From: Candidatus Aenigmatarchaeota archaeon
GTDB lineage: Archaea > Aenigmatarchaeota > Aenigmatarchaeia > QMZP01
NCBI GenBank assembly: GCA_016198585.1
Contig: JACQII010000005.1
Location: forward strand, 1 to 64,000
DNA length: 64,000 nucleotides
Direction of reading: 5' to 3'
Below, piece by piece: positions 1-64,000 of the stretch. Position 1 is the stretch's first letter. Each line of letters opens with the position of its first letter. The notes under the pieces were generated by a model. The model saw only the letters and a list, made by a program, of their open reading frames with translations, searched no databases and had not been told where the DNA came from. The position numbers and the translations under genes were made by a program.

Positions 1-245
1 AAGAGTTTATTCTTATATATGTACTTTGCTATATATGTAAAAATACACTATCTATGAAAAATATAAATGACAGTATGGTTTATAAAGGATGTTATATGGT
101 ATATGTTTTTGTCTTTCCCGGGGTTCCGCATTCCAGGGGAGAGTGAGAGGTGGAAGCGGACATCCCTCGAAAACAGGCATCAATAGGCCATACACGTATG
201 CGAGGCGAAGAGCGGGCATTTAAAGATGATTTCCCAGCCTGTCTC
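1..245. other. AT-rich intergenic region at window start
   Basis: No gene is supported here. The first ~115 bases are AT-rich, unlike the rest of the window, with several TATATA and TTTATAAAGG stretches. One copy of the 21-bp GTGAG-N10-GGACAT site lies at 143-163. A TATA-like ATTTAAAG at 218-225 is placed about 24 bases before the ATG at 246. A longer frame from a GTG at 150 exists but would place this TATA box inside coding sequence. Confidence 0.5.
143..163 (+). repeat. 21-bp site copy 1 (GTGAG-N10-GGACAT)
   Basis: Exact GTGAG, 10 variable bases, exact GGACAT. It lies left of the small gene at 246-545. Base 10 of the spacer is C, as in all copies. Confidence 0.7.
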
Positions 246-545
246 ATGATCCAGGCTAGCAAAACGAGTGAACGCATCCAGATGGGGAGATGGTGGCTGG
301 AGCGGGAAGCCAGCCTCGAACCCAATGGGCAGGTCTGGGTACGGTGGCGCTACGGCACCCCAGAGAGCTGCTACTATTCCCCGCTGATCAAGGAAGGCGA
401 CCGGATCGTCTACATTGACATCCTGGCGGAAGACCGGCGGAGCATGGTCCACCTGCCCGCCGAGGTCGACGTCAGCTTCGGCGGCTCGGAGGGAGTCTTC
501 CGCCCCTACCTCCTGGACGAGAGCGCCAACCCGCCGGCCAAGTGA
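246..545 (+). CDS. Small hypothetical protein (99 aa)
   Basis: I do not recognise the family. The product is acidic and soluble, has no signal peptide or membrane segment, and carries a tryptophan-rich start (GRWWLER) followed by what look like alternating beta strands (QVWVRWRYG, RIVYIDILAED). I chose ATG 246 because an ATTTAAAG box lies ~24 bases upstream, the leaderless arrangement used by neighbours; a GTG at 150 would add 32 residues. Its stop codon TGA is embedded in the GTGAG of 21-bp site copy 2, so the gene is bracketed by copies 1 and 2. Confidence 0.6.
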   Translation: MIQASKTSERIQMGRWWLEREASLEPNGQVWVRWRYGTPESCYYSPLIKEGDRIVYIDILAEDRRSMVHLPAEVDVSFGGSEGVFRPYLLDESANPPAK

Positions 546-562
546 GACGTGGGAACGGACAT
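542..562 (+). repeat. 21-bp site copy 2 (GTGAG-N10-GGACAT)
   Basis: Exact match to both half-motifs at the fixed 10-base spacing. It overlaps the stop codon of the 246-545 gene and sits 28 bases before the next start at 590. Confidence 0.7.
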
Positions 563-589
563 ATGAGCTTCCTCGGAGAATAAGGGTAT

Positions 590-946
590 ATGATCGACCA
601 TGTCCCGTTCTCCCCGGTCTGGAAGGAAAGCCTGGCGACGGGGGCCAGCCTCTTCTGCATCTCCTTCGTCATCCGCTCTGTCCAGGTCGCCCAGCTCACC
701 GTGGGCTTCGCCCTCTTCTTCATCTTCCTCGGCGTCGTGCTCCAATCCACCGAGCGGTCGTTCACCTCCCTCTGGCTGGGCATCAAGCTCTTCCAGACCC
801 TCTCCATGGTCGTCCTCGGCATCCACATCCTTGTCACCCTGACCGACCTGTTCTTCTGGGCCGCCTTGATCCTCGCCTGCGGCGGGGTCTTCCAGTTCAT
901 CACCCTCTCCCTCTGGTTCCGGGGATCCCTGGAAATCGAAGACTGA
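590..946 (+). CDS. Four-helix small membrane protein (118 aa)
   Basis: Four hydrophobic segments cover residues ~18-35, ~38-55, ~62-80 and ~86-108, joined by short loops. No conserved motif is recognised. The ATG follows GGGTAT, a pre-start sequence also seen at the recombinase gene (2844) and SulP gene (5464). The gene is bracketed by 21-bp sites at 542-562 and 954-974 in the same orientation. Function unknown; a small integral membrane protein is all that can be said. Confidence 0.7.
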   Translation: MIDHVPFSPVWKESLATGASLFCISFVIRSVQVAQLTVGFALFFIFLGVVLQSTERSFTSLWLGIKLFQTLSMVVLGIHILVTLTDLFFWAALILACGGVFQFITLSLWFRGSLEIED

Positions 947-953
947 CTCCAGA

Positions 954-974
954 GTGAGACATGCGATCGGACAT
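954..974 (+). repeat. 21-bp site copy 3 (GTGAG-N10-GGACAT)
   Basis: Exact half-motifs at 10-base spacing, 7 bases after the stop of the 590-946 gene. A TCTCAC at 990-995 could pair with GTGAGA at 954-959 to form a ~42-base folded element. Confidence 0.7.
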
Positions 975-1015
975 CCGGAAGCCGGCTACCTCTCACTTTC
1001 GCCGCGGGAGGGAAG

Positions 1016-1036
1016 GTGAGCCTTCGAAGCGGACAT
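1016..1036 (+). repeat. 21-bp site copy 4 (GTGAG-N10-GGACAT)
   Basis: Exact half-motifs. The last base coincides with the stop codon of the minus-strand DUF483 gene, so this copy marks its 3' border. Confidence 0.7.
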
Positions 1037-1908
1037 TACCACGGCCTGGACTGCAGGACGTTCTCCGCGATCGCGCTGTTCACCGCGGCATGCGCGGCAT
1101 GCTCCCTGGTCCAGAGGAAATACGCGTTCATGTGCAGGAGCAGGTTCCGGTACATCATCCCGGTCACCGCATCGTACCTCTCAAGCCCTGCGCGGATCTC
1201 CTTCCCGTGCGTGGCTGCGCGCGCACAGCCGGGCGCGCAGGGGAACAGGTCCATGGTAAAGTAGGACGAGACGACGTCCTCGGGCAGGTCCCGAGAGCGC
1301 GCCGTATTCTCACCCACCCTCCCTGACGGCATGCCGAGCAGCGCCTCCAGTTGCCGGCGTGGCCGTGTCTGCGGTTCCTGGAGGATGGCCTGCACCTCAG
1401 GCCCGCTGGTGCCCTTCCCCAGGGCGCCCTGGTCTGCCATCTGCTCCATGGCCGTCCGCTCCGACGCCACGAACGTCTCGACGCAGCACTCGGGAAGGCC
1501 GAGGAGCTCCCCATCCAGGCGGATCCCCTCGAGATACGCCTCACTCCTCCGGCCCTGGCGGATGTCCTGGGTCGCTTGGCGGAACGCTGCCCTCACTTTC
1601 CCGGGATCTGCCTCCTGGGAGAAATAGAAGCGGCCGTAGAGGGTGCCGCTCCCCAACGTGGGCTGGAGCGCATACCCAACTCTCACTTTCCCCTCCAGCC
1701 CCTTGACCTCGGCGTAGATGCTCTCCTCCTCGAACGCCCGACAAGCCTGCCCGTAGTCTTCCGGAAGCTCCCCGACTCCCAGGGCTGGGGTGGTGATCGC
1801 CGCCGCCTCCCGGGCCCCGGCCAGGACCGGGAAGTACGCGTCCAGGGCAAAGAGTGGCCAGATAGCCTGGGTCGCCCGCTCCCACGTCTCCCACACCTGT
1901 CGTTCCAT
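1036..1908 (-). CDS. DUF483 family protein
   Basis: This 290-residue protein carries the features I associate with archaeal DUF483: the LPECCVETF segment near residue 140 and SYFTMDLFPCAPGC near residue 215, both with paired cysteines that could bind metal. Biochemical role unknown. Start M at 1908 is chosen because GATTTAAAG (1929-1937, minus strand) lies ~25 bases upstream; a longer frame begins at 1974 but would overlap that box. The TATA box itself lies inside 21-bp site copy 5, so the site could also act as an operator. Confidence 0.75.
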   Translation of the reverse strand: MERQVWETWERATQAIWPLFALDAYFPVLAGAREAAAITTPALGVGELPEDYGQACRAFEEESIYAEVKGLEGKVRVGYALQPTLGSGTLYGRFYFSQEADPGKVRAAFRQATQDIRQGRRSEAYLEGIRLDGELLGLPECCVETFVASERTAMEQMADQGALGKGTSGPEVQAILQEPQTRPRRQLEALLGMPSGRVGENTARSRDLPEDVVSSYFTMDLFPCAPGCARAATHGKEIRAGLERYDAVTGMMYRNLLLHMNAYFLWTREHAAHAAVNSAIAENVLQSRPW

Positions 1909-1923
1909 GCCCTCCCCTGGGGA

Positions 1924-1944
1924 GTGAGCTTTAAATCCGGACTT
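1924..1944 (+). repeat. 21-bp site copy 5 (GTGAG-N10-GGACTT)
   Basis: One mismatch (GGACTT for GGACAT). The spacer contains TTTAAA, the probable TATA box of the DUF483 gene. Closely similar to copy 6 in front of the recombinase (ATTTAA spacer). Confidence 0.65.
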
Positions 1945-2091
1945 TCCCTGCCCGCCTCCCGAGCCAACCCGCACTTTTGGAGGTGTTTTCCCTCCTGGAC
2001 CCCACCCCTCCCCTCACAAACCACCCCGTTCCCCGAGACCGCCCAAAAACCACATCCCCGAGAGTGGCGATACATACCGATTTCCAGCCCA

Positions 2092-2119
2092 ATGTCCGGA
2101 AATAGGTCTTTCCGGACAT
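2092..2119. repeat. Perfect 11-bp inverted repeat related to the 21-bp site
   Basis: ATGTCCGGAAA and TTTCCGGACAT are exact reverse complements separated by 6 bases. ATGTCCGGA is the same half-motif as in the 21-bp sites, so this looks like two half sites head to head. Could be an operator, a recombinase site or an RNA hairpin. Confidence 0.6.
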
Positions 2120-2161
2120 GCAGATCAGGCTCGGGCGATGACCGGGAACCTCTGACTTGCC

Positions 2162-2347
2162 GTGTACAGAACGGTGACGCGAACAGTGGCGCAGTCAGAG
2201 GAGAAGCTCTAAAGCTACTTCCTGACCGGGCTCGTCCAAAAGAATATCCTTCTGGACTTTCCGGCTATCATCGTCCACGATCCTGCCGCCATCACGTATC
2301 AGAAGATCTCCTTTGCCGACCTCGCCCGCCAGGTCTGGGGAGCCTAG
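2162..2347 (+). pseudogene. Possible broken small gene with in-frame TAA
   Basis: Reading from GTG 2162, the frame has 16 codons, then TAA (2210-2212), then a protein-like stretch (YFLTGLVQKNILLDFP, then HDPAAITYQ) to TAG at 2345-2347. The post-stop part looks like genuine protein but has no usable start codon. Most likely a remnant gene, in keeping with the shuffled character of this region. It could also be chance; no family is recognised. The rest of 2120-2449 holds nothing else I can support. Confidence 0.3.
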
Positions 2348-2449
2348 CTCGGCGGCCGCCGCAGGGAAGGTCATGCCGGACGCTGGAAGACACCGATGAA
2401 ACCTATTTATGTCCATAGACCAACGACAACGCAAGGAGGCTGTTGATCG

Positions 2450-2782
2450 ATGGTCACGGTGATTGCGGTCCTGGTGCAGTTCGTGCTGAGCCTGCTCGTG
2501 TCCGGGATTCTGATCTACGTCGTCACCAAGGCCCTCCGGCAGAAGGAAGGAGTCGGCACGGCCCTCGGCGCTGCCCTCGTCGGGTCGGTCATCTATGCTG
2601 GGGCGTATTTCTTCCTGGGCACCGGGATCCTCGCAGCGCTGGTCGGCGGGGTCGTCTGGCTCATCGCTCTGGGCAGCCTCTACGAGATGGGGTGGACGAA
2701 GGCCTTCGCGATCGCCTTCATCGTCTGGTTCCTGGCCACGGTGATCGGCACGTTCCTGCCCACGCTGACCGGGCCGCTCTGA
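2450..2782 (+). CDS. Hydrophobic membrane protein (110 aa)
   Basis: Four predicted transmembrane segments (residues ~5-25, ~37-57, ~60-78, ~85-104) with a short basic loop (KALRQKEG) after the first. No family recognised. A TATA-like CTATTTATG at 2402-2410 and a GGAGG at 2432-2436 lie upstream, the latter 13 bases before ATG, rather far for a standard Shine-Dalgarno site. The gene precedes the recombinase and 21-bp site copy 6. Confidence 0.7.
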   Translation: MVTVIAVLVQFVLSLLVSGILIYVVTKALRQKEGVGTALGAALVGSVIYAGAYFFLGTGILAALVGGVVWLIALGSLYEMGWTKAFAIAFIVWFLATVIGTFLPTLTGPL

Positions 2783-2803
2783 CCTCGTGGAACCCGCAGC
2801 ACC

Positions 2804-2823
2804 TGTCCGGATTTAAGTCTCAC
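2804..2823 (-). repeat. 21-bp site copy 6, inverted (TGTCC-N10-CTCAC)
   Basis: Opposite orientation to copies 1-5. The spacer includes ATTTAA, the likely TATA box of the recombinase gene 21 bases downstream. Nearly the same sequence as copy 5 read from the DUF483 gene's own strand. Confidence 0.7.
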
Positions 2824-2843
2824 CTCGACCATAGAGAGGGTAT

Positions 2844-3404
2844 ATGCCGCGCACCTTGCCCCGGTTCCTGAGTCCCTTGGAGGTCGCGGAAATGTTCCGC
2901 GTGACCACCGACCTGCGGGATTGCATGCTGCTGAAGTGCCTGTACTACCTTGGTCTCCGCAACAGCGAGGCACAGCACCTCCAGATCGAGGACATCGACG
3001 TCATCAACCGGACGGTCAAGGTCGTCCAGGGCAAGGGAAAGAAGGACCGCTACGTCCCCATCCCCGGGTCGTTCGGTGACGAGTTGCGCGCCTTTATTCA
3101 GGGCCGTTCAGGACCCCTCTTCGCGGGCCGCGCCGAAGGCCTGCTCTCGGACCGGCACATCCGGCGCCTCGTGAAAGAGGCGGCTGTCCGTGCGGGGGTG
3201 CGCAAGGCGCAGGAAATCCACCCCCACACCATGCGCCACTCCTACGCGACCCACCTCCAGAACGCGGGCGTCCCCCTGAACGTGATCCAGAACATCCTGG
3301 GCCACGCGCGCCTGGAGACGACGACCATCTACACCCATCTCGGCATCGAGCGCACCAAGGAGTGGGTCGAGAAGGCCTTCGCCGACAAGACGATCGAGAA
3401 GTAG
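2844..3404 (+). CDS. Tyrosine recombinase, catalytic domain only (XerA-like)
   Basis: Site-specific recombinase that would cut and rejoin DNA through a tyrosine. Visible catalytic residues are Arg in GLRNSEA (~residue 37), Lys in GKGKKDRYVPI, the HTMRH box (His and Arg), His in LGHARLETT, and the nucleophile Tyr in TTIYTH. At 186 residues it lacks the ~90-residue N-terminal SAM-like core-binding domain of normal Xer or phage integrases. Start ATG follows a TATA box (2811-2817) by ~30 bases. It sits beside six 21-bp repeated sites, which makes it the obvious candidate to act on them, though this is inference. It could instead be the chromosomal dimer resolvase or a truncated integrase. Confidence 0.9.
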   Translation: MPRTLPRFLSPLEVAEMFRVTTDLRDCMLLKCLYYLGLRNSEAQHLQIEDIDVINRTVKVVQGKGKKDRYVPIPGSFGDELRAFIQGRSGPLFAGRAEGLLSDRHIRRLVKEAAVRAGVRKAQEIHPHTMRHSYATHLQNAGVPLNVIQNILGHARLETTTIYTHLGIERTKEWVEKAFADKTIEK

Positions 3405-3436
3405 CGGACCGTCTCCATCGCTTCATATGGTAAGGC

Positions 3437-4453
3437 TCACTCGGCAAGGTCGAAGAAGAACGGGGGCATCCAGAAGTAGTGTCGGCCGAGGAACCTCGCA
3501 AGGGCGGGCAAATCCTGCAACTGATTCAGCTGCTGCCCGATGTTTTCTCCAGTGTGGCGGTACGCGTACGGTCTTTCGAACCCGTTGAGCTTGTCATGCT
3601 TTTCGAGACAGTCCGCAGCCTGGGAAGGGCGGCCAGCCTGGTGGTGGAGCCATCCCAGATAGAAGTAGACCCCCGAGAGATAGTCCCAGCGCCCGTCAGG
3701 GTCCTTCTCCTCCCTCTCCTGCAGGCTGCCGAAGCCCCGATACTCTGAAAAGGAGACGGGGTATGTCTGCAGAACACGCTCAAGGGTTTCGAGGGCCTTG
3801 TCCGTGTCGCCCATCCAGCCATACGCCGTTGCCAGGCCGATCAAGGCCTCGTGATCGCTGGGGTCCTGCTCTGCGAGGCTCTGAAAACAGGCAATTGCCC
3901 GGGGATCCCTCTGGGAGAGGTAGAGGTTCCCCAGCGGCAATAACGCCTCGGGGACTTCAGCCTTCGCCCGCTCAAAGCATGCGATCGCCCGGTCTGGAGA
4001 TCCGCGCTTTTCATGGGCGAGTCCTAACGGATAATACAGGCGCGGCTCTTCGGGTCGCAGATCAACTGCTCTCTGGAAGTACGTGAGCGCCTTCTCCAGG
4101 TCAGGATCAGGATCATCCCCCGAAGCGTCCTGCTTCAAGAAGAACTTCCGGAATATTTTCCTCACCGCCCCGAGGGACCCCTGTGGACCTTCAGTTCGCA
4201 TGAGATAGGCCGCTCCGACAAAGGAGTAAAAGTGAGGGTTATCCGTCACGTGCTCCAGGGTAGGTTCACCGACTTCGATGATCCGTTCCCACGCGTCTCT
4301 CGAGAAGTTGTCCCGCTGGAGCGCTTCTAGCGCATGGACGAGATCCTCCCCCGAGGCTCTCCTCCACTCCTGCGTCTCCGGGTTGTCCCGCAGGGCATCC
4401 TCAAGTTCAGACCAGCCGAACTGCTCCTCGAAATAGTCATCAAGCTCTCCCAT
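3437..4453 (-). CDS. TPR repeat protein
   Basis: About 338 residues with several tetratricopeptide repeats from ~110 to ~290 (for example ALTYFQRAVDLRPEEPRLYYPLG, residues ~115-137, and LIGLATAYGWMGDTDKALETL). TPRs form helical scaffolds for protein-protein contacts; no enzymatic domain is seen. The acidic N-terminal ~90 residues are helical and unassigned. Start M at 4453 is preferred over ATG 4462 because the box CTTAAACC (4474-4481, minus strand) is ~24 bases upstream, giving a leaderless message. Partner unknown. Confidence 0.8.
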   Translation of the reverse strand: MGELDDYFEEQFGWSELEDALRDNPETQEWRRASGEDLVHALEALQRDNFSRDAWERIIEVGEPTLEHVTDNPHFYSFVGAAYLMRTEGPQGSLGAVRKIFRKFFLKQDASGDDPDPDLEKALTYFQRAVDLRPEEPRLYYPLGLAHEKRGSPDRAIACFERAKAEVPEALLPLGNLYLSQRDPRAIACFQSLAEQDPSDHEALIGLATAYGWMGDTDKALETLERVLQTYPVSFSEYRGFGSLQEREEKDPDGRWDYLSGVYFYLGWLHHQAGRPSQAADCLEKHDKLNGFERPYAYRHTGENIGQQLNQLQDLPALARFLGRHYFWMPPFFFDLAE

Positions 4454-4553
4454 ATATACCATTGACGGCCGGTTTAAGAAAGCGATAAAGGATGTTGCTG
4501 CGTTCCTGGTATGGGTTCCAGCTGCCCATGACGACCGTCAGAAACGGTCAAGC

Positions 4554-5333
4554 TCAGAGGATGGGTGGAAGCGGTCCGGCGACTGGTCGGATGCTGAAGT
4601 CGTGGTTTGCATACGAGCGAGGATGTCTGGCGTCCACACCAATCAACACCGTATCTTCATTCTGCCCAAAGAGGTGACTCTGCCCCCACCGCACGAGGGC
4701 AACATCGAGCTGTCCAGAAACCCCATCCTTCTCGTCTCGCGGAGTGAAGTAGAGGATAGTCGTCCGTCCCAGAGGAGACAAGGCCTGCTCCCACGACACG
4801 GGAATGACGTCTGTCGGAATCCCAAAGACGTCATCCCACGCGGCCACCGGGTATCCGTGCGACTCGGGAACAGACACTTCTCCGACCTCCTCGTCTCCAT
4901 GCAGAACGATCCTGCGATATCGGTGCGTCCCTTTCCCATCGACCTCATAGGCGATGGGACTGTGGCCGCGAGGGACTCGCAACCCCGTCCCTGTCCATAT
5001 CGTCGTCCGCCACGCGCGTTCTCTCGCGTAGACGTCATCATGCATGGTCCTACCCTCGCGAAGGGCAGCTTCGACCTGTCTCTGGAGGAAGAGCTCCTCC
5101 GCTGCGAGAGACAGGCGAGTGCTCTTCTCCAGATCGCTCAGTGAGCTGTAATAGTCCGAGCTGGTCTGCCGCGTCCGAGGGGAGAAGACCAGGTGGTATC
5201 CCGGACGATCATAGCGCACGGAGGCCTGAGCAGGGCTGGATGCAGCAGGAATCTCCAGATGCCCCTGCAGTTCCGTAGCTCGGTACGGCGTGTGGGTCAC
5301 ATCCTCTTCGCCCTGATCCATGAAATGGACCAT
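4554..5333 (-). CDS. Hypothetical soluble protein (259 aa)
   Basis: Not recognised. Two parts are visible: an N-terminal region with a charged helix (LSLAAEELFLQRQVEAALREG) and a C-terminal beta-rich region with HRYRRIVLHGDEEVGEV and a final RWGQSHLFGQNEDTVLIGV strand pair. No signal peptide or cysteine pattern. The frame is open to a GTG at 5423, but ATG 5333 is chosen because GATTTTTATG (5354-5363, minus strand) gives a TATA box at ~25 bases. The gene is divergent from SulP. Confidence 0.65.
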   Translation of the reverse strand: MVHFMDQGEEDVTHTPYRATELQGHLEIPAASSPAQASVRYDRPGYHLVFSPRTRQTSSDYYSSLSDLEKSTRLSLAAEELFLQRQVEAALREGRTMHDDVYARERAWRTTIWTGTGLRVPRGHSPIAYEVDGKGTHRYRRIVLHGDEEVGEVSVPESHGYPVAAWDDVFGIPTDVIPVSWEQALSPLGRTTILYFTPRDEKDGVSGQLDVALVRWGQSHLFGQNEDTVLIGVDARHPRSYANHDFSIRPVAGPLPPIL

Positions 5334-5463
5334 GCCTCTTCTTCGAGAGCAGACATAAAAATCTTCCGGCGCCCGGAGAGGGAAACCGTCTGCCAGAGAC
5401 GAAGATACTTGGGGATGCGGCACTTAAATACCGGCAGCGACCAAGTATGACACCGGGTAGGGT

Positions 5464-7272
5464 ATGGGTATCAGTCTGGACGTGGGCAGCTACCTCAGGA
5501 ATGCGGCCGTCTTCGACCTGAAGGCGGGCTTCATCACCGCCGTGGTAGCGTTGCCGCTGGCGATCGCCTTCGCCATCGCCTCGGGAGTCAGCCCGATCAT
5601 GGGCCTCTACACGGCCGTGATCGCCGGCATCCTCGGCTCCACGTTCGGCGGGTCGTCGTTCTCGATCACCGGCCCGACGGGCGCGATGACGGTCATCATC
5701 CTCTCCACCGTCGGCAAGTTCGGGGTCGAAGGCCTCCTGCTCGCCGGCCTCTTCGCCGGACTGTTCCAGGTCGCCTTCGGCGTCCTGCGCCTGGGCAAGA
5801 TGGTGAAGTTCATCCCCCTCCCGATCGTCTCCGGGTTCACCGCCGGCATCGGCGTCATCATCTTCATGGGCCAGATCGCGAACTTCTTCGGCCTGGCGAT
5901 CCCGCCCCATGAGCGCATCTGGGAGACCGTCGCCGCGATCGGGCAGGAGGTCAGCTCGGCCAACGACATCGCCGTCGGCATCGCCCTCGTGACTATCGCC
6001 GGGCTCCTGGTCCTGCCTAGGATACTCTCGCGGATCCCGGGCGTGAAGAACATCCCGCCATCGATGGTCATTCTCCTGGCTTCCACGGCCGCGGTGGTCG
6101 CCCTCGGTTGGAGCGTCCCCCAGGTCGGGAACATCCCCTCCGGGCTGCCGAGCTTCCAGATGGTCAACATCACCGTCGACCTGGTCCAGGCCATCCTCCC
6201 GGCAGCCCTGACGATCGCCCTCCTGGGCTCGATCGAGGCCCTGCTCTGCGCCGTGGTCTGCGACGGGATGACCAACACCAAGCATAAGAGCGACCGCGAG
6301 CTGGTCGCGCAAGGCATCGCGAACGTCGCGATGCCCTTCTTCGGCGCGATCCCCTCGACCGCGGCGATCGCCCGGAGCGCGGTGAACATCCGCGAGGGCG
6401 CCAAGACCCGCATGGCGGGGATCATCCACGGCGTCATCCTGCTGCTGGTGATCCTCTTCTTTGCGCCGTACGCGCAGCTGATCCCGAAGGCCTTCCTCGC
6501 CGGGATCCTCATGGTGGTCTCCATGCGCATGATCAACATCCACGAGTTCAAGACCATCATGCGGATCAGCAAGGCCGACGCCGCCGTCCTGTTCCTGACC
6601 TTCGCGCTCACGATCCTGACCGACCTGGTGTTCGCCGTCCAGGTCGGTATGGTCCTCGCCATCTTCCTGCTCTTCGCCCGCTTCACCAGGATCATCGACA
6701 TCAGCACCATGGAGCACTACGACGCGAACACGGGCATCAACGCCCTCGTCAACAACAGCCCCCTGCTGAAAGACAAGGTCGGCATCTACACCATCCACGG
6801 CCCGTTCTTCTTCGGGGCGATGAGCGTGTTCGAGCGGAAGCTCGACCAACACATCCACATCCGGCGGCCGTTCACCATCATCCGCATGCGGAACGTCCCT
6901 TTCATGGACAGCACGGCCGTGATCCGCCTCAACATCTTCATCCGGGAGCGGCAGAAGCAGGGAGGCAAGGTCTACCTGACCGGACTGAACAGGAAAGTCC
7001 GTTCCACCCTCTTCCGCGACGAGGAATTCTCGCGCCTCGTCCGGAAAGACGACGTCTTCGACCGGACGCGCCAGGCCTTGGACTACCTGGAAAAGGTCAT
7101 GGCCGACGCCGCGCCTGCCCCATCCGCGGTCGCGCAGGCCGTCGCCCCGCCGGCGACCGTGCAGACCAGCCCTCCACCCTCATCTGCGCCGTCGCCGTCC
7201 GACTCCGTTTCCAGCCGGTCGGCAGCTGACCCGCCCGTGGACCCGTCGGATTTATCTGGACGCTCCCCATAA
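5464..7272 (+). CDS. SulP-family anion transporter with STAS domain
   Basis: This 602-residue integral membrane protein should carry anions such as sulfate or bicarbonate across the cytoplasmic membrane. The N-terminal region has the SulP signature (ALPLAIAFAIASGVSPIMGLY) and ~11-12 membrane spans through residue ~410. A C-terminal STAS domain (~430-545) contains the FFGAMSVFERKL and MDSTAVI segments. The last ~55 residues are Pro/Ala/Ser-rich and disordered, which is unusual for the family. A TATA box CTTAAATA lies at 5423-5430. The exact substrate cannot be read from sequence. Confidence 0.92.
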   Translation: MGISLDVGSYLRNAAVFDLKAGFITAVVALPLAIAFAIASGVSPIMGLYTAVIAGILGSTFGGSSFSITGPTGAMTVIILSTVGKFGVEGLLLAGLFAGLFQVAFGVLRLGKMVKFIPLPIVSGFTAGIGVIIFMGQIANFFGLAIPPHERIWETVAAIGQEVSSANDIAVGIALVTIAGLLVLPRILSRIPGVKNIPPSMVILLASTAAVVALGWSVPQVGNIPSGLPSFQMVNITVDLVQAILPAALTIALLGSIEALLCAVVCDGMTNTKHKSDRELVAQGIANVAMPFFGAIPSTAAIARSAVNIREGAKTRMAGIIHGVILLLVILFFAPYAQLIPKAFLAGILMVVSMRMINIHEFKTIMRISKADAAVLFLTFALTILTDLVFAVQVGMVLAIFLLFARFTRIIDISTMEHYDANTGINALVNNSPLLKDKVGIYTIHGPFFFGAMSVFERKLDQHIHIRRPFTIIRMRNVPFMDSTAVIRLNIFIRERQKQGGKVYLTGLNRKVRSTLFRDEEFSRLVRKDDVFDRTRQALDYLEKVMADAAPAPSAVAQAVAPPATVQTSPPPSSAPSPSDSVSSRSAADPPVDPSDLSGRSP

Positions 7273-7277
7273 TAAGT

Positions 7278-7997
7278 ATGGTCAGTCCGCTCGCTTCCCT
7301 TGCCACGTCCGTTGCCCTTGGCCTCACGCTGGCCTGCGCCGCGCCGCCCGCCGCTCCTGCACCGTACCTCTCGGCAGAGGACCGGCGGGAAATAGCAGCT
7401 CTCGCGCACGATCTCGCCGGGCAGCGGAGCCTCTACCTAGTGTCTGAAGGAGCGTCAGCCGCGGACATCGCCGATTCCCTGTTGGGAACGCTCCGCGAGG
7501 CGGGGTTCCGCCACTTTCGCCTCCAGGGGATGGCCTACGATCCGACGGGGAGGCTCGAGCCGGTCGGCCCGCTCCCTCCAGAGGTTGATCTGCTCACCGC
7601 CGCGGCCGAAAACCTGGGGTACGAGGTTGGGGGATGCTCTGTTCCTGCAGCTGTCCAGGAGGAGGCAAGCCGCTACGACGCTGCTGGGAAAGGCCGGGAC
7701 GTCCTGCGCCGGACGTGGATGCGGCGCGCGGTCGAGGACGACCTGGCGTCGCGCCACTCGCCGGTCATGGTGTATGCGAACGGCGAAGGCGATAGCGATT
7801 TCTTCCTCGCCCAAGGTGGCATGACCCTCACCGTCGTGGACCCGGACAGCCTCCCGCGGAACCGGCGGTCCTACTACCGGCAGCGCCTGGTTAGCGTGGG
7901 TATGGATCCTGACCGGTTGGAAGGGGCGGTCGTGCTCCCGGGCGTGTCCGCGTTCGAGGTCGCGCTCCTGCTGCCGCCGGACGGCAAGAGTCACTGA
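7278..7997 (+). CDS. Putative lipoprotein, unknown function
   Basis: The N-terminal hydrophobic stretch ends in LTLAC at residues ~16-20, a lipobox-like site, followed by a Pro/Ala linker, so the mature protein is probably anchored outside the membrane. The remaining ~210 residues are acidic and of mixed alpha/beta character with no recognised family. It starts 6 bases after the SulP stop, but an ATTTATC box at 7248-7254 inside the end of SulP could give it its own leaderless transcript. Confidence 0.7.
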   Translation: MVSPLASLATSVALGLTLACAAPPAAPAPYLSAEDRREIAALAHDLAGQRSLYLVSEGASAADIADSLLGTLREAGFRHFRLQGMAYDPTGRLEPVGPLPPEVDLLTAAAENLGYEVGGCSVPAAVQEEASRYDAAGKGRDVLRRTWMRRAVEDDLASRHSPVMVYANGEGDSDFFLAQGGMTLTVVDPDSLPRNRRSYYRQRLVSVGMDPDRLEGAVVLPGVSAFEVALLLPPDGKSH

Positions 7998-8024
7998 GCA
8001 GGCCTTGGCGCCGTTCCTGGGGCG

Positions 8025-8336
8025 TCACACCCGCGGCGAGCAGGACGATTCGGCGTCGCCGGCAGTGAGCACGCAGCCCGGCTCCGGGCAGACCAGGCCC
8101 TGGGCGGCGATCTCCTCGTTCCCTGCGACGGGCGTCCGCTTCTCGTATCCTTCAGCTGCAGGAGCGTACCAGGTGCAGCCGCCATCGCCTGCGCCCGGGT
8201 AGATGGAGCCGACCGGCGAACCGGGGACCCCGGCCAGGGTGAAGCGGGGGAAGATCGAGAGCGGGCCGACCGCGAGGAAGAACGCGATCGCGAGCGCTGC
8301 CGCCGCGAGCAGGAGGTGGACGACAGTCAGGCCCAT
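8025..8336 (-). CDS. Small membrane-anchored protein with cysteines (103 aa)
   Basis: One N-terminal transmembrane helix (residues ~5-28) then an extracellular-type domain with four cysteines (GGCTWY, LVCPEPGCV, SSCSP) that may form disulfides or bind metal. It starts 5 bases after the stop of the upstream winged-helix gene, so the two are cotranscribed. No family recognised. The last residues overlap no other gene. Confidence 0.65.
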   Translation of the reverse strand: MGLTVVHLLLAAAALAIAFFLAVGPLSIFPRFTLAGVPGSPVGSIYPGAGDGGCTWYAPAAEGYEKRTPVAGNEEIAAQGLVCPEPGCVLTAGDAESSCSPRV

Positions 8337-8340
8337 GCGC

Positions 8341-8661
8341 TCACTTCTTGACCTTCTTCTTGGCTTTGTCGTCGGCCGCGTCTTGGAGGGTGGTGAACTT
8401 CTTGACCACGGTCTCGAGGTTCTGGGCGATCTCCCACCCGTCGTCGGTCAGGATCACGCGCTTGATCCGGCCCTTCTTCTCGAACGAGACCATACCGAGC
8501 TTCTGGAAGACGTTCAGGATCTTGATCGTGTGGGAGTAGGTGCAGTCCGCTTCCTTCGCCAGGATCGTGGCGTAGACCCCGCCCTTCGCGGACTTGATCC
8601 CGGTGATGATGCGCACGGGCTTCTCGCGAAGAAAGAGGTCGCCGAGGATGGAATTGCCCAT
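8341..8661 (-). CDS. Small winged-helix DNA-binding regulator
   Basis: About 106 residues with a winged helix-turn-helix: helix region VYATILAKEADCTYSHTIKILNVF, then the wing KKGRIKRVILTDDGWEIA, then a Lys-rich tail. Similar in layout to archaeal MarR/ArsR-like single-domain regulators. ATG 8661 is preferred because TATTTAAG (8685-8693, minus strand) lies ~28 bases upstream; ATG 8670 and a start at 8706 are also in frame. It leads a two-gene operon with the membrane protein downstream, which may be linked to its signal. Confidence 0.8.
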   Translation of the reverse strand: MGNSILGDLFLREKPVRIITGIKSAKGGVYATILAKEADCTYSHTIKILNVFQKLGMVSFEKKGRIKRVILTDDGWEIAQNLETVVKKFTTLQDAADDKAKKKVKK

Positions 8662-8758
8662 ACAGTCCATTGTTTGAGCCGCGTGCTTAAATAGGTTCCG
8701 GCGCAAAAAGGATTTTATAACATATGTGTTTCTGCACAGCCGTCGCCTCCCCGGCTGG

Positions 8759-9784
8759 TCAGGCGCGCATCTCGATCACGAGGGCGACGAAGATCAGGGC
8801 GAACCCGCCGACGATCGAGAGGAAGAAGTTCAGCCCGGAGACGTCAGGGTTGATGATCAGCTCGGCCGCGTTGTAGATCACCCAGGCGATCGAGAACCCG
8901 AAGATCGTGAGGGCCAGCATCTTCTTCTTGGTCCGCTCCTCGTAGGCGATGCTCCTGCCCAGCATGACCACGGTCGCGGCAAGGTAGAACAGGAAGATCC
9001 CGCCTGAGGTGAAGCTGGCAATGGCCTCGAAGAGGCCGACCTGCCCGGTCGGCAGCAGCAAAACCCCATTGTACGCTCCCAGGATCAGGAAGACCACGCT
9101 CATGATGTACAGGAAGAACAGGAACCGCTTGTGCGCCAGGGTATGTTGCAGCTCCAGCGCGGCGGCCATCAGGTAGCGCTCGAACTTGAACCCCTTGATC
9201 AGGAGGTAGACCCCCAGCAGGCCGAGCACGATCCGGAAGCCCTCGATCCCGAAGATCCACAGGAGGATCAGCACGATCGCCGGGATGCCGAAGACGATGC
9301 GGGAGACCTTGGGGTTGTCCATGGATTCCTTGAGGAAATCCTTGATCTTGTAGTACCCGGACTCCAGTTCCTCGGACTGGCGGACCACGACCCGGCGGAC
9401 CGAGATGATCGGGACCCGCGACTGCACGATCGGCAGGATGTGCTCGTCCTCGGCGCCGTCGCTGACGAAGATCGCGCCCGTCGCCGGGAATTTCTTGAGG
9501 ATCCTGGCAAGCTGGTCGGCGATGATCTTGTCGCTCCGCAGCCCGACCTCCTCGTGGCCGGTCAGGACCGCGACCTCGGCCGTGTATTGCTTCTTCGCCT
9601 CCTCGTACATCTTCAATGCCTGGAAGATCGCGTTCGCGTCCGAATCTTCCGGGTCAGCGATGGCGAACGCGGTGGCTGCCTTGAGGACCGCCTCTCTCCC
9701 CACGATGGGCCCGCGGATGCCGGCCTTCGCGCCGATGTCGTCGTCGCGGTCGACCGACAGGACCAGGATCTTGTCTTTCGCCAT
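8759..9784 (-). CDS. DUF373 family membrane protein
   Basis: The 341-residue protein begins with a soluble domain (1-~150) containing LSVDRDDDIGAKAG, then GHEEVGLRSDKIIADQL, typical of archaeal DUF373. It continues into about five to six transmembrane helices (~165-335). Function unknown in the family; an archaea-specific protein as far as I know. Start ATG at 9784 directly precedes MAKDKILVLS. The frame continues far upstream without stops, but that part is antisense to the next gene. The shared promoter region with the divergent gene at 9851 contains AATAAATA at 9821-9828. Confidence 0.88.
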   Translation of the reverse strand: MAKDKILVLSVDRDDDIGAKAGIRGPIVGREAVLKAATAFAIADPEDSDANAIFQALKMYEEAKKQYTAEVAVLTGHEEVGLRSDKIIADQLARILKKFPATGAIFVSDGAEDEHILPIVQSRVPIISVRRVVVRQSEELESGYYKIKDFLKESMDNPKVSRIVFGIPAIVLILLWIFGIEGFRIVLGLLGVYLLIKGFKFERYLMAAALELQHTLAHKRFLFFLYIMSVVFLILGAYNGVLLLPTGQVGLFEAIASFTSGGIFLFYLAATVVMLGRSIAYEERTKKKMLALTIFGFSIAWVIYNAAELIINPDVSGLNFFLSIVGGFALIFVALVIEMRA

Positions 9785-9850
9785 ACTGACGCTGCCGCCT
9801 GGTTTTGGTTGGGGGATGGGAATAAATACCTTCTTCCACAAGGAAAAGCC

Positions 9851-10501
9851 ATGAGGACCGCCCTTCTCGCCGCGATCCTGGGTGGTTGCACTGTCCTCTC
9901 CCCGGCAGCGGGCCCGGTCCGGATGGTCCCTGGCGTGGGCAGCGTCTACCGTGCCTCGCAGGAGGAGGGTGAGCGCCAGCTTGCGGCCGGCCCCCTGGCG
10001 CTGGAGGACAAGTTCCTCTACGCCGACGGCCGCTGGGTGGACATCGGTTACGATGAGCAGGAGGACCGCATCACATCCCACCAGTGGCTCCGCGACCGCC
10101 TGGTCGACGCCGCGGAGGATGATACCATCCGCTTCTACCACCTGCATCCGCCCGACAAGGGAGGCGCTGTCTCGGGACCGTCCCTCGCCGACCTTGTTCA
10201 CCACGCAGCGCTGGAGCGCTCCTACCCCGACAAGCGGGTCATCTCCGCAGTCATCGGGCCGGGCGTCTGTTACATCTATGACACCTCTGACTGCTTCGAT
10301 CCAGCGCTGTTCCCTCCGGTAAGAACACCGAGCCCACCGACAGTGGGAGACCTCTACGCCTACGCGCTGCAGAAACACGTCAGCCCCTATGAGTGGGCGC
10401 CTGACGAGGAATGGTATGTGTTCTCCCTGGTGACACTCGGGATGGGCATCACAGTCGAGCGCGAGCGGATCGACCCCCCGGCAGCCGACGGGTCGCGGTA
10501 A
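9851..10501 (+). CDS. Secreted hypothetical protein (216 aa)
   Basis: A short N-terminal hydrophobic segment (LLAAILGGCTVLSPAAG) resembles a signal peptide or degenerate lipobox. The mature part is acidic and includes HQWLRDRLVDAAEDD and a cysteine pair around ICYIYDTSDCF. No family recognised. ATG 9851 follows the AATAAATA box by ~26 bases. Neighbouring genes are also envelope proteins. Confidence 0.65.
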   Translation: MRTALLAAILGGCTVLSPAAGPVRMVPGVGSVYRASQEEGERQLAAGPLALEDKFLYADGRWVDIGYDEQEDRITSHQWLRDRLVDAAEDDTIRFYHLHPPDKGGAVSGPSLADLVHHAALERSYPDKRVISAVIGPGVCYIYDTSDCFDPALFPPVRTPSPPTVGDLYAYALQKHVSPYEWAPDEEWYVFSLVTLGMGITVERERIDPPAADGSR

Positions 10502-10582
10502 TCTCGCGACCCGAGGACATCCGCCTCCCCAACTCGCCAGCCCATTTCCTCAAGGAAGGGGATTCTTTTCACTTGAAAACCC

Positions 10583-11236
10583 TCACTTGAAAAACTGGAT
10601 CAGTTGTTCTCCCAGTTTTTCTTTTCCATGGGGAGAAAGGTGGCACCCATCCTTACTCGTATCGTCGAGTGTCATGGGTCCCAGAAAGGGACCGGGATGC
10701 ACGTCCTGGTTCTGGGATACCAGTTCCTCAACCAACTCTTTACCCTTCTCTATCCCACTCACTCCTGTGATGGAACACTCCGCATCCGCATATTCGGGAA
10801 GCGAATTGATGTAGATACTGACTCCCGGGATTCGTTCGCGAAGCGCGTTAATGATGGTCATCCCATCCTCATACGTGGGAGAATCCCCCTTCGGGATGCA
10901 CAATTCCCACCACACTATCTTCGTGTCTGGCGATTCCTGTACATGCGTATCAAATACGGCCCAATACGGATTGGTAGACTCCGGTTCCTCCACCCACCGA
11001 TTCACAGATCCTCCATTGTATCCTGGATCGGGTTCCCAAAAACGCGTGCCACCCCAGTCATGATATCCCTGAATCGTTTGGACGGTGTTGGAGCAACCGA
11101 CATAGCCGATGGGACCATCCAGATCCTCTCCTTGCAGATTTCCGGGAAGAGGAATCGGCGCATCAGTATTCTGATTCGATACGCATCCACTCCAAAGAAG
11201 AAGAGATAATGCGAGTATAACGGGGGACTTTTTCAT
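10583..11236 (-). CDS. Lipoprotein, possible SGNH-hydrolase-like
   Basis: Clear lipoprotein signal: MKKSP, hydrophobic core, then WSGC at ~residue 17. The 217-residue protein has IGYVGCSNT near residue 45, in the position of the SGNH block I (usually GDSN), and C-terminal DGCHLSPHGKEKL resembling block V (D..H). Cys before Ser and lack of the classic Asp make the hydrolase assignment tentative. TATA box GTTTAAA at ~11257-11264 (minus strand) is 25 bases upstream. The gene is noticeably richer in A+T than its neighbours. Confidence 0.6.
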   Translation of the reverse strand: MKKSPVILALSLLLWSGCVSNQNTDAPIPLPGNLQGEDLDGPIGYVGCSNTVQTIQGYHDWGGTRFWEPDPGYNGGSVNRWVEEPESTNPYWAVFDTHVQESPDTKIVWWELCIPKGDSPTYEDGMTIINALRERIPGVSIYINSLPEYADAECSITGVSGIEKGKELVEELVSQNQDVHPGPFLGPMTLDDTSKDGCHLSPHGKEKLGEQLIQFFK

Positions 11237-11378
11237 TGTATACACTACCGTTCCGCTGTTTAAATGCAGAATTCGACCGGTCTCGTGGCCGGCAGTGAGG
11301 TATGAGGTCCCCACCCCCTCGCGCCGGGGGATCTCTGAGCGTTTTGGGGTTTTTAAAACTCCGCGCCCATAAGGGCAC

Positions 11379-12380
11379 ATGGAGTCGCTGGACGACCTGA
11401 TCGGCGTGATGAGCGCCCAGAGTGGCAAGCCAAAGGCCGAGATCACTTCTCTCGTCGAGCAGAAGCGGGACGAGCTCTCCGGCCTGGTGTCCGAAGAGGG
11501 AGCAGCGTACATCGTGGCCCGTGAACTGGGGGTATCCCTCCTGAAGGAGTCGCGCCGCCAGATGAAAGCCAAGAACCTCGTCGCCGGCATGCAATCTGTT
11601 GAGTATACGGGCCGCATCGTCTCCCTGCCCGAGGTCCGCGAGTTCGAGCGCGAAGGCAAGAAGGGCCGCGTGCTCGGCCTGATCCTCGGCGACGAGACCG
11701 GTATCATCCGGATGCCGCTGTGGAACCAGGAAATCGACGCCGTAGCCAAGCTCGGCCTCAAGGAGGGCGACGTCGTCGCCGTGACCGGAGGTTGGGTCAA
11801 GGCCGACAACCGCGGTTCCCCCGAACTGCGCCTGGGCCGGGGGAAGCTCGAGCCCAGCAGCGCGAAGGTCAGCGCCCCACCCGCGGGCCGACAGCTCGGC
11901 GAGGCGGCGCGCAAGGCCGTGCAGGACCTCAAGGAAGGCGACATCGCCGAAATCCGCGCCTGCTTGGTCCAGGTCTTCCGCAAGGACCCCTTCTATGCGG
12001 TCTGCCCGACGTGCGGTTCCCGGACCGAGACCGATGCTGACGACGTGACCAAGTGCAAGGATCATGGCGAGGTCAAGCCGGCCTACCAGGTCGTGCTCTC
12101 CGGCGTCCTCGACGACGGGACCGGCAGCATCCGGGCAGTCTTCTTCCGCGAGCTCGCCGAGAAGGTCTTCGGCGACACCGTCAAGGGCCTCCGGGCAAAG
12201 AAGGGCAAGGACCCCTTGTCGGTCTACGACAAATACCCGATCCTGGGCCGCGACCTGGTCATCCGCGGCCGGATCAAGAAGAACGACTTCACCCAGAACC
12301 TCGAGCTGGTGGCCAGCGACGTCCAGGCTGTGGACGTGCGCAAGGAAGCCGACCTCCTCCTGAAGCAGCTCGGCGTGTGA
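11379..12380 (+). CDS. rpa: Single-strand DNA-binding protein, RPA type (OB folds plus zinc finger)
   Basis: Binds single-stranded DNA during replication and repair. The 333 residues include a helical N-terminal part (1-65), an OB-fold around 70-150 (YTGRIVSLPEVREFER.., GDVVAVTGGWVK), and a second OB-fold from ~185 interrupted by a zinc finger (CPTCG near 212, then a later Cys and His in CKDHG). TATA box TTTTTAAAAC lies just upstream at ~11350-11358. It is next to radA, consistent with shared roles in strand exchange, although radA has its own promoter. Confidence 0.85.
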   Translation: MESLDDLIGVMSAQSGKPKAEITSLVEQKRDELSGLVSEEGAAYIVARELGVSLLKESRRQMKAKNLVAGMQSVEYTGRIVSLPEVREFEREGKKGRVLGLILGDETGIIRMPLWNQEIDAVAKLGLKEGDVVAVTGGWVKADNRGSPELRLGRGKLEPSSAKVSAPPAGRQLGEAARKAVQDLKEGDIAEIRACLVQVFRKDPFYAVCPTCGSRTETDADDVTKCKDHGEVKPAYQVVLSGVLDDGTGSIRAVFFRELAEKVFGDTVKGLRAKKGKDPLSVYDKYPILGRDLVIRGRIKKNDFTQNLELVASDVQAVDVRKEADLLLKQLGV

Positions 12381-12427
12381 GCTGCGGTGTCGGCGTAGCG
12401 GCCCTCGCGGCACGCTGCCCTCCGAAG

Positions 12428-12435
12428 GTTTAAAT
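12428..12435 (+). promoter_or_regulatory. TATA box for the mini-ORF/radA transcript
   Basis: GTTTAAAT centred ~26 bases before ATG 12458, the same spacing as other leaderless genes. It is ~105 bases before the radA start, so the radA message should carry the mini-ORF as its 5' end. Confidence 0.6.
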
Positions 12436-12457
12436 TCCTGCAGTCCAAGGGACTGGC

Positions 12458-12550
12458 ATGAAGATGGATCTGCTCGTCAAGCGGTTCGGCGTCCAGGTCA
12501 TGGACCTGAGCGATCCCGAGTTCTGGATCGAAGGGGATGTCGGTGGCTGA
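12458..12550 (+). CDS. 30-residue leader ORF overlapping radA
   Basis: Frame starts [17 protein letters not shown] and ends at TGA 12548-12550, 14 bases inside radA, which starts at 12537. The TATA box at 12428-12435 fits a leaderless start exactly here rather than at radA. Ribosomes ending at 12550 would be close to the radA start, so this could couple or tune RadA translation. The peptide has a protein-like composition but I know no family. It may be a regulatory leader rather than a functional peptide. Confidence 0.5.
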
Positions 12551-14708
12551 CAAGATCGAAGACCTGCCAGGCGTCGGGGAGAAGACCGCGGAGAAGCTGA
12601 TCGAGGTCGGCTACACTGACTTCATGTCGATCGCGGCCTCGTCAGCGGGGGAGCTGATGACCGCGGCCGGCCTGGGCGAGGAGACCGCGAGCAAGATCAT
12701 CGAGGCCGCGCGCCAGAAGCTGAACATGGGTTTCGAGACCGCGACCGAGGTCATGAAGCGCCGAGAGAAGATCGGCAAGATCACTACCGGCAGCAAGACC
12801 CTCGACGCCCTGCTCGGCGGCGGGATCGAAAGCCAGGCCATCACGGAGGCATTTGGCGCCTTCGGCTGCCTGACCGGAAACGCGAAGATCACCCTCGCGA
12901 ATGGGCAGATGGTGCCCATCGGTTCATTTGGTAGGGGATTGCAACCCGGAATATACCCGGTCTCCATTCCTCTCTTGAGCGTCTCCGGCAACTCGCTGCT
13001 CCAGGCCACCGCGACCAACCTCCACGTGTACGCGTGTGACGCTGTCCTGGATGTGGTCCTGCACAATGGCATGCACCTTTCTGTCACGCCCAACCACCCG
13101 CTCATGACCCAGGACGGGTGGAAGGAGGCAGGCAAGCTCCTCCAGACGGACAGCCTGAAAATCGTGCATGATCAGGCATTCCCGCAGGAATATGTTCCTT
13201 TGCAGACCGAGGTCGCCGTCAACAGGTTCGCAGCCAACACCAAAAGAATTCTTCTTCCCGAGAAGCTCACCCCCGAACTAGCTGAGATCATTGGCTACGT
13301 CCTTGCCGAAGGGTGGACAGAAAAGACGCGACCCCATCTGCGTGTCTCAAGGGTGTGTTTTACGAACACGAACAGCGCGCTCCGGGACCGATTCAGAGAC
13401 CGGGTTGCCGAAGTCTTCCATGAGGAAGTGAATATCCGGTACGAACGTCCCGACATTATTGCACTGTCCATCGATTCGGTTTTTGTGGGAGCCTTCCTGT
13501 CGCAATTTGCTGGCCTGTATGGACGAGCCAAGGAGAAATATGTCCCCGAACAATTCTTCCGCTCCCCCAAGGAAGTGATCGTGAGCTTCCTCGCTGCGTT
13601 CTACGACGGGGAAGGTCACGTCAAGGTGGATGTGGAGAAAGAGCGAGAGAAGATTGTCCGATGGACCAATAAAGACGGTCAGACGCACGCGAAAGGGTAC
13701 CAACTCGCCAGCTTTGCCCACGATGTTGACCTCCGAAGCGCCAGCAAGAAGCTGCTGGAAGGGGTGCAAGTCCTCCTGACGAAGCTGGGTATCCACAGCT
13801 GGATGAGCCAGGACACGACCAAGAGAGACGGCAAGGAATTCCTGGCCTACAAGCTCCACATCAGCAACCAGCACGACATCTCGTCTTTCTACCACCAGGT
13901 CGGTGTGCACACGCTGCGGCTGAGGGAGAGGATTGAGAAGTGTCTCGAAAGCTACAAGCGCGTGAGCGCCCGACCAACGGACATGGTCCCGCTTTCGTCG
14001 CTCACGTGGACGCCAACGCCAGATGGCAAGGTCTACGACCTAGAGGTTCCCGAGTTCCACAACTTCCTGGCTGACAACATCCTTTCCCACAACTCCGGGA
14101 AGAGCCAGCTCGCCCACCAGCTTGCGGTGACTGTCCAGCTTCCCAGAGAGAAAGGTGGCATGGCAGGGAAGGCATTGTTCATTGACACAGAGCAAACTTT
14201 CCGCCCCGAACGTATCCGCGACATGGCAAAAGGCCTGGGCCTCGATCCAATCAAGACACTCGAGAACATCTACGCGGCTCGCGCCTACAATTCCGACCAC
14301 CAGGTCGTGCTCTCGGAGAAGGCCGAGGACGTCATCAAGAACAACAACGTCAAGATCATGATCGTCGACTCGCTGACCGCGGCCTTCAGGTCGGACTACA
14401 CCGGCCGCGGAACCCTCGCGAACCGGCAGCAGAAACTCAACCGCCACCTCCACCAGCTCCAGCACCTCGCGGACGTCTACAACATCGCCATCTACGTCAC
14501 GAACCAGGTGATGGCCCGGCCAGACGTCCTGTTCGGCGATCCGACTGCACCGATCGGCGGCCACATCGTCGGCCACCAGGCCACCTTCCGCCTCTACCTC
14601 CGCCGCTCCAAGGGCGAGAAGCGCATCGCCAAGCTCATCGACTCCCCCTCCATGCCCGACAGCGAGACCATCTTCACGGTCAGCACCGACGGCATCAGGG
14701 ACGAATAA
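12537..14708 (+). CDS. radA: DNA repair/recombination recombinase RadA, intein-containing precursor
   Basis: RadA polymerises on single-stranded DNA and catalyses homologous pairing. The 723-residue precursor has an N-terminal helix-hairpin-helix domain ([13 protein letters not shown], residues 9-21). The ATPase core is interrupted inside the Walker A motif: ..AFGAFG, then the intein (111-519), then SGKSQ. Walker B is VKIMIVDSL, and the L2/C-terminal segment [19 protein letters not shown] is conserved. Splicing would yield a 314-residue RadA, a normal length. The precursor cannot bind ATP, so splicing is essential for activity. Start overlaps the upstream mini-ORF. Confidence 0.95.
12867..14093 (+). 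mobile_element. RadA intein with LAGLIDADG homing endonuclease
   Basis: A 409-residue in-frame insertion. It begins with Cys ([10 protein letters not shown], splicing block A), has block B-like [13 protein letters not shown] (TxxH), two dodecapeptide endonuclease motifs (IIGYVLAEG and [10 protein letters not shown]), and ends with [10 protein letters not shown] followed by Ser+1. All residues expected for standard protein splicing (Cys1, His-Asn end, Ser+1) are present, and both LAGLIDADG motifs keep acidic residues, so the endonuclease may be active. Base composition is somewhat lower in GC than the flanking exteins. Confidence 0.93.
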
Positions 14709-14714
14709 CAGAAT

Positions 14715-15383
14715 ATGCATAAACAATACAGTGATCACCTGACAATCGAAGAGGCCGCCAAAGGAATACAGGCGGCGATCGCTAATGCGTCTTCATTGCT
14801 CAGGGACGCTCAGATTCTGTTCGATTCACAGAGGTATGAGCGTGCCTGTGCTCTTGCGATCTTGGCCATTGAGGAGACAGGTAAACCCGCTATTCTTAGG
14901 GCTCTCCTTTTGGAGAAAGACTCTTCGCAAATCAGGAAGGAATGGAAAAACTATAGATCTCACACAAAAAAGAATGTGCACTATATTCTACCAACCCTTG
15001 TTTCCCAAGGAGCAAGGCATCTAGAAGACTTTCGTGCAATCTTCGATAAGCATAGCGATCACGCCTCAACACTAGAGTATCTCAAACAACTTGCCCTCTA
15101 TACTGACTCCTTAGGTGAGTGTCAATGGAGTGAACCTGCTAAAGTAGTAGACAGGGATCTTTCAAAGAAAGTCCTTAATATTGCAAAACTATTGGTTAGC
15201 AAGGACCATGCAATGACATCGGAACTTGAGTTAGAGTTGTGGGTTAAGCACCTGAAACCTGTCTGGAAAAAGGACATGGTTCAGATGAAACAGGCACTAG
15301 CTAACTGTTATCAAGAAGCTGAGGATAAGAAAGTTCTTCAAGGGAACCAGAAAGCCTCCGACATGATAGATTTCTTGTTCTGA
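14715..15383 (+). CDS. AbiV-family abortive infection protein
   Basis: The 222-residue all-helical protein shows the AbiV/HEPN-like signature: ANASSLLRDAQILF, then RYERACALAILAIEETGK, the most diagnostic segment. AbiV of lactococci blocks phage translation and leads to abortive infection; that function here is inference from family. It starts 6 bases after radA, yet its sequence is strikingly A+T-rich (AGA, ATA and TTA codons) compared with the surrounding genes, a sign of recent transfer. No partner gene is adjacent, in line with AbiV acting alone. Confidence 0.78.
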   Translation: MHKQYSDHLTIEEAAKGIQAAIANASSLLRDAQILFDSQRYERACALAILAIEETGKPAILRALLLEKDSSQIRKEWKNYRSHTKKNVHYILPTLVSQGARHLEDFRAIFDKHSDHASTLEYLKQLALYTDSLGECQWSEPAKVVDRDLSKKVLNIAKLLVSKDHAMTSELELELWVKHLKPVWKKDMVQMKQALANCYQEAEDKKVLQGNQKASDMIDFLF

Positions 15384-15509
15384 TAGACGATAACGCCTCT
15401 TCGGTAGTTCTCATATCTGATCAACTTTGCTTCGTTCTCCACAAACTTCCGGCCCTGCCGGCACGCTCCTTCCGTCCGGGTTATATCCTTGCGTCCCCAG
15501 GAGAAGGGG

Positions 15510-16649
15510 ATGAACACCGCGGAGAAGATCGCGATCCTGGGGAGCGGGTGCAAGTTCGACGCCTGCTCCTGCTACCCGGCGATGCGCCAGGAGAAGAGCG
15601 ACGACCGGATCGGTGACGGGATCGGCTGCTCCATCACGCATTCCGCGACGCCGGACGGGAAACCCGTCTCCCTCTTCAAGGTCCTCTACAGCAACGCCTG
15701 CATCTTCGACTGCAAATACTGCCCCAGCCGCAGCGGCTGCTCGATCAAGAAGACCATGTTCAATGACAGCGAGCTCGCCGGGGCGTTCATGAAACTCTAC
15801 GTGCAGAACTACGTCGAAGGCCTCTTCCTCAGCTCTGGGGTCATCCGCGACGCGGACTTCACCATGGAGAAGATGCTTTCTTCCGTGCGGATGCTCCGAG
15901 AGAAATTCAAGTACCGGGGATACGTCCACTTGAAGGTCATGCCTGGGGCGAGCAGGGAGCTGGTCAAGCAGGCTGCGGAGGTCGCAGACCGATTGAGCAT
16001 CAATGTCGAAGCCCCCAGCCAGTCCCGGCTCGCCGAACTCTCCGACCTGAAGGACCTCAAGATCGATGTCCTGCGGAGGCAGCGGTGGATGGCCCGCGAG
16101 GGCGTCCGGGCTGGCCATTCTACCCAGTTCGTCGTCGGCGGCGCGGGGGAATCGGACCAGGAAATTCTGAAGATGGCCGACTGGGAGTATCGGGAGGTCG
16201 GCCTGCAGAAGGCCTACTACTCCGCGTTCACCCCGGTCTGCTCCACTCCTCTCCAGGGGCGGCCGCAAGTCCCGGTCGCGCGGGAAGTCTCCCTGTACCG
16301 GGCCGACTTCCTGCTCCGGTCCTACAAAGTCCCGCTCCGTGAACTCCAGGGAGTCTTCACCGAGGACGGTATGCTCCCTCTCGGGGATCCCAAGGTCCAC
16401 CTAGCTCGGGCCCGGTTCGACGGACCGGTCGATATCAACGAGGCCAGCCGCGAAGACCTCCTCCGCATCCCGGGGATCGGCCACGTCTCGGCGGCCAGGC
16501 TCCTCCAGATGCGCGCCTCGGAGCCAGTCACGAGCTTCGAGCAGCTCCACCACATGGGCATCGTGCTCAAGCGCGCCCGGCCGTTCCTCAAGGTCAACGG
16601 CCATGCCCAGGCGACCCTCGCCCAGTTCGGAGGGGAGGAACATGCCTGA
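15510..16649 (+). CDS. Radical SAM protein of putative DNA modification/repair system (TIGR03916-like)
   Basis: The CxxxCxxC-type cluster site is in CIFDCKYCPSRSGC (residues ~64-77), with further cysteines near the N-terminus (CKFDACSCYP). The C-terminal ~70 residues hold a helix-hairpin-helix DNA-binding motif (INEASREDLLRIPGIGHVSAARLL, residues ~308-331). This matches the putative DNA modification/repair radical SAM family that is nearly always paired with the DUF4130 protein, as here. ATG 15510 is ~27 bases after GTTATATCC; a start 7 codons upstream is unlikely. Substrate unknown. Confidence 0.85.
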   Translation: MNTAEKIAILGSGCKFDACSCYPAMRQEKSDDRIGDGIGCSITHSATPDGKPVSLFKVLYSNACIFDCKYCPSRSGCSIKKTMFNDSELAGAFMKLYVQNYVEGLFLSSGVIRDADFTMEKMLSSVRMLREKFKYRGYVHLKVMPGASRELVKQAAEVADRLSINVEAPSQSRLAELSDLKDLKIDVLRRQRWMAREGVRAGHSTQFVVGGAGESDQEILKMADWEYREVGLQKAYYSAFTPVCSTPLQGRPQVPVAREVSLYRADFLLRSYKVPLRELQGVFTEDGMLPLGDPKVHLARARFDGPVDINEASREDLLRIPGIGHVSAARLLQMRASEPVTSFEQLHHMGIVLKRARPFLKVNGHAQATLAQFGGEEHA

Positions 16650-17295
16650 GCAACGCAAGAAGTCCGGTGTCATCCTGCCGGGGATCGAGCACCAGGTCCG
16701 GACCGCCCGGAGGCACGCGGACTTCCAGGAGAACCTCGCGCAGGCCGTCCTCCACCAGCACGCGGGAGCGGCCCGCGTGCAGGCCACCCGCGAGTCCAGG
16801 AAGCTCTACAACCTCTGCAGCCAGGTCCAGGCCGAGCACATGCGGCTCACCTGCTACCTGCGGCTCGCCATCAACCCGCACGGGATCCTCCACGCCTCGC
16901 ACACCCCGCGCCACCGGATCGAGGACCTCCTCGTCCGGCACTTCCTCTACCGCTTTCCCCGCTACACCATCGTCCTCGCCAGCGCGCGCGGGACCTTCAT
17001 CGGCTGGGACCGCCAGATCGCCCGGTCCGACCAGCCGCTAGAGACCGTGCTCGCCCGGCTCGAGCAGTCCCAGCCCGTTGATCCGCTGCTGCAGGAGCTC
17101 AAGGCGACGGATGATGGAATCTGGGAGGCCTTCTACCGCAGTCAGTACGTGAAGGAGAAAGAGAATCCGCAGCTGTTCCGCAGGAACGTGCCCAGGGAGT
17201 TCCTCAAGACCGACGCATTCGCCGTGGAGCGGAAACTGGGCAGGCGCGCGAAAGGGCTAGAATCATTCTTCTGGAAACGTGAAGTGCAAGAATAG
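16642..17295 (+). CDS. DUF4130/TIGR03915-family DNA metabolism protein
   Basis: The 217-residue partner of the upstream radical SAM protein. Its ATG overlaps the upstream stop by 8 bases, after GGAGGAAC that can act as a ribosome binding site. Family-like features include the C-terminal FYRSQYVKEKENPQLFRRNVPREF-type segment and DAFAVERKL. In other genomes this family is linked to or fused with uracil-DNA-glycosylase-like domains; no such domain is seen here. Predicted to act with the radical SAM enzyme on damaged or modified nucleobases (inference). Confidence 0.8.
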   Translation: MPEQRKKSGVILPGIEHQVRTARRHADFQENLAQAVLHQHAGAARVQATRESRKLYNLCSQVQAEHMRLTCYLRLAINPHGILHASHTPRHRIEDLLVRHFLYRFPRYTIVLASARGTFIGWDRQIARSDQPLETVLARLEQSQPVDPLLQELKATDDGIWEAFYRSQYVKEKENPQLFRRNVPREFLKTDAFAVERKLGRRAKGLESFFWKREVQE

Positions 17296-17315
17296 CGATG
17301 GGAGACGTGGAGATA

Positions 17316-18626
17316 TCAGTGCCCGTACTGCCTGCCCTCACTGCTGTAGCGGTCACCGCGGCTTCCGCCACCGCCGCCACGTCCCCCGCCCCTGCCGCCG
17401 CCACCGCGGCCGCCGAAGCTTCCCCTCCCGCCACCAGACCTGCCGCGTTCTCCCCTGCCGCCGCCACCGCGGCCGCCGAAGCGCCGCTCCTGCTTCCAGC
17501 GGATGAATGACCTTTTGAACGACGGGTTCGGCATCCGCTCGATATCCAGGTCGTTGTCGTGCTGGACCCGGCTGAAGTTCTCCCGGTCGCGCACGCCGAG
17601 GATGTTGATGGCTTTGCCCTCATGTCCGGCGCGGGCCGTCCGGCCGATGCGGTGGACGTACTCCTTGCTGTCCTTGGGGATGTCGTAGTTGTAGACGTGG
17701 GAGACGCCCTTGATGTCCAGCCCGCGGGCGGCGACGTCGGTGCAGACCAGGACCGTGACTTTTTCCGAGTGGAACCGGCGCATGGTCTGGCTCCGCTTCT
17801 CCTGGGTGAAGCCGCCGTGGATGGCCATGGCCTCGATCCCGTTCATCTGCAGGTTGTTCGCCACGAAGTCGGTGTTCGACCGCGTGTTGCAGAAGACCAT
17901 CACGAGACCGGCCTGCTCATGCTGGAGAAGATGCACCAGGAGCGAGAACTTCTCGTTGTCCTGGACATCGTAGTAGACCTGGTGGAGCTTCTTGGGGTCG
18001 ACCTGCTTCTCGGCCGCGACCTCGATCGGATTCTTCATGTGGTGCTGAGCGACGCGGGTCACCTCTTCGGTGATCGTCGCCGAGAAGAGCAGCGTCTGTC
18101 GCTCGGTCGGGACCTCCCTGATGATCCGCTCGACGTCGTCGATGAACCCCATGTCGAACATCCGGTCGGCCTCGTCCAGGACCAGGATCGAGACGTCAGC
18201 GAGGCGGATGGTCCGCCGTTCGAGGTGGTCCAGAATGCGGCCCGGGGTCCCCACGACCACGTCCGCGGTCCGAAGCGTGTCGATCTGGGGGTTGATCGAG
18301 AGGCCGCCGACGATCGACGTCACTTTGAGCGGTGCAGGCTTGTGGCGGGCGAACTTGCGCAGCGCGGCCGCGACCTGCTCGGCCAGCTCCCTGGTAGGGG
18401 TCAGCACGAGGGCCTGGATGCCTTTCCCTTGCTCGCAGTGCTGGGCGATGCGCGCGCCGAACGCAAGGGTCTTCCCGGACCCGGTCGCCGCGCCGGCGAT
18501 GACGTCCTTGCCCGCGAGGATGAGCGGGATTGACTTCTCCTGGATCTCGCTGGGCTTCTCGAACTTTTCCTCGGCGATGGCCTTGAGGACGTGCTCGTGG
18601 ATGCCCAGTTTCCTAAATTGTTCCAT
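17316..18626 (-). CDS. DEAD-box RNA helicase with RGG-rich tail
   Basis: ATP-dependent RNA unwinding enzyme. Motifs in order: Q-motif region (PSEIQEKSIP), ATGSGKT (motif I), PTRELAEQ (Ia), TPGR (Ib), DEAD (II), SAT (III), CNTRSNTD (IV), VLVCTDVAARGLD (V), HRIGRTARAG (VI). After ~residue 375 a tail of repeated Arg-Gly-Gly blocks extends to the C-terminus, typical of RNA-binding helicases such as cold-shock types. TATA TTTATAAAGG-like sequence lies at ~18653-18661 (minus strand). Confidence 0.95.
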   Translation of the reverse strand: MEQFRKLGIHEHVLKAIAEEKFEKPSEIQEKSIPLILAGKDVIAGAATGSGKTLAFGARIAQHCEQGKGIQALVLTPTRELAEQVAAALRKFARHKPAPLKVTSIVGGLSINPQIDTLRTADVVVGTPGRILDHLERRTIRLADVSILVLDEADRMFDMGFIDDVERIIREVPTERQTLLFSATITEEVTRVAQHHMKNPIEVAAEKQVDPKKLHQVYYDVQDNEKFSLLVHLLQHEQAGLVMVFCNTRSNTDFVANNLQMNGIEAMAIHGGFTQEKRSQTMRRFHSEKVTVLVCTDVAARGLDIKGVSHVYNYDIPKDSKEYVHRIGRTARAGHEGKAINILGVRDRENFSRVQHDNDLDIERMPNPSFKRSFIRWKQERRFGGRGGGGRGERGRSGGGRGSFGGRGGGGRGGGRGGGGGSRGDRYSSEGRQYGH

Positions 18627-18766
18627 AGAAACAGGTTCCTGTTAGTGAGACTCCTTTATAAAGGGCCGCACCGGTTGGAAACCGCGTTCCCTGCCTGTTC
18701 CGGTCGCCGGGGCATTCTTTTCGCGGAGAGTGCAAGACTTAAATATGTTCGTCGCCAACACGTCCT

Positions 18767-19300
18767 ATGAAGGTCACCCTGTACATGGCGATGTCCGTCA
18801 ACGGCTTCGTCTCCAAGAACGCCGATGACACCAACTTTGTCTCTTCAGTCTCATGGGACACGTTCCGAAACCTCGCCAAGCAGACCGGCAACATGATCGT
18901 CGGCGGCCGGACCTACGATATCATGGTCGAGAACAACGAGATGACCGGCTTGGAAGGCGTCAAGATCTTCGTCGTCACCCGCAATGGGGCCATGAAGACC
19001 GGCCCGCCGAACGTGACCTTCACCAACCGGCCGCCGCAGGACATCCTGCTCTTCCTCCGGCAGATGGGGTTCAAGGAGGCCCTCGTCGCCGGCGGGGGGA
19101 AGGTGAACTGGATGTTCATCAAGGAAAACGCGGTCGATGAGATCATCCTCGACGTCGAGCCCATCATCTTCGGCCGCGGCACGTCGCTCTTCTCCGGCCA
19201 GGGGTTCGACGTTGACCTCGAACTGATCGAAGCCAAGCCGATCGCGCCGAACGAGGTCCGCCTCCACTACCGCGTCAAGAGGCCCCCGCTGCCCGGGTAG
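18767..19300 (+). CDS. Dihydrofolate reductase / RibD C-terminal family protein
   Basis: 177 residues of the DHFR-like fold used by RibD reductase domains and small DHFR-family proteins: YMAMSVNGFVS at the N-terminus, MIVGGRTYDIM, then VAGGGKVNWMFI near residue 110 and IIFGRGTSLFSG. Binds NADPH; could be a riboflavin-pathway or folate-type reductase. No other riboflavin gene is nearby, so substrate is open. Preceded by ACTTAAATATG, a TATA box ~27 bases upstream. Confidence 0.85.
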   Translation: MKVTLYMAMSVNGFVSKNADDTNFVSSVSWDTFRNLAKQTGNMIVGGRTYDIMVENNEMTGLEGVKIFVVTRNGAMKTGPPNVTFTNRPPQDILLFLRQMGFKEALVAGGGKVNWMFIKENAVDEIILDVEPIIFGRGTSLFSGQGFDVDLELIEAKPIAPNEVRLHYRVKRPPLPG

Positions 19301-19308
19301 CCGGTGCG

Positions 19309-19851
19309 TCAGGGCTGCTTGCGGTCCGCATCCCGCCGGACGAGGACGCGGAAGTTCGGGTCATGATCAGGAATGCCCGATCTCTCCAGTTGGCGGTGGA
19401 AGGCTGCAATGTCCCCCTTCCGCATATGGACACTCAAGTACTTGCCGATCTGATGCGGTTCCCTTGTCGGTGAGGCCTCCTCGAGAGAGTATTCGTGCAT
19501 GATTCTTGCCTTCTTTTCGAGAATTCGCCTCAATGGGGTTTGATAGGGCTCAGAGACCATGATCCGCAGCTCCACATACCCGGGCGGCGGGAGTTCGAAC
19601 ATGTCTTCCGCATGCTGCAGCATGAGACCGTCGAGCAGCTGGGCGCGCTCGCCGAGAACTTTCTTGACTTCTGCCTCTTCCACGTGCCGATAACGGATTC
19701 CCTGCTCGTCGAGATCGTAGAGGGCAAGGTCATTCATAAGATAGTACGGATTCGTGGGGTTGCCCAACGCGACGGTCCCGAACCTGGCCCGGAAAAGGTA
19801 GCGGAGTCCCCGCCGCCTCTCCTCGTGGTCGACGAATTGGACGAGCGCCAT
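19309..19851 (-). CDS. Hypothetical protein (180 aa)
   Basis: Not recognised. A soluble charged protein with beta-type start (RYLFRARFGTVALG) and a helical mid-region (VEEAEVKKVLGERAQLLDGLML). M at 19851 follows GTTTTTATG (~19874-19882, minus strand) by ~26 bases, favouring this start over one 8 codons upstream. Two related-looking but unassigned small proteins with similar promoter spacing lie downstream of the Nudix gene. Confidence 0.6.
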   Translation of the reverse strand: MALVQFVDHEERRRGLRYLFRARFGTVALGNPTNPYYLMNDLALYDLDEQGIRYRHVEEAEVKKVLGERAQLLDGLMLQHAEDMFELPPPGYVELRIMVSEPYQTPLRRILEKKARIMHEYSLEEASPTREPHQIGKYLSVHMRKGDIAAFHRQLERSGIPDHDPNFRVLVRRDADRKQP

Positions 19852-19900
19852 GCCATCCCCTTTCTCCGGGGACATAAAAACTTTCGCCTGTCCGTGCCGG

Positions 19901-20425
19901 TTACCCTGGCCGGCGCAGGCAGCCCAGGAGGAAGCCCAGGTGCAGCGGGAAGTCGATCGTGTAGCGGTCCGGGTGCGCGGCGACGTCCTTCTCGACGTCA
20001 GCGAGCGGCACGAACCCCAGGACCTCCTCCACCTCGCGGGGGTCGCCGCGGAACGGGCCTGGCCAGACGGTCGCGAAGACGGTGACGAACTCCCGGTTGT
20101 CCGGCCGGTCGTTGCGGAGTTTCCCCAGCTCCTGGAACGCCAGGTCAGGGAACGGCAGTCCGTGGAAGAGCTCCTCGCGGAGCTCGTTCCTGGCCGTCGA
20201 AAGGTAATCTTCGCCGTCGTCCACGTGGCCGCCCACGTTCGCGACCTTGCCGGGCTCGACGATGTGCGCGCTGCGACGGAGGAGCAGGACCTCGGAGAGC
20301 GAGGCGTCGCGGAAGACGAACACGCAGGAACCGCGGTGACGCAATCCCTGGTGATGGCACGTCCAGAAGTCCCGGCGGCCGGTCGGCCGGTCATGTTCGT
20401 CGACGACCAGCAGATCCTTGTACAT
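19901..20425 (-). CDS. Nudix hydrolase, IPP-isomerase/YfcD-like
   Basis: Contains a full Nudix box (GGHVDDGEDYLSTARNELRE EL pattern, residues ~65-87) that binds metal and cleaves or rearranges phosphorylated substrates. The start (VVDEHDRPTGRRDFWTCHHQGLRHRG) matches the layout of IPP isomerase type 1 and YfcD-like Nudix proteins. ATG 20425 is ~27 bases after GCATTTATCC (minus strand); an upstream in-frame start at 20479 would run through that box. IPP isomerase versus generic Nudix pyrophosphatase is not decided. Confidence 0.85.
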   Translation of the reverse strand: MYKDLLVVDEHDRPTGRRDFWTCHHQGLRHRGSCVFVFRDASLSEVLLLRRSAHIVEPGKVANVGGHVDDGEDYLSTARNELREELFHGLPFPDLAFQELGKLRNDRPDNREFVTVFATVWPGPFRGDPREVEEVLGFVPLADVEKDVAAHPDRYTIDFPLHLGFLLGCLRRPG

Positions 20426-20475
20426 ACTCCCTTCAAGGCGCCGGGAGGATAAATGCGTTCGCCAGACAGTTCCTA

Positions 20476-20775
20476 TCATTCCCGGAACTCGTCGAGGTAT
20501 CGCCGCGTGGCAGTGAGCCGGTCGAGAGCGCCAGTGAAATCGCCGAATACTGCCTGCCCGTCCGGCTCGTGGGGAGGGAAGCTCAGGTCTGCCTGCTCCG
20601 GCCCGTCGGTGATCAGGAAGTAGTAGCGGTCCCCGGCCGCGTAGATCCCGAGGGTCAGGTTCCCCCGATACGCCTCTCTCAGGAGCGTGTTGCCTTCTGG
20701 AAGATCGACGGCTATGGTCACCTTCCGCAGCAGGATGCCGGGGATCGGGTCGCTGCCCGGTTCGACCTCGTCCAT
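20476..20775 (-). CDS. Small hypothetical protein (99 aa)
   Basis: Acidic soluble protein with beta-rich segments (ILLRKVTIAVDLPEG, NLTLGIYAAGDRYYFLITDG) and a C-terminal helix. No family recognised. The start at 20775 is supported by CCATATAAG (20801-20808, minus strand) ~28 bases upstream; an open frame reaches 20871 but would cover the box. Confidence 0.65.
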   Translation of the reverse strand: MDEVEPGSDPIPGILLRKVTIAVDLPEGNTLLREAYRGNLTLGIYAAGDRYYFLITDGPEQADLSFPPHEPDGQAVFGDFTGALDRLTATRRYLDEFRE

Positions 20776-20915
20776 GGTGGTCTCTAATGGTCGAAGCTTC
20801 TTATATGGAGGTGCCGCGGAGTGCGCTCTTGCGCATCTGAAGTCGAAAGGAAGGTCTTCCGGACCGGACAATCGCGCTGCCGCTAGGCGGGAACGAACTG
20901 CTGTCCGGCAGGCGT

Positions 20916-21176
20916 TTACGCGATGTCTTTCTCTGACACGATGACAAAGTCGCCGACGGATTTGACCGCGGAGAACGGGACGAGCATCCGGTTCTTTTCG
21001 TCGGTCTGCAGGTTCAGGTTGTCCGTGTGCTGCGTCGTCTCGGACAGGACCAGGTTGATGAGCTCGCCGGAATCGATGATGTAGTCGATGTCCCCGACGA
21101 CCCCGAACTTCTTGCCTGATTCCTCAGAAACCAGCACCTTGCCGATCAGCGCCTTGCTCTTGAGTCGCTCTTCCAT
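20916..21176 (-). CDS. PRC-barrel domain protein
   Basis: 86 residues forming a single PRC-barrel: IGKVLVSEESGKKFGVVGDIDYIIDSGEL, then MLVPFSAVKSVGDFVIV. Such small proteins occur in archaea and are thought to contribute to RNA metabolism or cell-division complexes (CdpB-like); the exact role here is unknown. Start at 21176 with a CTATAATG-type box at 21200-21207 (minus strand). Confidence 0.8.
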   Translation of the reverse strand: MEERLKSKALIGKVLVSEESGKKFGVVGDIDYIIDSGELINLVLSETTQHTDNLNLQTDEKNRMLVPFSAVKSVGDFVIVSEKDIA

Positions 21177-21266
21177 AGAGGCACCCTTTTGGGATGCTTC
21201 ATTATAGCCGGCAAACTTTAAAAGCCTTTCACGCACACGCACGCGGTCTCTGCTGCTGGCCGGGCG

Positions 21267-21287
21267 ATGTCCGCTTCCCGGTCTCAC
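21267..21287 (-). repeat. 21-bp site copy 7 (ATGTCC-N10-CTCAC)
   Basis: Exact half-motifs at the same 10-base spacing as the copies at 0.1-2.8 kb. It lies 5 bases beyond the stop of the AAA+ ATPase gene. Confidence 0.65.
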
Positions 21288-21292
21288 CTTGG

Positions 21293-22345
21293 TCAGGCGT
21301 CGACCAGGAGCGTGCGGTAGCGGGGGGCGAGGTGGTACTTGTAGGCCTTGCCGATCTTCTTCCGCTCCACGAAGCCGTCGGACAGCAGGCGGCGGACCAG
21401 GTTGTTCACCGAGCGGATGGCGTTCTCCGTGTCCTTGTAGTCTCCCTTTGCCTGGACCTTCTTCACGATCTCGGTTGGGGTGAGATCGCCGTGGCTGGCC
21501 AGGGTGTCGACGATCAGCTTCTGGCGCGCAGGGAGGCTCTCGAGCGCGTCGATCGAGGCCTTGGCGGGCATCTCGGCCTCCTTCAGGAAATCTGCGTCGA
21601 TCGTGGTGAGGCCCTTGTGCATGGCTTTCTGGGCGAGATCGTTGCAGACCTTGAGCACGTCCCGCGGGAAGCCGCCGGTCCGGTGGTGGATCGTTTCCAG
21701 CGACGCGGCGGTGAAAGGCCGGATGTCGTCGCCACCGACGTCCTCGATCCGGCGCTTGACCAGCTCGCGCGTCTCGGCGGAGGACAGCGCGGTGATGGTG
21801 ACTTTCACCGAGACACGGCGCAGGAAGGTCTCGAGTTGGTCTTTCAGCGTGTGCTCAAAGACCGGGAGTCCGGCCATCACCAGCGTCAGGTTCTGGACCT
21901 GGTCGGTGATGGTCCGCAGCCACTCCAGGCTTTCGAGGCTCGCTTCGTGGCATTCGTCTACGAACAGGACGCATTTCCTGCTGTCGAGCGTGCGGTTGAG
22001 GCGGTCGCTCAGGTTGTACATGTCCGCGCCGTTGTGGCCGAAAAGCCGGGAGAGGAAGCCGCCGCGCAGCAGGTCGTGGAAGACGAGGACCCAGTCTGCC
22101 GGCTCCTTGGGCGGCTTCGGGAGGTAGATCAGGCGGCGGTCATCGATCCGGGAGAGCACGTACTTGAGGAGCGTGGTCTTGCCCGCGCCGGTCGGGCCGA
22201 GGAGGAGGATGAACTTGTCGCCGTTGCGGATGCCGCCCTCGACTTGGGCGCGCTCGTTCGCGTAGCCGACGAAGAGGTCGGGCAGGATCCTGAAGCTGAA
22301 GGGATTGTCGTCCCAATGGAACACGTCTTTCATCGTCGGTTCCAT
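21293..22345 (-). CDS. AAA+ ATPase with C-terminal winged helix (ORC/Cdc6- or ExeA-like)
   Basis: 350 residues. Walker A GPTGAGKTT (~51-59), Walker B CVLFVDECHEA (~124-134), sensor-2-like GGFPRDVLKVCN (~226), and a winged-helix at the C-terminus (LTPTEIVKKVQ.., NLVRRLLSDGFVERK). The N-terminal NPFSFRI..FVGYANER layout resembles ExeA/TniB-like and ORC-like ATPases. Could be a DNA-loading ATPase of a mobile element or a chromosomal regulator. Copies 7 and 8 of the 21-bp site flank it in direct orientation, 1.17 kb apart. Confidence 0.85.
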   Translation of the reverse strand: MEPTMKDVFHWDDNPFSFRILPDLFVGYANERAQVEGGIRNGDKFILLLGPTGAGKTTLLKYVLSRIDDRRLIYLPKPPKEPADWVLVFHDLLRGGFLSRLFGHNGADMYNLSDRLNRTLDSRKCVLFVDECHEASLESLEWLRTITDQVQNLTLVMAGLPVFEHTLKDQLETFLRRVSVKVTITALSSAETRELVKRRIEDVGGDDIRPFTAASLETIHHRTGGFPRDVLKVCNDLAQKAMHKGLTTIDADFLKEAEMPAKASIDALESLPARQKLIVDTLASHGDLTPTEIVKKVQAKGDYKDTENAIRSVNNLVRRLLSDGFVERKKIGKAYKYHLAPRYRTLLVDA

Positions 22346-22435
22346 GTCATATCAACCTTCACGTCACCTTCACGCACCAGGACGACCCCGGTACTTCCAG
22401 AAGTGAAGTTGAGATTTATAAGCGTTGTTGCCCGG

Positions 22436-22456
22436 ATGTCCGGAACCACCGCTCAC
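22436..22456 (-). repeat. 21-bp site copy 8 (ATGTCC-N10-CTCAC)
   Basis: Exact half-motifs, 91 bases upstream of the AAA+ ATPase start and 74 bases before thpR. Same orientation as copy 7. Confidence 0.65.
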
Positions 22457-22529
22457 TTTTCCCTCACCGCCCTTCGAGGAATGCGTGTGGAGGTGGTGCC
22501 TATAAAGGGATGTTCGCGCAACTAATCGC

Positions 22530-23066
22530 ATGAGGCTTTTCGTTGCGGTTGACGTGAACGGGGAGGTGCGCAGGCGGATTGAGGAGATCATCCAGGATCT
22601 CGCACAGGCGGGAGCAGACGTCGGATGGTCGCCCCCGGAGAAACTGCACTTCACCCTCAAGTTCCTCGGTGATGCGGACGTGAAGGTCGTTGAACGTCTC
22701 GTGAAGGACGCTGCCAAGAGGATCGCCCCGTTCCGCATCACTCTCGCCGGCCTCGGCTATTTCGGTTCGCCGCGCTTCGTCCGTGTCGTCTGGGCCGGCG
22801 TGAGCGAGGGCCGACAGGAGATGATCAACGCGATGGAGGCGATGAACACCGCCTTGAACGATGTCAGGAAAGAGGAGGCGCCACCGCGTCCCCATCTGAC
22901 CATCGGGCGGCCGCGCGGTGAACGGAACACAGAGAACCTCCTAGAAAAGGTGGCAAAGCATAACGGTATGAAGATAGGTGAAGTTGACGTGAACCAGATG
23001 GTCCTGAAGAATAGCGCAGCCGGACACTACGAAGACCTGGCCGTGTTCCCGCTGGAGGGAGCATGA
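22530..23066 (+). CDS. thpR: RNA 2',3'-cyclic phosphodiesterase (2H family)
   Basis: Hydrolyses 2',3'-cyclic phosphate ends of RNA and is historically linked to tRNA 2'-5' ligase activity. Both catalytic H-x-T-x motifs are visible: HFTLKFLG (~residue 43) and HLTIGRPR (~126). At 178 residues it is the usual family size. TATAAAGGG lies ~27 bases upstream (22501-22509). Its stop overlaps the start of the next gene (ATGA), so the two RNA-processing genes are translationally coupled. Confidence 0.93.
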   Translation: MRLFVAVDVNGEVRRRIEEIIQDLAQAGADVGWSPPEKLHFTLKFLGDADVKVVERLVKDAAKRIAPFRITLAGLGYFGSPRFVRVVWAGVSEGRQEMINAMEAMNTALNDVRKEEAPPRPHLTIGRPRGERNTENLLEKVAKHNGMKIGEVDVNQMVLKNSAAGHYEDLAVFPLEGA

Positions 23067-23824
23067 GATCGTTCACGGTCATCGGCGCGGTAGCGGTCAT
23101 CGATGCCGGCCCGGCGCGCGAGGAGCGCGCGCTCGTGAAGGACATCCTGCGCACGCACCCGCAGATCAAGACGATCATGAAGAAGACCAGTCCCCGGAAA
23201 GGGACGTACCGCCGGCATGCGCTCACCATCCTGTACAAACGCAAGACCGATGACGGCCTGCGACAGACCGAAACGATCCACAAAGAGTTCGGCTGCGCCT
23301 ACCTGCTTGACGTCGCGAAGGCATTCTTCAATCCACGGGAATCGCGCATCCGCAGCGAGATCGCCGACGAGGTCCGCGACGGGGAACAGGTCCTGGTGAT
23401 GTTCTGCGGCGTCGGGCCCTACCCGGTTCTGATCGCGAAGCGGAGGCGGTGTCTCGTCACCGGCATCGAGCTCAACCCGACAGCAGCCGCGTACGCCGAG
23501 GAGAACGTCCGGAAGAACAAGGTGCAGGAGCGCGTGCGGATCATCCGCGGCGACGTCCGGAAGGCAGAAGGCACGTACGACCGCATCGTCATGCCGCTCG
23601 CTACTGAAGCGTATCGCTACTTTCCGCTCGCGCTGCGCCACATCCGAAAAGGTGGCATCATCCACCTCTACGGCCTCGCCCGCGAGGGCTCGCGCGAGAC
23701 CGAGGATGTGATCGCTGCGGCGGCAGACGAGGCAAGGAAGAAGGTCCGCATCATTTCGGTCCGCCGTGGCGTGCCGTATTCGCCGCGCGTCACGACCGCG
23801 TATTATGACGTGAAGGTGGAGTGA
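23063..23824 (+). CDS. Trm5-family tRNA (guanine37-N1)-methyltransferase-like
   Basis: Methylates or modifies tRNA position 37 using S-adenosylmethionine (or, for Taw2 relatives, transfers its aminocarboxypropyl group). The SAM site is MFCGVGPYPVLIAKR (~residue 112) followed by GIELNPTAAAYAEENV. YDRIVMPLATEA corresponds to the family's NLP region. At 253 residues it is shorter than full Trm5 and lacks the N-terminal D1 domain, as in some archaeal Taw2/Trm5c forms. Overlaps thpR by 4 bases. Confidence 0.85.
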   Translation: MRSFTVIGAVAVIDAGPAREERALVKDILRTHPQIKTIMKKTSPRKGTYRRHALTILYKRKTDDGLRQTETIHKEFGCAYLLDVAKAFFNPRESRIRSEIADEVRDGEQVLVMFCGVGPYPVLIAKRRRCLVTGIELNPTAAAYAEENVRKNKVQERVRIIRGDVRKAEGTYDRIVMPLATEAYRYFPLALRHIRKGGIIHLYGLAREGSRETEDVIAAAADEARKKVRIISVRRGVPYSPRVTTAYYDVKVE

Positions 23825-23852
23825 AGATTGCGAGCTTGCAAGATGCACTCAT

Positions 23853-24734
23853 TCAGTCCGGGAGCTGGATTCCGTGGTAAGGCAACATCCGGTCCTTGAC
23901 CCGAACCTCGCACTCACCGAACTCGTACATAACCACTCCATCAGCGATAAGCTCGATTGCTGCCTGGAATGCGGGGACATCGGCCTTACCTTTCATCTGC
24001 TCCTGGTGCTGCTTCGCGAGCGCATCCAGTTTGTCCCAGCTCCGGTTCCGGATGAGACGCCCCACACGTTCTTCATCCACGGGAACGCGCCCGGATTCCA
24101 CCAGGATAGGACCCTCATCCGGTTTCGGCGTCGCGAAGTGGACGGTTGACCGGAATTCGAGCACGTCGTGTTCCGGACCGAATAGTAGCATGTCCTTGAC
24201 CGGTGCCTCACCAGTGAAGGCGCGTGTGAACTTTTCTGCAGGAAAGGCTTCCTCGGCCTCGGACGGCAGCATATGGCCCACAGGGATGAGGTTCTGGTAA
24301 GACGCTCTCTGATCTCTGTATACGCGTTGGGTCAAGTAGTGCAGCGGCGCAGGATGCACGTTCAGCGTCCTCGGGTGCTCTTTCAAGAAATTCGCGGGTA
24401 CAATCTGGAAATATCCGGAAAGGGCGATCACATCAGGTTTGGTTGTCGTAATGCCCTCAATTTCCCTCATGAGTTGGTCATGATACGCCCGGCGGGTGTC
24501 CCGGGCCGCGGGATCATGACCATGTTCCTGGCAGAACTCTTGGTAGTCAAACGTTAGGACGGGGACCCCGTAGTTCCCTATTTTTGTGATGCCTGAGGCA
24601 TCATGCTTGTCGGTTGCGGCTCCTACGATGTCATACTTCTTCTGAAGCTGAGGTCCCTCTAGGAGGCCGAGAATCGACGATGCGCCGCCGCTGAAGAGGC
24701 CGAAGACGCGCAGCCGGGAAGTGTAAGCGCTCAT
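23853..24734 (-). CDS. Formyltransferase-family protein (PurN-like)
   Basis: Related to glycinamide ribonucleotide formyltransferases: glycine loop FGLFSGGASSILGL at the N-terminus, then IVPANFLKEHPRTLNVHPAPL, in place of the family's HPSLLP active-site loop. At 293 residues it is ~90 longer than PurN, with an extra C-terminal helical part. It starts inside the stop codon of purD (ATGA overlap), so it is probably made with PurD and works in purine biosynthesis. Divergence of the active-site loop leaves the substrate uncertain. Confidence 0.75.
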   Translation of the reverse strand: MSAYTSRLRVFGLFSGGASSILGLLEGPQLQKKYDIVGAATDKHDASGITKIGNYGVPVLTFDYQEFCQEHGHDPAARDTRRAYHDQLMREIEGITTTKPDVIALSGYFQIVPANFLKEHPRTLNVHPAPLHYLTQRVYRDQRASYQNLIPVGHMLPSEAEEAFPAEKFTRAFTGEAPVKDMLLFGPEHDVLEFRSTVHFATPKPDEGPILVESGRVPVDEERVGRLIRNRSWDKLDALAKQHQEQMKGKADVPAFQAAIELIADGVVMYEFGECEVRVKDRMLPYHGIQLPD

Positions 24735-26110
24735 GCAGACCTCTTGAGGTCCGTGCGGAAGTGCACGTCCTCCGGCCCGTCGCCGATGCCGATCGCGCGA
24801 CCCCCGTCCACAACACCGTAGAGGTGGTCCCATGCCTCGTCCCTGGTGTCCCCGAGCACGGTGAGGGCGAAGACTCGGCCTCCCGTGTTGATGAGGTCGC
24901 TGCTTCCCATCCTGACCCTATTGCTCTGGTTCTGTCCGACGCCGGCGAAGGAGACGATCGCGTCTGGATCATGCAGGGCAAGGTCGATGCCGCGCAGCGG
25001 CTTGCCCGTGTGCCTCTTGTATTCCGCGGTCGGATAGCCCGGCGTGCACAAGAAGACTGTGGCAGACACGCGCGGGTCCCATTCTAGCGGCGGCATCCCG
25101 GAGAGGTCGCCTTCTACCGCGGCCTTGAGGTACTTCGCTAGGTCAGACCGCAGGCGCGGCAGCACGTACTCGGTCTCAGGATCGCCGAAGCGCCCGAGGT
25201 TGGATTCCAGGAGGGAGAAGCGCCCGTTGACCAGCGGCACCCCGCCTACGGTCCTGCTGTACATCAGGCCGTTGTACACGACGCCAACCATATGGTTCAC
25301 GCCTGTATCCTGCTCCACCGCGCTGATCAGCGGGATCGTGTGGGAGCGCAGCAGGCCGCTGAAGTCGCTCTCGGAGACGGTCGGGTGCGGGGATTCGCCG
25401 CCCATGCCGCCTGTGTTCATCTGTGGGTCGAGGCCGAACCGGTTCCGGCCGACGGGTTTGTTGTCCTTGGAGGAAGCGAGCGTGACGGTATTGTCTTCAT
25501 ACGAGCCGAAACCGCGGCCGACGATGGTCATGCTGGAGACCTCGGTCCCTTCCAGTCGTTGCTGCAGCAGCACATCGTCACCCCAGCCGGCAGGCGGCGC
25601 GTACATGATCCTGTCGACGGCTGCGCGGGCATCGGCCAGGGTTTCGGGGACATACACGCCCTTGCCTTCACGGAGTTGGGTGGATTTCACCACGTACTGC
25701 CTTTCTTTCCAGTGGTCCTGCAGGTATGTTCGGGCGGCGATGCGAGAGCGGAAGACCCTGCCCTTGGGCATGATGCCCGTCCCCTGCAGCAGTTCGTGCA
25801 GGTAGCCCTTGTCCCATTCCGCCCGGGCATGCGCCCGGATCGGGCCGAAGAACGGCAGGTGGCGCTCGTGCATGACATCGCCGAGGCCGTCCCGGAGCGG
25901 GCCTTCCGCACCTGCGACGGCGAGGTCGAAGCCACCGTCTTCGCAGTAGCGCGCGAAGTCCTGAGGATCGAAGTACGGGTGGGTGTCACCGATGCCCATC
26001 GCATGGAAGGCGGCGTTGCCGGGAGACCCGACCACCTGGTGACCGTGGCGGGCGAAGTGCTGCGCGAGCGCGTATTCGCGTCCGCCGCCGCCCTGGACCA
26101 GGATCTTCAT
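24731..26110 (-). CDS. purD: Phosphoribosylamine--glycine ligase (PurD)
   Basis: ATP-grasp enzyme joining phosphoribosylamine and glycine in de novo purine synthesis. Signature features: MKILVQGGGGREYALA at the start, GPLRDGLGDVM, the ATP-grasp core YVVKSTQLREGKGVYV, and MNTGGMGGESPHP. 459 residues, close to normal. TATA box GATATTTATTTC (~26135-26147, minus strand). The next gene (purN-like) overlaps by four bases. Confidence 0.9.
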   Translation of the reverse strand: MKILVQGGGGREYALAQHFARHGHQVVGSPGNAAFHAMGIGDTHPYFDPQDFARYCEDGGFDLAVAGAEGPLRDGLGDVMHERHLPFFGPIRAHARAEWDKGYLHELLQGTGIMPKGRVFRSRIAARTYLQDHWKERQYVVKSTQLREGKGVYVPETLADARAAVDRIMYAPPAGWGDDVLLQQRLEGTEVSSMTIVGRGFGSYEDNTVTLASSKDNKPVGRNRFGLDPQMNTGGMGGESPHPTVSESDFSGLLRSHTIPLISAVEQDTGVNHMVGVVYNGLMYSRTVGGVPLVNGRFSLLESNLGRFGDPETEYVLPRLRSDLAKYLKAAVEGDLSGMPPLEWDPRVSATVFLCTPGYPTAEYKRHTGKPLRGIDLALHDPDAIVSFAGVGQNQSNRVRMGSSDLINTGGRVFALTVLGDTRDEAWDHLYGVVDGGRAIGIGDGPEDVHFRTDLKRSA

Positions 26111-26161
26111 GCCTCTCTTTACCGGAAAAAGAAATAAATATCCCCCGCGTCCAGCATCGCT

Positions 26162-26833
26162 ATGAAGCTCGCATCCCTGTATTCAGGAGGGAAGGACAGC
26201 ACCTATGCGGTCTGGAAGGCGGTCCAGGCAGGCCATACCATCACGACGCTCGTCTCGTTCCTTCCCGAGAACCCGGACTCGTATATGTTCCACCATCCGA
26301 ACGTCCGCTGGACCAGCCTCCAGGCCGAGGCGATGGGACTGCCGATCCTGCAGCTCCCGACCCACGGTGAGAAGGAAGCAGAGTTGGCCGACCTCGAACG
26401 CGCCCTCCGGGGACTGGATATTGACGGTGTCACCTCTGGCGCCCTCGCGTCGCAGTACCAGAAGTCCCGGGTGGATGCCATCTGCGGGAAACTCGGCCTA
26501 GCGTCGCTCTCGCCCGCCTGGCACGCTGATGTCGAGGCCTACTGGCGCGAGATGCTCGCGGCCGGATTCCGGATCATCGTCACGAAGGTCGCCTGCGACG
26601 GCCTGGGGAAAGCCTGGTTAGGCAGGGAGGTGACCGGGAGCGCGTTCGCGGAACTGCAGGCCCTCGCCAAGACATATCGCTTCCACCTCGGGTTCGAGGG
26701 TGGCGAGGCCGAGACCTTTGTCCTGGACTGCCCACTCTTCTCGCGGCCGGTCCAGGTGACCGAAGCCCGGACCGCGTGGGACGGCGAGACCGGAACCTAC
26801 CGGATCGTCCGGGCTGCCCTCGCCAGGCGGTAG
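26162..26833 (+). CDS. dph6: Diphthine--ammonia ligase (Dph6-like ATP pyrophosphatase)
   Basis: Performs the last step of diphthamide formation on elongation factor 2. The PP-loop SGGKDSTYA is at residues 8-16, and the C-terminal FHLGFEGGEAETFVLDCPLF is the family signature. 223 residues, standard for archaeal DUF71/Dph6. A short leader with AATAAATATCC at 26133-26143 gives a TATA box ~26 bases upstream. Confidence 0.9.
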   Translation: MKLASLYSGGKDSTYAVWKAVQAGHTITTLVSFLPENPDSYMFHHPNVRWTSLQAEAMGLPILQLPTHGEKEAELADLERALRGLDIDGVTSGALASQYQKSRVDAICGKLGLASLSPAWHADVEAYWREMLAAGFRIIVTKVACDGLGKAWLGREVTGSAFAELQALAKTYRFHLGFEGGEAETFVLDCPLFSRPVQVTEARTAWDGETGTYRIVRAALARR

Positions 26834-26899
26834 GCCCGACGGCCGGGGGCTTATGAGGACGCCAAAAAGCTATTTTAATCAGGAGGCAATAGGTTTTGC

Positions 26900-27520
26900 A
26901 TGTCGCTCGCGGACCTCTACAAGGAGCGCCGGCGGGAGATCGCGGGCCGGCTGGCTGACTTCGAGCTCATGCGGTACCGCACGCCGAAAGAGCTCTTCCC
27001 TGAGTTCTGCTTCTGTCTCCTCACCCCCGGCACGAAGGCCTCCCTTGCGGACGAAGTAGTCCGCCAGCTCGCGGCGCGCGACCTCCTCTTCACCGGCTCG
27101 GTCGAGCAGATCGCGCCTCTCCTCGCGAAGCGCGTCCGCTTCTACAACACCAAGGCCAAGCGCATCGTCCAGGCCAGGTCGCTCTTCACCGACGACACCC
27201 TCCGGACGCTCTTCCAGCTGGGCGACAACAAGAAGATGCGCGAGTGGCTGGTGGCGAACGTGAAAGGCCTGGGATGGAAGGAGGCGAGCCACTTCCTGCG
27301 GAACGTCGGCCGGGGAGAGGACCTGGCCATCATCGACCGCCACATCCTCCGCAACCTCCGCGAGCAGGGCATCATCGACGCGGTCCCCGGGAGTCTCACC
27401 CGCAAGCGGTACCTGGATATCGAGGGAAAGGTCCGCGAGTTTTCGAGGCAGGTCGGGATCCCCATGCAGGAGCTTGACCTCCTGCTCTGGAGCAAGGAGA
27501 CTGGCCGGATCTTCAAGTAG
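26900..27520 (+). CDS. ogg: N-glycosylase/DNA lyase, archaeal Ogg2 type
   Basis: Excises 8-oxoguanine and nicks DNA. The helix-hairpin-helix with catalytic lysine VKGLGWKEASHFLRNVG (~residues 118-134) and catalytic Asp in AIIDRHIL (~142) are both present, as in the Methanocaldococcus Ogg2 family. 206 residues, family length. TATA box TATTTTAATC about 26 bases upstream. Confidence 0.92.
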   Translation: MSLADLYKERRREIAGRLADFELMRYRTPKELFPEFCFCLLTPGTKASLADEVVRQLAARDLLFTGSVEQIAPLLAKRVRFYNTKAKRIVQARSLFTDDTLRTLFQLGDNKKMREWLVANVKGLGWKEASHFLRNVGRGEDLAIIDRHILRNLREQGIIDAVPGSLTRKRYLDIEGKVREFSRQVGIPMQELDLLLWSKETGRIFK

Positions 27521-27527
27521 TCCAGGC

Positions 27528-27962
27528 TCACACCCAGAGGACCGCCGCGTGGAGGACGACGTGGACCGTGACGCCGATCACGGACGCGGCCATCACCTGC
27601 ACGAGACGTGCCGGCCGGGGGAGGACGTGGTAGTGTTCCGCGAGCAACGTGGCTCTCTCGACTCTCCGGAACTTCTTCACCGACGGCACGGGCATCCAGG
27701 TGACGTAGCGCAGCCAGCCGACCTCGATGAGGAGGATGTCGACGAGGGCGAGGAGGAGCGGGATGACGACGAATCCGGCCGTGTGCGCAAACAGCTGGAC
27801 CCCACCGAGATTGGCCGCGCCGAGGAGGCCGAGGAGCGTGGCCGGGACGTCAGGCAAGGCCGCGGCGATCGCTGCCCAGGCCGGCTGCCGGGTGACGGCG
27901 TACGCGATGCCGGACGCGACGGCTGCCGCCGCGACGACGACCACGAGCTCGATGAGCACCAT
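27528..27962 (-). CDS. Integral membrane protein (144 aa)
   Basis: Three to four transmembrane helices (residues ~3-20, ~27-50, ~58-80, ~118-138) with a basic cytoplasmic loop (VKKFRRVERATLLAEHYH) between the third and fourth. Ala/Val-rich. No family recognised. Convergent with ogg, whose stop is 7 bases away. Confidence 0.7.
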   Translation of the reverse strand: MVLIELVVVVAAAAVASGIAYAVTRQPAWAAIAAALPDVPATLLGLLGAANLGGVQLFAHTAGFVVIPLLLALVDILLIEVGWLRYVTWMPVPSVKKFRRVERATLLAEHYHVLPRPARLVQVMAASVIGVTVHVVLHAAVLWV

Positions 27963-28051
27963 GCATATCCTTGGCAGAGGAGCCTGATGAAGCTTATGCC
28001 GGAAGCGGTTCGTGGCTGCAACTATTTATGCCTCCCCGTGCAACGGCCAGG

Positions 28052-28765
28052 ATGGACATCCCCCGCGTCAGCGTGGAGCAGATGAGGCGAATCGACGAGC
28101 TGGCCACCAGTCATTTCGGGATCGAGCCCGTCCAGCTCATGGAGCATGCGGGCCGGGCCGTCGCTTCCCGCGCGCGCGAGATCGCCGGCGTCCGGGGGAG
28201 GACGATCACCGTCCTGGTGGGCAAGGGACACAATGGCGGCGACGCACTCGTCGCTGCACGTTTCCTGGTCTCGTGGGGAGCGACCGTCTACCTCATCGTC
28301 GCCGCCCATCCGGACGAGATGAAGCCACTGGTCCGCGATCACTACGGCACCGCTACAGCGATGCACCTGAACCGGATGACCGCCGTCGACAACCTGCAGT
28401 GGGAGCAGGCGCTCAAGGAATCTGACCTCCTGGTCGACGGCCTCCTCGGCTACGGCGCGACCGGCAACCCCCGCGGGATCTACGCCGACCTGATCGCGCT
28501 CGCGAACCAGTCGCGGAAGAAGATCCTGGCCATTGACATCCCCTCCGGACTGGACGCGGACACCGGCGTCGCCGGCACGCCATGCGTGGTCGCCGCGGAG
28601 ACCCTCACCCTCGGGCTGCCCAAGCGCGGCCTCTTCCTCGCGGACGGGAAAAAGCACGCCGGCCGGGTGGCCGTCGCCGACATCGGCATCCCGCACGAAG
28701 TCTTCGAGCTCATGGGCCTGCAGGTCCCGCGGCTCTTCGAGAAGCAGGGCATCGTGCGTGTCTAG
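28052..28765 (+). CDS. nnrE: NAD(P)H-hydrate epimerase (NnrE, YjeF N-terminal domain)
   Basis: Epimerises damaged NAD(P)HX for repair. GKGHNGGDALVAARFL (~residue 54) matches the family nucleotide loop, and ILAIDIPSGLDADTG (~169) the catalytic Asp segment. Only the epimerase domain is present (237 aa); the dehydratase domain fused in many archaea is absent. ATG 28052 has CTATTTATG at ~27 bases upstream; a start at 27971 is also open but would read through that box. Confidence 0.88.
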   Translation: MDIPRVSVEQMRRIDELATSHFGIEPVQLMEHAGRAVASRAREIAGVRGRTITVLVGKGHNGGDALVAARFLVSWGATVYLIVAAHPDEMKPLVRDHYGTATAMHLNRMTAVDNLQWEQALKESDLLVDGLLGYGATGNPRGIYADLIALANQSRKKILAIDIPSGLDADTGVAGTPCVVAAETLTLGLPKRGLFLADGKKHAGRVAVADIGIPHEVFELMGLQVPRLFEKQGIVRV

Positions 28766-28769
28766 CCGG

Positions 28770-28955
28770 TCAGCGCCGGTAGTGGTATGGCAGGAAGAGG
28801 TGCTTCAGTCCCAGGAAAACCAGGGCTGCGGCGCCAGCCTGCTCCAGGCTGAGGAGACCTTTCCAGAGCGAGAGTCCCAGCGCCAGGAAGACCGCGCCGC
28901 TGATCACCCAAAGGGGCGTCGCCGAGCGGGGCGGGCAGGCTGCCTCAGTGGCCAT
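28770..28955 (-). CDS. Small two-helix membrane protein (61 aa)
   Basis: Two hydrophobic helices (residues ~15-33 and ~38-53) and a basic tail ending in HYRR. A perfectly placed TTTATATG box (28976-28983, minus strand) ~25 bases upstream supports it as a real leaderless gene. No family recognised. Confidence 0.6.
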   Translation of the reverse strand: MATEAACPPRSATPLWVISGAVFLALGLSLWKGLLSLEQAGAAALVFLGLKHLFLPYHYRR

Positions 28956-29046
28956 GCCAGCCTATTGGTGTGCGGGCATATAAACCGCCCTCTCCAGGAG
29001 GCCGTCCAGGGAAAGCGTTTATATCGTCGTCCGACTAACCGTTCTC

Positions 29047-29895
29047 ATGGACCCCCTGTTGCGCGCGCAGAAGAACGAGGCGACCGAACACCTGATCTAC
29101 CGGCGCCTGGCCGAGAAGACCGCCGATCCGCATAACCGGAAGATCCTCACGCGGATCGCCCAGGACGAGGCCCGCCACTACCAGCGCTTCAAGAAAGCCA
29201 CCGGCCAGGACGTCGCGCCGGACATGTTCCGCGTGCGGGTCTACCTCTTCCTCGCTTCGCTCCTGGGACTCACCTTTGCCCTCAAGCGCATGGAGCAGGG
29301 GGAGAAACTGGCGCTCGTCCTCTACCGGACGCCTGCTTTCAGGCCGTTCTCGGACATGCTCCGTGATGAGCAGCGGCATGAGAAGGAGATCCTGAACATG
29401 CTCGCCGAGGAGCGGGTAAGCTATGCGAGCGCCATCGTCCTCGGGTTGAATGACGCGCTGGTGGAGCTCTCTGGCGTGCTGGGCGGCCTGACCTTCGCCC
29501 TCGGCCAGACCAAGCTCATCGCCTTGGTGGGCGTGGTCACCGGCATCGCTGCCGCCCTCTCCATGGGCGCGTCCGGCTACCTGTCTACCAGGGAAGACCA
29601 TGATTCCACAAAGTCACCGGGCAGGAGCGCCCTCTATACCGGTGTGACCTACCTGGCCACCGTGGCCGTGCTGGTCGCTCCGTTCCTCATCATCGCGGAG
29701 GCCCTGGTTGCCCTGGGCACCATGCTGGTGGAGATGCTGCTGGTGATCGCCTTCTACACCTTCTACATCACGACGGTCAAGGACCTCCCCTTCTGGAAGC
29801 GGTTCGGAGAGATGGCGCTGATCTCCCTTGGCATCGCGGCGATCAGCTTCGTCATCGGCTGGAGTGTCCGCGCAGTCTTCGGGATCGCGGTCTGA
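29047..29895 (+). CDS. Ferritin-like/VIT1-CCC1 family iron or manganese transporter
   Basis: The N-terminal ~115 residues are a rubrerythrin-like domain with metal-ligand pairs (NEATEHLIYRRLAE, DEARHYQRF, DEQRHEKEIL). The C-terminal ~165 residues are a VIT1/CCC1 transporter with ASAIVLGLNDALVELSGVLGG and ALSMGASGYLSTRED. The combination detoxifies or stores Fe/Mn by moving the ion across a membrane. TATA TTTATATCG ~27 bases upstream. Confidence 0.9.
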   Translation: MDPLLRAQKNEATEHLIYRRLAEKTADPHNRKILTRIAQDEARHYQRFKKATGQDVAPDMFRVRVYLFLASLLGLTFALKRMEQGEKLALVLYRTPAFRPFSDMLRDEQRHEKEILNMLAEERVSYASAIVLGLNDALVELSGVLGGLTFALGQTKLIALVGVVTGIAAALSMGASGYLSTREDHDSTKSPGRSALYTGVTYLATVAVLVAPFLIIAEALVALGTMLVEMLLVIAFYTFYITTVKDLPFWKRFGEMALISLGIAAISFVIGWSVRAVFGIAV

Positions 29896-29949
29896 GCGGG
29901 GCCACCGGCAAGTTCTTAAAACTTGGCACTCTAATTACCATGTACGGGT

Positions 29950-31224
29950 ATGACTGATAGCGGAAACGACTTCTTGAAATACGTGGATCTGCTCGACGAG
30001 TTCATCACGGTCCGCGCGTTCGACCAGGGGACGCTCCCCTTTGACGTGCCGAAGCATCTGAACAGCGTCGCCTATCGCAGGGCGGTCGTCGAGTCCTGCG
30101 TGGTGGATTACGCGAGCAAGGTGCGGCCGCTGTTCCGCCGATCGGCGGTGTACACGGAAGACAGCGTGATCGAAGCCCTCTACAACATCTGCGTCGATGT
30201 CAACCCTCACCTGAGTATCACCGAGGTGGCACTCCCGACCGGGAAACCGGCCGTTAGCTCGCCGGCTCTTGAGACTGAACCCGCCGCAGTGCCAGACCGC
30301 ATCCGCTCCGGAGAGATGTTCGACTATCTGACCACGCGGATCGTCGGGCAGGACACCGCGGCACGAAGGGTGGCCGACACGTTCCGGCGGGCCAAGTACA
30401 ATCTCCGCAACCCCCGGAAACCGCGTGGCGTCATGCTGTTCGTCGGCCCCAGCGGCATGGGTAAAACCGAGATGGGGAAAGCTGTCGCGGACTACGGCTT
30501 TGGCAGTAACCTGGTGCGGATTGACTGCTCCGAATACGTGCTCCCGCACGAACGGGCAAAGCTGATCGGAGCGCCGCCAGGATACGTTGGCTACCACGAA
30601 GGCGGCCTGCTGACGGGCAGGGTCAGGACGAACCCGAGATCCGTCGTCCTCTTCGACGAAGTTGAGAAGGCACACCAGAATGTCCATGACCTGCTCTTGC
30701 AGTTGTTTGACGACGGGGTCGTCACTGCCAGTGATGGCGTTGTTGTCCCGTTCAACCAGACATTCGTAGTCATGACGAGCAACATCGGGGCTGCCGACGC
30801 GCAGCGCGTGTCACGGACAGTCGGCTTCAATCGGCGACATCCGAGCGAGTCGCAGGCCGAAGACCTCTACCAGGACGCGGTGCGCAAGTATTTCAGGCCC
30901 GAATTGGTCAACCGGATCGATGCCGTCGTGCCGTTCCGGACGCTGGACAAGGGGGACGTCCAACAGATTGCCCGCCTGACGGTCGGGAATCTCAACAGCT
31001 ACCTCGCCCCCCGCGAGGTGTCCCTCTCGCTCACGCCCGCGGCAGCTGCGCTGATTGCCGACCGGGCGGACTATCGCGCGTGGGGCGCGCGGCACGTCGA
31101 GCGGATCGTGGAGACCGGGATCGCAGACCCCCTGGCTGTCATGCTCGAACGGGGGAAGGTGAAGAAAGGCGATCGCATCGCCATCACCGCAGACCACGGC
31201 GAGCTGGTGCTGAGCGTGCAGTAG
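29950..31224 (+). CDS. Single AAA+ module Clp-type ATPase (ClpB/C D2-like) with novel N-terminus
   Basis: The core from ~residue 120 matches the second ATPase domain of ClpA/B/C: Walker A GPSGMGKTEMGK, pore loop PGYVGYHEGG, Walker B VVLFDEVEKAH, sensor MTSNIG, and RPELVNRID with the C-terminal D2-small domain. No D1 module is present, and no ClpP gene is nearby. The N-terminal ~115 residues (with a Cys-Val-Val segment and a helical fold) are unrecognised and may select substrates. Likely an unfoldase/disaggregase. It is next to, but not overlapping, the VIT1 gene. Confidence 0.85.
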   Translation: MTDSGNDFLKYVDLLDEFITVRAFDQGTLPFDVPKHLNSVAYRRAVVESCVVDYASKVRPLFRRSAVYTEDSVIEALYNICVDVNPHLSITEVALPTGKPAVSSPALETEPAAVPDRIRSGEMFDYLTTRIVGQDTAARRVADTFRRAKYNLRNPRKPRGVMLFVGPSGMGKTEMGKAVADYGFGSNLVRIDCSEYVLPHERAKLIGAPPGYVGYHEGGLLTGRVRTNPRSVVLFDEVEKAHQNVHDLLLQLFDDGVVTASDGVVVPFNQTFVVMTSNIGAADAQRVSRTVGFNRRHPSESQAEDLYQDAVRKYFRPELVNRIDAVVPFRTLDKGDVQQIARLTVGNLNSYLAPREVSLSLTPAAAALIADRADYRAWGARHVERIVETGIADPLAVMLERGKVKKGDRIAITADHGELVLSVQ

Positions 31225-31588
31225 CCCGCCTACTCGCAGCTGCCTCGCCGGCGAATGACAACAGGTCGCCGACCCGTGTCCTCGTCTTCTGCACGGTTCC
31301 CGCGGGCAGCTCGAGGACATACCAGGCCGTGCAGCCTCCCATGAATCGCCACGGGAGAGCGCGTTCTTTGATGCGGATGATCCGGCGGTCGTGGTCGAGC
31401 CAGAGGATGTCGATCGGGATGCGCATGCCCGCGGTCCACATGCCCGCCGGCGCGCCGCGGCCGAAGGAGAAGAGCATCCCGCCCTCGAGCGAAGAGCGGA
31501 ACATCAGACCAAGCGCGCGCTGGAATGGCGAGGACGCGACCTCCACGGCCGTGCAGAGGGTGGTCCCACGCGTGCGGTTGCGGATCAT
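31184..31588 (-). CDS. DUF192 family protein
   Basis: 134 residues with the DUF192 pattern: GLMFRSSLEGGMLFSF, then GMWTAGMRIPIDILWLD, then CTAWYVLELPAGT. Family function unknown; often exported in bacteria, but no signal peptide is visible here. The C-terminal Arg/Ala tail overlaps the 3' end of the convergent Clp-like gene by 41 bases, an unusually long convergent overlap. The last ~15 residues are low-complexity, so the overlap may be incidental. Confidence 0.82.
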   Translation of the reverse strand: MIRNRTRGTTLCTAVEVASSPFQRALGLMFRSSLEGGMLFSFGRGAPAGMWTAGMRIPIDILWLDHDRRIIRIKERALPWRFMGGCTAWYVLELPAGTVQKTRTRVGDLLSFAGEAAASRRATARSAPARRGLR

Positions 31589-31625
31589 GTCCGCTCTTTA
31601 TTAGGCGCGGCGGGATATATAGCTC

Positions 31626-32006
31626 ATGGGCAAACACGTCGGGCTGGCCTTCGTGGGGTACTTCTTCGGTCTCCTCGGGGGCATCGTGGTCTACTTGGTC
31701 GCGGAGAAGAAAGACCGCTTCACGCGCTTCCACGCGATGCAATCGATCCTGTTCAACCTGGCTGCCCTGGCCGTCGCTATCGTCCTGATGGCCACGATGT
31801 TCGCCTCCATGTTCCCCCTGATGATCGCGGGCGGCACGCCTGCGACCTGGTTCGCCATGCCTGCGTTCATGGGTTTGATGGCTGTGTGGATGGTCTACGC
31901 CGTGGTGGCCTTCATCATCTGGCTCATCCTGCTCATCAAGGTCTACGGCGGCGAGACCTACAAGTTGCCGGTCATCGGCCAGTGGGCCGAGGATTGGACG
32001 AAGTAG
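31626..32006 (+). CDS. DUF4870-like membrane protein
   Basis: 126 residues with three transmembrane helices. The layout VGYFFGLLGGIVVYLVAEKKDRFTRFHAMQSILFNL is typical of the DUF4870/Tic20-like family (charged hairpin after helix 1, FHAxQS motif). Function unknown. TATATAG (31616-31622) lies just before the start. Confidence 0.85.
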   Translation: MGKHVGLAFVGYFFGLLGGIVVYLVAEKKDRFTRFHAMQSILFNLAALAVAIVLMATMFASMFPLMIAGGTPATWFAMPAFMGLMAVWMVYAVVAFIIWLILLIKVYGGETYKLPVIGQWAEDWTK

Positions 32007-32038
32007 CTGCGACTCGTCATTCTTCCGTACCAGCGCCT

Positions 32039-32224
32039 TCAGGTAATTGGCTTCGCAGGCAGTTGTTTACGAATCCAGCGTACCGCCAGCCCAGCAGCGA
32101 GGGTCGCAACTCCCGCGATCGCGACCAGGCCTCCCAGGAGCAGGTCGCTCAGGGCAAGCGCGGCCGCTGCGACGAGCAGCGCGACACCCACTACCATCAC
32201 GCCTAACGGTTTGTCTCGTTTCAT
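32039..32224 (-). CDS. Small two-helix membrane protein (61 aa) downstream of tRNA-Thr
   Basis: Helices at residues ~8-26 and ~29-47, then a basic tail (RWIRKQLPAKPIT). The start codon is 5 bases after the 3' end of the tRNA-Thr gene on the same strand, with no room for a separate promoter, so the message is probably released by tRNA 3' processing. No family recognised. Confidence 0.6.
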   Translation of the reverse strand: MKRDKPLGVMVVGVALLVAAAALALSDLLLGGLVAIAGVATLAAGLAVRWIRKQLPAKPIT

Positions 32225-32229
32225 CGGAG

Positions 32230-32302
32230 AGCCCCCGGAGGGAATCGAACCCTCGACCTACGGTTTACAAAACCGTCGCTCTACCGACTGAGCTACGGAG
32301 GC
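32230..32302 (-). tRNA. tRNA-Thr (anticodon UGU)
   Basis: On the minus strand the gene folds to a normal cloverleaf: acceptor GCCTCCG/CGGGGGC (one G-U pair), D arm with GCTC..GAGC, anticodon stem ACGGT/ACCGT with loop TTTGTAA (anticodon TGT), and T arm GAGGG/TTCGATT/CCCTC. Discriminator base is T (U73), as is usual for archaeal tRNA-Thr. CCA is not encoded and no intron is present. An upstream AATTAAAAGG at 32327-32336 fits a TATA box. Confidence 0.95.
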
Positions 32303-32326
32303 TTCTGTAGGGTATTGCCGTGGGGG

Positions 32327-32336
32327 GAATTAAAAG
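32327..32336 (-). promoter_or_regulatory. TATA-like box of tRNA-Thr
   Basis: Minus-strand CCTTTTAATT centred ~29 bases upstream of the tRNA 5' end at 32302. A second CTTAAAGGG box inside repeat A lies further upstream (32390-32398). Confidence 0.45.
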
Positions 32337-32378
32337 GTTCGTCGCCGCAGCGTCGGTCGGAAAGCGCAGGTTCGAGCG

Positions 32379-32404
32379 CCGTGAATATCCCTTTAAGATG
32401 ACAG
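32379..32404. repeat. 26-bp repeat, copy A
   Basis: Matches 47968-47993 in 24 of 26 positions (plus strand CCGTGAA-T-ATCCC-T-TTAAGATGACAG). On the minus strand both copies follow a terminator hairpin and read CTGTCATCTTAA..GGGAT..TTCACGG, including a TATA-like CTTAAAGGG. Purpose unknown: shared promoter/operator or remnant of an insertion border. Confidence 0.6.
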
Positions 32405-32410
32405 ACATAA

Positions 32411-32447
32411 ACCAACTCGCCCGGGTCACGGACCGGAGCGAGTTGGT
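32411..32447 (-). terminator. Terminator-type hairpin after glnA
   Basis: ACCAACTCGC and GCGAGTTGGT are perfect 10-bp complements around a 17-base loop that itself has CCGG/CCGG. In glnA orientation the stem is followed by TTTAT. It lies 20 bases past the glnA stop. A bacterial-style intrinsic terminator is the simplest reading. Confidence 0.65.
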
Positions 32448-32467
32448 GGCCTTTCAGGGCGGCAGCG

Positions 32468-33898
<1,431 letters not shown>

Positions 33899-34112
33899 GG
33901 GACACCTCTCTTGCTGGGCTCGCGCGGGGCGAGCGGGTCAACGGACAATGGAAAAGGAAGCGAAGACGCACCCGTACCGGAACGGCGGAGCCGAGTCTTC
34001 ATGTTGGCGCCGGCATGACCGAAGTCAGGCCGGAACGGCGCGGGTAGGGTGGGAAGCGTGAACGGAAGTCTGGGCGACTCCTTCCCCTTCCTTTGGTGGA
34101 AAATTATTAAAA
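33899..34112 (-). promoter_or_regulatory. glnA promoter and long 5' leader
   Basis: A TATA-like TTTTAATAATTTT lies at 34101-34112 (minus strand), giving a transcript start near 34075 and a leader of ~175 bases before ATG 33898. An AGAGGTG Shine-Dalgarno site is at 33903-33910. The leader has GC-rich segments that could fold, but I do not recognise a known riboswitch. Nothing else codes here. Confidence 0.5.
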
Positions 34113-34140
34113 CCCCTGCGGTCCGCCCGCGACGCGGGGC

Positions 34141-34704
34141 CTAGAGGAGCCTGCCGATCGAACTGATGGCGAAAATGCCCAGGAAGTTCATGACGAAGGC
34201 GATCGCCAGGAACCGGCGGTCAGAATACTTGGAGCTGCCCAGGATGGCGATGCCCAGCTCGTCGGGCAGGGGGGAGGCGATCACCAGCGCGCCGACGACC
34301 GGGATGCAGTACTGCAGCGCAGCGTGGTGGCGGACGTAGCGCGTGAAGCGCCGGGCCGCCTTCCAGGTCCGGAAGCGGTCGAACAGGCCGTAATGGTGGG
34401 AGAGCCGGTAGCGGAAGACCTCGAAGAGCAGGAAGTCAGCGGTCATCGCCCCGGCCGCGCCGAACAGGGCGATCAGGAACGGGTCGAGGATCCCGCCGAG
34501 GATGAAGAAACTCGCCGTCGCCGGGACCGTGGTGAGGGCGGAGGAGAAGAAGAACCCGGCAATCAGGGCGCCGAGGTACCCGAAGCTGCCCAGGCTCTGG
34601 ATGACGAGCGCGGCCTCGGCCGTCATCAGGAACGCGGCCGCGACGACCGCGCCGGCGAGGAAGATGACGCCATGGTGCTTCTTGAGCGGGGACGGTTCCC
34701 TCAT
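34141..34704 (-). CDS. Integral membrane protein, possible VTT/DedA-like
   Basis: 187 residues with five to six helices. SALTTVPATASFFILGG followed by a soluble basic loop (RYRLSHHYGLFDRFRTWKAARRF) and a reentrant-like PVVGALVIASPLPDELGIAILG resembles the VTT/YqaA layout (the PLPDE motif). Function unknown; members are lipid scramblase-like. TATA TTTTTATCC (34726-34734, minus strand) 25 bases upstream. Confidence 0.7.
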   Translation of the reverse strand: MREPSPLKKHHGVIFLAGAVVAAAFLMTAEAALVIQSLGSFGYLGALIAGFFFSSALTTVPATASFFILGGILDPFLIALFGAAGAMTADFLLFEVFRYRLSHHYGLFDRFRTWKAARRFTRYVRHHAALQYCIPVVGALVIASPLPDELGIAILGSSKYSDRRFLAIAFVMNFLGIFAISSIGRLL

Positions 34705-34746
34705 GGCTTCCTATTGGGCCTGGCCGGATAAAAACCCCAGTCTTGG

Positions 34747-35508
34747 CTATCGGGGAGCGTTCCTGGAAGCGGTGGCCCGGTCATCAGCTGCGGGCTCCCG
34801 GTGCTCGTAGAAGAGGTCGGGATTCTCCGCGCGCACCTTGAGGATGGGGACAGTCCCTTTCCAATGGTATTGGAGCTGGGGAAACTCCTGGTAGACCAGC
34901 TCCTCGAGGTCCACGATGCGGCTGCTTCCCCGCTCGAACCCCAGGAGCGCGGGAGTCGGCCCGTTGAGGCCGATCCCGGGTTCGAACTCCTGGAGGAGCC
35001 GGAAGACCGGGATGAACTCGTCGGCCTGGTCGGTGAAGTTCGTGTATTCCAGGTAGATCGTGCGGTGCGGCTGCATGCGGGAAACCCGGATAGCCCGGTC
35101 GGCCAGGATCACCGAGACGCGGCCGAGGGTCTTGGCCTTCTCCAGCTCGATGCCGAGGCCGGTCGACGGGACGAGGTGGTGGCCGGTGAAGTAGCGGGCA
35201 GAGGCGATCTTGCCGGAGTCGGTCGTGTAGACTTCGTCGGGCCGGGTGGTGAGGTTCCGGTCAGGGGAGAACGGGGCCGACCCGGGATCGTAGGCGTGGA
35301 TACCCGCAGGAGCGAGCACGCGGTCCGCGAGGACGGCCTGGCGGGTGCGCAGGTAGGCCTTCAGGTCGTCTGGCGTGTTGGTGAGCGAGATCGGGCAGTA
35401 GGCCGTGTGCGTGTCCTCCTCGACGTCTCCCAGGCCCTCCAGCTCCAGGAGGCGGCGCACATGCGCCTGCCGCTGCTCGGGGTCCAGGATGACAGTGATC
35501 GCGCTCAT
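34747..35508 (-). CDS. Hypothetical protein (253 aa)
   Basis: Not recognised. Mixed alpha/beta soluble protein. It has an N-terminal helix-rich part (AHVRRLLELEGLGDVEED), a Tyr-rich mid-section (DEVYTTDSGKIASARYFTGHH) and C-terminal FPQLQYHWKGTVPILKV. No signal peptide. Start 35508 fits CTTTTATTG (35530-35538, minus strand) ~25 bases upstream; the frame is open to 35652 but would pass through that box. Confidence 0.6.
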   Translation of the reverse strand: MSAITVILDPEQRQAHVRRLLELEGLGDVEEDTHTAYCPISLTNTPDDLKAYLRTRQAVLADRVLAPAGIHAYDPGSAPFSPDRNLTTRPDEVYTTDSGKIASARYFTGHHLVPSTGLGIELEKAKTLGRVSVILADRAIRVSRMQPHRTIYLEYTNFTDQADEFIPVFRLLQEFEPGIGLNGPTPALLGFERGSSRIVDLEELVYQEFPQLQYHWKGTVPILKVRAENPDLFYEHREPAADDRATASRNAPR

Positions 35509-35572
35509 CTGTGGAGCATCTTGGGGGCAAGCAATAAAAGGATAAGCTGACGCGCGAGCAACAATATCCTGT

Positions 35573-35944
35573 ATGGCCCTCGAACTGGCAATCGGGATCG
35601 CCCAGTGGCTGCTCCAGCTCCATCCCCTGTTCCTGGTCGTGATCTTCCTCATCCTGGTCTACCTCGCCTTCCGCGTGGCCTTCACGATCGTGCGGATGCT
35701 CGGGACCGGCCTGGCTTTTGCGACGTTCCCCTTCATCGCGAACTTCCTGGGCATCCCCGTTCCGATCACCCTCGAAACCCTCTTCTGGTCGGTCGTCGCC
35801 GGGGTCTTGACCTATCTGGCGTACATGAGCATCAGCTTCGGGACCCGGATCATCAACCTGGTCTTCTACCCGTTCCGGAAGGCGTTCTCCGGCCCGCAGC
35901 AGAAGGTCGTCAAGGTGAAAGAGAAGAAAAAAAAGGGAGAGTAA
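35573..35944 (+). CDS. Membrane protein with basic C-terminal tail (123 aa)
   Basis: Three hydrophobic helices (residues ~8-35, ~38-60, ~68-92). The last ~25 residues are basic (VVKVKEKKKKGE), likely cytoplasmic. No family recognised. Leaderless-type TATA box CAATATCC-like ~22 bases upstream. Confidence 0.65.
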   Translation: MALELAIGIAQWLLQLHPLFLVVIFLILVYLAFRVAFTIVRMLGTGLAFATFPFIANFLGIPVPITLETLFWSVVAGVLTYLAYMSISFGTRIINLVFYPFRKAFSGPQQKVVKVKEKKKKGE

Positions 35945-36042
35945 CCTCGCCACCCTCGCGGGTGGGGTCTCTGGGCGTGTGCACGAGCGACATGCTCGGC
36001 ATACTGCAAAGGTATAAATGACTGTGCACCCATGATATATGT

Positions 36043-36606
36043 ATGGAGCTACGGCGTCACGCCTTCCTGTTGGTTGTCCTGGTTGCCGGCGGAGTCGTGG
36101 CATGGTCTCTGAGCAGCCCCTTCGACGGGCTCCCCGCGGTCCCGACGGGTCAGTTCTTCTTGGGCAACCCAGCGGCGCCACAGACCCCAGCACCCGTTCC
36201 GGCGTGCGATCCACCGGTGGCCCAAGGCTCGATCTCCGACGTCTACTTGGCGCACGAACAATTCCTCAACCACAAGCTGTATTGGCCGTGTGCGCCGGAG
36301 GAGAACTGCAACGAGGGACCCGCCAAGATGGCACAGAATCAGCTTGACTGGACCGAGCAGGGATTGGCCAACTACTGGGCGGCGCAGTTCTATCTCGTCG
36401 CGCTGGACCCTGACCCGGTCGGCAACTACTGCCTGTACTCGGCACCCTTCGGATCGACCTCCCTGTACTGGCCGGTTGCCGTGCCCCCGGGCGGGTGCGG
36501 CGGGTACACGAGCGTGTACATCCCTCCAAAGAAGTACGCAACCGTGGTGGAGGCCTTCGGTGACATGGACTGCGTGCAGACCTTCCTCCGCAGCTTCCTG
36601 AGCTGA
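36043..36606 (+). CDS. Secreted cysteine-containing protein (187 aa)
   Basis: N-terminal signal/anchor helix (HAFLLVVLVAGGVVAWSL) then a Pro-rich linker and a domain with six to eight cysteines (VPACDPP, WPCAPEENCNEG, NYCLYS, GGCGGY, MDCVQTF), probably disulfide bonded. Exported outside the cell. No family recognised. TATA TATAAATG at ~27 bases upstream. Confidence 0.7.
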   Translation: MELRRHAFLLVVLVAGGVVAWSLSSPFDGLPAVPTGQFFLGNPAAPQTPAPVPACDPPVAQGSISDVYLAHEQFLNHKLYWPCAPEENCNEGPAKMAQNQLDWTEQGLANYWAAQFYLVALDPDPVGNYCLYSAPFGSTSLYWPVAVPPGGCGGYTSVYIPPKKYATVVEAFGDMDCVQTFLRSFLS

Positions 36607-36640
36607 ACCCGACCCCTCCGGAACCAGCGCGCGCTCCAAC

Positions 36641-37165
36641 CTAGGCGATGATCTCTTCCCGGACCGTGTCCGCGTTGCGGCGGAGCTCGAAGAACACATA
36701 GAGGTTCGCCTTGTCCCGCAGCCACTGGACGGTCTCGGTGAAGCCGCCGGCCTGGATGGTGAGGTTGAAGGTCGCGCCGGGCGCGGTGAAAAGCGTGGTG
36801 TTCGTGCTGTTCGTCTGGACGCTGAGGTTCGTGGACGCGCTCCCGATGGTGAGGAGGATGGTGGCATTCCCGCCGAGGAAGTTGCCCGCGGTGATGTTGA
36901 GGTTGGTCGACGCGTTGACGGAAACGAGCCAGAAGGCGGTGAAGTTCACCAGTTTGTCCGCCAGGGTGGCGTTGACGAAGCGGGTGAAGTTGCTGAGGAC
37001 GGCGACGGACTGGCTCTTGTTGAGGCCGAGGTTGTAGGCGGCCGGGTACTCCAGCCGCAGGTTGTTCGCGAGGAAGGGTAGGTCCTTGGTCGGCGCCGTG
37101 AACGCGACCTGGGCGAAGGGGATGCCGATGAAGAAGACGATCGCGAGCAGGACAGCCCCGAGCAC
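36641..37165 (-). CDS. Pilin-like secreted protein; start codon unclear
   Basis: The mature region is Asn/Thr/Ser-rich with many possible N-glycosylation sites (NTT, NLT). GTG 37165 is the only usual start, but the frame stays open upstream to encode RSRRGQFFVLGAVLLAIVF, a typical type IV pilin-like class III signal peptide (cleavage after Gly, Gln at +1). No ATG, GTG or TTG lies in that upstream frame before a TGA, whereas an ATG in another frame sits at 37194. A one-base frameshift near 37190 is therefore possible. Cotranscribed with the upstream pilin-like gene. Confidence 0.6.
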   Translation of the reverse strand: MLGAVLLAIVFFIGIPFAQVAFTAPTKDLPFLANNLRLEYPAAYNLGLNKSQSVAVLSNFTRFVNATLADKLVNFTAFWLVSVNASTNLNITAGNFLGGNATILLTIGSASTNLSVQTNSTNTTLFTAPGATFNLTIQAGGFTETVQWLRDKANLYVFFELRRNADTVREEIIA

Positions 37166-37202
37166 GAAGAACTGGCCGCGCCTGCTCCGACCATGCGGTC
37201 CG

Positions 37203-37565
37203 TCAGCTGGAGAGATAGAGCCTCACTTCCTTGGGGTTGTAGATGCCGACGCCGGGAACCAGGTAGCTGCCGACCCAGACGTTGGTCCCGGTCGGCGCCG
37301 GGCCGGTGCAGGCCTGCGGGGTGCAGATCTGGACGGTGTGGTTGACCGAGGCGATGGTGAGCAGGCTGTTGATGCCGGAGAAGTTGCCGCTCTGCGCCAG
37401 CGGCTTGAGCAGGTCCTGCTCGTTGAGGTCGGCGAGGATCGTGTAGGCGATCGCGGTGTAGTCCGTCTCCGCGGCGGAGAGGTTCGTGCTCACGAGGAAG
37501 GCGACGAACGCGGTCAGGATGAGCCCGGCGAGGGCAGCCTCGACCATGAACCAGAACCCGCGCAT
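37203..37565 (-). CDS. Pilin-like protein with N-terminal membrane anchor (120 aa)
   Basis: N-terminus MRGFWFMVEAALAGLILTAFVAFLVS is a single hydrophobic helix preceded by a basic/short start, like archaeal type IV pilin-like or minor pilin proteins. The mature domain is beta-rich with one cysteine pair (ICTPQACTG). The gene shares its promoter region with the divergent glycosylase: CATATTAATTAG on its strand and GATATATAG on the other lie within 30 bases. Confidence 0.65.
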   Translation of the reverse strand: MRGFWFMVEAALAGLILTAFVAFLVSTNLSAAETDYTAIAYTILADLNEQDLLKPLAQSGNFSGINSLLTIASVNHTVQICTPQACTGPAPTGTNVWVGSYLVPGVGIYNPKEVRLYLSS

Positions 37566-37594
37566 GATATATAGTTTCCCGCCGGCTAATTAAT
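37565..37594. promoter_or_regulatory. Overlapping divergent promoters
   Basis: GATATATAG (37565-37573) is ~27 bases before the plus-strand start 37595, and minus-strand CATATTAATTAG (~37579-37590) is ~20 bases before the minus-strand start 37565. The two genes can hardly be transcribed at the same time. Confidence 0.45.
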
Positions 37595-38251
37595 ATGAAG
37601 CCGCCGCATAGCAGGTCATCCGTGGCCCGGCTCTACCGGACCCTGCTCTGCGCGCACGGCCCGCAGGGCTGGTGGCCCGTGACCACCCGGGAGCGGCCGG
37701 CGTACCATCCGGGCGATTACCGCTACCCACGGACCGACGAGCAGCGGTGGGAAGTCTGCATGGGTGCGGTCCTCACGCAGTCCACAGCGTGGACGAACGT
37801 GGAGCGGGCCCTGGCCGCGCTCCGCGCCGCCGGCATCTGCCTCCCGGGCGACCTGCTCGAGCTTCCGGTGCGCCGGCTGGAGCAGCTCGTCAGGCCCGCA
37901 GGCTACTTCCGCCAGAAGGCCGCACGGCTGCAGGGGTTCGCGGCCGTCGTCGGAGACGACGTCGCTGGCTACCTGCGCTCGGTCAGCAGAGAGGGACTCC
38001 TCGCGGTGAAGGGTATCGGCCCGGAGACCGCGGACTCCCTGCTGCTCTACGCCGCGAAGCGGCCGTTCTTCGTGGTCGATGCCTACACGCGGCGACTGTA
38101 CGGCGGGCGGCTGTTCCCAGCCGGCGCCGGCTACGAGGACATCCGGCAGGTGTTCGAGGCCGGGCTGCCGCGGGACCGGGAGATCTATAATGAATTCCAC
38201 GCGCTTATCGTCGCCGACGGCAAGGCGAGGGCAGCGCGCGTCCGGACATGA
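37595..38251 (+). CDS. HhH-GPD family DNA glycosylase (endonuclease III-related)
   Basis: Base-excision repair fold. The HhH motif is VKGIGPETADSLLLYA (~residue 132) and the catalytic Asp is in VVDAYTRRLYG. The position of the lyase lysine is Glu (GPET versus GRKT), so it is probably a monofunctional glycosylase. The C-terminal [4Fe-4S] cysteines of endonuclease III are absent. 218 residues. Likely substrate is unclear. Confidence 0.87.
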   Translation: MKPPHSRSSVARLYRTLLCAHGPQGWWPVTTRERPAYHPGDYRYPRTDEQRWEVCMGAVLTQSTAWTNVERALAALRAAGICLPGDLLELPVRRLEQLVRPAGYFRQKAARLQGFAAVVGDDVAGYLRSVSREGLLAVKGIGPETADSLLLYAAKRPFFVVDAYTRRLYGGRLFPAGAGYEDIRQVFEAGLPRDREIYNEFHALIVADGKARAARVRT

Positions 38252-38267
38252 GCGTTTCCCTGGCTCA

Positions 38268-38642
38268 TCACTGCTTCTTTCCTGCTGGGCCAGAGGGGTT
38301 CCGTCGCGAGAGGATGTCTTCTACGAGGCCTCGGTCAAGAAGCGGCCGGGTGGGACTCAGGTAGACGGCGGTCGCGCGTCCGTTGTCTGACGGGTCGGTC
38401 GAGGTGATGAGCCCGTCGAGCCGGGTGCGCAAGCGGACCTCGTCTCCCCGGAAGGCCGTCGCTTCGCCGCGGATGCGCTGGGCAGCGGCCGCGGAAAGTC
38501 CGCCATACGCCTGGACGTAGTCGAGCCGGCCATGGCGCTCCGCGAACGTCGGGAAACGGTCCTGGAAGGCGGCGTAGGCAGGCCGGCCGAGCCCGCTCCG
38601 TTCGATGTCACGGAAGACGGCGACATAGTGTGCCTGCTCCAT
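38268..38642 (-). CDS. Hypothetical protein (124 aa)
   Basis: Small basic/acidic mixed protein, helical at its N-terminus (HYVAVFRDIERSGLGRPAYAAF), no membrane segment. No family recognised. CTTTTTTATG (38659-38668, minus strand) fits as a leaderless TATA box. Convergent with the glycosylase. Confidence 0.6.
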   Translation of the reverse strand: MEQAHYVAVFRDIERSGLGRPAYAAFQDRFPTFAERHGRLDYVQAYGGLSAAAAQRIRGEATAFRGDEVRLRTRLDGLITSTDPSDNGRATAVYLSPTRPLLDRGLVEDILSRRNPSGPAGKKQ

Positions 38643-38683
38643 GAAGAGAACTAAGAAGGAAAGACATAAAAAAGCCTGGGTGG

Positions 38684-39544
38684 CTAGCGGTGCGGCAGGC
38701 GGTCGAGCACGGCCACCTGCGTCCGGGAGAGCTTCCAGCCCAGCGCGCCGAGGTTCTCGCGGATGTGCGCGGGATTGCGGGACATCGGGATCGTGATCGT
38801 CCCCTTCCGGAACAGCCAGTTCAGCGCCACCTGCGCAGGCGTTTTCCCGATGTCGCCGGCGATGGCCTGGAGCGGCCGGAGGTGGGGAAGCTTGCCGATC
38901 GCCAGCGGGCGGTAGGCGATGACCGTGATTCGGTGGCGCGCGCAGTAGGGGATCACCCGGGACTCGATGTGGTCGGCGAACTGGGCGTGCTCGCGGACCG
39001 CCAGGCTGTATTCGACCTGGTTGGCCACGATCGGCGCGTGTTTCCTGGCTTCTTTGAGGTGCTCGACCTCGAAGTTGCTGACGCCGATGTGGCGGATCAG
39101 GCCGCGGTCCCGCAAGTCGGCCAGGGCCTGCATGGTCTCCGCCAGCGGGACCCGGGAGTTGGGCCAGTGGACCAGGTAGAGGTCGATATGGTCAGTCCTG
39201 AGCCGTTGCAGGCTGCGGGTGCAGGCCTCGGCCACCTGCTGGGAGCGCAGGTGGTCGCCTTTCACCTTCGTGGTGAGGAAAATCCGGTCACGAGGGATGC
39301 CGTGCATCGCCCGGGCGACCAGCTCCTCTGCGTGGCCGTCGCCGTAGAGCTCAGCGGTGTCGAGGTGGGTCATGCCCAGGCCGATCGCGGTCCTGATCGC
39401 CCGGACCTCTTCTGCGTCGCGGGTCGTGTCGCGCTCCCAGTGGCCGCCCAGGTGCCACGTCCCGAACCCCAGGACGGGAACCTGGTCGTTCCCGAGCCGC
39501 GCATACTCCATCTGCACGCTCCTGCTCTTTGCTGTTGCTGTCAT
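38684..39544 (-). CDS. Aldo/keto reductase
   Basis: NAD(P)H-dependent oxidoreductase of a TIM-barrel fold. VLGFGTWHLGG, THLDTAELYGDGHAEEL (catalytic Asp/Tyr), TKVKGDHL (Lys) and DLYLVHWPNS (His) are the AKR signature segments; GTITIPMSRNPAHIREN is the cofactor end. Start at 39544 follows a GGGAGGGC that can serve as a Shine-Dalgarno site, 10 bases after the pelota stop, so it is the second gene of an operon. Confidence 0.92.
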   Translation of the reverse strand: MTATAKSRSVQMEYARLGNDQVPVLGFGTWHLGGHWERDTTRDAEEVRAIRTAIGLGMTHLDTAELYGDGHAEELVARAMHGIPRDRIFLTTKVKGDHLRSQQVAEACTRSLQRLRTDHIDLYLVHWPNSRVPLAETMQALADLRDRGLIRHIGVSNFEVEHLKEARKHAPIVANQVEYSLAVREHAQFADHIESRVIPYCARHRITVIAYRPLAIGKLPHLRPLQAIAGDIGKTPAQVALNWLFRKGTITIPMSRNPAHIRENLGALGWKLSRTQVAVLDRLPHR

Positions 39545-39554
39545 TGCCCTCCCC

Positions 39555-40568
39555 TCACCGCGGCCCGATCGCGAACCGGAGGATCGCCCCGACCCCACCC
39601 AACGCCAGCAGCTGCTCGCCGGCAGGGTGGTGGCCGGAGATGATGACCACCGTCGCTGCGACCCGTTCGGCGTCGTCGATGAGGCTGGCCGCTTCCCGGA
39701 CCTTGGTGTCCGAGACGAGGAGCGTCTCCACCGCGCCGTAGCTGATGGCCTGCTCCACGGTCTCCCGGCTGACCGCGGCGAGGCCGCGCTTCCGGACCTC
39801 CAGGAGCAGCCGCTCCACGTACGCGGTCTCGCGCGCCAGGCGTGACTCCTTCAGCAGCTTGTCGGCCGTCGTGGCCAGGACCTCCCGGATCCCAGGCTCG
39901 CCGATGTCCGAGGCGTGCTCGACCGTGGCCCGCGCAGCCAGGTCAGGGTAGCGTTTGCGGAGGTAGCTGTAGAGGTTTGTGCGCTCGAATCCCGGGCCGC
40001 AGACCACGATCCGGCAATCCTGGGGGAGCAGGGTCTGCGCGATCCGGTCGTAGAAAGCGCTGCGGTCCTCCTCTCCCTGGCGTCTGGTGTAGCTGATCGA
40101 GCCGCGCATCTGGAGGCCGAACTCCTTGAGCTCGGCGAAGTCGGCCTGGTCGCGGTCGAGGGCGACGAAGAAGATGTCCGCTTCCTTGACCCGCGCCTTC
40201 CGGAGCCGGTCGATCTGGTAGCTCTTGATCGCCTTCTTCTTCACGGTCACGAGCATCCCGGGCTCGAGGGAGATCGTGTGCTTGGAAGCGAGCTGGATGT
40301 CCGGCGGCCCGGAGACGATCGTCCCGGCGAGGCGCAGCTTCCCGGTGTATTGGTGGAACTCCGATCGCTCGAGCCGGATGGTGAGGTTGACTGGCCGCTT
40401 CTCGCCCTCGTCGATCTCGTGGCCGTGCTTGATGGCCACCTTCCGGTAGGTCTTGGCTTCCACCAGGTCGCCCTCTTCGAGGATTTTGTGGAGGTGCCAG
40501 AGGTCTTCCAACGTCTGCAACGAGAGTCGGAGCAGGCCTTCCTTCTGGTCGTGCGCGAGGATGCGCAT
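39555..40568 (-). CDS. pelA: mRNA surveillance protein pelota
   Basis: Rescues stalled ribosomes with aABCE1/aEF1. The ~337-residue protein has the three pelota domains: N-terminal Sm-like (LRLSLQTLEDLWHL..GDLVEAKT), the eRF1-2-like domain (IVVCGPGFERTNLYSYLRKR), and the C-terminal domain (AVETLLVSDTKVREA). Like all pelotas it lacks the GGQ motif. The frame is open far upstream, but ATG 40568 follows a CTTATTAG box (40590-40597, minus strand) ~25 bases upstream. Confidence 0.95.
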   Translation of the reverse strand: MRILAHDQKEGLLRLSLQTLEDLWHLHKILEEGDLVEAKTYRKVAIKHGHEIDEGEKRPVNLTIRLERSEFHQYTGKLRLAGTIVSGPPDIQLASKHTISLEPGMLVTVKKKAIKSYQIDRLRKARVKEADIFFVALDRDQADFAELKEFGLQMRGSISYTRRQGEEDRSAFYDRIAQTLLPQDCRIVVCGPGFERTNLYSYLRKRYPDLAARATVEHASDIGEPGIREVLATTADKLLKESRLARETAYVERLLLEVRKRGLAAVSRETVEQAISYGAVETLLVSDTKVREAASLIDDAERVAATVVIISGHHPAGEQLLALGGVGAILRFAIGPR

Positions 40569-40673
40569 ACCCTTTGTTGGCTCCCGGCCTAATAAGGCCG
40601 CTGCAAAGAGGGGCCGGCGGCGGCTCAGGGAGGCGTTCCAAGCATTTAATATCCCGCGCCCAATACAGTAGGT

Positions 40674-41774
40674 ATGGGACAGAAGGGAGTCGAGGACTTC
40701 GTCATCCTCCTGGCAGTCGCGCTGATCATCATCGTGGTCGGCCTGGTCTTCTCGTCCTTGGTCTTCCTGCCCGGCGACGGCGGGGCCATCGTTCCCGTCG
40801 CCGAGTTCTCGCCTGGGGTTGTCGGCTTCACGACTGACTTCCCGGCCCAGACCATCGTCCTCGGGGACTTCGTGGTCGGCCAGACCCAGGAGCAGTTCCT
40901 GAAAGGAGCGGATGAACTGATCATCACCGCCGGCCCCCTCGGCGGCGCCGTCACGGGCGTCCAGGTGGCGATCAACCCGGCCTTCCTGGAGCTGAAGCGC
41001 GGTGTTCGGGTGACGTTCTCGGTCCTGGAAGCCAACCCGCTCGGCAACCTCGTCATCCGCTGGAACGGCAAGGAGTTCTACAATGCGGCGCCTTCCGGCT
41101 TCACCGATTTCGTGATCCCTCCTGAGTACGTCCACGCGGAGAACACCCTTGAACTCCAGGCGAACGGGCCCGGCCTGGTCTTCTGGTCCGCGACCTCCTA
41201 CAAGATCACCAACCTGGACGTCAGTCTCCAGTACGGCCCGCAGCGGATCGTGCCCTTCGACCTGCTGCCGTCTGACCTCGCGGCATTTGACCGGGGCGAG
41301 GTCGACTTCTTCGGCGGCGGACCGGGTCAGCTCGAGGCCAAGCTGAACGGGTTCTCCATCTTCACCGGCCAGCCCCAAGGCGTGGGTAAGATCAGCTTCG
41401 ACGTGACGTACCTGAACGCCGGCAACAACGTCCTCTCCTTCACTTCCACGGCCACGAACACCCTGTCCGGCGGGGTCTTCCGGATCTACAGCTTCGGCAA
41501 CAAATTGGTGAAGACCCAGACCTTCACCCTCTCCCTCGACCAGGTGAACCAGGTCAAGGCCGGGAAAGGCCGGGTCATCCTCACGGTCCAGGCAATCCAG
41601 AAACCTGGCGTCCTCGAGGTGACGCTCAATGACCAGCCACTCGAGACCCCGGCAGCCCAGGCAGGCGAGAACATCATCGTTTTCTCCACCGCCCTCGAAG
41701 GGGAGAACGTCCTCCAGGTCACCACGACCGGCACCATGGACATCAGCGCGGCCGTCGTCGGGATTGCGCCCTAG
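40674..41774 (+). CDS. Secreted beta-rich protein with pilin-like signal (366 aa)
   Basis: N-terminus MGQKGVEDFVILLAVALIIIVVGLVF is a class III-like signal anchor. The rest is strongly beta, with repeated segments such as NTLELQANGP, NNVLSFTSTA and ENVLQVTT at ~residues 160, 245 and 340, suggesting three similar beta-sandwich domains. Exposed on the cell surface. TTTAATATC (40647-40655) upstream. May be a subunit of a pilus or surface fibre. Confidence 0.75.
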   Translation: MGQKGVEDFVILLAVALIIIVVGLVFSSLVFLPGDGGAIVPVAEFSPGVVGFTTDFPAQTIVLGDFVVGQTQEQFLKGADELIITAGPLGGAVTGVQVAINPAFLELKRGVRVTFSVLEANPLGNLVIRWNGKEFYNAAPSGFTDFVIPPEYVHAENTLELQANGPGLVFWSATSYKITNLDVSLQYGPQRIVPFDLLPSDLAAFDRGEVDFFGGGPGQLEAKLNGFSIFTGQPQGVGKISFDVTYLNAGNNVLSFTSTATNTLSGGVFRIYSFGNKLVKTQTFTLSLDQVNQVKAGKGRVILTVQAIQKPGVLEVTLNDQPLETPAAQAGENIIVFSTALEGENVLQVTTTGTMDISAAVVGIAP

Positions 41775-41820
41775 CCCCCTTATATACGATGGAAGCCAAA
41801 GGTAATAGCAAGGGATCATC

Positions 41821-43455
41821 TTGCCGCTCCGGCTTGTCTATCGGATTGATCAAGGGCCGCCCCGGACCATTACCTTCTCCTGGACCGGAGGAAGAGACCC
41901 TGCCAGCACCTATGTGGTCAGGAAGTATGATCCGGCAACCAGAACCTGGACGGACGTGACTCCAGCGCCCATCGCGGGAAACAGCTATACGGCTCCGTAC
42001 GTGCAAGGGACCTACGTAGCCGTGGAACACATGCCGGGTGGGGGTGGGATCGTGCAGTATTCGGACCGGGCATACCTCCCTGAAGAAGTCCAACTTCGCC
42101 GGAAGCTGGCGAATCCGGTCACGAGGCGAACCGGGCAACTGATCGACGCCGGCCTGACGCCGTACACGGCGCGTGACCGGGCTGCGATGAACACTCTCGT
42201 AGCCGAGCGGTTGCGGCGCGGCCTCATCGACAGCAAAGGCCTCCCCCTATCCTACAAGGATCGGTCGGAAGTCATCGGCACGGTGACCGAGCAGCTGATC
42301 GAAGAGGCGAGCAGGCTGGTGGGAAGGCCGGTCTCCTATCTTGAGCTGCGCGAGATCGTCGCACAAAGCGTGGACCGACGCCTTACCAGCGGCGGAGCAG
42401 CGGGGAAGCGTCTCATGAATGAGTCGATGTTCGGAAGGCTCGGCCGCCAAGGTCGCCGTTTCTTCCGCATGGGTGCCATTCGCCGGGACACCGCCACCCT
42501 CCGCGGGACGAGGCGGACGAGCGAACGCGGATGGCAGCGGCTCGAGCGAAAGGCGCGGTGGAGCAATGAGCGGGACGCGGAGCTTGCCCTCCTGAGCACC
42601 ACCTTCCCTGAAGCCCGGATCATCGTCACCGTCAAGAACGAGTCCAAATGGCTGGCAAATGGCATCATCATTTCCTGTTCCACCGTCGGTCCGACCCTCC
42701 CCCGGACGCTCGAGAAGGGCCGCACCTTCCGCTACCCGTTCGACGTGGAGTATAACAAGAGGTACGTGGTCTCCTGCTCCTCCACGACCCACAAAGTGGA
42801 GCCGGATGAACAGGAAGTGGACACGAGGAGAAAGAAAGGCTCAGGCAAGGAGTTCCCGATCACCTTCGTCCTGAAAGAGAAAGAGGACATCGAGAAGAAG
42901 ATCGGAGCGCCGGTCAAGAAGGCCAAGCTCGGGGTCCGCAAGGACCGGCAGGCCTACTACCAGGCTGTCCTCTACCCGCTCCTGCTCCTGATGGTCGGCG
43001 TCATCGTCTCCGCGATCCTCGGCAGCGCATTCTTCGTCTTCGCCTTCCTGTCCTTCGCCGTGAGCAAGGGGGTCCCCAGCCCCGAGGTGGGCCGGGACAT
43101 CGTCGCCAAGCTGGAGGACGTCAAGAAGCGCTACCAGGCCTTGATCGAGCGGGCCGAGCGGAGCCGGGAGCCTCGGGAGATCATCGACCGGCTCTACAAG
43201 CGGATGGAGTCCGAGATCAAGGTCGAGGCGATCGTCGGGAAGTTCGAGTGGAAGAAGATCGTCACGACCAGCCACTACGGCCGCGGGTTCGTCAAGGAGT
43301 TCTTCAAGGGCCTGGGCTTCCTCTTCCTCGCGCTGGCCTTCATCCTCTCCCCGATCCCCCTGGCGCCGGTCATCGGGATCATCATCGGGTTCTTCGGCTA
43401 CTTCAGCCTTGGCGGGTCTGACTACCATGTCGACCACGAGAAGGAGGGACACTGA
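41821..43455 (+). CDS. Large membrane protein with N-terminal extracellular domain (544 aa)
   Basis: Starts TTG with AAGGGA eight bases upstream; no ATG is in frame. The N-terminal ~85 residues are beta-rich (TFSWTGGRDPASTYVVRKYD, fibronectin-like). A helical charged middle (~90-260) and a beta region (~265-340) follow. Two membrane segments (~378-410 and ~495-530) enclose a charged helix (DVKKRYQALIERAERSRE). Function unknown. It is translationally coupled to the next gene (TGATG). Confidence 0.65.
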   Translation: MPLRLVYRIDQGPPRTITFSWTGGRDPASTYVVRKYDPATRTWTDVTPAPIAGNSYTAPYVQGTYVAVEHMPGGGGIVQYSDRAYLPEEVQLRRKLANPVTRRTGQLIDAGLTPYTARDRAAMNTLVAERLRRGLIDSKGLPLSYKDRSEVIGTVTEQLIEEASRLVGRPVSYLELREIVAQSVDRRLTSGGAAGKRLMNESMFGRLGRQGRRFFRMGAIRRDTATLRGTRRTSERGWQRLERKARWSNERDAELALLSTTFPEARIIVTVKNESKWLANGIIISCSTVGPTLPRTLEKGRTFRYPFDVEYNKRYVVSCSSTTHKVEPDEQEVDTRRKKGSGKEFPITFVLKEKEDIEKKIGAPVKKAKLGVRKDRQAYYQAVLYPLLLLMVGVIVSAILGSAFFVFAFLSFAVSKGVPSPEVGRDIVAKLEDVKKRYQALIERAERSREPREIIDRLYKRMESEIKVEAIVGKFEWKKIVTTSHYGRGFVKEFFKGLGFLFLALAFILSPIPLAPVIGIIIGFFGYFSLGGSDYHVDHEKEGH

Positions 43456-45542
43456 TGCCCGTCGGAACGATGCAAGGCATGGAGCTGATGCGGCAGTGGA
43501 TCAAGGTCCTGTTCTCGATCCTGCTCGGGATCGCCTTCATCATGGTCTTCCAGTCCTGGTTCCTTGCGATCATGACCTGGACGTTCCTCTTCTTCATCCC
43601 GAGCGCGGACAAGGAGACGGAGCTGGCCTTCTCGCGGGGGATCTTCAACTGGGGAATGCTCCTGCTGCTGTTCTTCGCCTTCTTCCAGTCCGAGCTCCTC
43701 GGGCTGGGGCTGCAGCCGCTGAACTTCTCGGACACGATCTTCGGCGAGGGCAGCGAGATCGGGTCGTTCATCGGCTCGGTCGGTCCGTGGGTCCTGCTCC
43801 TGCTGCTGCTGGTGAAGGGCCTGATGAGCTTCGCCCCGGCAGGCAAGGCTGAGGAACCCCACGCGCTCATGTGGATCACCGAGGTCCTGATCTTCCTATT
43901 CATCGTCGGCCTGATCGTCGTCCTCCAGATCTGGAACTGGCCCGCGGAGACGATCATCTTCATCGGGATCTGGGCCATGGCCTACGTCTCCGGCTCGGCC
44001 GGCGACCAGGAATCGCGCCAGACGATCGGCGTCATCATGATCATGATCGCCTTCGTGATCTTCTCCCTCGGGATCGGTCAGCAGGCCGTCGGCGGCGCGC
44101 TGTTCGGCCAGTGGTGGCCAACCCTCTACCAGGGCATCTCTGCGGTGACCGCTCCCCTCGGCCAGGTGTTCCAGGACCTCTCCAGCCTGTTCGGCGACGC
44201 GTTCTTCCTGATCACCAACCCGACCGGCTATGCCCAGGCCATCATCAACGGCTCGTTCCAGACCGACCCAGAAACCGGGTTGAGGGGCGCGTTCGGCGTG
44301 GAGATCCTCGACGCGAGCACGTCGCCGCTCTTCGCCGAGCAGCCCTACACCGCGACCGTCAAGATCCAGAACAAGGGCAGTTTCGAGGGCCGCAACATCC
44401 TGCTGACGCTCCGGCCCGGGGCGAACGCCCCGAAGGAGACTGGCGCCACGCCGTTCGCGGACGAGGACAAGGCCACGCTCGCCGACCTGGGCTTCTTTGC
44501 TGATCCGCCCCTCATCGAGTGTTCGCTCTCGGCCTGCACGCAGTGGGTGGACGGCCAGGAGGAGAACGAACTGGCGAAGCTCGACCTGCGGCAGATCAGC
44601 TACAACAGCGATGGCGTGAGCTGCGCGGATGTGGTCCGCTTCGACCTGCACGCGAAGTTCCTCCCGCTGGTCGCCACCGTGACCTACGACTATGAGGTCG
44701 ACTCGACCCTGGGCCTGGAGTTCATCTCCGAAGCCGAGTGGGACCGCTTAGTGGCAGAGGGGAAGGTCAAGCCGCAGATCAAGAAGCCGGCCAGCCTCAA
44801 GAACGCGCCGGTCTTCCTCAACATCGGGACCCTCGAGCAGCCGATCCGCGAGGGGACGACCCACCGGATCGACTTCAACCTCCTGCCGGTGAGCACGACC
44901 GGGAAAATCCAGGACGGGATCATCCACGTGGAGTTCCCGGCCACCCTCGGGCTGCCGAAGTTCTGCCTCCCCGAGCCTTCCCGGACCGTCCTCGAGGGCG
45001 GCATCCTCGGCTACTACTGGGAGGACAGCAGCGTCTTCAACAACAACTACTACATCGCCTGCGAATTCGCTGGCCTGGACTTCGCAGCTGCAGAACTGGC
45101 CGGGCCGTCGCACACGGTCGTGATCCGGGCGAACGCCTCCTACCGCTACGAAGAATCGAGGCCGTTCCTCCCCGCGAAACTGGAGTTCGGCGGCGTCCAG
45201 TGCTGCGAGACCGGCGGGGAGTGCGTGACCGGCTACTGCAGGTCGGACAACACGTGCGGCGAGCTCCCAGAAGGCGCGGTCACCGGCACCGGCCTCGGCG
45301 AGGTCTGCAGTGGCGGCTCGGGCAGCTGCGCAACCACGAGCTATGTATACAAGCCCGCGGACGCGGATGGGGACATCGTGGCCTCTCCCCTGACCTGCAC
45401 GGGCATCGAGGTCGGGGAGAGCGAGGTGAACGTCTGCTGCCCCGATGCTGCTAGTGACGCCCAGTGCCAGAAAGCCTACGAGCTCCGCCAAGGCGGCGAG
45501 ACCGACACCGACGTGATCGTGGCTGCGATGGTCGAGCTCTGA
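43455..45542 (+). CDS. Multi-span membrane protein with large cysteine-rich extracellular domain (695 aa)
   Basis: Roughly six transmembrane helices in residues 1-245 and a ~450-residue exported beta-rich domain after ~270. The domain resembles CARDB/Big-like modules, followed by a Cys-rich knot (QCCETGGECVTGYCRSDNTCG, then VCSGGSGSCA and NVCCPDAASDAQCQ). Starts inside the stop codon of the upstream membrane gene, so the two proteins are probably a complex. The Cys-rich end looks like the envelope proteins of DPANN-type archaea (impression only). Confidence 0.7.
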   Translation: MPVGTMQGMELMRQWIKVLFSILLGIAFIMVFQSWFLAIMTWTFLFFIPSADKETELAFSRGIFNWGMLLLLFFAFFQSELLGLGLQPLNFSDTIFGEGSEIGSFIGSVGPWVLLLLLLVKGLMSFAPAGKAEEPHALMWITEVLIFLFIVGLIVVLQIWNWPAETIIFIGIWAMAYVSGSAGDQESRQTIGVIMIMIAFVIFSLGIGQQAVGGALFGQWWPTLYQGISAVTAPLGQVFQDLSSLFGDAFFLITNPTGYAQAIINGSFQTDPETGLRGAFGVEILDASTSPLFAEQPYTATVKIQNKGSFEGRNILLTLRPGANAPKETGATPFADEDKATLADLGFFADPPLIECSLSACTQWVDGQEENELAKLDLRQISYNSDGVSCADVVRFDLHAKFLPLVATVTYDYEVDSTLGLEFISEAEWDRLVAEGKVKPQIKKPASLKNAPVFLNIGTLEQPIREGTTHRIDFNLLPVSTTGKIQDGIIHVEFPATLGLPKFCLPEPSRTVLEGGILGYYWEDSSVFNNNYYIACEFAGLDFAAAELAGPSHTVVIRANASYRYEESRPFLPAKLEFGGVQCCETGGECVTGYCRSDNTCGELPEGAVTGTGLGEVCSGGSGSCATTSYVYKPADADGDIVASPLTCTGIEVGESEVNVCCPDAASDAQCQKAYELRQGGETDTDVIVAAMVEL

Positions 45543-45640
45543 TCAGGGTAGCGTAGGTGATGGTGGAGGCCGACAGGGTATCTGCCCTCGCGGCACGTCC
45601 CCTCCATAAGGCTTATAAGTCCTGATCTCCATGTATCACC

Positions 45641-45988
45641 ATGGCACACAAGGCGCAGGTCGTGGCGAAGCAGCGGGGACATGGGCATGTGGGCGCCCGC
45701 CTGGCTCGTCACGAACTGGAGACGCTTGACGCACTCGTGGAGACCGGCCAGTTCCTGAACCGGTCGGACGCCGTGCGATCGGCAGTCAGGCAGATGATTG
45801 GTGAAATACGGATAGTCAATGTGAAGAATGTCACCCTCTCACAGGCCAAGAACGATATCCGTTCGTATTTCAAGACCCATAAGACCGCCTACCCCTCAGA
45901 CATCGCCGACGACCTCGAACTCGAGTATGACCTCGTGGTGAAGGCCTTGAAAGAGCTGCAGCGCAGCGGTGAGGCTCGGCTTGCATGA
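45641..45988 (+). CDS. Ribbon-helix-helix / winged-helix regulator (115 aa)
   Basis: N-terminal CopG-like RHH segment (HVGARLARHELETLDALVETGQFLNRSDAVRSAVRQMI) binds DNA as a dimer. The C-terminal half (AKNDIRSYFKTHKTAYPSDIADDLELEYDLVVKALKEL) is a helical winged-helix-like domain. TATA CTTATAAGT ~27 bases upstream. A 58-codon ORF starts inside its stop codon (ATGA). Confidence 0.85.
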   Translation: MAHKAQVVAKQRGHGHVGARLARHELETLDALVETGQFLNRSDAVRSAVRQMIGEIRIVNVKNVTLSQAKNDIRSYFKTHKTAYPSDIADDLELEYDLVVKALKELQRSGEARLA

Positions 45989-46161
45989 CCGTCAGCGACC
46001 GACCAGGGGACGAAGTCCGTGGCGAACGCATCGTGTGCATCTTCCGGAAGGAAGGAACCCGAACGATCGTGCCGCAGACAGGCGGCCACCGGGCCACGTG
46101 TCTCATCATCAAAGGTCTACCAGCCCGCGCCGTGATCGAGATGCCTTGGCGCGGTTTGTGA
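45985..46161 (+). CDS. 58-residue protein coupled to the RHH regulator
   Basis: ATG overlaps the upstream stop (ATGA), the usual sign of translational coupling. The peptide is basic with beta-like GERIVCIFRKEGTRTIVP and CLIIKGLPARAVIEMPW segments. A pairing of an RHH DNA-binding protein and a small partner recalls toxin-antitoxin modules, but no toxin family is recognised. Short enough to be missed by standard gene callers. Confidence 0.45.
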   Translation: MTVSDRPGDEVRGERIVCIFRKEGTRTIVPQTGGHRATCLIIKGLPARAVIEMPWRGL

Positions 46162-46238
46162 ATGTTCCTGAGTGCTCCTCGAGACGCTCATCTCGACCCC
46201 GCGGTGATCGAGCTCTGGTTTGGCTGACATCCGAATGG

Positions 46239-46973
46239 TCAAGATCGGGTCTGGTTGATCTCCCTGATTGCCGAGACTAAGAACTCGAGCCGACCAGCTT
46301 CGTGGCGGACCAGCCGGTCCGCTTCGATGTATTCGGGATGTTCGTCACCAGCCCGATGGTGGGCGATGGCCGTCACTTGCCCTGGATGGAACTCATCCAC
46401 ATACCGGTCTTCCACGAAAAAAGCGACGGCTTCAATGAGCGCGTTCTCCCGCTCGTCGACGGGTTCGCCATGAAACCCCCGGGAAGTGACGTCCGGCGAT
46501 ACGATCCCGAGATACGCAGGAAGCAGCCGCCGTATCTCGTTGATCGAAACGACGTGCGCGCCTTCGTGGGCGAGGGAGATATCTGAAGGGAACGTCTTGA
46601 GCCCGAAGCTCACACCGGGATAGAAGATCTCCAAAAGTGCGGCGGAGGGAATGTACCCGAACGACCGGTCGACATGAAAAACCTCCTTTACCTCATCGCA
46701 CGGTGCCTCTTCGATCGTCACTTCAGGCACGAAGTCGGGGGACCGCATGACCGTCTTCCGGCGTGGATAGACGTATGCCTGTCCATCGGTGAGATAGGGC
46801 CCCGCCTCCTGGGACAGGTGACGCACAGACACCGCTCCCTTCGGCTCGTACCCGGGCAGTGGCTCATTTGCGGTGAGCGTCAGGAATTCACCATCAACGT
46901 CTCCATACAGGAGGAGCGGTCGCTTTCCGAGGAGGCGGTGCACAAACCCAGTAGGGCGGAGAAGCAGGTCCAT
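46239..46973 (-). CDS. Possible zincin metallopeptidase-like protein (244 aa)
   Basis: Contains HEGAH (in SLAHEGAHVV, ~residue 135), matching the HExxH zinc site. ENALIEAVAFFVED about 45 residues later could supply the third glutamate ligand of a gluzincin. No signal peptide. Starts 5 bases after the membrane-anchored gene 46979-47905, so the two form one operon. The family is not recognised, so catalytic activity is inference from the motif. Confidence 0.5.
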   Translation of the reverse strand: MDLLLRPTGFVHRLLGKRPLLLYGDVDGEFLTLTANEPLPGYEPKGAVSVRHLSQEAGPYLTDGQAYVYPRRKTVMRSPDFVPEVTIEEAPCDEVKEVFHVDRSFGYIPSAALLEIFYPGVSFGLKTFPSDISLAHEGAHVVSINEIRRLLPAYLGIVSPDVTSRGFHGEPVDERENALIEAVAFFVEDRYVDEFHPGQVTAIAHHRAGDEHPEYIEADRLVRHEAGRLEFLVSAIREINQTRS

Positions 46974-46978
46974 GACAG

Positions 46979-47905
46979 CTACTCCACACTGAACGAGAGC
47001 CGCTTCGGGTTGCGCAGGGAGAAGACCTTGTCCGTCCCTGGAGCGAAGTCCTCATCGAGCTTCTCGGGGTTGAAGGTGAAATACCTGGCCTTCCCCTCTG
47101 CAAGGTCCCGGTCATACTTGCCCAGCTTCGCAAGCTGGGCGGCCCAGTAGGTGTCGTGGAGGCCGAAGATCTCCACGCGGTAGCCGCCCTCGAGGTGGAT
47201 GACCGCGGCGTGCTCCTGGACCTCGATGTCCGTCACCCGGTAGCGCCGGGAGAGGAGGTCCAGTCCAGGAGAGACGTAGCCAGGCATCGGTCTCGCTGCC
47301 GGCCCGGGAGACGCCGCCGCAAGAGAGGCGCCCGCGGCATGAACCGTGAGATGGACCGAAGCGTGCGGGGCGGGAACGCTCCCTGCCACCAGCCCGGGAG
47401 ACGCTGCTGGTAGGGAAGAGGCGTCAAGCGCGCTGGCGAGGGACCGGCCGTCCTCTAGGAGGACGCCTTCGGCAGGAACGTACCAGCCGTCCAGCACCTT
47501 TCCTGAGACGCTATCGGTGACGTCCTGGACATACCCGTATTTCTTGGCCTTCCGCATGCGCTCCTGGCTGAGCATGACCTGGTTTTCGTCTGCAAGGAGA
47601 TCGTGCACGCGACCATCGGGGTCGTGGAGAATCAGGGCGACCGGTCGGGACTCGTCGCGAAGATCCACCCGAGGCGTGTGGATGGTGGCGTAGAGGGTGA
47701 GCTGACGTGCAGCGTGATCAGTAACCTGACGTTCGATGTGGACATAGTCGTTGTTCGGGAAAACGGCTTCGTCAGGACCAGAAGCAAGATACGCCCAGAG
47801 ACCTCCCCCGACGACCGCTACAGCAGCTGTCGATATCCAGGGGTGCGCTTTCACACTATTCACCCTTCTCTTCACCCAGCCCGACGCCGGTTTCTTTTTT
47901 GCCAT
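46979..47905 (-). CDS. Membrane-anchored protein with Ala/Pro-rich repeat (308 aa)
   Basis: Basic N-terminus (MAKKKPASGWVKRR), one transmembrane helix (~24-40), then an exported domain. The middle has two related Ala/Ser/Pro-rich stretches (SSLPAASPGLVAGS and GASLAAASPGPAARP) about 35 residues apart, encoded by similar DNA, pointing to an internal duplication. The C-terminal part is beta-rich. No family recognised. TATATAG at ~47921-47927 (minus strand). Upstream gene of the zincin-like partner. Confidence 0.6.
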   Translation of the reverse strand: MAKKKPASGWVKRRVNSVKAHPWISTAAVAVVGGGLWAYLASGPDEAVFPNNDYVHIERQVTDHAARQLTLYATIHTPRVDLRDESRPVALILHDPDGRVHDLLADENQVMLSQERMRKAKKYGYVQDVTDSVSGKVLDGWYVPAEGVLLEDGRSLASALDASSLPAASPGLVAGSVPAPHASVHLTVHAAGASLAAASPGPAARPMPGYVSPGLDLLSRRYRVTDIEVQEHAAVIHLEGGYRVEIFGLHDTYWAAQLAKLGKYDRDLAEGKARYFTFNPEKLDEDFAPGTDKVFSLRNPKRLSFSVE

Positions 47906-47967
47906 AAGACAATTTTCACTATATAGTAGTTAATCGCTGCTTTCTGTCTTTTTAAGCGTTTCGGTCC

Positions 47968-47993
47968 CCGTGAACATCCCGTTAAGATGACAG
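47968..47993. repeat. 26-bp repeat, copy B
   Basis: 24 of 26 bases identical to copy A at 32379-32404, same orientation. It lies just beyond the terminator hairpin of the 16-kb minus-strand array and ~60 bases upstream of the 46979-47905 gene. Confidence 0.6.
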
Positions 47994-48026
47994 TTGTAAA
48001 AAAGGAAGAACCTCTCCCCTGCCCCG

Positions 48027-48069
48027 CCGCCCCTGCAGAAGCCCGTTGGGTACGGGTCTGCAGGGGCGG
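48027..48069 (-). terminator. Strong hairpin closing the 16-kb minus-strand array
   Basis: A perfect 13-bp stem (CCGCCCCTGCAGA/TCTGCAGGGGCGG) encloses a second 5-bp stem (CCCGT/ACGGG). It starts 12 bases past the stop of the GHKL ATPase gene, and a TTTTTT follows ~20 bases later on that strand. Intrinsic-terminator-like, although the T run is not immediately adjacent. Confidence 0.7.
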
Positions 48070-48081
48070 TTGCTTCCGGCG

Positions 48082-49665
48082 TCAGAAGGGCCGCACCATG
48101 AGGTTGAAGGTCTGCGGGGCCACGTACTCCTCCCACCCCCGCATGAACTGCTCCGCCACGCCCGGCTCCATCTGCACGGAGACCGCGATCGCCATCACGC
48201 AGCTGGTGACGTACAGCTTGTGATAGAGGGGTCCCCGCTGCTCAGCGGCCGTCAGGTCAGGATGGGACATGTTGATGATGATCCCACCCTTCTCGGGACC
48301 CTCCGTCCCCAAGCGGGCATGCCACTTGTAGCCGTGCGCATCGTCTCCCTCCCGGAACAGGGCGGTCATCCCCCTGGCGCTGCGGGCCGAGGGCTGGACG
48401 CGCCGGTAGGCGAGGTCAGGACGGTCCTTGCCCTTGCGCCGCGTCTGGCCCTTCTGCCTCGGAGGCCCGCCGGGGACGAGGGGAGGGACCACCCGCCGGA
48501 CAGGAGGCCGAGGCGCCTTCCCTTCCGGTCCCTTTCCCGGGATGCCTGCCGGGCAGCGGAGAGATTCGGGGATCTCGCCGTCGCCGAAGAGGCCCTTCTC
48601 CAACCGTTCGACCACCTCCTGGGCGATCTTGGAGAGCCGCTCCGCCCGCCGGTCCTCGTTCACCTGCCTCAGCCACGGCGTGCCGTAGGTCTCCACGAAC
48701 TTGATGAGGGCGTTGTGGAAGTGGACGTAGGCATCATCCATCTGGAGGCGGGTGCGATCCGGCGCCAGGGTGCAGAACTCGAGCCGGATCCTCCCCTGGA
48801 TGAATCCGCTCCCGAAGAACTCCTCGATGTCCCCCCAGCTCGCCTCCAGGTTCTGCAGCGGAAACGCCTGCTTGCCCTGGTGATCGATCAGGATGCGCGG
48901 CTTCTGGACCTGGTTCAGCGTCAGGTAGAGCTCGAACACGACCTCGCCCAGATCCGTCGGGATGTGGATCTCGTTCCTGATCCCGGGGAACTCCACCGGC
49001 TTGGCCTCCACCTCCCAGTCCTGGCCGGCGGCCTTCACCTCGATCGTGATCCGGATCCCCGTCGACTTGATCTTCGCGGGGAAGGCGTCGGTGACCGCAC
49101 TCGCGAGCGCCTCCGCAGCCTTCGACGGCGACTTGCGGAGCCTCTGGAGGGCAGCCGGCTTGATGCCGCTCACGTCGATGAAGGTCGAGGACTCGGCGAA
49201 CCGTCCCGAGAAGCTGAAGTCCGGCCGGTCGGCGTAGGCAAAGTTCACCGTCGCCTGCGTCTCCAGGTCCTGGGGATCGAAGCGGAACTCGAAGAACGGC
49301 GGCCTCGGCTTCGCATCCCGCGGCCGCGTGATCATGCGGTAGCGGGTGCACAGGGAGACCGGCGCGAGATTGCCAATCCCCTTCTCACCGATCTTGTCGC
49401 CCCCCTTCATCGGCTTTCCGATGTTCAGGACGCGCTCCCTCATCTGCTCCTTGCTGGCCCCCGACCCGTTGTCGTACGCGCGGAGCCGGCACTCCGTGAG
49501 GTCAAGGGAGACGTGGGCCTGGGTGGCGCCGGCGTCGATGGCGTTCTGGAGGATCTCCTGCACCACCTTCTCGATCGTGGGGTACGTCTGCGCGAGATGC
49601 AGGAGGGTGTTGCCGGCATGGAACCCGGCAGGAGCGAGTTGCCAGTTCAGGGGTTCGGTCTTCAT
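48082..49665 (-). CDS. GHKL-fold ATPase (MutL/Hsp90/MORC-like)
   Basis: The ATP-lid fold is clear: N-box EILQNAIDAGATQAHV (~residues 37-52), G1 box DNGSG, and G2 region GEKGIGNLAPVSL. Then an S5-like domain (~200-260) and a ~150-residue C-terminal part, Pro-rich and then unique. Such ATPases act as conformational clamps in DNA repair, chaperoning or phage defence; which applies here is unknown. The start ATG overlaps the stop of the XRE-like gene (ATGA). It is the last gene of the minus-strand array. Confidence 0.85.
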   Translation of the reverse strand: MKTEPLNWQLAPAGFHAGNTLLHLAQTYPTIEKVVQEILQNAIDAGATQAHVSLDLTECRLRAYDNGSGASKEQMRERVLNIGKPMKGGDKIGEKGIGNLAPVSLCTRYRMITRPRDAKPRPPFFEFRFDPQDLETQATVNFAYADRPDFSFSGRFAESSTFIDVSGIKPAALQRLRKSPSKAAEALASAVTDAFPAKIKSTGIRITIEVKAAGQDWEVEAKPVEFPGIRNEIHIPTDLGEVVFELYLTLNQVQKPRILIDHQGKQAFPLQNLEASWGDIEEFFGSGFIQGRIRLEFCTLAPDRTRLQMDDAYVHFHNALIKFVETYGTPWLRQVNEDRRAERLSKIAQEVVERLEKGLFGDGEIPESLRCPAGIPGKGPEGKAPRPPVRRVVPPLVPGGPPRQKGQTRRKGKDRPDLAYRRVQPSARSARGMTALFREGDDAHGYKWHARLGTEGPEKGGIIINMSHPDLTAAEQRGPLYHKLYVTSCVMAIAVSVQMEPGVAEQFMRGWEEYVAPQTFNLMVRPF

Positions 49666-50144
49666 GAGGCCTCCGTTTCCGGCCGGAGGGAGGGATCCTC
49701 CTCCCGGGCCTTGTCCAGTACCAACTCGTTGTTCAGCGCGCGCGCCAGGGTCACGAACCGCTCGTGGTCCTCGGCTCCCATCTCGTCCCGCAGCAGGCGC
49801 CTGGTAGTGGGGTCGGGATGCCTGGCGAACCAGGCGAGCAGCGGGAGCAAGAGGGCGACCTGGTCGGCCACCACCCGCGCCCGCCGCTGGACACCTGGAG
49901 GAGCTGCCGAGGGCGGTCCTCGCTTGCTGCTGAGGAGCCGCTCGATCACGGCTCGGTGATCGCGCCGACGGGGCTCCCTTCCCCGCACTACCCAGCTGTG
50001 CACCGTGCTGTACGGGATCGAGGTTCGGGAGCCGGCGTTCAGTGCTGCGGCGAGGGCTGCCGCCGAGCGGAGTCCCCTCTCGGCCATGTACGCCCGCAGC
50101 CTCGCCACGAGGGGGGTGGCGCTGCGCGCTTCCTTCGTCTTCAT
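49662..50144 (-). CDS. XRE-like helix-turn-helix protein (160 aa)
   Basis: N-terminal HTH-like part: AERGLRSAAALAAALNAGSRTSIPYSTVHSWVVRGREP (~18-55), where the TVHSW segment would be the recognition helix. The C-terminal helical domain is unassigned. Start has GGAGCATTCCCATG (SD GGAG, 7-base spacing). Probably a regulator of the array. Overlaps the GHKL gene by four bases. Confidence 0.7.
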   Translation of the reverse strand: MKTKEARSATPLVARLRAYMAERGLRSAAALAAALNAGSRTSIPYSTVHSWVVRGREPRRRDHRAVIERLLSSKRGPPSAAPPGVQRRARVVADQVALLLPLLAWFARHPDPTTRRLLRDEMGAEDHERFVTLARALNNELVLDKAREEDPSLRPETEAS

Positions 50145-50166
50145 GGGAATGCTCCAGTACCGGGGA

Positions 50167-50700
50167 TCAGAACCTGGCCACGGACGTGGTCTGCACGACC
50201 GAGACCGACGGCCTCTTCGGACCGGACCACACGGACTTGCCGTTGACGAGGACCTGGAAGGTCCCCTTCGCCTCGGCAGGGGAAGCGGCGGCCGGCAGGG
50301 TGGCCTTCTGGGCCAGGCGGCGGGCGCGCTGCTGCAGGGCCTTCAGGCTGAGCTTGGTGCTGAAGCGGCGGTTGAACTCGCGCGCCTTCGTCCGCCACGG
50401 CCTGCGGTCGGACCCGAGGGAACGGATGGCCTGGTCCTGCTCATCCGTGTAGCGGTGGATCTGGCGGGGCTTCTTCACCGCGGCGCTCTCCCGGTGGCTG
50501 TGGAAGTAACGGCACATGGAACCCACCTGGCCGGGCGTCAGGGACGTCCCGAAGGTGCGGTTGAAGTTCTGCGCCAGGACGTCCTCGTCCTGGTTGGGCC
50601 TCTTGCCCCGCGTGTGCACGGGCGGCTTCACGCCGAGGAGGAACTGCCGCTGCTCGGGGGTGTAGTGGTGACGCGGAACTTTCGGCTTGTCGTTCGACAT
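50167..50700 (-). CDS. Protein with two SANT/Myb-like DNA-binding repeats (177 aa)
   Basis: Two tandem helical units: YTPEQRQFLL ... LAQNFNRTFGTSLTPGQVGSMC (~13-62) and YTDEQDQAIRSL ... AREFNRRFSTKLSLKALQQRA (~84-125). Each has the aromatic-spaced pattern of Myb/SANT-like domains. Probably DNA-binding. Pro-rich end. Preceded by GGATCATTCCCATG. Confidence 0.65.
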   Translation of the reverse strand: MSNDKPKVPRHHYTPEQRQFLLGVKPPVHTRGKRPNQDEDVLAQNFNRTFGTSLTPGQVGSMCRYFHSHRESAAVKKPRQIHRYTDEQDQAIRSLGSDRRPWRTKAREFNRRFSTKLSLKALQQRARRLAQKATLPAAASPAEAKGTFQVLVNGKSVWSGPKRPSVSVVQTTSVARF

Positions 50701-50819
50701 GGGAATGATCCTTGCTGTGGCTTGCCCCTCATTCCGGGAACATCCCGAAACCCCAGGCAGGCCGACATGGGTAGCTCAACGCACAAACGGTCTCACGATC
50801 GCAACGGTCTCGCACTCGG

Positions 50820-51044
50820 TCAGTTCTTGGTCTTCTTCGCTTCTTCGGCCTTCCACGCGCGCTCGATGATCTGCACGAACGCCTCAGCAAGCTCTTCGGC
50901 GAGCTCATCTCCTCTCGGCGTGGCGATCACGTGGAGCGCCTGTGGAGGGAGCCCCTTCTTTCTCGCCTTGCGGCAGACCAGGCCCCACACCTCTGCGGTG
51001 AAGCCAGAGCCTGCAACAAGCAGGTCAGGATTGCTGCGTCCCAT
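50820..51044 (-). CDS. Small hypothetical protein (74 aa)
   Basis: Helical C-terminus (RGDELAEELAEAFVQIIERAWKAEEAKK) after a short Cys/Lys-containing section. Not recognised. ATG 51044 follows AAAGGGT by about 9 bases. Confidence 0.5.
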   Translation of the reverse strand: MGRSNPDLLVAGSGFTAEVWGLVCRKARKKGLPPQALHVIATPRGDELAEELAEAFVQIIERAWKAEEAKKTKN

Positions 51045-51141
51045 CGGTTGGACCCTTTCTGGTGACGGGGGACGGGGTGGAGTGGGTGGGGCCCACCGGA
51101 ACGGCCCGATGCCCCCACCCACCCCACGATCAACGCTAGCC

Positions 51142-52089
51142 CTAGGGCACGGTCTCCTCGATCAGGAGCCCGGGCAGGTCCGGGACGTCCGTCGGCGGCC
51201 AGAGCCGCTGGTACACGACGTCACCGAGGCCCGCGCTGGTGATCTTCTTCCAGTACGGCCAGGACAGGTCGGGCCGGTCCGCCACGTCGGTGAAGAACGT
51301 GGCCGTGGGCCCGAGACGGGCCGCCTCCTTCACCGCCTTGGCGTGCTCGGCCGCCCGCAGGGTCGGGGACTTCACCGCGGCCCGGTTCTTGAGGCTCTCC
51401 CAGACCCGCTGGGCATCGATCATGCGCAGCGCCGGGTCGAACCACACCGCAGCCGCGGCTTCGGCCTCCTCGGTCCGCACGGTCTGTGCGTCCCGGGCGA
51501 CGCCCGCCTCCGCGGTGATGACCGCCACCATCTCCCGGAGGGCGGCATCGAGCCGCTCGTCCTCGAGGAGGCTGATCGGCTCGGTCTCCGCCAGCAGGAG
51601 CAGGTCGGACGCGCCGGGCGACTGCGTGTCCTCCACGCGGGCCAGCTCCCAGTCGTCCACCGTGACGAGGATGGTCTCGTTCCCCTGGTCGTCCAGGCCC
51701 CGGCTGACCACCCGGGCGCCGTGGTGGACGATCCACGGCTTCGTCGAGGCCACGTCGCTGACGAGGGCCTCCTTGTTGCCCTCGACATCGGTCGCCCAGG
51801 AGGCCTCGTCCGGGATCCGGAACAGGTACCGGACGGCCGGATTGAACGGGTCCATGCCCCACGGCATGAACACGGCCAGCGAGCCGTCCTCGGAGTCCAC
51901 GGTGTGGACGCCGCCGAACAGGACCGCCCGCGGGATCTCCTCGTTCTCGAGGGCGCGGGTGAGCTGCGCCACTTCGGACCGCTGGTGGTCCAGCTGGTCG
52001 AACGGCTTGGTCACGGTGGGCAGGTCGGCCGCACAGCCGGCCAGCACCGCGGCCATCAAGAGGGACGGGAAGGGGATCGGGATCTTCAT
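51142..52089 (-). CDS. Putative lipoprotein (315 aa)
   Basis: Signal peptide ending in a clear lipobox VLAGC (~residue 19), then a large acidic exported domain of mixed alpha/beta type. An internal helix-rich segment lies at ~185-250 (EAEAAAAVWFDPALRMIDAQRVWESL). No family recognised. ATG 52089 is preferred over 52104 because GGAG lies 8 bases upstream. Confidence 0.65.
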   Translation of the reverse strand: MKIPIPFPSLLMAAVLAGCAADLPTVTKPFDQLDHQRSEVAQLTRALENEEIPRAVLFGGVHTVDSEDGSLAVFMPWGMDPFNPAVRYLFRIPDEASWATDVEGNKEALVSDVASTKPWIVHHGARVVSRGLDDQGNETILVTVDDWELARVEDTQSPGASDLLLLAETEPISLLEDERLDAALREMVAVITAEAGVARDAQTVRTEEAEAAAAVWFDPALRMIDAQRVWESLKNRAAVKSPTLRAAEHAKAVKEAARLGPTATFFTDVADRPDLSWPYWKKITSAGLGDVVYQRLWPPTDVPDLPGLLIEETVP

Positions 52090-52185
52090 GGAACAGGACT
52101 CCAATGGCCGCCACGACGGGCAGCCGGGGAAACGGGAACAGGAAATACGACAACGCGGACAGCGGACAAGGTGGGCAGCGGCGTG

Positions 52186-52431
52186 CTAGGCGCCGCCCTT
52201 CATGCCCTTCGGCACGTCGAACTGCACGTCCTTGAGGGCGACGAACTCCACCCTGTCCTCGCCGTCGCGGAGGATGATGAGCATGATGCGCGGCATGCCC
52301 GTGACGATGTCGTCGATGCTCAGCAAGGGCGCCGTGACGGCGCCCAGAACCGTAGCCTTCGACGAGTCCTCATCGGCGAGGAAGACCGTCCGGCCAACGA
52401 TGCCGGAGAGGTCGGCACAACTGCTGTTCAT
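52186..52431 (-). CDS. Small hypothetical protein (81 aa)
   Basis: Soluble beta-rich protein with VGRTVFLADEDSSKATV and MLIILRDGEDRVEFVALKDV segments. Not recognised. Preceded by GGAAGAGTTTCCATG. Confidence 0.5.
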   Translation of the reverse strand: MNSSCADLSGIVGRTVFLADEDSSKATVLGAVTAPLLSIDDIVTGMPRIMLIILRDGEDRVEFVALKDVQFDVPKGMKGGA

Positions 52432-52554
52432 GGAAACTCTTCCTGAACTCCAGTTCGTCCAGCTTACCCAGCGTAGAGTGCGGACGGGACATGACGGTCT
52501 CCAGCAAGAGGGGAGGCCGGCCCCCGCCACAGGACGAGGAGCCGGCCAGGTCGA

Positions 52555-53478
52555 CTAGAGCGTGCCGGGATCCTTCCAGCAGTCCGGGGTCAGGTAGGCC
52601 TCGAACAGCGGGGCCCGGATGCCCCTCCGCTCGATCCAGAACAGGAACGGCCGGTCGATCACCAGGGGCGGCCGCGGGTTCATCGGCGCTCCCAGCCGGA
52701 CACCTCCCAGGGCCACGGCCTCCTTCACGTGCGCGCCCTCCAGGTTGAGGCGCACGCGCGCCTCGCGCAGGGCCTGGAGGATGACGGCGATGCGGCCGTC
52801 GTTCATCGGCGCCTGCATCCTCTCGAGCCACGCCAGGTTCTCGGTGACGTGGTAGTCCACCATCGGGACGTGGACGCCTCTGAGGTCCGGGTCCAGTCGG
52901 GGCCGCCGGCTGAGGATGTCCTCGATCATGGTGTGCAGCTCGAAGGGCGTGGCCGGCGGGGCCGGGGGAATGGTCAGGAACACGGCCGTGTCGGCCGATT
53001 GAGTCTCGATCACCGCCACCGGACTGCTCAGGCCCTCCGCCAGCCGCACCGAGACGCCCTCCTTCAGGGCGACGCCCGGGAACTGCCGATCGGTCCCCCG
53101 GAGCGTGATGGTGACCGGCCTGCCGATGATGAGCCACCGGACCAGCAGGTCCAGCACCGAGGCCGCGTACCAGCCGGTCTGGTCGTCCGGGCACGACTGC
53201 TTGTCGAGCTGGATCCCGAAGCCGTGGTCGCGGAGGAAGCGGTTCACTGCCTGCACGTCCTCGCTGGCGGTCACCTCGATCTCCGGAATCGCCGCGTGCC
53301 GCGCGTCGGGGATCGCTGCCAGCAGCGCGAGCAGCGCGGCCTGCTGCTCGTTGACCGCGTTCCAGGTGACCGGGCCGAGCACGCGCTCAGCCTCCCTGAG
53401 GACGCGGGCGAAGGTGTACGGCCCGAAGGACAGGGCCTGGACCGCTGTTGTGGTGGGGGAGGGGAGTGGCGTGGACAT
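52555..53478 (-). CDS. Serpin-like protein (307 aa)
   Basis: The C-terminal ~100 residues match the serpin end: ARVRLNLEGAHVKEAVALGG (where serpins have the hinge of the reactive centre loop), RLGAPMNPRPP, then VIDRPFLFWIER and APLFEAYLTPDCWKDP (the family's closing FxxxRPFLFxI and last strand). The N-terminal half (~1-190) is shorter and diverged from a normal ~370-residue serpin. No signal peptide. Inhibitory function would need a normal hinge; here it is Val/Lys/Glu-containing, so it may be non-inhibitory. Preceded by GGAGACCATCATG. Confidence 0.65.
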   Translation of the reverse strand: MSTPLPSPTTTAVQALSFGPYTFARVLREAERVLGPVTWNAVNEQQAALLALLAAIPDARHAAIPEIEVTASEDVQAVNRFLRDHGFGIQLDKQSCPDDQTGWYAASVLDLLVRWLIIGRPVTITLRGTDRQFPGVALKEGVSVRLAEGLSSPVAVIETQSADTAVFLTIPPAPPATPFELHTMIEDILSRRPRLDPDLRGVHVPMVDYHVTENLAWLERMQAPMNDGRIAVILQALREARVRLNLEGAHVKEAVALGGVRLGAPMNPRPPLVIDRPFLFWIERRGIRAPLFEAYLTPDCWKDPGTL

Positions 53479-53561
53479 GATGGTCTCCGAGAGTAGGGGG
53501 ATGAGGATGGTCAGGCCTCCCCCCTCCGGCGTCTTGCGCGCCGGAGGGGGGTGGTTGGCGG

Positions 53562-54071
53562 TCAGGTGGTGGCCGGCGTGGACACCTCCGAGGAGGCGCT
53601 GACAGGAGGCGCTGACGGGGGAGCTGCGACGCGCTCGTACATCCCGCGCTCGATGCGCCGGAAGCCCGGGTGCCTGCGGAGCGCGTTGGCCACCACCATG
53701 GAGAACTTCGCCGAAGAGGTGGCGTAGCCGTTCCGGACGACCAGCGCGGCCGCCTCGGTGGGGGTCACCCTTGCACCCGGCTCGACGGTCTGCACGAGGG
53801 TATCGTTCAGGCTCAGCTCGTTCCTCGCCCGGCGGGCGCGCCGCGAGGAGCGCCGCTTCCTCGGCTGGACCGCGGCCGTCGCGGGCCTGGGGGCGCGGAC
53901 GGCGGGACGGGCTCCCTCCAGCGCAGCGATCTCGGTGTCGAGGGCAGCCAACTGCCTCGCCAGGCTGGCGCGGCTGGCCTTGAACTGCTGGAGGCCGGCG
54001 GTCCTGCGCTTCAGCTCGTGCTGGAGCGCCAGGACGCTGACGGTGGACAGGTCGGGGGATGGGGAAGGCAT
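53562..54071 (-). CDS. Coiled-coil plus winged-helix-like DNA-binding protein (169 aa)
   Basis: N-terminal coiled coil (LQHELKRRTAGLQQFKASRASLARQLAALDTEIAALE), a basic linker (KRRSSRRARRARNE), then a helix-turn-helix-type domain (VTPTEAAALVVRNGYATSSAKFSMVVANALRRHPGFRRIERGMYER). This combination is one I associate with planctomycete-type bacterial proteins, from memory. Preceded by GGAGTTCCCATG. Confidence 0.6.
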   Translation of the reverse strand: MPSPSPDLSTVSVLALQHELKRRTAGLQQFKASRASLARQLAALDTEIAALEGARPAVRAPRPATAAVQPRKRRSSRRARRARNELSLNDTLVQTVEPGARVTPTEAAALVVRNGYATSSAKFSMVVANALRRHPGFRRIERGMYERVAAPPSAPPVSASSEVSTPATT

Positions 54072-54102
54072 GGGAACTCCTTGCAACGGGAAAGGGATAG
54101 GG

Positions 54103-54687
54103 TCAGCAGCGGACGAGGGAACGGAGCAGCGCGCGGATCTCGGCGGCGGGGAGGCTCACCCGCTTGCCGAAGTAGAGGGAGCAGGTGAGGGCAAGGACCG
54201 GGTCGGCCACCCGGATGTCGCCCTCGACGGTGGCCTTGACCAGGACGAGATTGCTCACCACCTTGGTTCGCGTGAGAAGGGAACTCCCGATGAGGAGGTC
54301 GCCCTTGACGGCGGTGGCGTCGATGCACAACGTCCCGGTCACGGCCGTGTCCAGCACGACGAGCTCACCCCGCAGGGTGGAGTGGAGAAGGGTCAGCCAG
54401 TCCACCGTGCAGTTCTCGAGCTGGACGTTCTCGAAGGTGGAGGAGTTCACGTGGACGCCTTTCCCCTGGACCCTCCGGAGGCGGAGGTCGCCCAGCCCGA
54501 CGCCCTCCAAAGTGAGGTCGCCCATCAGGTCGACGTCCTCCAGGCCGATCGCGCGGTCCGTGAAGTTGCGGATGGTGACGGGGCCGTCGATGATCAGGTC
54601 GCGGAAGAAGTACCTGCCTTGGCCCAGCTCGCGCAGGAACCTGGCCGGGGTCATGCGGGTCTTGTCCGTGGTGGTCGTGGTGGTCAT
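54103..54687 (-). CDS. Beta-helix (pentapeptide-like) protein (194 aa)
   Basis: From ~residue 40 the sequence repeats ~20-residue units with alternating hydrophobics (VDLMGDLTLEGVGLGDLRLRRV, NVQLENCTVDWLTLLHSTLRG, AVTGTLCIDATAVKGDLLIGS, ATVEGDIRVADP), typical of a right-handed beta-helix. Soluble, no signal. May be structural or bind a polymer. SD GGAGAGACCCATG. Confidence 0.6.
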   Translation of the reverse strand: MTTTTTTDKTRMTPARFLRELGQGRYFFRDLIIDGPVTIRNFTDRAIGLEDVDLMGDLTLEGVGLGDLRLRRVQGKGVHVNSSTFENVQLENCTVDWLTLLHSTLRGELVVLDTAVTGTLCIDATAVKGDLLIGSSLLTRTKVVSNLVLVKATVEGDIRVADPVLALTCSLYFGKRVSLPAAEIRALLRSLVRC

Positions 54688-54746
54688 GGGTCTCTCCTGG
54701 GTGTGGGAGGGTGGATGAAAGATGATGCAGCCGTGTCCCTGTCAGG

Positions 54747-54959
54747 TCAGGGTGTCGCCTGTGGGAGCAGGCGTCCGTCTCCCGCCGCCGTGAAGGCCGC
54801 TGCACAGGGAGACACCGGGACCGCCGACTCGCCGCCGGTCCCGGGAGATCGCTTGGTCGTCACGTCCTCAGGCCGTGGCGAGAGGCGACCTCGGTGGCCG
54901 CGCAGGCGGTCCAGGGCGCCGGCGGCCGAAGGGAACGCAGGTTCGCGTCCGGCAGGCAT
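54747..54959 (-). CDS. Possible small protein (70 aa), weak
   Basis: Open frame rich in Pro, Ala and Arg with no Shine-Dalgarno site and only low-complexity content. It starts 6 bases after the stop of the 54966-55163 gene. Most likely spurious, but the array otherwise has few gaps this large (54688-54965). Confidence 0.2.
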   Translation of the reverse strand: MPAGREPAFPSAAGALDRLRGHRGRLSPRPEDVTTKRSPGTGGESAVPVSPCAAAFTAAGDGRLLPQATP

Positions 54960-54965
54960 GGCCAG

Positions 54966-55163
54966 CTAGCCGGACAGCGCAGCGTCCCCAAACAGGGAGG
55001 TGAGGATGAGGATCGCGAGCATGGCGGACGCCACGCCGGCAAGCGCGAGGACCCCGCGCCTGCGCACCAGGCCGACCAGCAGCATGCCTACGCCGCCGAA
55101 CAGCAGCAAGGCCGCCAGCACGGTGAGCGTGTGGGCAGCCAGGAAGACCAGGACGCTCCACAT
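54966..55163 (-). CDS. Two-helix membrane protein (65 aa)
   Basis: Hydrophobic helices at ~3-30 and ~38-60, separated by RRRG. SD GGAGGTG at 7-8 bases before ATG. No family recognised. Confidence 0.6.
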   Translation of the reverse strand: MWSVLVFLAAHTLTVLAALLLFGGVGMLLVGLVRRRGVLALAGVASAMLAILILTSLFGDAALSG

Positions 55164-55274
55164 GGGGAAACACCTCCACGACAGTAAAGGCAGGGAAGGG
55201 GTCTGGGAAACGGGTCGGGGGTAGCAGGCCCCGGAAGACCTGCCACCCCCTTCCCTGGAACGAGCTACTCGGGA

Positions 55275-55532
55275 TCAGCCGAGCTCGGCGCCCCGGCGGA
55301 GGAACTCGATCGTCGTCCCGGGCTGCACCTCGGCATCGTCCTCGACGGGACGGCGCGTCGGCGAGTCGGGAACGGCGGTGAGGGCCTTCTCGGCGGGCAG
55401 GATGCCCAGCGCGGCCCGCAGGTCGCGGCGGAGCGCGCCCACGGTCATGCCGGGCTTGGCGTCCACCCGGAGCACGTTCGCCCCGTGCAGCACCTCCACG
55501 GGCGGCGCACGCGGCTTGTCCTTGGTCAGCAT
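55275..55532 (-). CDS. Ubiquitin-like protein (PRTRC-C / multiubiquitin-type)
   Basis: The 85-residue protein has the beta-grasp pattern: strand VEVLHGANVLRV, helix TVGALRRDLRAALG, and end strand TTIEFLRRGAELG. The layout of a short first strand pair, one helix and a final GTTIEFLRR strand is that of ubiquitin-like proteins encoded beside ThiF/E1 and E2-like genes. The tail ends in Gly rather than a diglycine, so a processing step or a different tail may be used. ATG 55532 follows GAGG at ~9 bases. It is the last gene of the E2-E1-Ubl trio. Confidence 0.6.
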   Translation of the reverse strand: MLTKDKPRAPPVEVLHGANVLRVDAKPGMTVGALRRDLRAALGILPAEKALTAVPDSPTRRPVEDDAEVQPGTTIEFLRRGAELG

Positions 55533-55613
55533 GGTCAGATCCTCACGTGGGATGCCGGGTAGAACACACATCCGCGCACCGCCGGACCCGGCAACCGGCT
55601 GTGGGGATTGCGG

Positions 55614-56282
55614 TCAGGAAGCGAGGACCTCGGCGCTCCGCAGGACAGGGCGCGCGCTGCCCCGGGCGAGGTCGACAAAGATCTCGTCGAAGGGCGGGTC
55701 ACCCGTGAGGTCACGGTAGACGTCGAACGCGGCCAGCATCCAGGCCGCGACCAGGGTGTTGGTCGACAGCCGCTGGGGACCGGCCGCAAGGCAGCCGCCT
55801 TCGCCCGGGTTCCGGTCCTGCGGATCCTGAATCTCGGGGTGGAACACGTTGGCGAGGGGCAGGGTCACGTTCCTGCCGTCCCGCCGGAGGAAGACCTGGA
55901 CGTTGCCGTCGGTCTCCTCGTTCCCGCCCGAGATGACCAGGACGTCCCGCAGGTCGCCGGCATGGTCCGAGACCAGCTTCCGGGTCGCGTGGTTGTCCAC
56001 GCAGAGGAAGACGGTGTCCCGCTCCCGGACCACCGACGGGATGGTCGCCCTGGTCACGAACTCGTTGGCATGGCCGATGCGGACGTTGCTGTCCCGCCGC
56101 AGCAGGTCGGCCACGGTCTCGGCCTTGAAGCCGCGCACGCCGCGCTGGCGGTCGCGGTTCCGCTCCTCGAACCGGTCGCCGTCCACGAGCAGCATGACTG
56201 GCTCCTGGCTGGCCACGGCCTGGGCAAGCGGCCAGGCGAGGGCACAGCCGATCCCTCCCAGGCCCACGACGACGATCCTCAT
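55614..56282 (-). CDS. ThiF/E1-like adenylyltransferase
   Basis: The 222-residue protein has the Rossmann nucleotide loop IVVVGLGGIGCALAWPLAQ (~residues 2-20), LLVDGDRFEERNRDRQ (E1 signature with conserved Asp and Arg), and a Cys in GGCLAAGPQR (~residue 165) in the position of the E1 catalytic cysteine. Would activate the C-terminus of the adjacent ubiquitin-like protein with ATP. The zinc-binding CxxC pairs of bacterial ThiF are not apparent. Its ATG overlaps the stop of the E2-like gene. Confidence 0.8.
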   Translation of the reverse strand: MRIVVVGLGGIGCALAWPLAQAVASQEPVMLLVDGDRFEERNRDRQRGVRGFKAETVADLLRRDSNVRIGHANEFVTRATIPSVVRERDTVFLCVDNHATRKLVSDHAGDLRDVLVISGGNEETDGNVQVFLRRDGRNVTLPLANVFHPEIQDPQDRNPGEGGCLAAGPQRLSTNTLVAAWMLAAFDVYRDLTGDPPFDEIFVDLARGSARPVLRSAEVLAS

Positions 56283-57562
56283 GACGCTCCCTTCTGCTGG
56301 CCGTCCTCGGCCAGCGCAGCCATCGCCTTCAGCAGGTCGGCTGCGGCGATGTTGAGTTCTCTCTCCATCCACTCGGGGTCGCCCGGTTCCAGCTTTACGC
56401 TTGCCAGGGACGCGACCAGGCGGACCAGGTGCTCCTCGAGGGCGGCCCGGATGACTGCGGGATACTGGGCCTGGACCGGCAGAGCCTGGCACGCCTCGAG
56501 CACGGCCTTGCCAACTTCCTGCTCGGCGGCAGCGATCACCTTCTTCCCGAACCGGGCGACTGCCGCCTGCGGATCGATCGCCCCAGCGCCAGTCCCGACG
56601 ACCTTCCGGACCGTCGTGCCGCTGGGTCTCCAGTCGACCTTCAGCCCGAAGAGCGGGTCCTTGGCAGACCGCTGGCTCCAGGTGTCGAAGGTCAATGAAG
56701 TTCCGTTTATGGGGGTGAACTCTCTGCCGCTTGCCACGAAGGAGGCGGACCAGAAGGCGGTGATTGCCGCGGTGACCCGCGTGGCGAGGGGGGTGGTAGG
56801 GTCCTGACTCCGCAGCGCGTTGCCCATGCAGACCCGACCGCCAGCGCTGTCCACGTTGGGCAGGCCCGTCGAGAACAGCGCCTGGTCGGCAGACCGCAGC
56901 GGTTCCTTGAGGAAGAAGAGACGGACGTTCTCGATCTCACCCGCCGTGATCTCGATGATGAAGACCACGTAGGGCAGGGACACGGTGAACGGCTCATCGT
57001 TGCAGTGGAGCGTGCGGACGCGGGGAGCTTCTTCCACCACCACGACGCACCGGCTCGCGGTCCCGGCGAAGAAGCGCGTCCCTTCCGGTAGGACGTCGAA
57101 GGGGAGGGACACCCCTTCCGCGTCGACAGACTCCCAGGCCCGGGAGACCAGCCCAGAGACCGCATGGGAGGACGCCACGGCGGCAGCCTCGCGGAAACAG
57201 GCAAGCGATCGCGCAGAGGCCTCGTGGAGCAGGCACTCGGCGCCGATCCTTTCGTACAGGACCTCGGGAGCCGCGCGCGCCAGGCGGCGCCGGTAGACGT
57301 TCTCCACGACCGCGGTGAGGCGGTCCAGCGCTGCACGCGCCGCAGTGAAGGCAGCATGGCGCACCGACCAGTGCGGGAAGAGGTCGCCGATCGTGACCGC
57401 CTTCACCGGCTGGAACTCAGGGACCAGTTGGGGGAAAGGGAGCCACTGCACGCGGTAGCCGACCTTCCGGAGGCCGACGCAGCCGTCCTCGAGCACCAGC
57501 ACGGTGTCTGGCAGGGCGGCCTGGCGCCGCGGGAGCAAGTTCACGTAGTGCCACATCCACAT
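56279..57562 (-). CDS. E2-like protein, PRTRC system protein B-type
   Basis: 427 residues. The core (~165-295) has LPYVVFIIEITAGEIENVRLFFLKE followed by LPNVDSAGGRVCMGN, the family motif with a Cys in the place of the E2 catalytic cysteine. The flanking N-terminal domain (~1-160) and C-terminal helical domain (~300-425) are as in PRTRC-B proteins. Expected to take the ubiquitin-like protein from the ThiF-like E1. ATG 57562 has GGAG 9 bases upstream; the ATG 57577 would lie inside that site. Confidence 0.75.
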   Translation of the reverse strand: MWMWHYVNLLPRRQAALPDTVLVLEDGCVGLRKVGYRVQWLPFPQLVPEFQPVKAVTIGDLFPHWSVRHAAFTAARAALDRLTAVVENVYRRRLARAAPEVLYERIGAECLLHEASARSLACFREAAAVASSHAVSGLVSRAWESVDAEGVSLPFDVLPEGTRFFAGTASRCVVVVEEAPRVRTLHCNDEPFTVSLPYVVFIIEITAGEIENVRLFFLKEPLRSADQALFSTGLPNVDSAGGRVCMGNALRSQDPTTPLATRVTAAITAFWSASFVASGREFTPINGTSLTFDTWSQRSAKDPLFGLKVDWRPSGTTVRKVVGTGAGAIDPQAAVARFGKKVIAAAEQEVGKAVLEACQALPVQAQYPAVIRAALEEHLVRLVASLASVKLEPGDPEWMERELNIAAADLLKAMAALAEDGQQKGAS

Positions 57563-57597
57563 GGGAGCAGACTCCAAGGCGCCGGAAGACGCGGAAT

Positions 57598-57975
57598 TCA
57601 GGAGGGCAGGGTTTCGTAGAGGAGGAGGCAGAAGGCCTCGACCCGGGCATGGTGGCCCGGCTTGAGGATCACCCGCTCCCCCGGCCTGGAGAGGGACCCG
57701 GTCCCCTTGTCGAGGTCGATGTAGGTCCCAGCCAACACGAGGACCTGGGCCGGTCCAGTGACCTGCAGGAAGTCGGCCAGCGAGGCGGCCTCCGCCTGCT
57801 GGATCGCGACCAGGGCGCGGTACGGGACCCTGGGCGCGAGGGCCTTCCTCGGCTGCAGGACCGCGTGCGCGATGCCGCCGAATCCAGTCAGCGTGCTGAC
57901 CGACCAGGGGAGGTCGGGGAACAGGTCCATCGCGGCGTGGAGGCTGTCGATGGCGGTGTAGGACGGTGTGGGCAT
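57598..57975 (-). CDS. Cupin-like protein, paralogue of 59222-59569 (125 aa)
   Basis: Beta-rich single domain: YRALVAIQQAEAASLADFL, QVLVLAGTYIDLD, then SLSRPGERVILKPGHHARVEAFCLLLYE. The paralogue shares RALVAIE, FRPGEV and the HVETFCLVIYEE end, so the gene was duplicated within the array. The GxH.. pattern hints at a cupin barrel, but metal ligands are incomplete. SD GGATCCCCTCCCATG. Confidence 0.55.
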   Translation of the reverse strand: MPTPSYTAIDSLHAAMDLFPDLPWSVSTLTGFGGIAHAVLQPRKALAPRVPYRALVAIQQAEAASLADFLQVTGPAQVLVLAGTYIDLDKGTGSLSRPGERVILKPGHHARVEAFCLLLYETLPS

Positions 57976-57986
57976 GGGAGGGGATC

Positions 57987-58160
57987 CTACTTGCTGGCCT
58001 GGGGCGTGGCCGTCGCCTTCGGCGTGGGCGACGGCTGGGACAGGGCGATCACGCCGATCACGACAATGACAATCGCGACGGTGATGCCGATGGCGATGAA
58101 CATGGTCTTCCACTCCTTGGCCTGCTGCTTCTTGCGAACTGCGGGGGACTGGCGGGACAT
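57987..58160 (-). CDS. Single-helix membrane protein (57 aa)
   Basis: Basic N-terminus (MSRQSPAVRKKQQAKEWK), one helix of Val/Ile residues (~20-40) and a Pro/Thr-rich tail (SQPSPTPKATATPQASK). SD GGAGAACCCCCATG. Too short for many gene finders but well supported by its ribosome binding site. Confidence 0.6.
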   Translation of the reverse strand: MSRQSPAVRKKQQAKEWKTMFIAIGITVAIVIVVIGVIALSQPSPTPKATATPQASK

Positions 58161-58184
58161 GGGGGTTCTCCAGGGAAGGGCGGA

Positions 58185-58484
58185 CTAGCGGAACGCGAGC
58201 GCAAGGATGAAGATGGCCGCGGTGATGAGGGCGCTGGCGGCCATCCCGAGGAACATCGCCCACTGCCTGGTGTGCCAGCCGAGCTGGGCGAAGGTGACCT
58301 GCATGTAGCAGAAGCCCGCGAGCATGACCAGGTCAAGGCCGGTCGCGTCCCGGGTCACGAGCAGGGTCCGCAGCTGGGACGCCATGAAGACGGCGTTCAG
58401 GATGCTCGCGGACCAGACACGGGCCTCGAGGCCCACGAAGCGCTGGAGCGCCGGCTTCGGCGCGCGGTCGGTGGCGGTGGTCAT
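58185..58484 (-). CDS. Three-helix membrane protein (99 aa)
   Basis: Helices at ~23-45, ~50-70 and ~77-97. The N-terminal 20 residues are basic/soluble. The ATG overlaps the stop of the next upstream gene, so the two are coupled. No family recognised. Confidence 0.65.
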   Translation of the reverse strand: MTTATDRAPKPALQRFVGLEARVWSASILNAVFMASQLRTLLVTRDATGLDLVMLAGFCYMQVTFAQLGWHTRQWAMFLGMAASALITAAIFILALAFR

Positions 58485-58702
58485 GGCCGCCGTCCCTTCA
58501 GTTCGACCTTCTCGCGCGGCGGCTGGTGGCAGCGGCAGGTGCAGACCTGGATGAGGTGCTGCCGGTCGCCGGGCAGTCGCATGTTGCCCGCGGGGATCTC
58601 GTGGCCCATCGGGTGGGTCGACCGCCGGCCCGGGCAGTGGTGGACAGCGTCGCCTTGCTGGATGGCATCCCTGCATTCAGGGAAGAGGAAGCTGGTCTTC
58701 AT
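58481..58702 (-). CDS. Cysteine/histidine-rich small protein (73 aa)
   Basis: Six Cys and many His (PECRDAIQQGDAVHHCPGRRS, QVCTCRCHQPP) suggest a zinc-binding knuckle. Soluble. ATG 58702 rather than 58708 because GGAG lies 6 bases before it. No family recognised. Confidence 0.55.
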   Translation of the reverse strand: MKTSFLFPECRDAIQQGDAVHHCPGRRSTHPMGHEIPAGNMRLPGDRQHLIQVCTCRCHQPPREKVELKGRRP

Positions 58703-58711
58703 GGGCATCTC

Positions 58712-59170
58712 CTAGTCGGCGTCGAGGAAGTCGTACCCGACGAGCTCCCGGCGGACCTCCTGCCTCGCCGTCTCCGTGCCGTCCTGGTACGTGACCTTGG
58801 CGGTCACCCTGTACTCTTCACGGTACTGGATCGTGACCTCCTGGTCTTCCCGGAGGCGCGTCCAGAGCTCGTGGGCCTTGGCCTGGTCGTTCTCGACGAT
58901 GAACTTGCCGTGCTCGCACGCGAACACGATGGCGTACCGCTCGGGGATGGTGATCTCGATGTTCTGGTAAAGCCGCGCACCGCCTTCCGACGTCTGGACA
59001 AAGGCTCCGCGTCCGGCACTTCCGTGCTGCGACGGCGTGTAGACCAGGTCCGCGACCGTCGCTTGCTCGTGGAGGATGTCCGACTGCTCGGCCGTGACTT
59101 CCTCGAACTCGCCGTTCTTGGCGAAGCACGCGGTCAGGGTGCACAGGATGATGATGGTCAGGGAACGCAT
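58712..59170 (-). CDS. Putative lipoprotein (152 aa)
   Basis: Lipobox LTAC at residues ~12-15. Exported domain with alternating strands (ARLYQNIEITIPERYAIVFACEHGKFIVEND) and a final beta part. No family recognised. SD GGAGCACTCCCATG. Confidence 0.6.
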   Translation of the reverse strand: MRSLTIIILCTLTACFAKNGEFEEVTAEQSDILHEQATVADLVYTPSQHGSAGRGAFVQTSEGGARLYQNIEITIPERYAIVFACEHGKFIVENDQAKAHELWTRLREDQEVTIQYREEYRVTAKVTYQDGTETARQEVRRELVGYDFLDAD

Positions 59171-59221
59171 GGGAGTGCTCCGGGTTTGGAGGTGAGGAGG
59201 CGACGGGGGAAGAGGAGACGT

Positions 59222-59569
59222 TCAGCTGGTCGCGGCCACCTCCTCGTAGATGACCAGGCAGAACGTCTCGACGTGGAAGATCTGGTCGCTGTCGATGGAA
59301 GCGACTTCTCCCGGCCGGAAGGTGAGCGTCTGGTTCCTGGAGCTGATCGCGCACGCCCCCTCGAGCACGTAGACGCGCGCAGACTCGACAGCCCCGAGGA
59401 ACATAGTCAGTGGGGGAACAGTGGTGTGCTCGATCGCAACCAGGGCGCGGATCGGAGCGTTCTGGAAGAGTGCGTAGGCGATGGTCCCGCCGTCCGGAAA
59501 CGCCCGGAACTGCCAGGGCAGTCTCGGCAACAGATCCATCGTGGTGGAGATGGTGGTCAAGGCGGACAT
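59222..59569 (-). CDS. Cupin-like protein, paralogue of 57598-57975 (115 aa)
   Basis: Shares RALVAIEH, FRPGEV, and HVETFCLVIYEE with the 57598 gene over ~100 residues. Beta-rich. SD GGAGTTCCCATATG. Confidence 0.55.
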   Translation of the reverse strand: MSALTTISTTMDLLPRLPWQFRAFPDGGTIAYALFQNAPIRALVAIEHTTVPPLTMFLGAVESARVYVLEGACAISSRNQTLTFRPGEVASIDSDQIFHVETFCLVIYEEVAATS

Positions 59570-59672
59570 ATGGGAACTCCTCGAGTCAAACGGGGAAGGC
59601 GGTCAAGGACAAGGGGCGGGGAGGGGGCAGGCCCCGGCCATGAGGCCCACCCCCTCCCACGCGGTCACGCGA

Positions 59673-60269
59673 TCACGCCTGGACGAAGCCCTCGTCCGGG
59701 CCGATGAAGCCGGCGCGCTGCAGCCGCCCGGGCGACCAGCGGTCGATCATGCTGGCCGTGGCCTCCTCCGCGGTGGCCTCGTCAGCCGGATCCTGCATCA
59801 CGACGGCCGCCGCCGGCAGCCGCTCGACGCGAGCGGTAGGCCGGGGCCGCAGCCGCCGGGCCCTCACCTGGGAGAGCACGTGCTCGACCGTCGTCCCGGT
59901 CATCCGGGCCAGGACCCCGAGGAAGCAGCAGGTGCAGGCCGGGGCCCACTTCCTGACGACCACGGCGTGGTGGCAGACCAGCTCCGGGCCGGGGATGTGC
60001 AGCCTGCGGCAGGTGACGACGATCACCTCCTGGGGCTCGGTGTTGAGGCTGCTGGCACGGAAGGCGGTCTTGAACACCGTCATCGCCTTCTTGCGCCCGC
60101 CGAGGGGCAGGTGCTCGTTGTAGAGGACCGAGAAGACGTCTCGATCCTCCGGGTCGCGGAAGACCCTGGAGGGGTCGTCCGTCGCGACGAGGATCGCGGC
60201 GAAAACCAGGATGGCGCTGTCGTGGCTGAGGGCCGGGTTGTACCGGCGGCTGCTGGACGGAATGGACAT
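59673..60269 (-). CDS. Hypothetical protein with Cys/His cluster (198 aa)
   Basis: Contains TCRRLHIPGPELVCHHAVVVRKWAPACTCCFLGVLARM (~residues 84-121), a strong Cys/His cluster that could bind zinc, and a basic arm (RARRLRPRPTARVERL). Not recognised. ATG 60269 preferred because GGAGAATTC precedes it. Confidence 0.5.
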   Translation of the reverse strand: MSIPSSSRRYNPALSHDSAILVFAAILVATDDPSRVFRDPEDRDVFSVLYNEHLPLGGRKKAMTVFKTAFRASSLNTEPQEVIVVTCRRLHIPGPELVCHHAVVVRKWAPACTCCFLGVLARMTGTTVEHVLSQVRARRLRPRPTARVERLPAAAVVMQDPADEATAEEATASMIDRWSPGRLQRAGFIGPDEGFVQA

Positions 60270-60464
60270 GAATTCTCCTCCCACAGGAGTTGACGTGCCC
60301 CAGGAACAGGAGACCAGGCTGGGGGCACGCGGCCTGGACAGAGTCGGCGCTGGCCAACATGGCCAGTGGGTGATACGATCAGGACCGCAACAGAACAGAT
60401 CAGGTCAAGCGCGGCCAGGCGCCCGCGGGCGACGCCTGGCCGGCACGCGCGACGACACGGGGCG

Positions 60465-60977
60465 CTACTTCCCCGTCTCCGAGCCGAGGTCGATGCGCTT
60501 CCCGGTCAGCGTGAGCTTCACGACCCCCCACGGCACGATGCTCGTGTTCATCGTGGAGCCGACCGCCTTGAAGGTCAGGACCACGCCGTCCTTGTTGACC
60601 TTGGTGGCCCAGCCACGCAGGCCGGTGCTGTTCCAGCCGAGGGAGAAGTCCGTCCCCGTGCGCCAGGTGGTGGGGGAGATGACGAGGCTCATCTGGGGCG
60701 TGTCGGGGAAGATGCTGAAGGTGGTGAAGGTCATGAAGGACATGGTGTCGAACGTCGGGTCGGTGATCCAGACCTTCTCCGTGTGCTTGTCGTGGAGCAC
60801 CTGGGTGAAGCCCGGGACCTTCATGGTGGCCTTGATGGTGACCTCCCAGACGCCGTCGTACGGCAGCGCCAGCTCGGACGGCGGGTCGGTGGGCTCGGAC
60901 GGGTCCCCCGCGATGGCGGGCGCGGCAGGCAGGAAGGTCAGGAGGGCGATGAGCAGCCACGAGAGCGACGTACGCAT
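60465..60977 (-). CDS. Secreted lipocalin-like protein (170 aa)
   Basis: Sec signal peptide (WLLIALLTFLPAAPAIAG) cleaved after ~residue 23, then a beta-barrel-like domain with GVWEVTIKATMKVPGFTQ and PTTWRTGTDFSLGWNSTGLRG. The pattern of repeated beta strands with one Trp near the start resembles lipocalins, tentatively. SD GGAGACGCTCCCATG. Confidence 0.55.
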   Translation of the reverse strand: MRTSLSWLLIALLTFLPAAPAIAGDPSEPTDPPSELALPYDGVWEVTIKATMKVPGFTQVLHDKHTEKVWITDPTFDTMSFMTFTTFSIFPDTPQMSLVISPTTWRTGTDFSLGWNSTGLRGWATKVNKDGVVLTFKAVGSTMNTSIVPWGVVKLTLTGKRIDLGSETGK

Positions 60978-61088
60978 GGGAGCGTCTCCAGGGGAACAGG
61001 GTGAGTGGAAAGCGATGGAAGTCTGCTCGCGCGAGCAGACATGATCAGGCTGGGTTCAGGGCTCGCGACCGCGGCCCGGCGCAGGGCC

Positions 61089-61307
61089 TCAGCAGGAGCC
61101 GGTGCGCCGGCGCTTCGCAGGCCGCCGCTTGGCCTTCATCCTCCTGGCCTTGCGGGGCTTCTTGGCCCCCGGAAGCGCCGGGCCCTCGACGGCCTCGCGA
61201 GCCTTGCGGCCGTCTTCCTCCATGTTGGCCAGCATCTCGTGGAGGGTCTGGCCGCGCTCGTCGGCGGTGTGGTCGCACAGGACGTGGTGGCAGATGGGGC
61301 AGGGCAT
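61089..61307 (-). CDS. Small zinc-knuckle, basic-tail protein (72 aa)
   Basis: N-terminus MPCPICHHVLCDHTADE has CxxC and C.H pairs typical of a zinc-binding motif. The C-terminal half is Lys/Arg-rich (KKPRKARRMKAKRRPAKRRRTG), likely nucleic-acid-binding. SD GGAGATTCTCATG. No family recognised. Confidence 0.6.
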   Translation of the reverse strand: MPCPICHHVLCDHTADERGQTLHEMLANMEEDGRKAREAVEGPALPGAKKPRKARRMKAKRRPAKRRRTGSC

Positions 61308-61363
61308 GAGAATCTCCGGGGTCAAGGGAAGTCGATGGCTGCGCACAGGCGCAGTCACCGGTG

Positions 61364-61813
61364 TCAGGCGGGGAAGACCTCGGCGACGCCGCGGTCGATG
61401 ACCACGACCGCAAGGCCGGTCATGGCTTGCAGCTTCGTCGCGGCCTCCTCGTCGAAGGTGCCGAGCAGGTCTTGGATGAAGTTTCGCGGGGCCAGTCCGC
61501 GCGCAGTCGGGATCTCCCCCCGGTCGCGGAACTGCTGCCAATCGTGCCCGGGCATCAGGACGTTGGCGAGCTGGCCGCCGTGAACGTCGTCGACGTTCAG
61601 GACCACGATCACCGCTTCCGAGGCGGACAGGCCGCGCTCCGCCGCCCGGCGCACGAAGTGCGCGACACGGTCGGCGTTCGCCTCCAGCGTCGCCCGGCAG
61701 TTGTGCTTCTCGACTGCTCGCACCATCGTCACCGCGTCGGGATCGTCCAGCACCGGCTTCCCGCCGACCATGCGGACCACGGCCCGGGGGCGGCCATCAC
61801 TCTTTTCGCTCAT
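61364..61813 (-). CDS. Hypothetical soluble protein (149 aa)
   Basis: Mixed alpha/beta with GLSASEAVIVVLNVDDVHG and LMPGHDWQQFRDRGEIP (~residues 60-105). No family recognised; no catalytic motif. SD GGAAGACTCCCATG. Confidence 0.55.
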   Translation of the reverse strand: MSEKSDGRPRAVVRMVGGKPVLDDPDAVTMVRAVEKHNCRATLEANADRVAHFVRRAAERGLSASEAVIVVLNVDDVHGGQLANVLMPGHDWQQFRDRGEIPTARGLAPRNFIQDLLGTFDEEAATKLQAMTGLAVVVIDRGVAEVFPA

Positions 61814-61843
61814 GGGAGTCTTCCTCGAGAGGGGGATGGAAAT

Positions 61844-62548
61844 TCAGGAGAACCGCCAGACCAGCCAGACCACCGAGACGGTGAGCCAGCTGAGGAGGTT
61901 CCCGATCTCGCCGGCCAGCATCCACGACCGGTTGCGTTCCCAGCCGGCGGCGCGGATCCCGACGATGATCTGGTCCAGGCGGCCCAGGATGGACAGGTTC
62001 CCAGCCAGGACGGCCGAGCCCGGGAGTCCGCCGCCGCCCTCCTGGGCGATCTTCGCGGCCATCAGGAACTGCGGGACTGCCTTGAGCAGGATGCCGAGCA
62101 AGCCCTTGGGCATCGGGTCGTTCAGGGGAACGCCCTGCAGGCCGGCCAGGGTGAAGACCAGGACGGTCCCGCCGCCGGCAAGCGCAGTCGTCAGGCTGTC
62201 GTTCCCGCTCCACCGGTAGCTGCCATTCAGGGCGAAGGCCAGGAAATGGCTGTTGACCAGCAGGAGCCAGCACGCGTAGATCCAGATTACGTGCCGATCG
62301 GCCGCGCTCGGGCGGGTCCGGTGGGCCGCGATGGCGAGGAGCAGCTGGAACAGGAAGTAGAGCGCCATGGCCAGGTAGGCGCTCAGGCTCTGGCCCTCGA
62401 CGCTCGAGAGGATGCGGACGAACTGGGTTCCGCAGAGGACCAGGCCGAGCACGATCTGGAGCGGGAAGAAACTGGCGTTCAGGGCCTGGCGCGCCCTGGC
62501 CAGGAAGACTGACCAGGGCGCGGTGCGTCCGACCGATGGGATGGACAT
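61844..62548 (-). CDS. Multi-span membrane protein (234 aa)
   Basis: About six helices (~27-45, ~55-75, ~88-108, ~120-140, ~155-172, ~210-230). No family recognised. SD GGAGGAACGCCATG. Second of several membrane proteins in the array. Confidence 0.6.
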   Translation of the reverse strand: MSIPSVGRTAPWSVFLARARQALNASFFPLQIVLGLVLCGTQFVRILSSVEGQSLSAYLAMALYFLFQLLLAIAAHRTRPSAADRHVIWIYACWLLLVNSHFLAFALNGSYRWSGNDSLTTALAGGGTVLVFTLAGLQGVPLNDPMPKGLLGILLKAVPQFLMAAKIAQEGGGGLPGSAVLAGNLSILGRLDQIIVGIRAAGWERNRSWMLAGEIGNLLSWLTVSVVWLVWRFS

Positions 62549-62590
62549 GGCGTTCCTCCGGGGGAGCCTGCGCCTGCGATGCCGGTGGCC

Positions 62591-62902
62591 TCAGAGCTGC
62601 CCGATTTGCAGGAGCTCGAGGGCGCGCAGGACCGTATCGGCGTTCTTCGGGTCGATCAGTTCGTCGAGCAGGTCGCCCTCGCAGGGCGGACGCTGCGAGG
62701 TCCACGGCGAGAGCGAGACGGCGCGCATAGCCTCCTCACTTGTCCGTTTCGGATGCGCGACGATCATGACGCGACTGCCGTGGGCGTCGAAGATGGCGTA
62801 GAGGATGCGGCCGTCCTCCAGCACGATGCCTGCCGAGGTGACGATCCCCGTGGTGGAGAGCAGAGGATTGATCAGGCCGCGAACGATGTGGTCAGAAGGC
62901 AT
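62591..62902 (-). CDS. Hypothetical soluble protein (103 aa)
   Basis: Beta-rich, with DGRILYAIFDAHGSRVMIVAHPK (~residues 30-52), then helix SPWTSQRPPCEGDLLDELIDPKNADTVL. No family recognised. SD AAAGGAAACCCATG. A frame opens upstream to 63028 but with no ribosome binding site. Confidence 0.5.
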   Translation of the reverse strand: MPSDHIVRGLINPLLSTTGIVTSAGIVLEDGRILYAIFDAHGSRVMIVAHPKRTSEEAMRAVSLSPWTSQRPPCEGDLLDELIDPKNADTVLRALELLQIGQL

Positions 62903-63047
62903 GGGTTTCCTTTCAGTGCCTCGTTCCGTTTGAGAGGCGCGCGGGAAGAAGGAACAGCCGAGGAGTTTCGTGAAAGGGGGAGGGAGATTTTTACGCGCCG
63001 TCACCGGCGCAACCTCGGCTGTTCGCAATCAGGTTCAGTGCAGGCGG

Positions 63048-63830
63048 CTACGACGTGGGAGCCCGGAGGGTGACGAGCCAGGACCGCGCCCGTGCCGAGA
63101 GGAGCGCGTACTGCGCGACGCCAGTGAGGCCACCCAGGACCGCGCCGACTAGCGGCTGCCAGCCCAGGTAGCCGATGGCCCACGCGCCGGCCGCAGCGTC
63201 GAGCATGCACAGCAGCCGCCGGTCCGAGTGGACCAGGCAGAACAGGATCCGCGTGAACAGCCAGCCGAACACCGCCGCCGCCACCGCCGTCCGGGCCAAG
63301 ACGGCCGCCGTCTTCAGGACCAACCTCGGGATCCAGTAGACAGCGACCACCACAGGATTGTACCGCAGCGCGGACTGCTGCGCGATCTTGATCCACTCCT
63401 GCCGCTTGCCTGGGTCCTTCACCATGATGAAGGCGATGAGACCGGTCAGGCAGATTGACATGAAGAGGGAAAGGCAGGAAAAGCCAACGAGGCCGCCCAC
63501 GAAGTTGCCGGTGCCGGGCGTCGCCTCTCCCGTCAGCAGCGAACCGACCGCCAGGAACCCCACCAGACCACCAACCACCGTGATAGACATGGGGAGGGTC
63601 AGGAAGAAGAAGGTAATGACCTCCTTCCACGGGAACGGTGCGCGCAGCCTCTGGCGGGCCGTGGCATGCGCCCACGCCTGCGGGATGGCCGCGCGGAGGC
63701 GGGAGAAGTTGACGACCAGGTAGCCGAGCAGGCCGCCGATGACGATGCCGAGCCAGCCGAAGCCGGCGTCGCGGACGAGGAGGCCCCCGAGCAGGGCGCC
63801 GAGGGCGATGGCGATGAAGATGCTGAACAT
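63048..63830 (-). CDS. Polytopic membrane protein (260 aa)
   Basis: About seven to eight helices, with N-terminal Gly-rich FGWLGIVIGGLLGYLV and a basic loop (SRLRAAIPQAWAHATARQRLR). No family recognised. SD GGAACCTTCCCATG. Leftmost gene before the window edge partial gene. Confidence 0.65.
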   Translation of the reverse strand: MFSIFIAIALGALLGGLLVRDAGFGWLGIVIGGLLGYLVVNFSRLRAAIPQAWAHATARQRLRAPFPWKEVITFFFLTLPMSITVVGGLVGFLAVGSLLTGEATPGTGNFVGGLVGFSCLSLFMSICLTGLIAFIMVKDPGKRQEWIKIAQQSALRYNPVVVAVYWIPRLVLKTAAVLARTAVAAAVFGWLFTRILFCLVHSDRRLLCMLDAAAGAWAIGYLGWQPLVGAVLGGLTGVAQYALLSARARSWLVTLRAPTS

Positions 63831-63871
63831 GGGAAGGTTCCTTGGATGTGAAAGGGGGAGGGGGGAGAAGA

Positions 63872-64000
63872 TCAGGGAGGCGGTGCCAGGTTAGGATGGT
63901 CCGCAAGGAAGCGCAATCTCCTGGTCTGGCGGGTGAGCACGGCGACGCTGCCGTGTAGGAGGGCGAGGGCGAACGGCGTCACGACCGTGAGCTGGCCCTT
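63872..64000 (-). CDS. 3' end of a partial gene at window edge
   Basis: Open reading frame on the minus strand entering at 64000 and ending TGA at 63872-63874, encoding a 42-residue C-terminus (KGQLTVVTPFALALLHGSVAV..). Packed as the rest of the array, but no family is recognised in this fragment. Confidence 0.4.
   Translation of the reverse strand, partial: KGQLTVVTPFALALLHGSVAVLTRQTRRLRFLADHPNLAPPP

Follow-up and report, generated by a model that had tools for sequence, protein, structure and literature searches.

At one end of a contig from a tiny, as yet uncultivated DPANN archaeon (Aenigmatarchaeota), short repeated sites bracket single genes beside a small tyrosine recombinase gene, which raises the question of whether these genes form movable cassettes or whether the sites serve another purpose. 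The window analysed here comprises the first 64,000 nucleotides of this contig (C14 of a 941-kb assembly). Tentatively, at slightly less than an even chance, it is interpreted as an expanded Xer-like chromosomal recombination locus with cassette-like gene-plus-site units. The features that bear on this reading are collected in the table.

Table. Sites, palindrome and genes at the recombinase locus and around the ATPase gene.
Feature	Coordinates	Strand	Remarks
AT-rich stretch	1..120		before site 143
21-bp site	143..163	+	exact; GTGAGAGGTGGAAGCGGACAT; after AT-rich contig end
99-aa ORF, function not assigned	246..545	+	between sites 143 and 542
21-bp site	542..562	+	exact; AAGTGAG gives TGA stop of ORF 246-545
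118-aa probable membrane protein	590..946	+	between sites 542 and 954
21-bp site	954..974	+	exact; 7 bp past stop of ORF 590-946
21-bp site	1016..1036	+	exact; abuts stop of DUF483-like gene
DUF483-like gene (sub-threshold)	1036..1908	-	between sites 1016 and 1924
21-bp site	1924..1944	+	1 mismatch (GGACTT); 15 bp before DUF483-like start; includes TTTAAA
dif-like palindrome	2092..2119		ATGTCCGGAAA-TAGGTC-TTTCCGGACAT; 11-6-11, perfect, 28 bp; unique in genome; absent from preliminary description
110-aa probable membrane protein	2450..2782	+	palindrome on one side, recombinase on the other
21-bp site	2803..2823	-	1 mismatch (GGACAG); inverted; between ORF 2450-2782 and recombinase; + strand reads TTTAAG
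186-aa tyrosine recombinase, catalytic domain only, XerA-like	2844..3404	+	Phage_integrase 121.8 bits
AGTGAG, left half of site	3436..3441	-	past recombinase, without right arm (weak)
Winged-helix gene	8341..8706	-	stop inside degenerate GTGAG word
21-bp site	21267..21287	-	exact; 5 bp past ATPase stop; absent from preliminary description
AAA ATPase with winged helix	21293..22345	-	bracketed by sites
21-bp site	22436..22456	-	exact; upstream of ATPase TATA box; absent from preliminary description

The preliminary description had reported six copies of a site, GTGAG and GGACAT at a fixed gap, always at gene borders and bracketing three small genes beside the recombinase. All six were recovered (four exact, two with one mismatch), and their spacing, border positions and bracketing of genes all held, as did the recombinase itself; only the inverted copy, placed at 2804, had to be shifted to its real span of 2803-2823 on the minus strand. 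As C precedes GGACAT in every copy, the motif word is GTGAG-N9-CGGACAT. Six exact matches were found in the 941-kb assembly, where about 0.45 are expected by chance, and all are on C14, four in the cluster and two at 21-22 kb; the same motif read backwards had no match in the genome. At two mismatches no excess remained (22 found versus 19.25 expected), thus only near-exact copies were counted, with the two one-mismatch copies completing the cluster. Bracketing sites are mostly in direct orientation. The assignment of one bracketed gene to DUF483 fell short of the threshold (21.7 bits; cut-off 25); a search of 40 further genomes from the same order gave no homologue, so that among these it is confined to the present genome, and the other bracketed units had no matches within the loci compared.

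Extending the search to relatives revealed comparable multi-copy sites beside recombinases in three of them (G017, G010 and G006), that is, in four genomes in all, whereas most recombinase-bearing relatives have no array. Sites with the right arm CGGACAT numbered 28, against 0.5 with shuffled right-arm controls, and those with AAATTTGAC numbered 12, against 0.03; G006 has GAAATTTGAC as right arm, though the palindrome of that genome retains CGGACAT, and the G006-type site was on no viral contig. Exact matches at C11 and C83 of G017 and at C10 and C12 of G006 lie inside ordinary coding sequence and were treated as chance. The sites are closely associated with gene ends: none of 24 lies inside a gene, a stop codon is at most 10 bp away for 16 of them (a start codon for only 4), and 14 include the stop of an ORF of at least 55 aa (random mean 2.8, maximum 9 in 2000 trials). 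The units that they bracket are mostly single genes. Moreover, the N9 is common to neighbouring sites above chance (permutation p = 5e-4; in tests of each genome by itself, G017 alone reached significance), while most neighbours differ in these middle bases, sharing from 2 to 8 of the 9.

The recombinase carries the active-site motifs (GLR, HPHxxR, LGH and Y). Its best model is XerA_Arch (156.3 bits; cut-off 220), of which it covers positions 91-261 of 263; lacking the N-terminal core-binding domain, it is not a full-length Xer protein. The IntI-type model TIGR02249 scored 114.6 bits against a cut-off of 265 and matched in two pieces, the protein aligning end to end with XerA and in two stretches with IntI4; by sequence, the closest solved structure is an XerC-like (XerA) protein (4a8e). 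Several genomes encode a longer XerA-like protein in addition.

Between site 1924 and the recombinase gene lies a dif-like palindrome with arms of 11 bp each (ATGTCCGRAAA/TTTYCGGACAT). It occurs once per genome upstream of the orthologous mini-recombinase in seven genomes, the only second match, in G030, being weak (three mismatches) and elsewhere. On a Nitratidesulfovibrio plasmid and an IMG/VR contig, identical arms precede tyrosine recombinase genes, and in Acinetobacter a 194-aa recombinase is preceded by an 11-6-11 variant whose spacer is unchanged; palindrome and recombinase are thus associated in two domains of life, including on unrelated bacterial plasmids. Matches in E. coli and Aneurinibacillus plasmids were partial, not beside annotated recombinases, and were discarded. 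As it is present once per genome and upstream of recombinases both in archaea and on bacterial plasmids, the palindrome is, judging from sequence, very probably the core site of the XerA-like mini-recombinase. CGGACAT, with which the 21-bp sites terminate, corresponds to the outermost 7 bp of the palindrome arm.

These features suggest how the locus might operate. The ancestral locus would have consisted of an AT-rich border, the winged-helix gene, the palindrome, the mini-recombinase and a second AT-rich border, in some cases joined by another recombinase, Rec2. The recombinase module of relatives is bordered by an AT-rich stretch with AAAAAGTGAG after it, and in them the winged-helix gene adjoins the recombinase; here the two genes are 5 kb apart and on opposite strands. 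Given its geometry and its association with the palindrome, the mini-recombinase would bind the 11-bp arms and exchange strands in the 6-bp spacer. The 21-bp copies would then be asymmetric dif-like sites, each composed of the outer CGGACAT of the arm, a variable middle and an AAGTGAG boundary. As they bracket single genes and often give or abut the stop codon, a gene plus its site could behave as a cassette, in the manner of Acinetobacter dif/pdif modules. Both cutting of the 21-bp sites by the recombinase and mobility of the units are inferred; the sequences showed neither an empty site nor a circle nor a relocated unit.

Placement at gene ends and spacer sequence common to neighbouring sites favour such units over a promoter element, nor does the motif recur throughout the relatives as the promoter element of one fixed set of genes. 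The cassette array proposed in the preliminary description is supported in part: it gains from the linkage to the recombinase, the gene-end placement, the bracketing, and the sharing of spacer and arm sequences, and loses from the polarity of the sites, from the pair around the ATPase and from the lack of arrays in most recombinase-bearing relatives. This pair brackets a resident gene in a conserved PRC-ATPase-LigT synteny, which relatives keep without sites, and alignment with the sister genome revealed no clear insertion around the site that precedes the ATPase. The differing middle bases also count against cassettes, since classical tyrosine recombination requires matching overlaps; the sites hold only 7 bp of the palindrome arm; and, by our own reasoning, simple insertion at the palindrome would predict the opposite site orientation. 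Origin recognition boxes, considered on account of the bracketed AAA ATPase, were rejected because this protein is not Orc1/Cdc6 and the good orc1/cdc6 matches are elsewhere (on C5 and C6, not beside sites).

The polarity of the sites could be explained by a different function. KOPS and ASPS direct a translocase, and Ter sites stop replication forks; the sites might likewise be polar signals around a dif-like locus that guide a translocase to the palindrome or arrest forks, in which case the winged-helix protein might act as terminator protein, and genes would appear bracketed because such signals avoid coding sequence. The CGGACAT of all eight window sites faces the palindrome, as the sites of G010 and of the Rec2 contig of G017 face the Rec2 palindrome, and AAGTGAG shows the strongest polarity (55 outward, 17 inward) among 5708 7-mers surrounding 17 recombinase loci. 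Synteny of the locus extends across genera, and in G030, G032 and G040 the start of the adjoining gene resembles that of a HerA-type translocase. This explanation is nevertheless rather unlikely: unlike KOPS, exact sites are limited to a single contig, and most relatives have none; taken by itself, AAGTGAG runs outward while full sites run inward; the sites hug stop codons; and GC skew near the locus (partial contigs) was inconsistent between genomes and was dropped as evidence of a terminus.

Less probable still, and on the whole unlikely, is that the sites act as operators for a single regulator, such as the winged-helix protein or the recombinase, with the ATPase, the DUF483-like gene and the recombinase among the genes of its regulon. 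TATA-like boxes are indeed present in two copies, as the preliminary description had pointed out in raising this alternative, and lie ahead of the DUF483-like and recombinase genes; site 22436 is just upstream of the ATPase TATA box, and the ATPase and PRC genes each have one site upstream. However, the preference for stops over starts runs the other way, the distance to a TATA box or start ranges from 0 to hundreds of bases with no fixed orientation relative to the gene, and the single GTGAG element of relatives can sit in convergent intergenic DNA. Very improbable is a third alternative, in which a small mobile element, with an AT-rich border plus AAAAAGTGAG at either end of the winged-helix/recombinase module, repeatedly inserted and was lost, and remnants of its ends persist at gene borders as the present sites. 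In several genera both module borders do have AT-rich DNA with AAAAAGTGAGAGTT or a close variant on its outer side, and assembly breaks tend to fall close to the module (combined p = 0.016), but the module keeps its neighbours across genera and therefore looks vertically inherited, and the DNA around the site preceding the ATPase is no clear insertion relative to the sister genome.

DPANN genomes are tiny, and little is known about the routes by which these archaea acquire and exchange genes. In its boldest form, which we consider doubtful, the cassette reading describes an integron-independent archaeal gene-cassette system, in which a catalytic-domain-only Xer at a fixed dif-like locus would capture and shuffle single genes via short asymmetric sites derived from the arm of its own dif, relatives keeping the empty locus and some recombinase genes carrying a site. 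Even under the rival explanations, a conserved mini-Xer, its palindrome, polar words, AT-rich borders and sometimes a probable HerA-type translocase make archaeal chromosome resolution testable, and a palindrome common to bacterial plasmid recombinases is a ready in vitro substrate.

Among known systems, plasmid resolution of the Cre/loxP type uses a palindromic core site of 13-8-13 geometry that directly precedes the gene for the recombinase. The palindrome is similarly placed here, also on bacterial plasmids, but the locus is chromosomal, the geometry is 11-6-11 and asymmetric sites are added. As in suicidal (SSV-type) archaeal integrases (PMC8371274), a site-like sequence is found inside the recombinase gene of some relatives (GTGAG-N20-CGGACAT, in the NVRK..HPH region); these matches may be a coding coincidence, and their unusual CGN arginine codons hint at DNA-level constraint. 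Unlike that type, the window's recombinase gene has no internal site, and its Phage_integr_3 score is 19.9 bits, under the cut-off of 27. Integrons, which are reported in archaea (PMC9668308), likewise combine a recombinase, an adjoining single site and an array of mostly single-gene units ending at short sites. Here, the recombinase fits XerA better than IntI, and the genes at 246 and 590 read toward it; an integron was rejected on the sub-threshold IntI score, and attC on the absence of R'/R'' pairs (RYYYAAC...GTTRRRY) or hairpins from all 23 sites searched (mean folding z -0.3). If true, an Xer-type cassette locus would be a gene-capture route apart from those integrons.

Two further comparisons are with systems of the Xer family. 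Acinetobacter pdif sites (XerCD) have 28 bp with two 11-bp arms, typically in inverse orientation, and their modules are shared between replicons (PMC12907356). Genes bracketed by short sites with conserved outer arms and a variable centre, in an island at gene borders, are common to both, and the bracketing sites here would be of Xer type. They do not have two 11-bp arms around a 6-bp centre, only 7 + 5 bp (CGGACAT and GTGAG) being conserved and the right arm differing in G006; most are in direct orientation, and the search for shared modules gave none. For archaeal dif, polarised sequences pointing to the site have been published, with HerA suggested as the translocase (PMC2958812). As there, a XerA-like recombinase is accompanied by a single 28-bp 11-6-11 palindrome per genome and by polarised words around it; unlike there, the recombinase is without its N-terminal domain, the palindrome is always beside the gene, and extra asymmetric sites are present.

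All six copies of the 21-bp site listed in the preliminary description, including an inverted one at 2803-2823, were confirmed in the window; the motif given there, GTGAG-N10-GGACAT, holds for these copies, and the fuller conserved word is GTGAG-N9-CGGACAT. That list was incomplete, as two further exact copies in the same orientation, at 21267 and 22436, flank a gene for an AAA ATPase. Searching the full assembly (941 kb, 16 contigs) for the exact word returned six copies, every one on the window's contig, and none for the backward-read control over the same 941 kb; at the two-mismatch level no excess of sites was found within the window.

Multi-copy sites were present in four genomes: the window's own (G000), G017 and G010 with the right arm CGGACAT, and G006, where GAAATTTGAC sits at the same distance. 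Shuffled right arms gave 0.5 (CGGACAT) and 0.03 (GAAATTTGAC) matches versus 28 and 12 found, a set that takes in other gaps, the N20 matches in coding DNA taken up further below and two chance matches in G006. Most other recombinase-bearing relatives carry one GTGAG element or none. On G017 contigs single-gene units recur, for example from 1216 to 2294 and from 2294 to 2787 on contig C77, with a 10-base gap in the middle site. Across the four genomes, 14 of the 24 sites include the stop of an ORF 55 aa or longer (a few of these ORFs may be spurious) (random mean 2.8, maximum 9, 2000 trials). With hand-picked genes, 16 sites lie within 10 bp of a stop, four within 10 bp of a start and none inside a gene, consistent with the earlier placement at gene borders; several genes finish AAG TGA G, the site supplying the stop. 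The variable N9 is more alike between neighbouring sites than when shuffled (p = 5e-4 for all together and 0.004 in G017; neither G000 nor G006 alone reaches significance), modest p-values being descriptive here, as multiple patterns and statistics were explored post hoc.

The adjacent 186-aa tyrosine recombinase, correctly recognised earlier, corresponds to the catalytic half of a XerA-type enzyme, its closest solved relative by sequence being the archaeal XerC-like (XerA) protein 4a8e. A dozen genomes of the order encode orthologues that are about 57-69% identical; since several of these genomes have a longer XerA-like protein as well, the mini-recombinase cannot simply be equated with the standard XerA. 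Lysine replaces the first catalytic arginine in G010, G014, G018 and G020.

A perfect 28-bp palindrome, ATGTCCGGAAA-TAGGTC-TTTCCGGACAT, lies at 2092-2119, and the outermost 7 bp of its arm recur as the end of the window's 21-bp sites. The same 11-6-11 site adjoins the mini-recombinase in seven of the 41 genomes searched, elsewhere in which it is absent save for one weak 3-mismatch match in G030. A scan of IMG/VR yielded one contig on which arms and spacer identical to those of G006 immediately precede a recombinase that consists of the catalytic domain only; furthermore, the same arms on a Nitratidesulfovibrio plasmid, and an 11-6-11 variant that keeps the spacer on an Acinetobacter plasmid, lie upstream of tyrosine recombinases (protein identity to these outside recombinases only 27-30%). 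This recurrence beside or upstream of recombinases, in relatives and outside elements alike, is good indirect evidence for the palindrome as the putative core site of the recombinase, and the outside examples suggest a widespread plasmid resolution module.

A winged-helix gene neighbours the recombinase at 10 of 13 loci compared, and usually AT-rich borders enclose, in this order, the winged-helix gene, the palindrome and the recombinase(s). At these borders AAAAAGTGAG, or a sequence close to it, points outward. In G010, G018 and G020 a second recombinase, Rec2, lies between the winged-helix gene and the mini-recombinase. Rec2 comes with a palindrome of its own: GGTTTACTTTT-CATCAT-TTTGTAAACTA in G010 and G018, and close variants in G017, G026 and G040. 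The DNA between the two recombinases encodes a protein, with no confident Pfam match, that carries a conserved (V/M)ECGPC motif; in G010 it is fused to the mini-recombinase. Gene neighbours common to different genera make the locus look chromosomal and inherited vertically. The window has a rearranged version of it: here the recombinase lies 5 kb from the winged-helix gene and is inverted with respect to it. Assembly breaks tend to fall near the locus (contig ends of G000, G007, G016 and G028; combined p = 0.016), which may point to variation within the population or be no more than an effect of AT-rich or repetitive DNA.

The sites are a real, recombinase-linked, gene-end system at a conserved Xer-like locus. 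A serious rival to the proposed cassette array is that they are polar guiding or fork-trap signals, because the CGGACAT side of all eight window sites faces the palindrome, AAGTGAG independently shows the strongest polarity among 5708 7-mers scored up to 6 kb from 17 recombinase loci (55 copies outward, 17 inward), words polarised towards archaeal dif have been described, with HerA suggested as translocase (PMC2958812), and in G030, G032 and G040 (family f4) a gene neighbouring the locus begins like a HerA-type translocase, as recognised from sequence. Operators of one regulator, the alternative raised earlier, fit less well than cassette ends, given the gene-end placement, the site-supplied stops and the N9 shared by neighbours. 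The cassette reading is the best single account, yet unproven, and the ATPase pair speaks against it. The PRC-ATPase-LigT order is kept across the family, the relatives' region is free of sites and alignment with a sister genome revealed no clear insertion; therefore at least one site pair came to flank a gene already resident there. None of the other 40 genomes has the bracketed DUF483-like gene, a pattern that fits acquisition but points to no specific route. No description of the site system was found in the open-access literature searched, which is weak evidence of absence.

Repeated GTGAAG/CTTCAC words occupy the family's LigT-ATPase intergenic DNA (window 22346-22529 and relatives), and the ATPase, which has a C-terminal winged helix, may bind its own promoter.

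Locations of features at the loci compared
Feature	Location	Remark
11-6-11 palindromes with same or related arms upstream of tyrosine recombinases (IMG/VR contig, Acinetobacter and Nitratidesulfovibrio plasmids)	L215:11088-11115; L216:2502-2529; L217:2501-2528	
(V/M)ECGPC-motif protein	L047:7402-8496; L046:5-496; L194:4689-5297	
HerA-like-start gene beside winged-helix gene	L084; L085; L194	
ATGTCCG-N4-TRCGA...CCTCAC in recombinase genes	L080; L086; L088; L089; L090	L088 one base off

Elsewhere in the window (12537-14708), the RadA gene is split by an intein that carries a LAGLIDADG endonuclease domain. The recombinase genes of G007, G016, G018, G020 and G024 themselves contain ATGTCCG-N4-TRCGA...CCTCAC ahead of the catalytic HPH..R motif, using a CGN arginine codon (in G024, only 1 of 24) where the genes mostly have AGR. 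This could be a recombination site inside the recombinase gene or a coding coincidence; as a possible internal site it resembles the suicidal integrases, in which the site lies within the integrase gene (PMC8371274).
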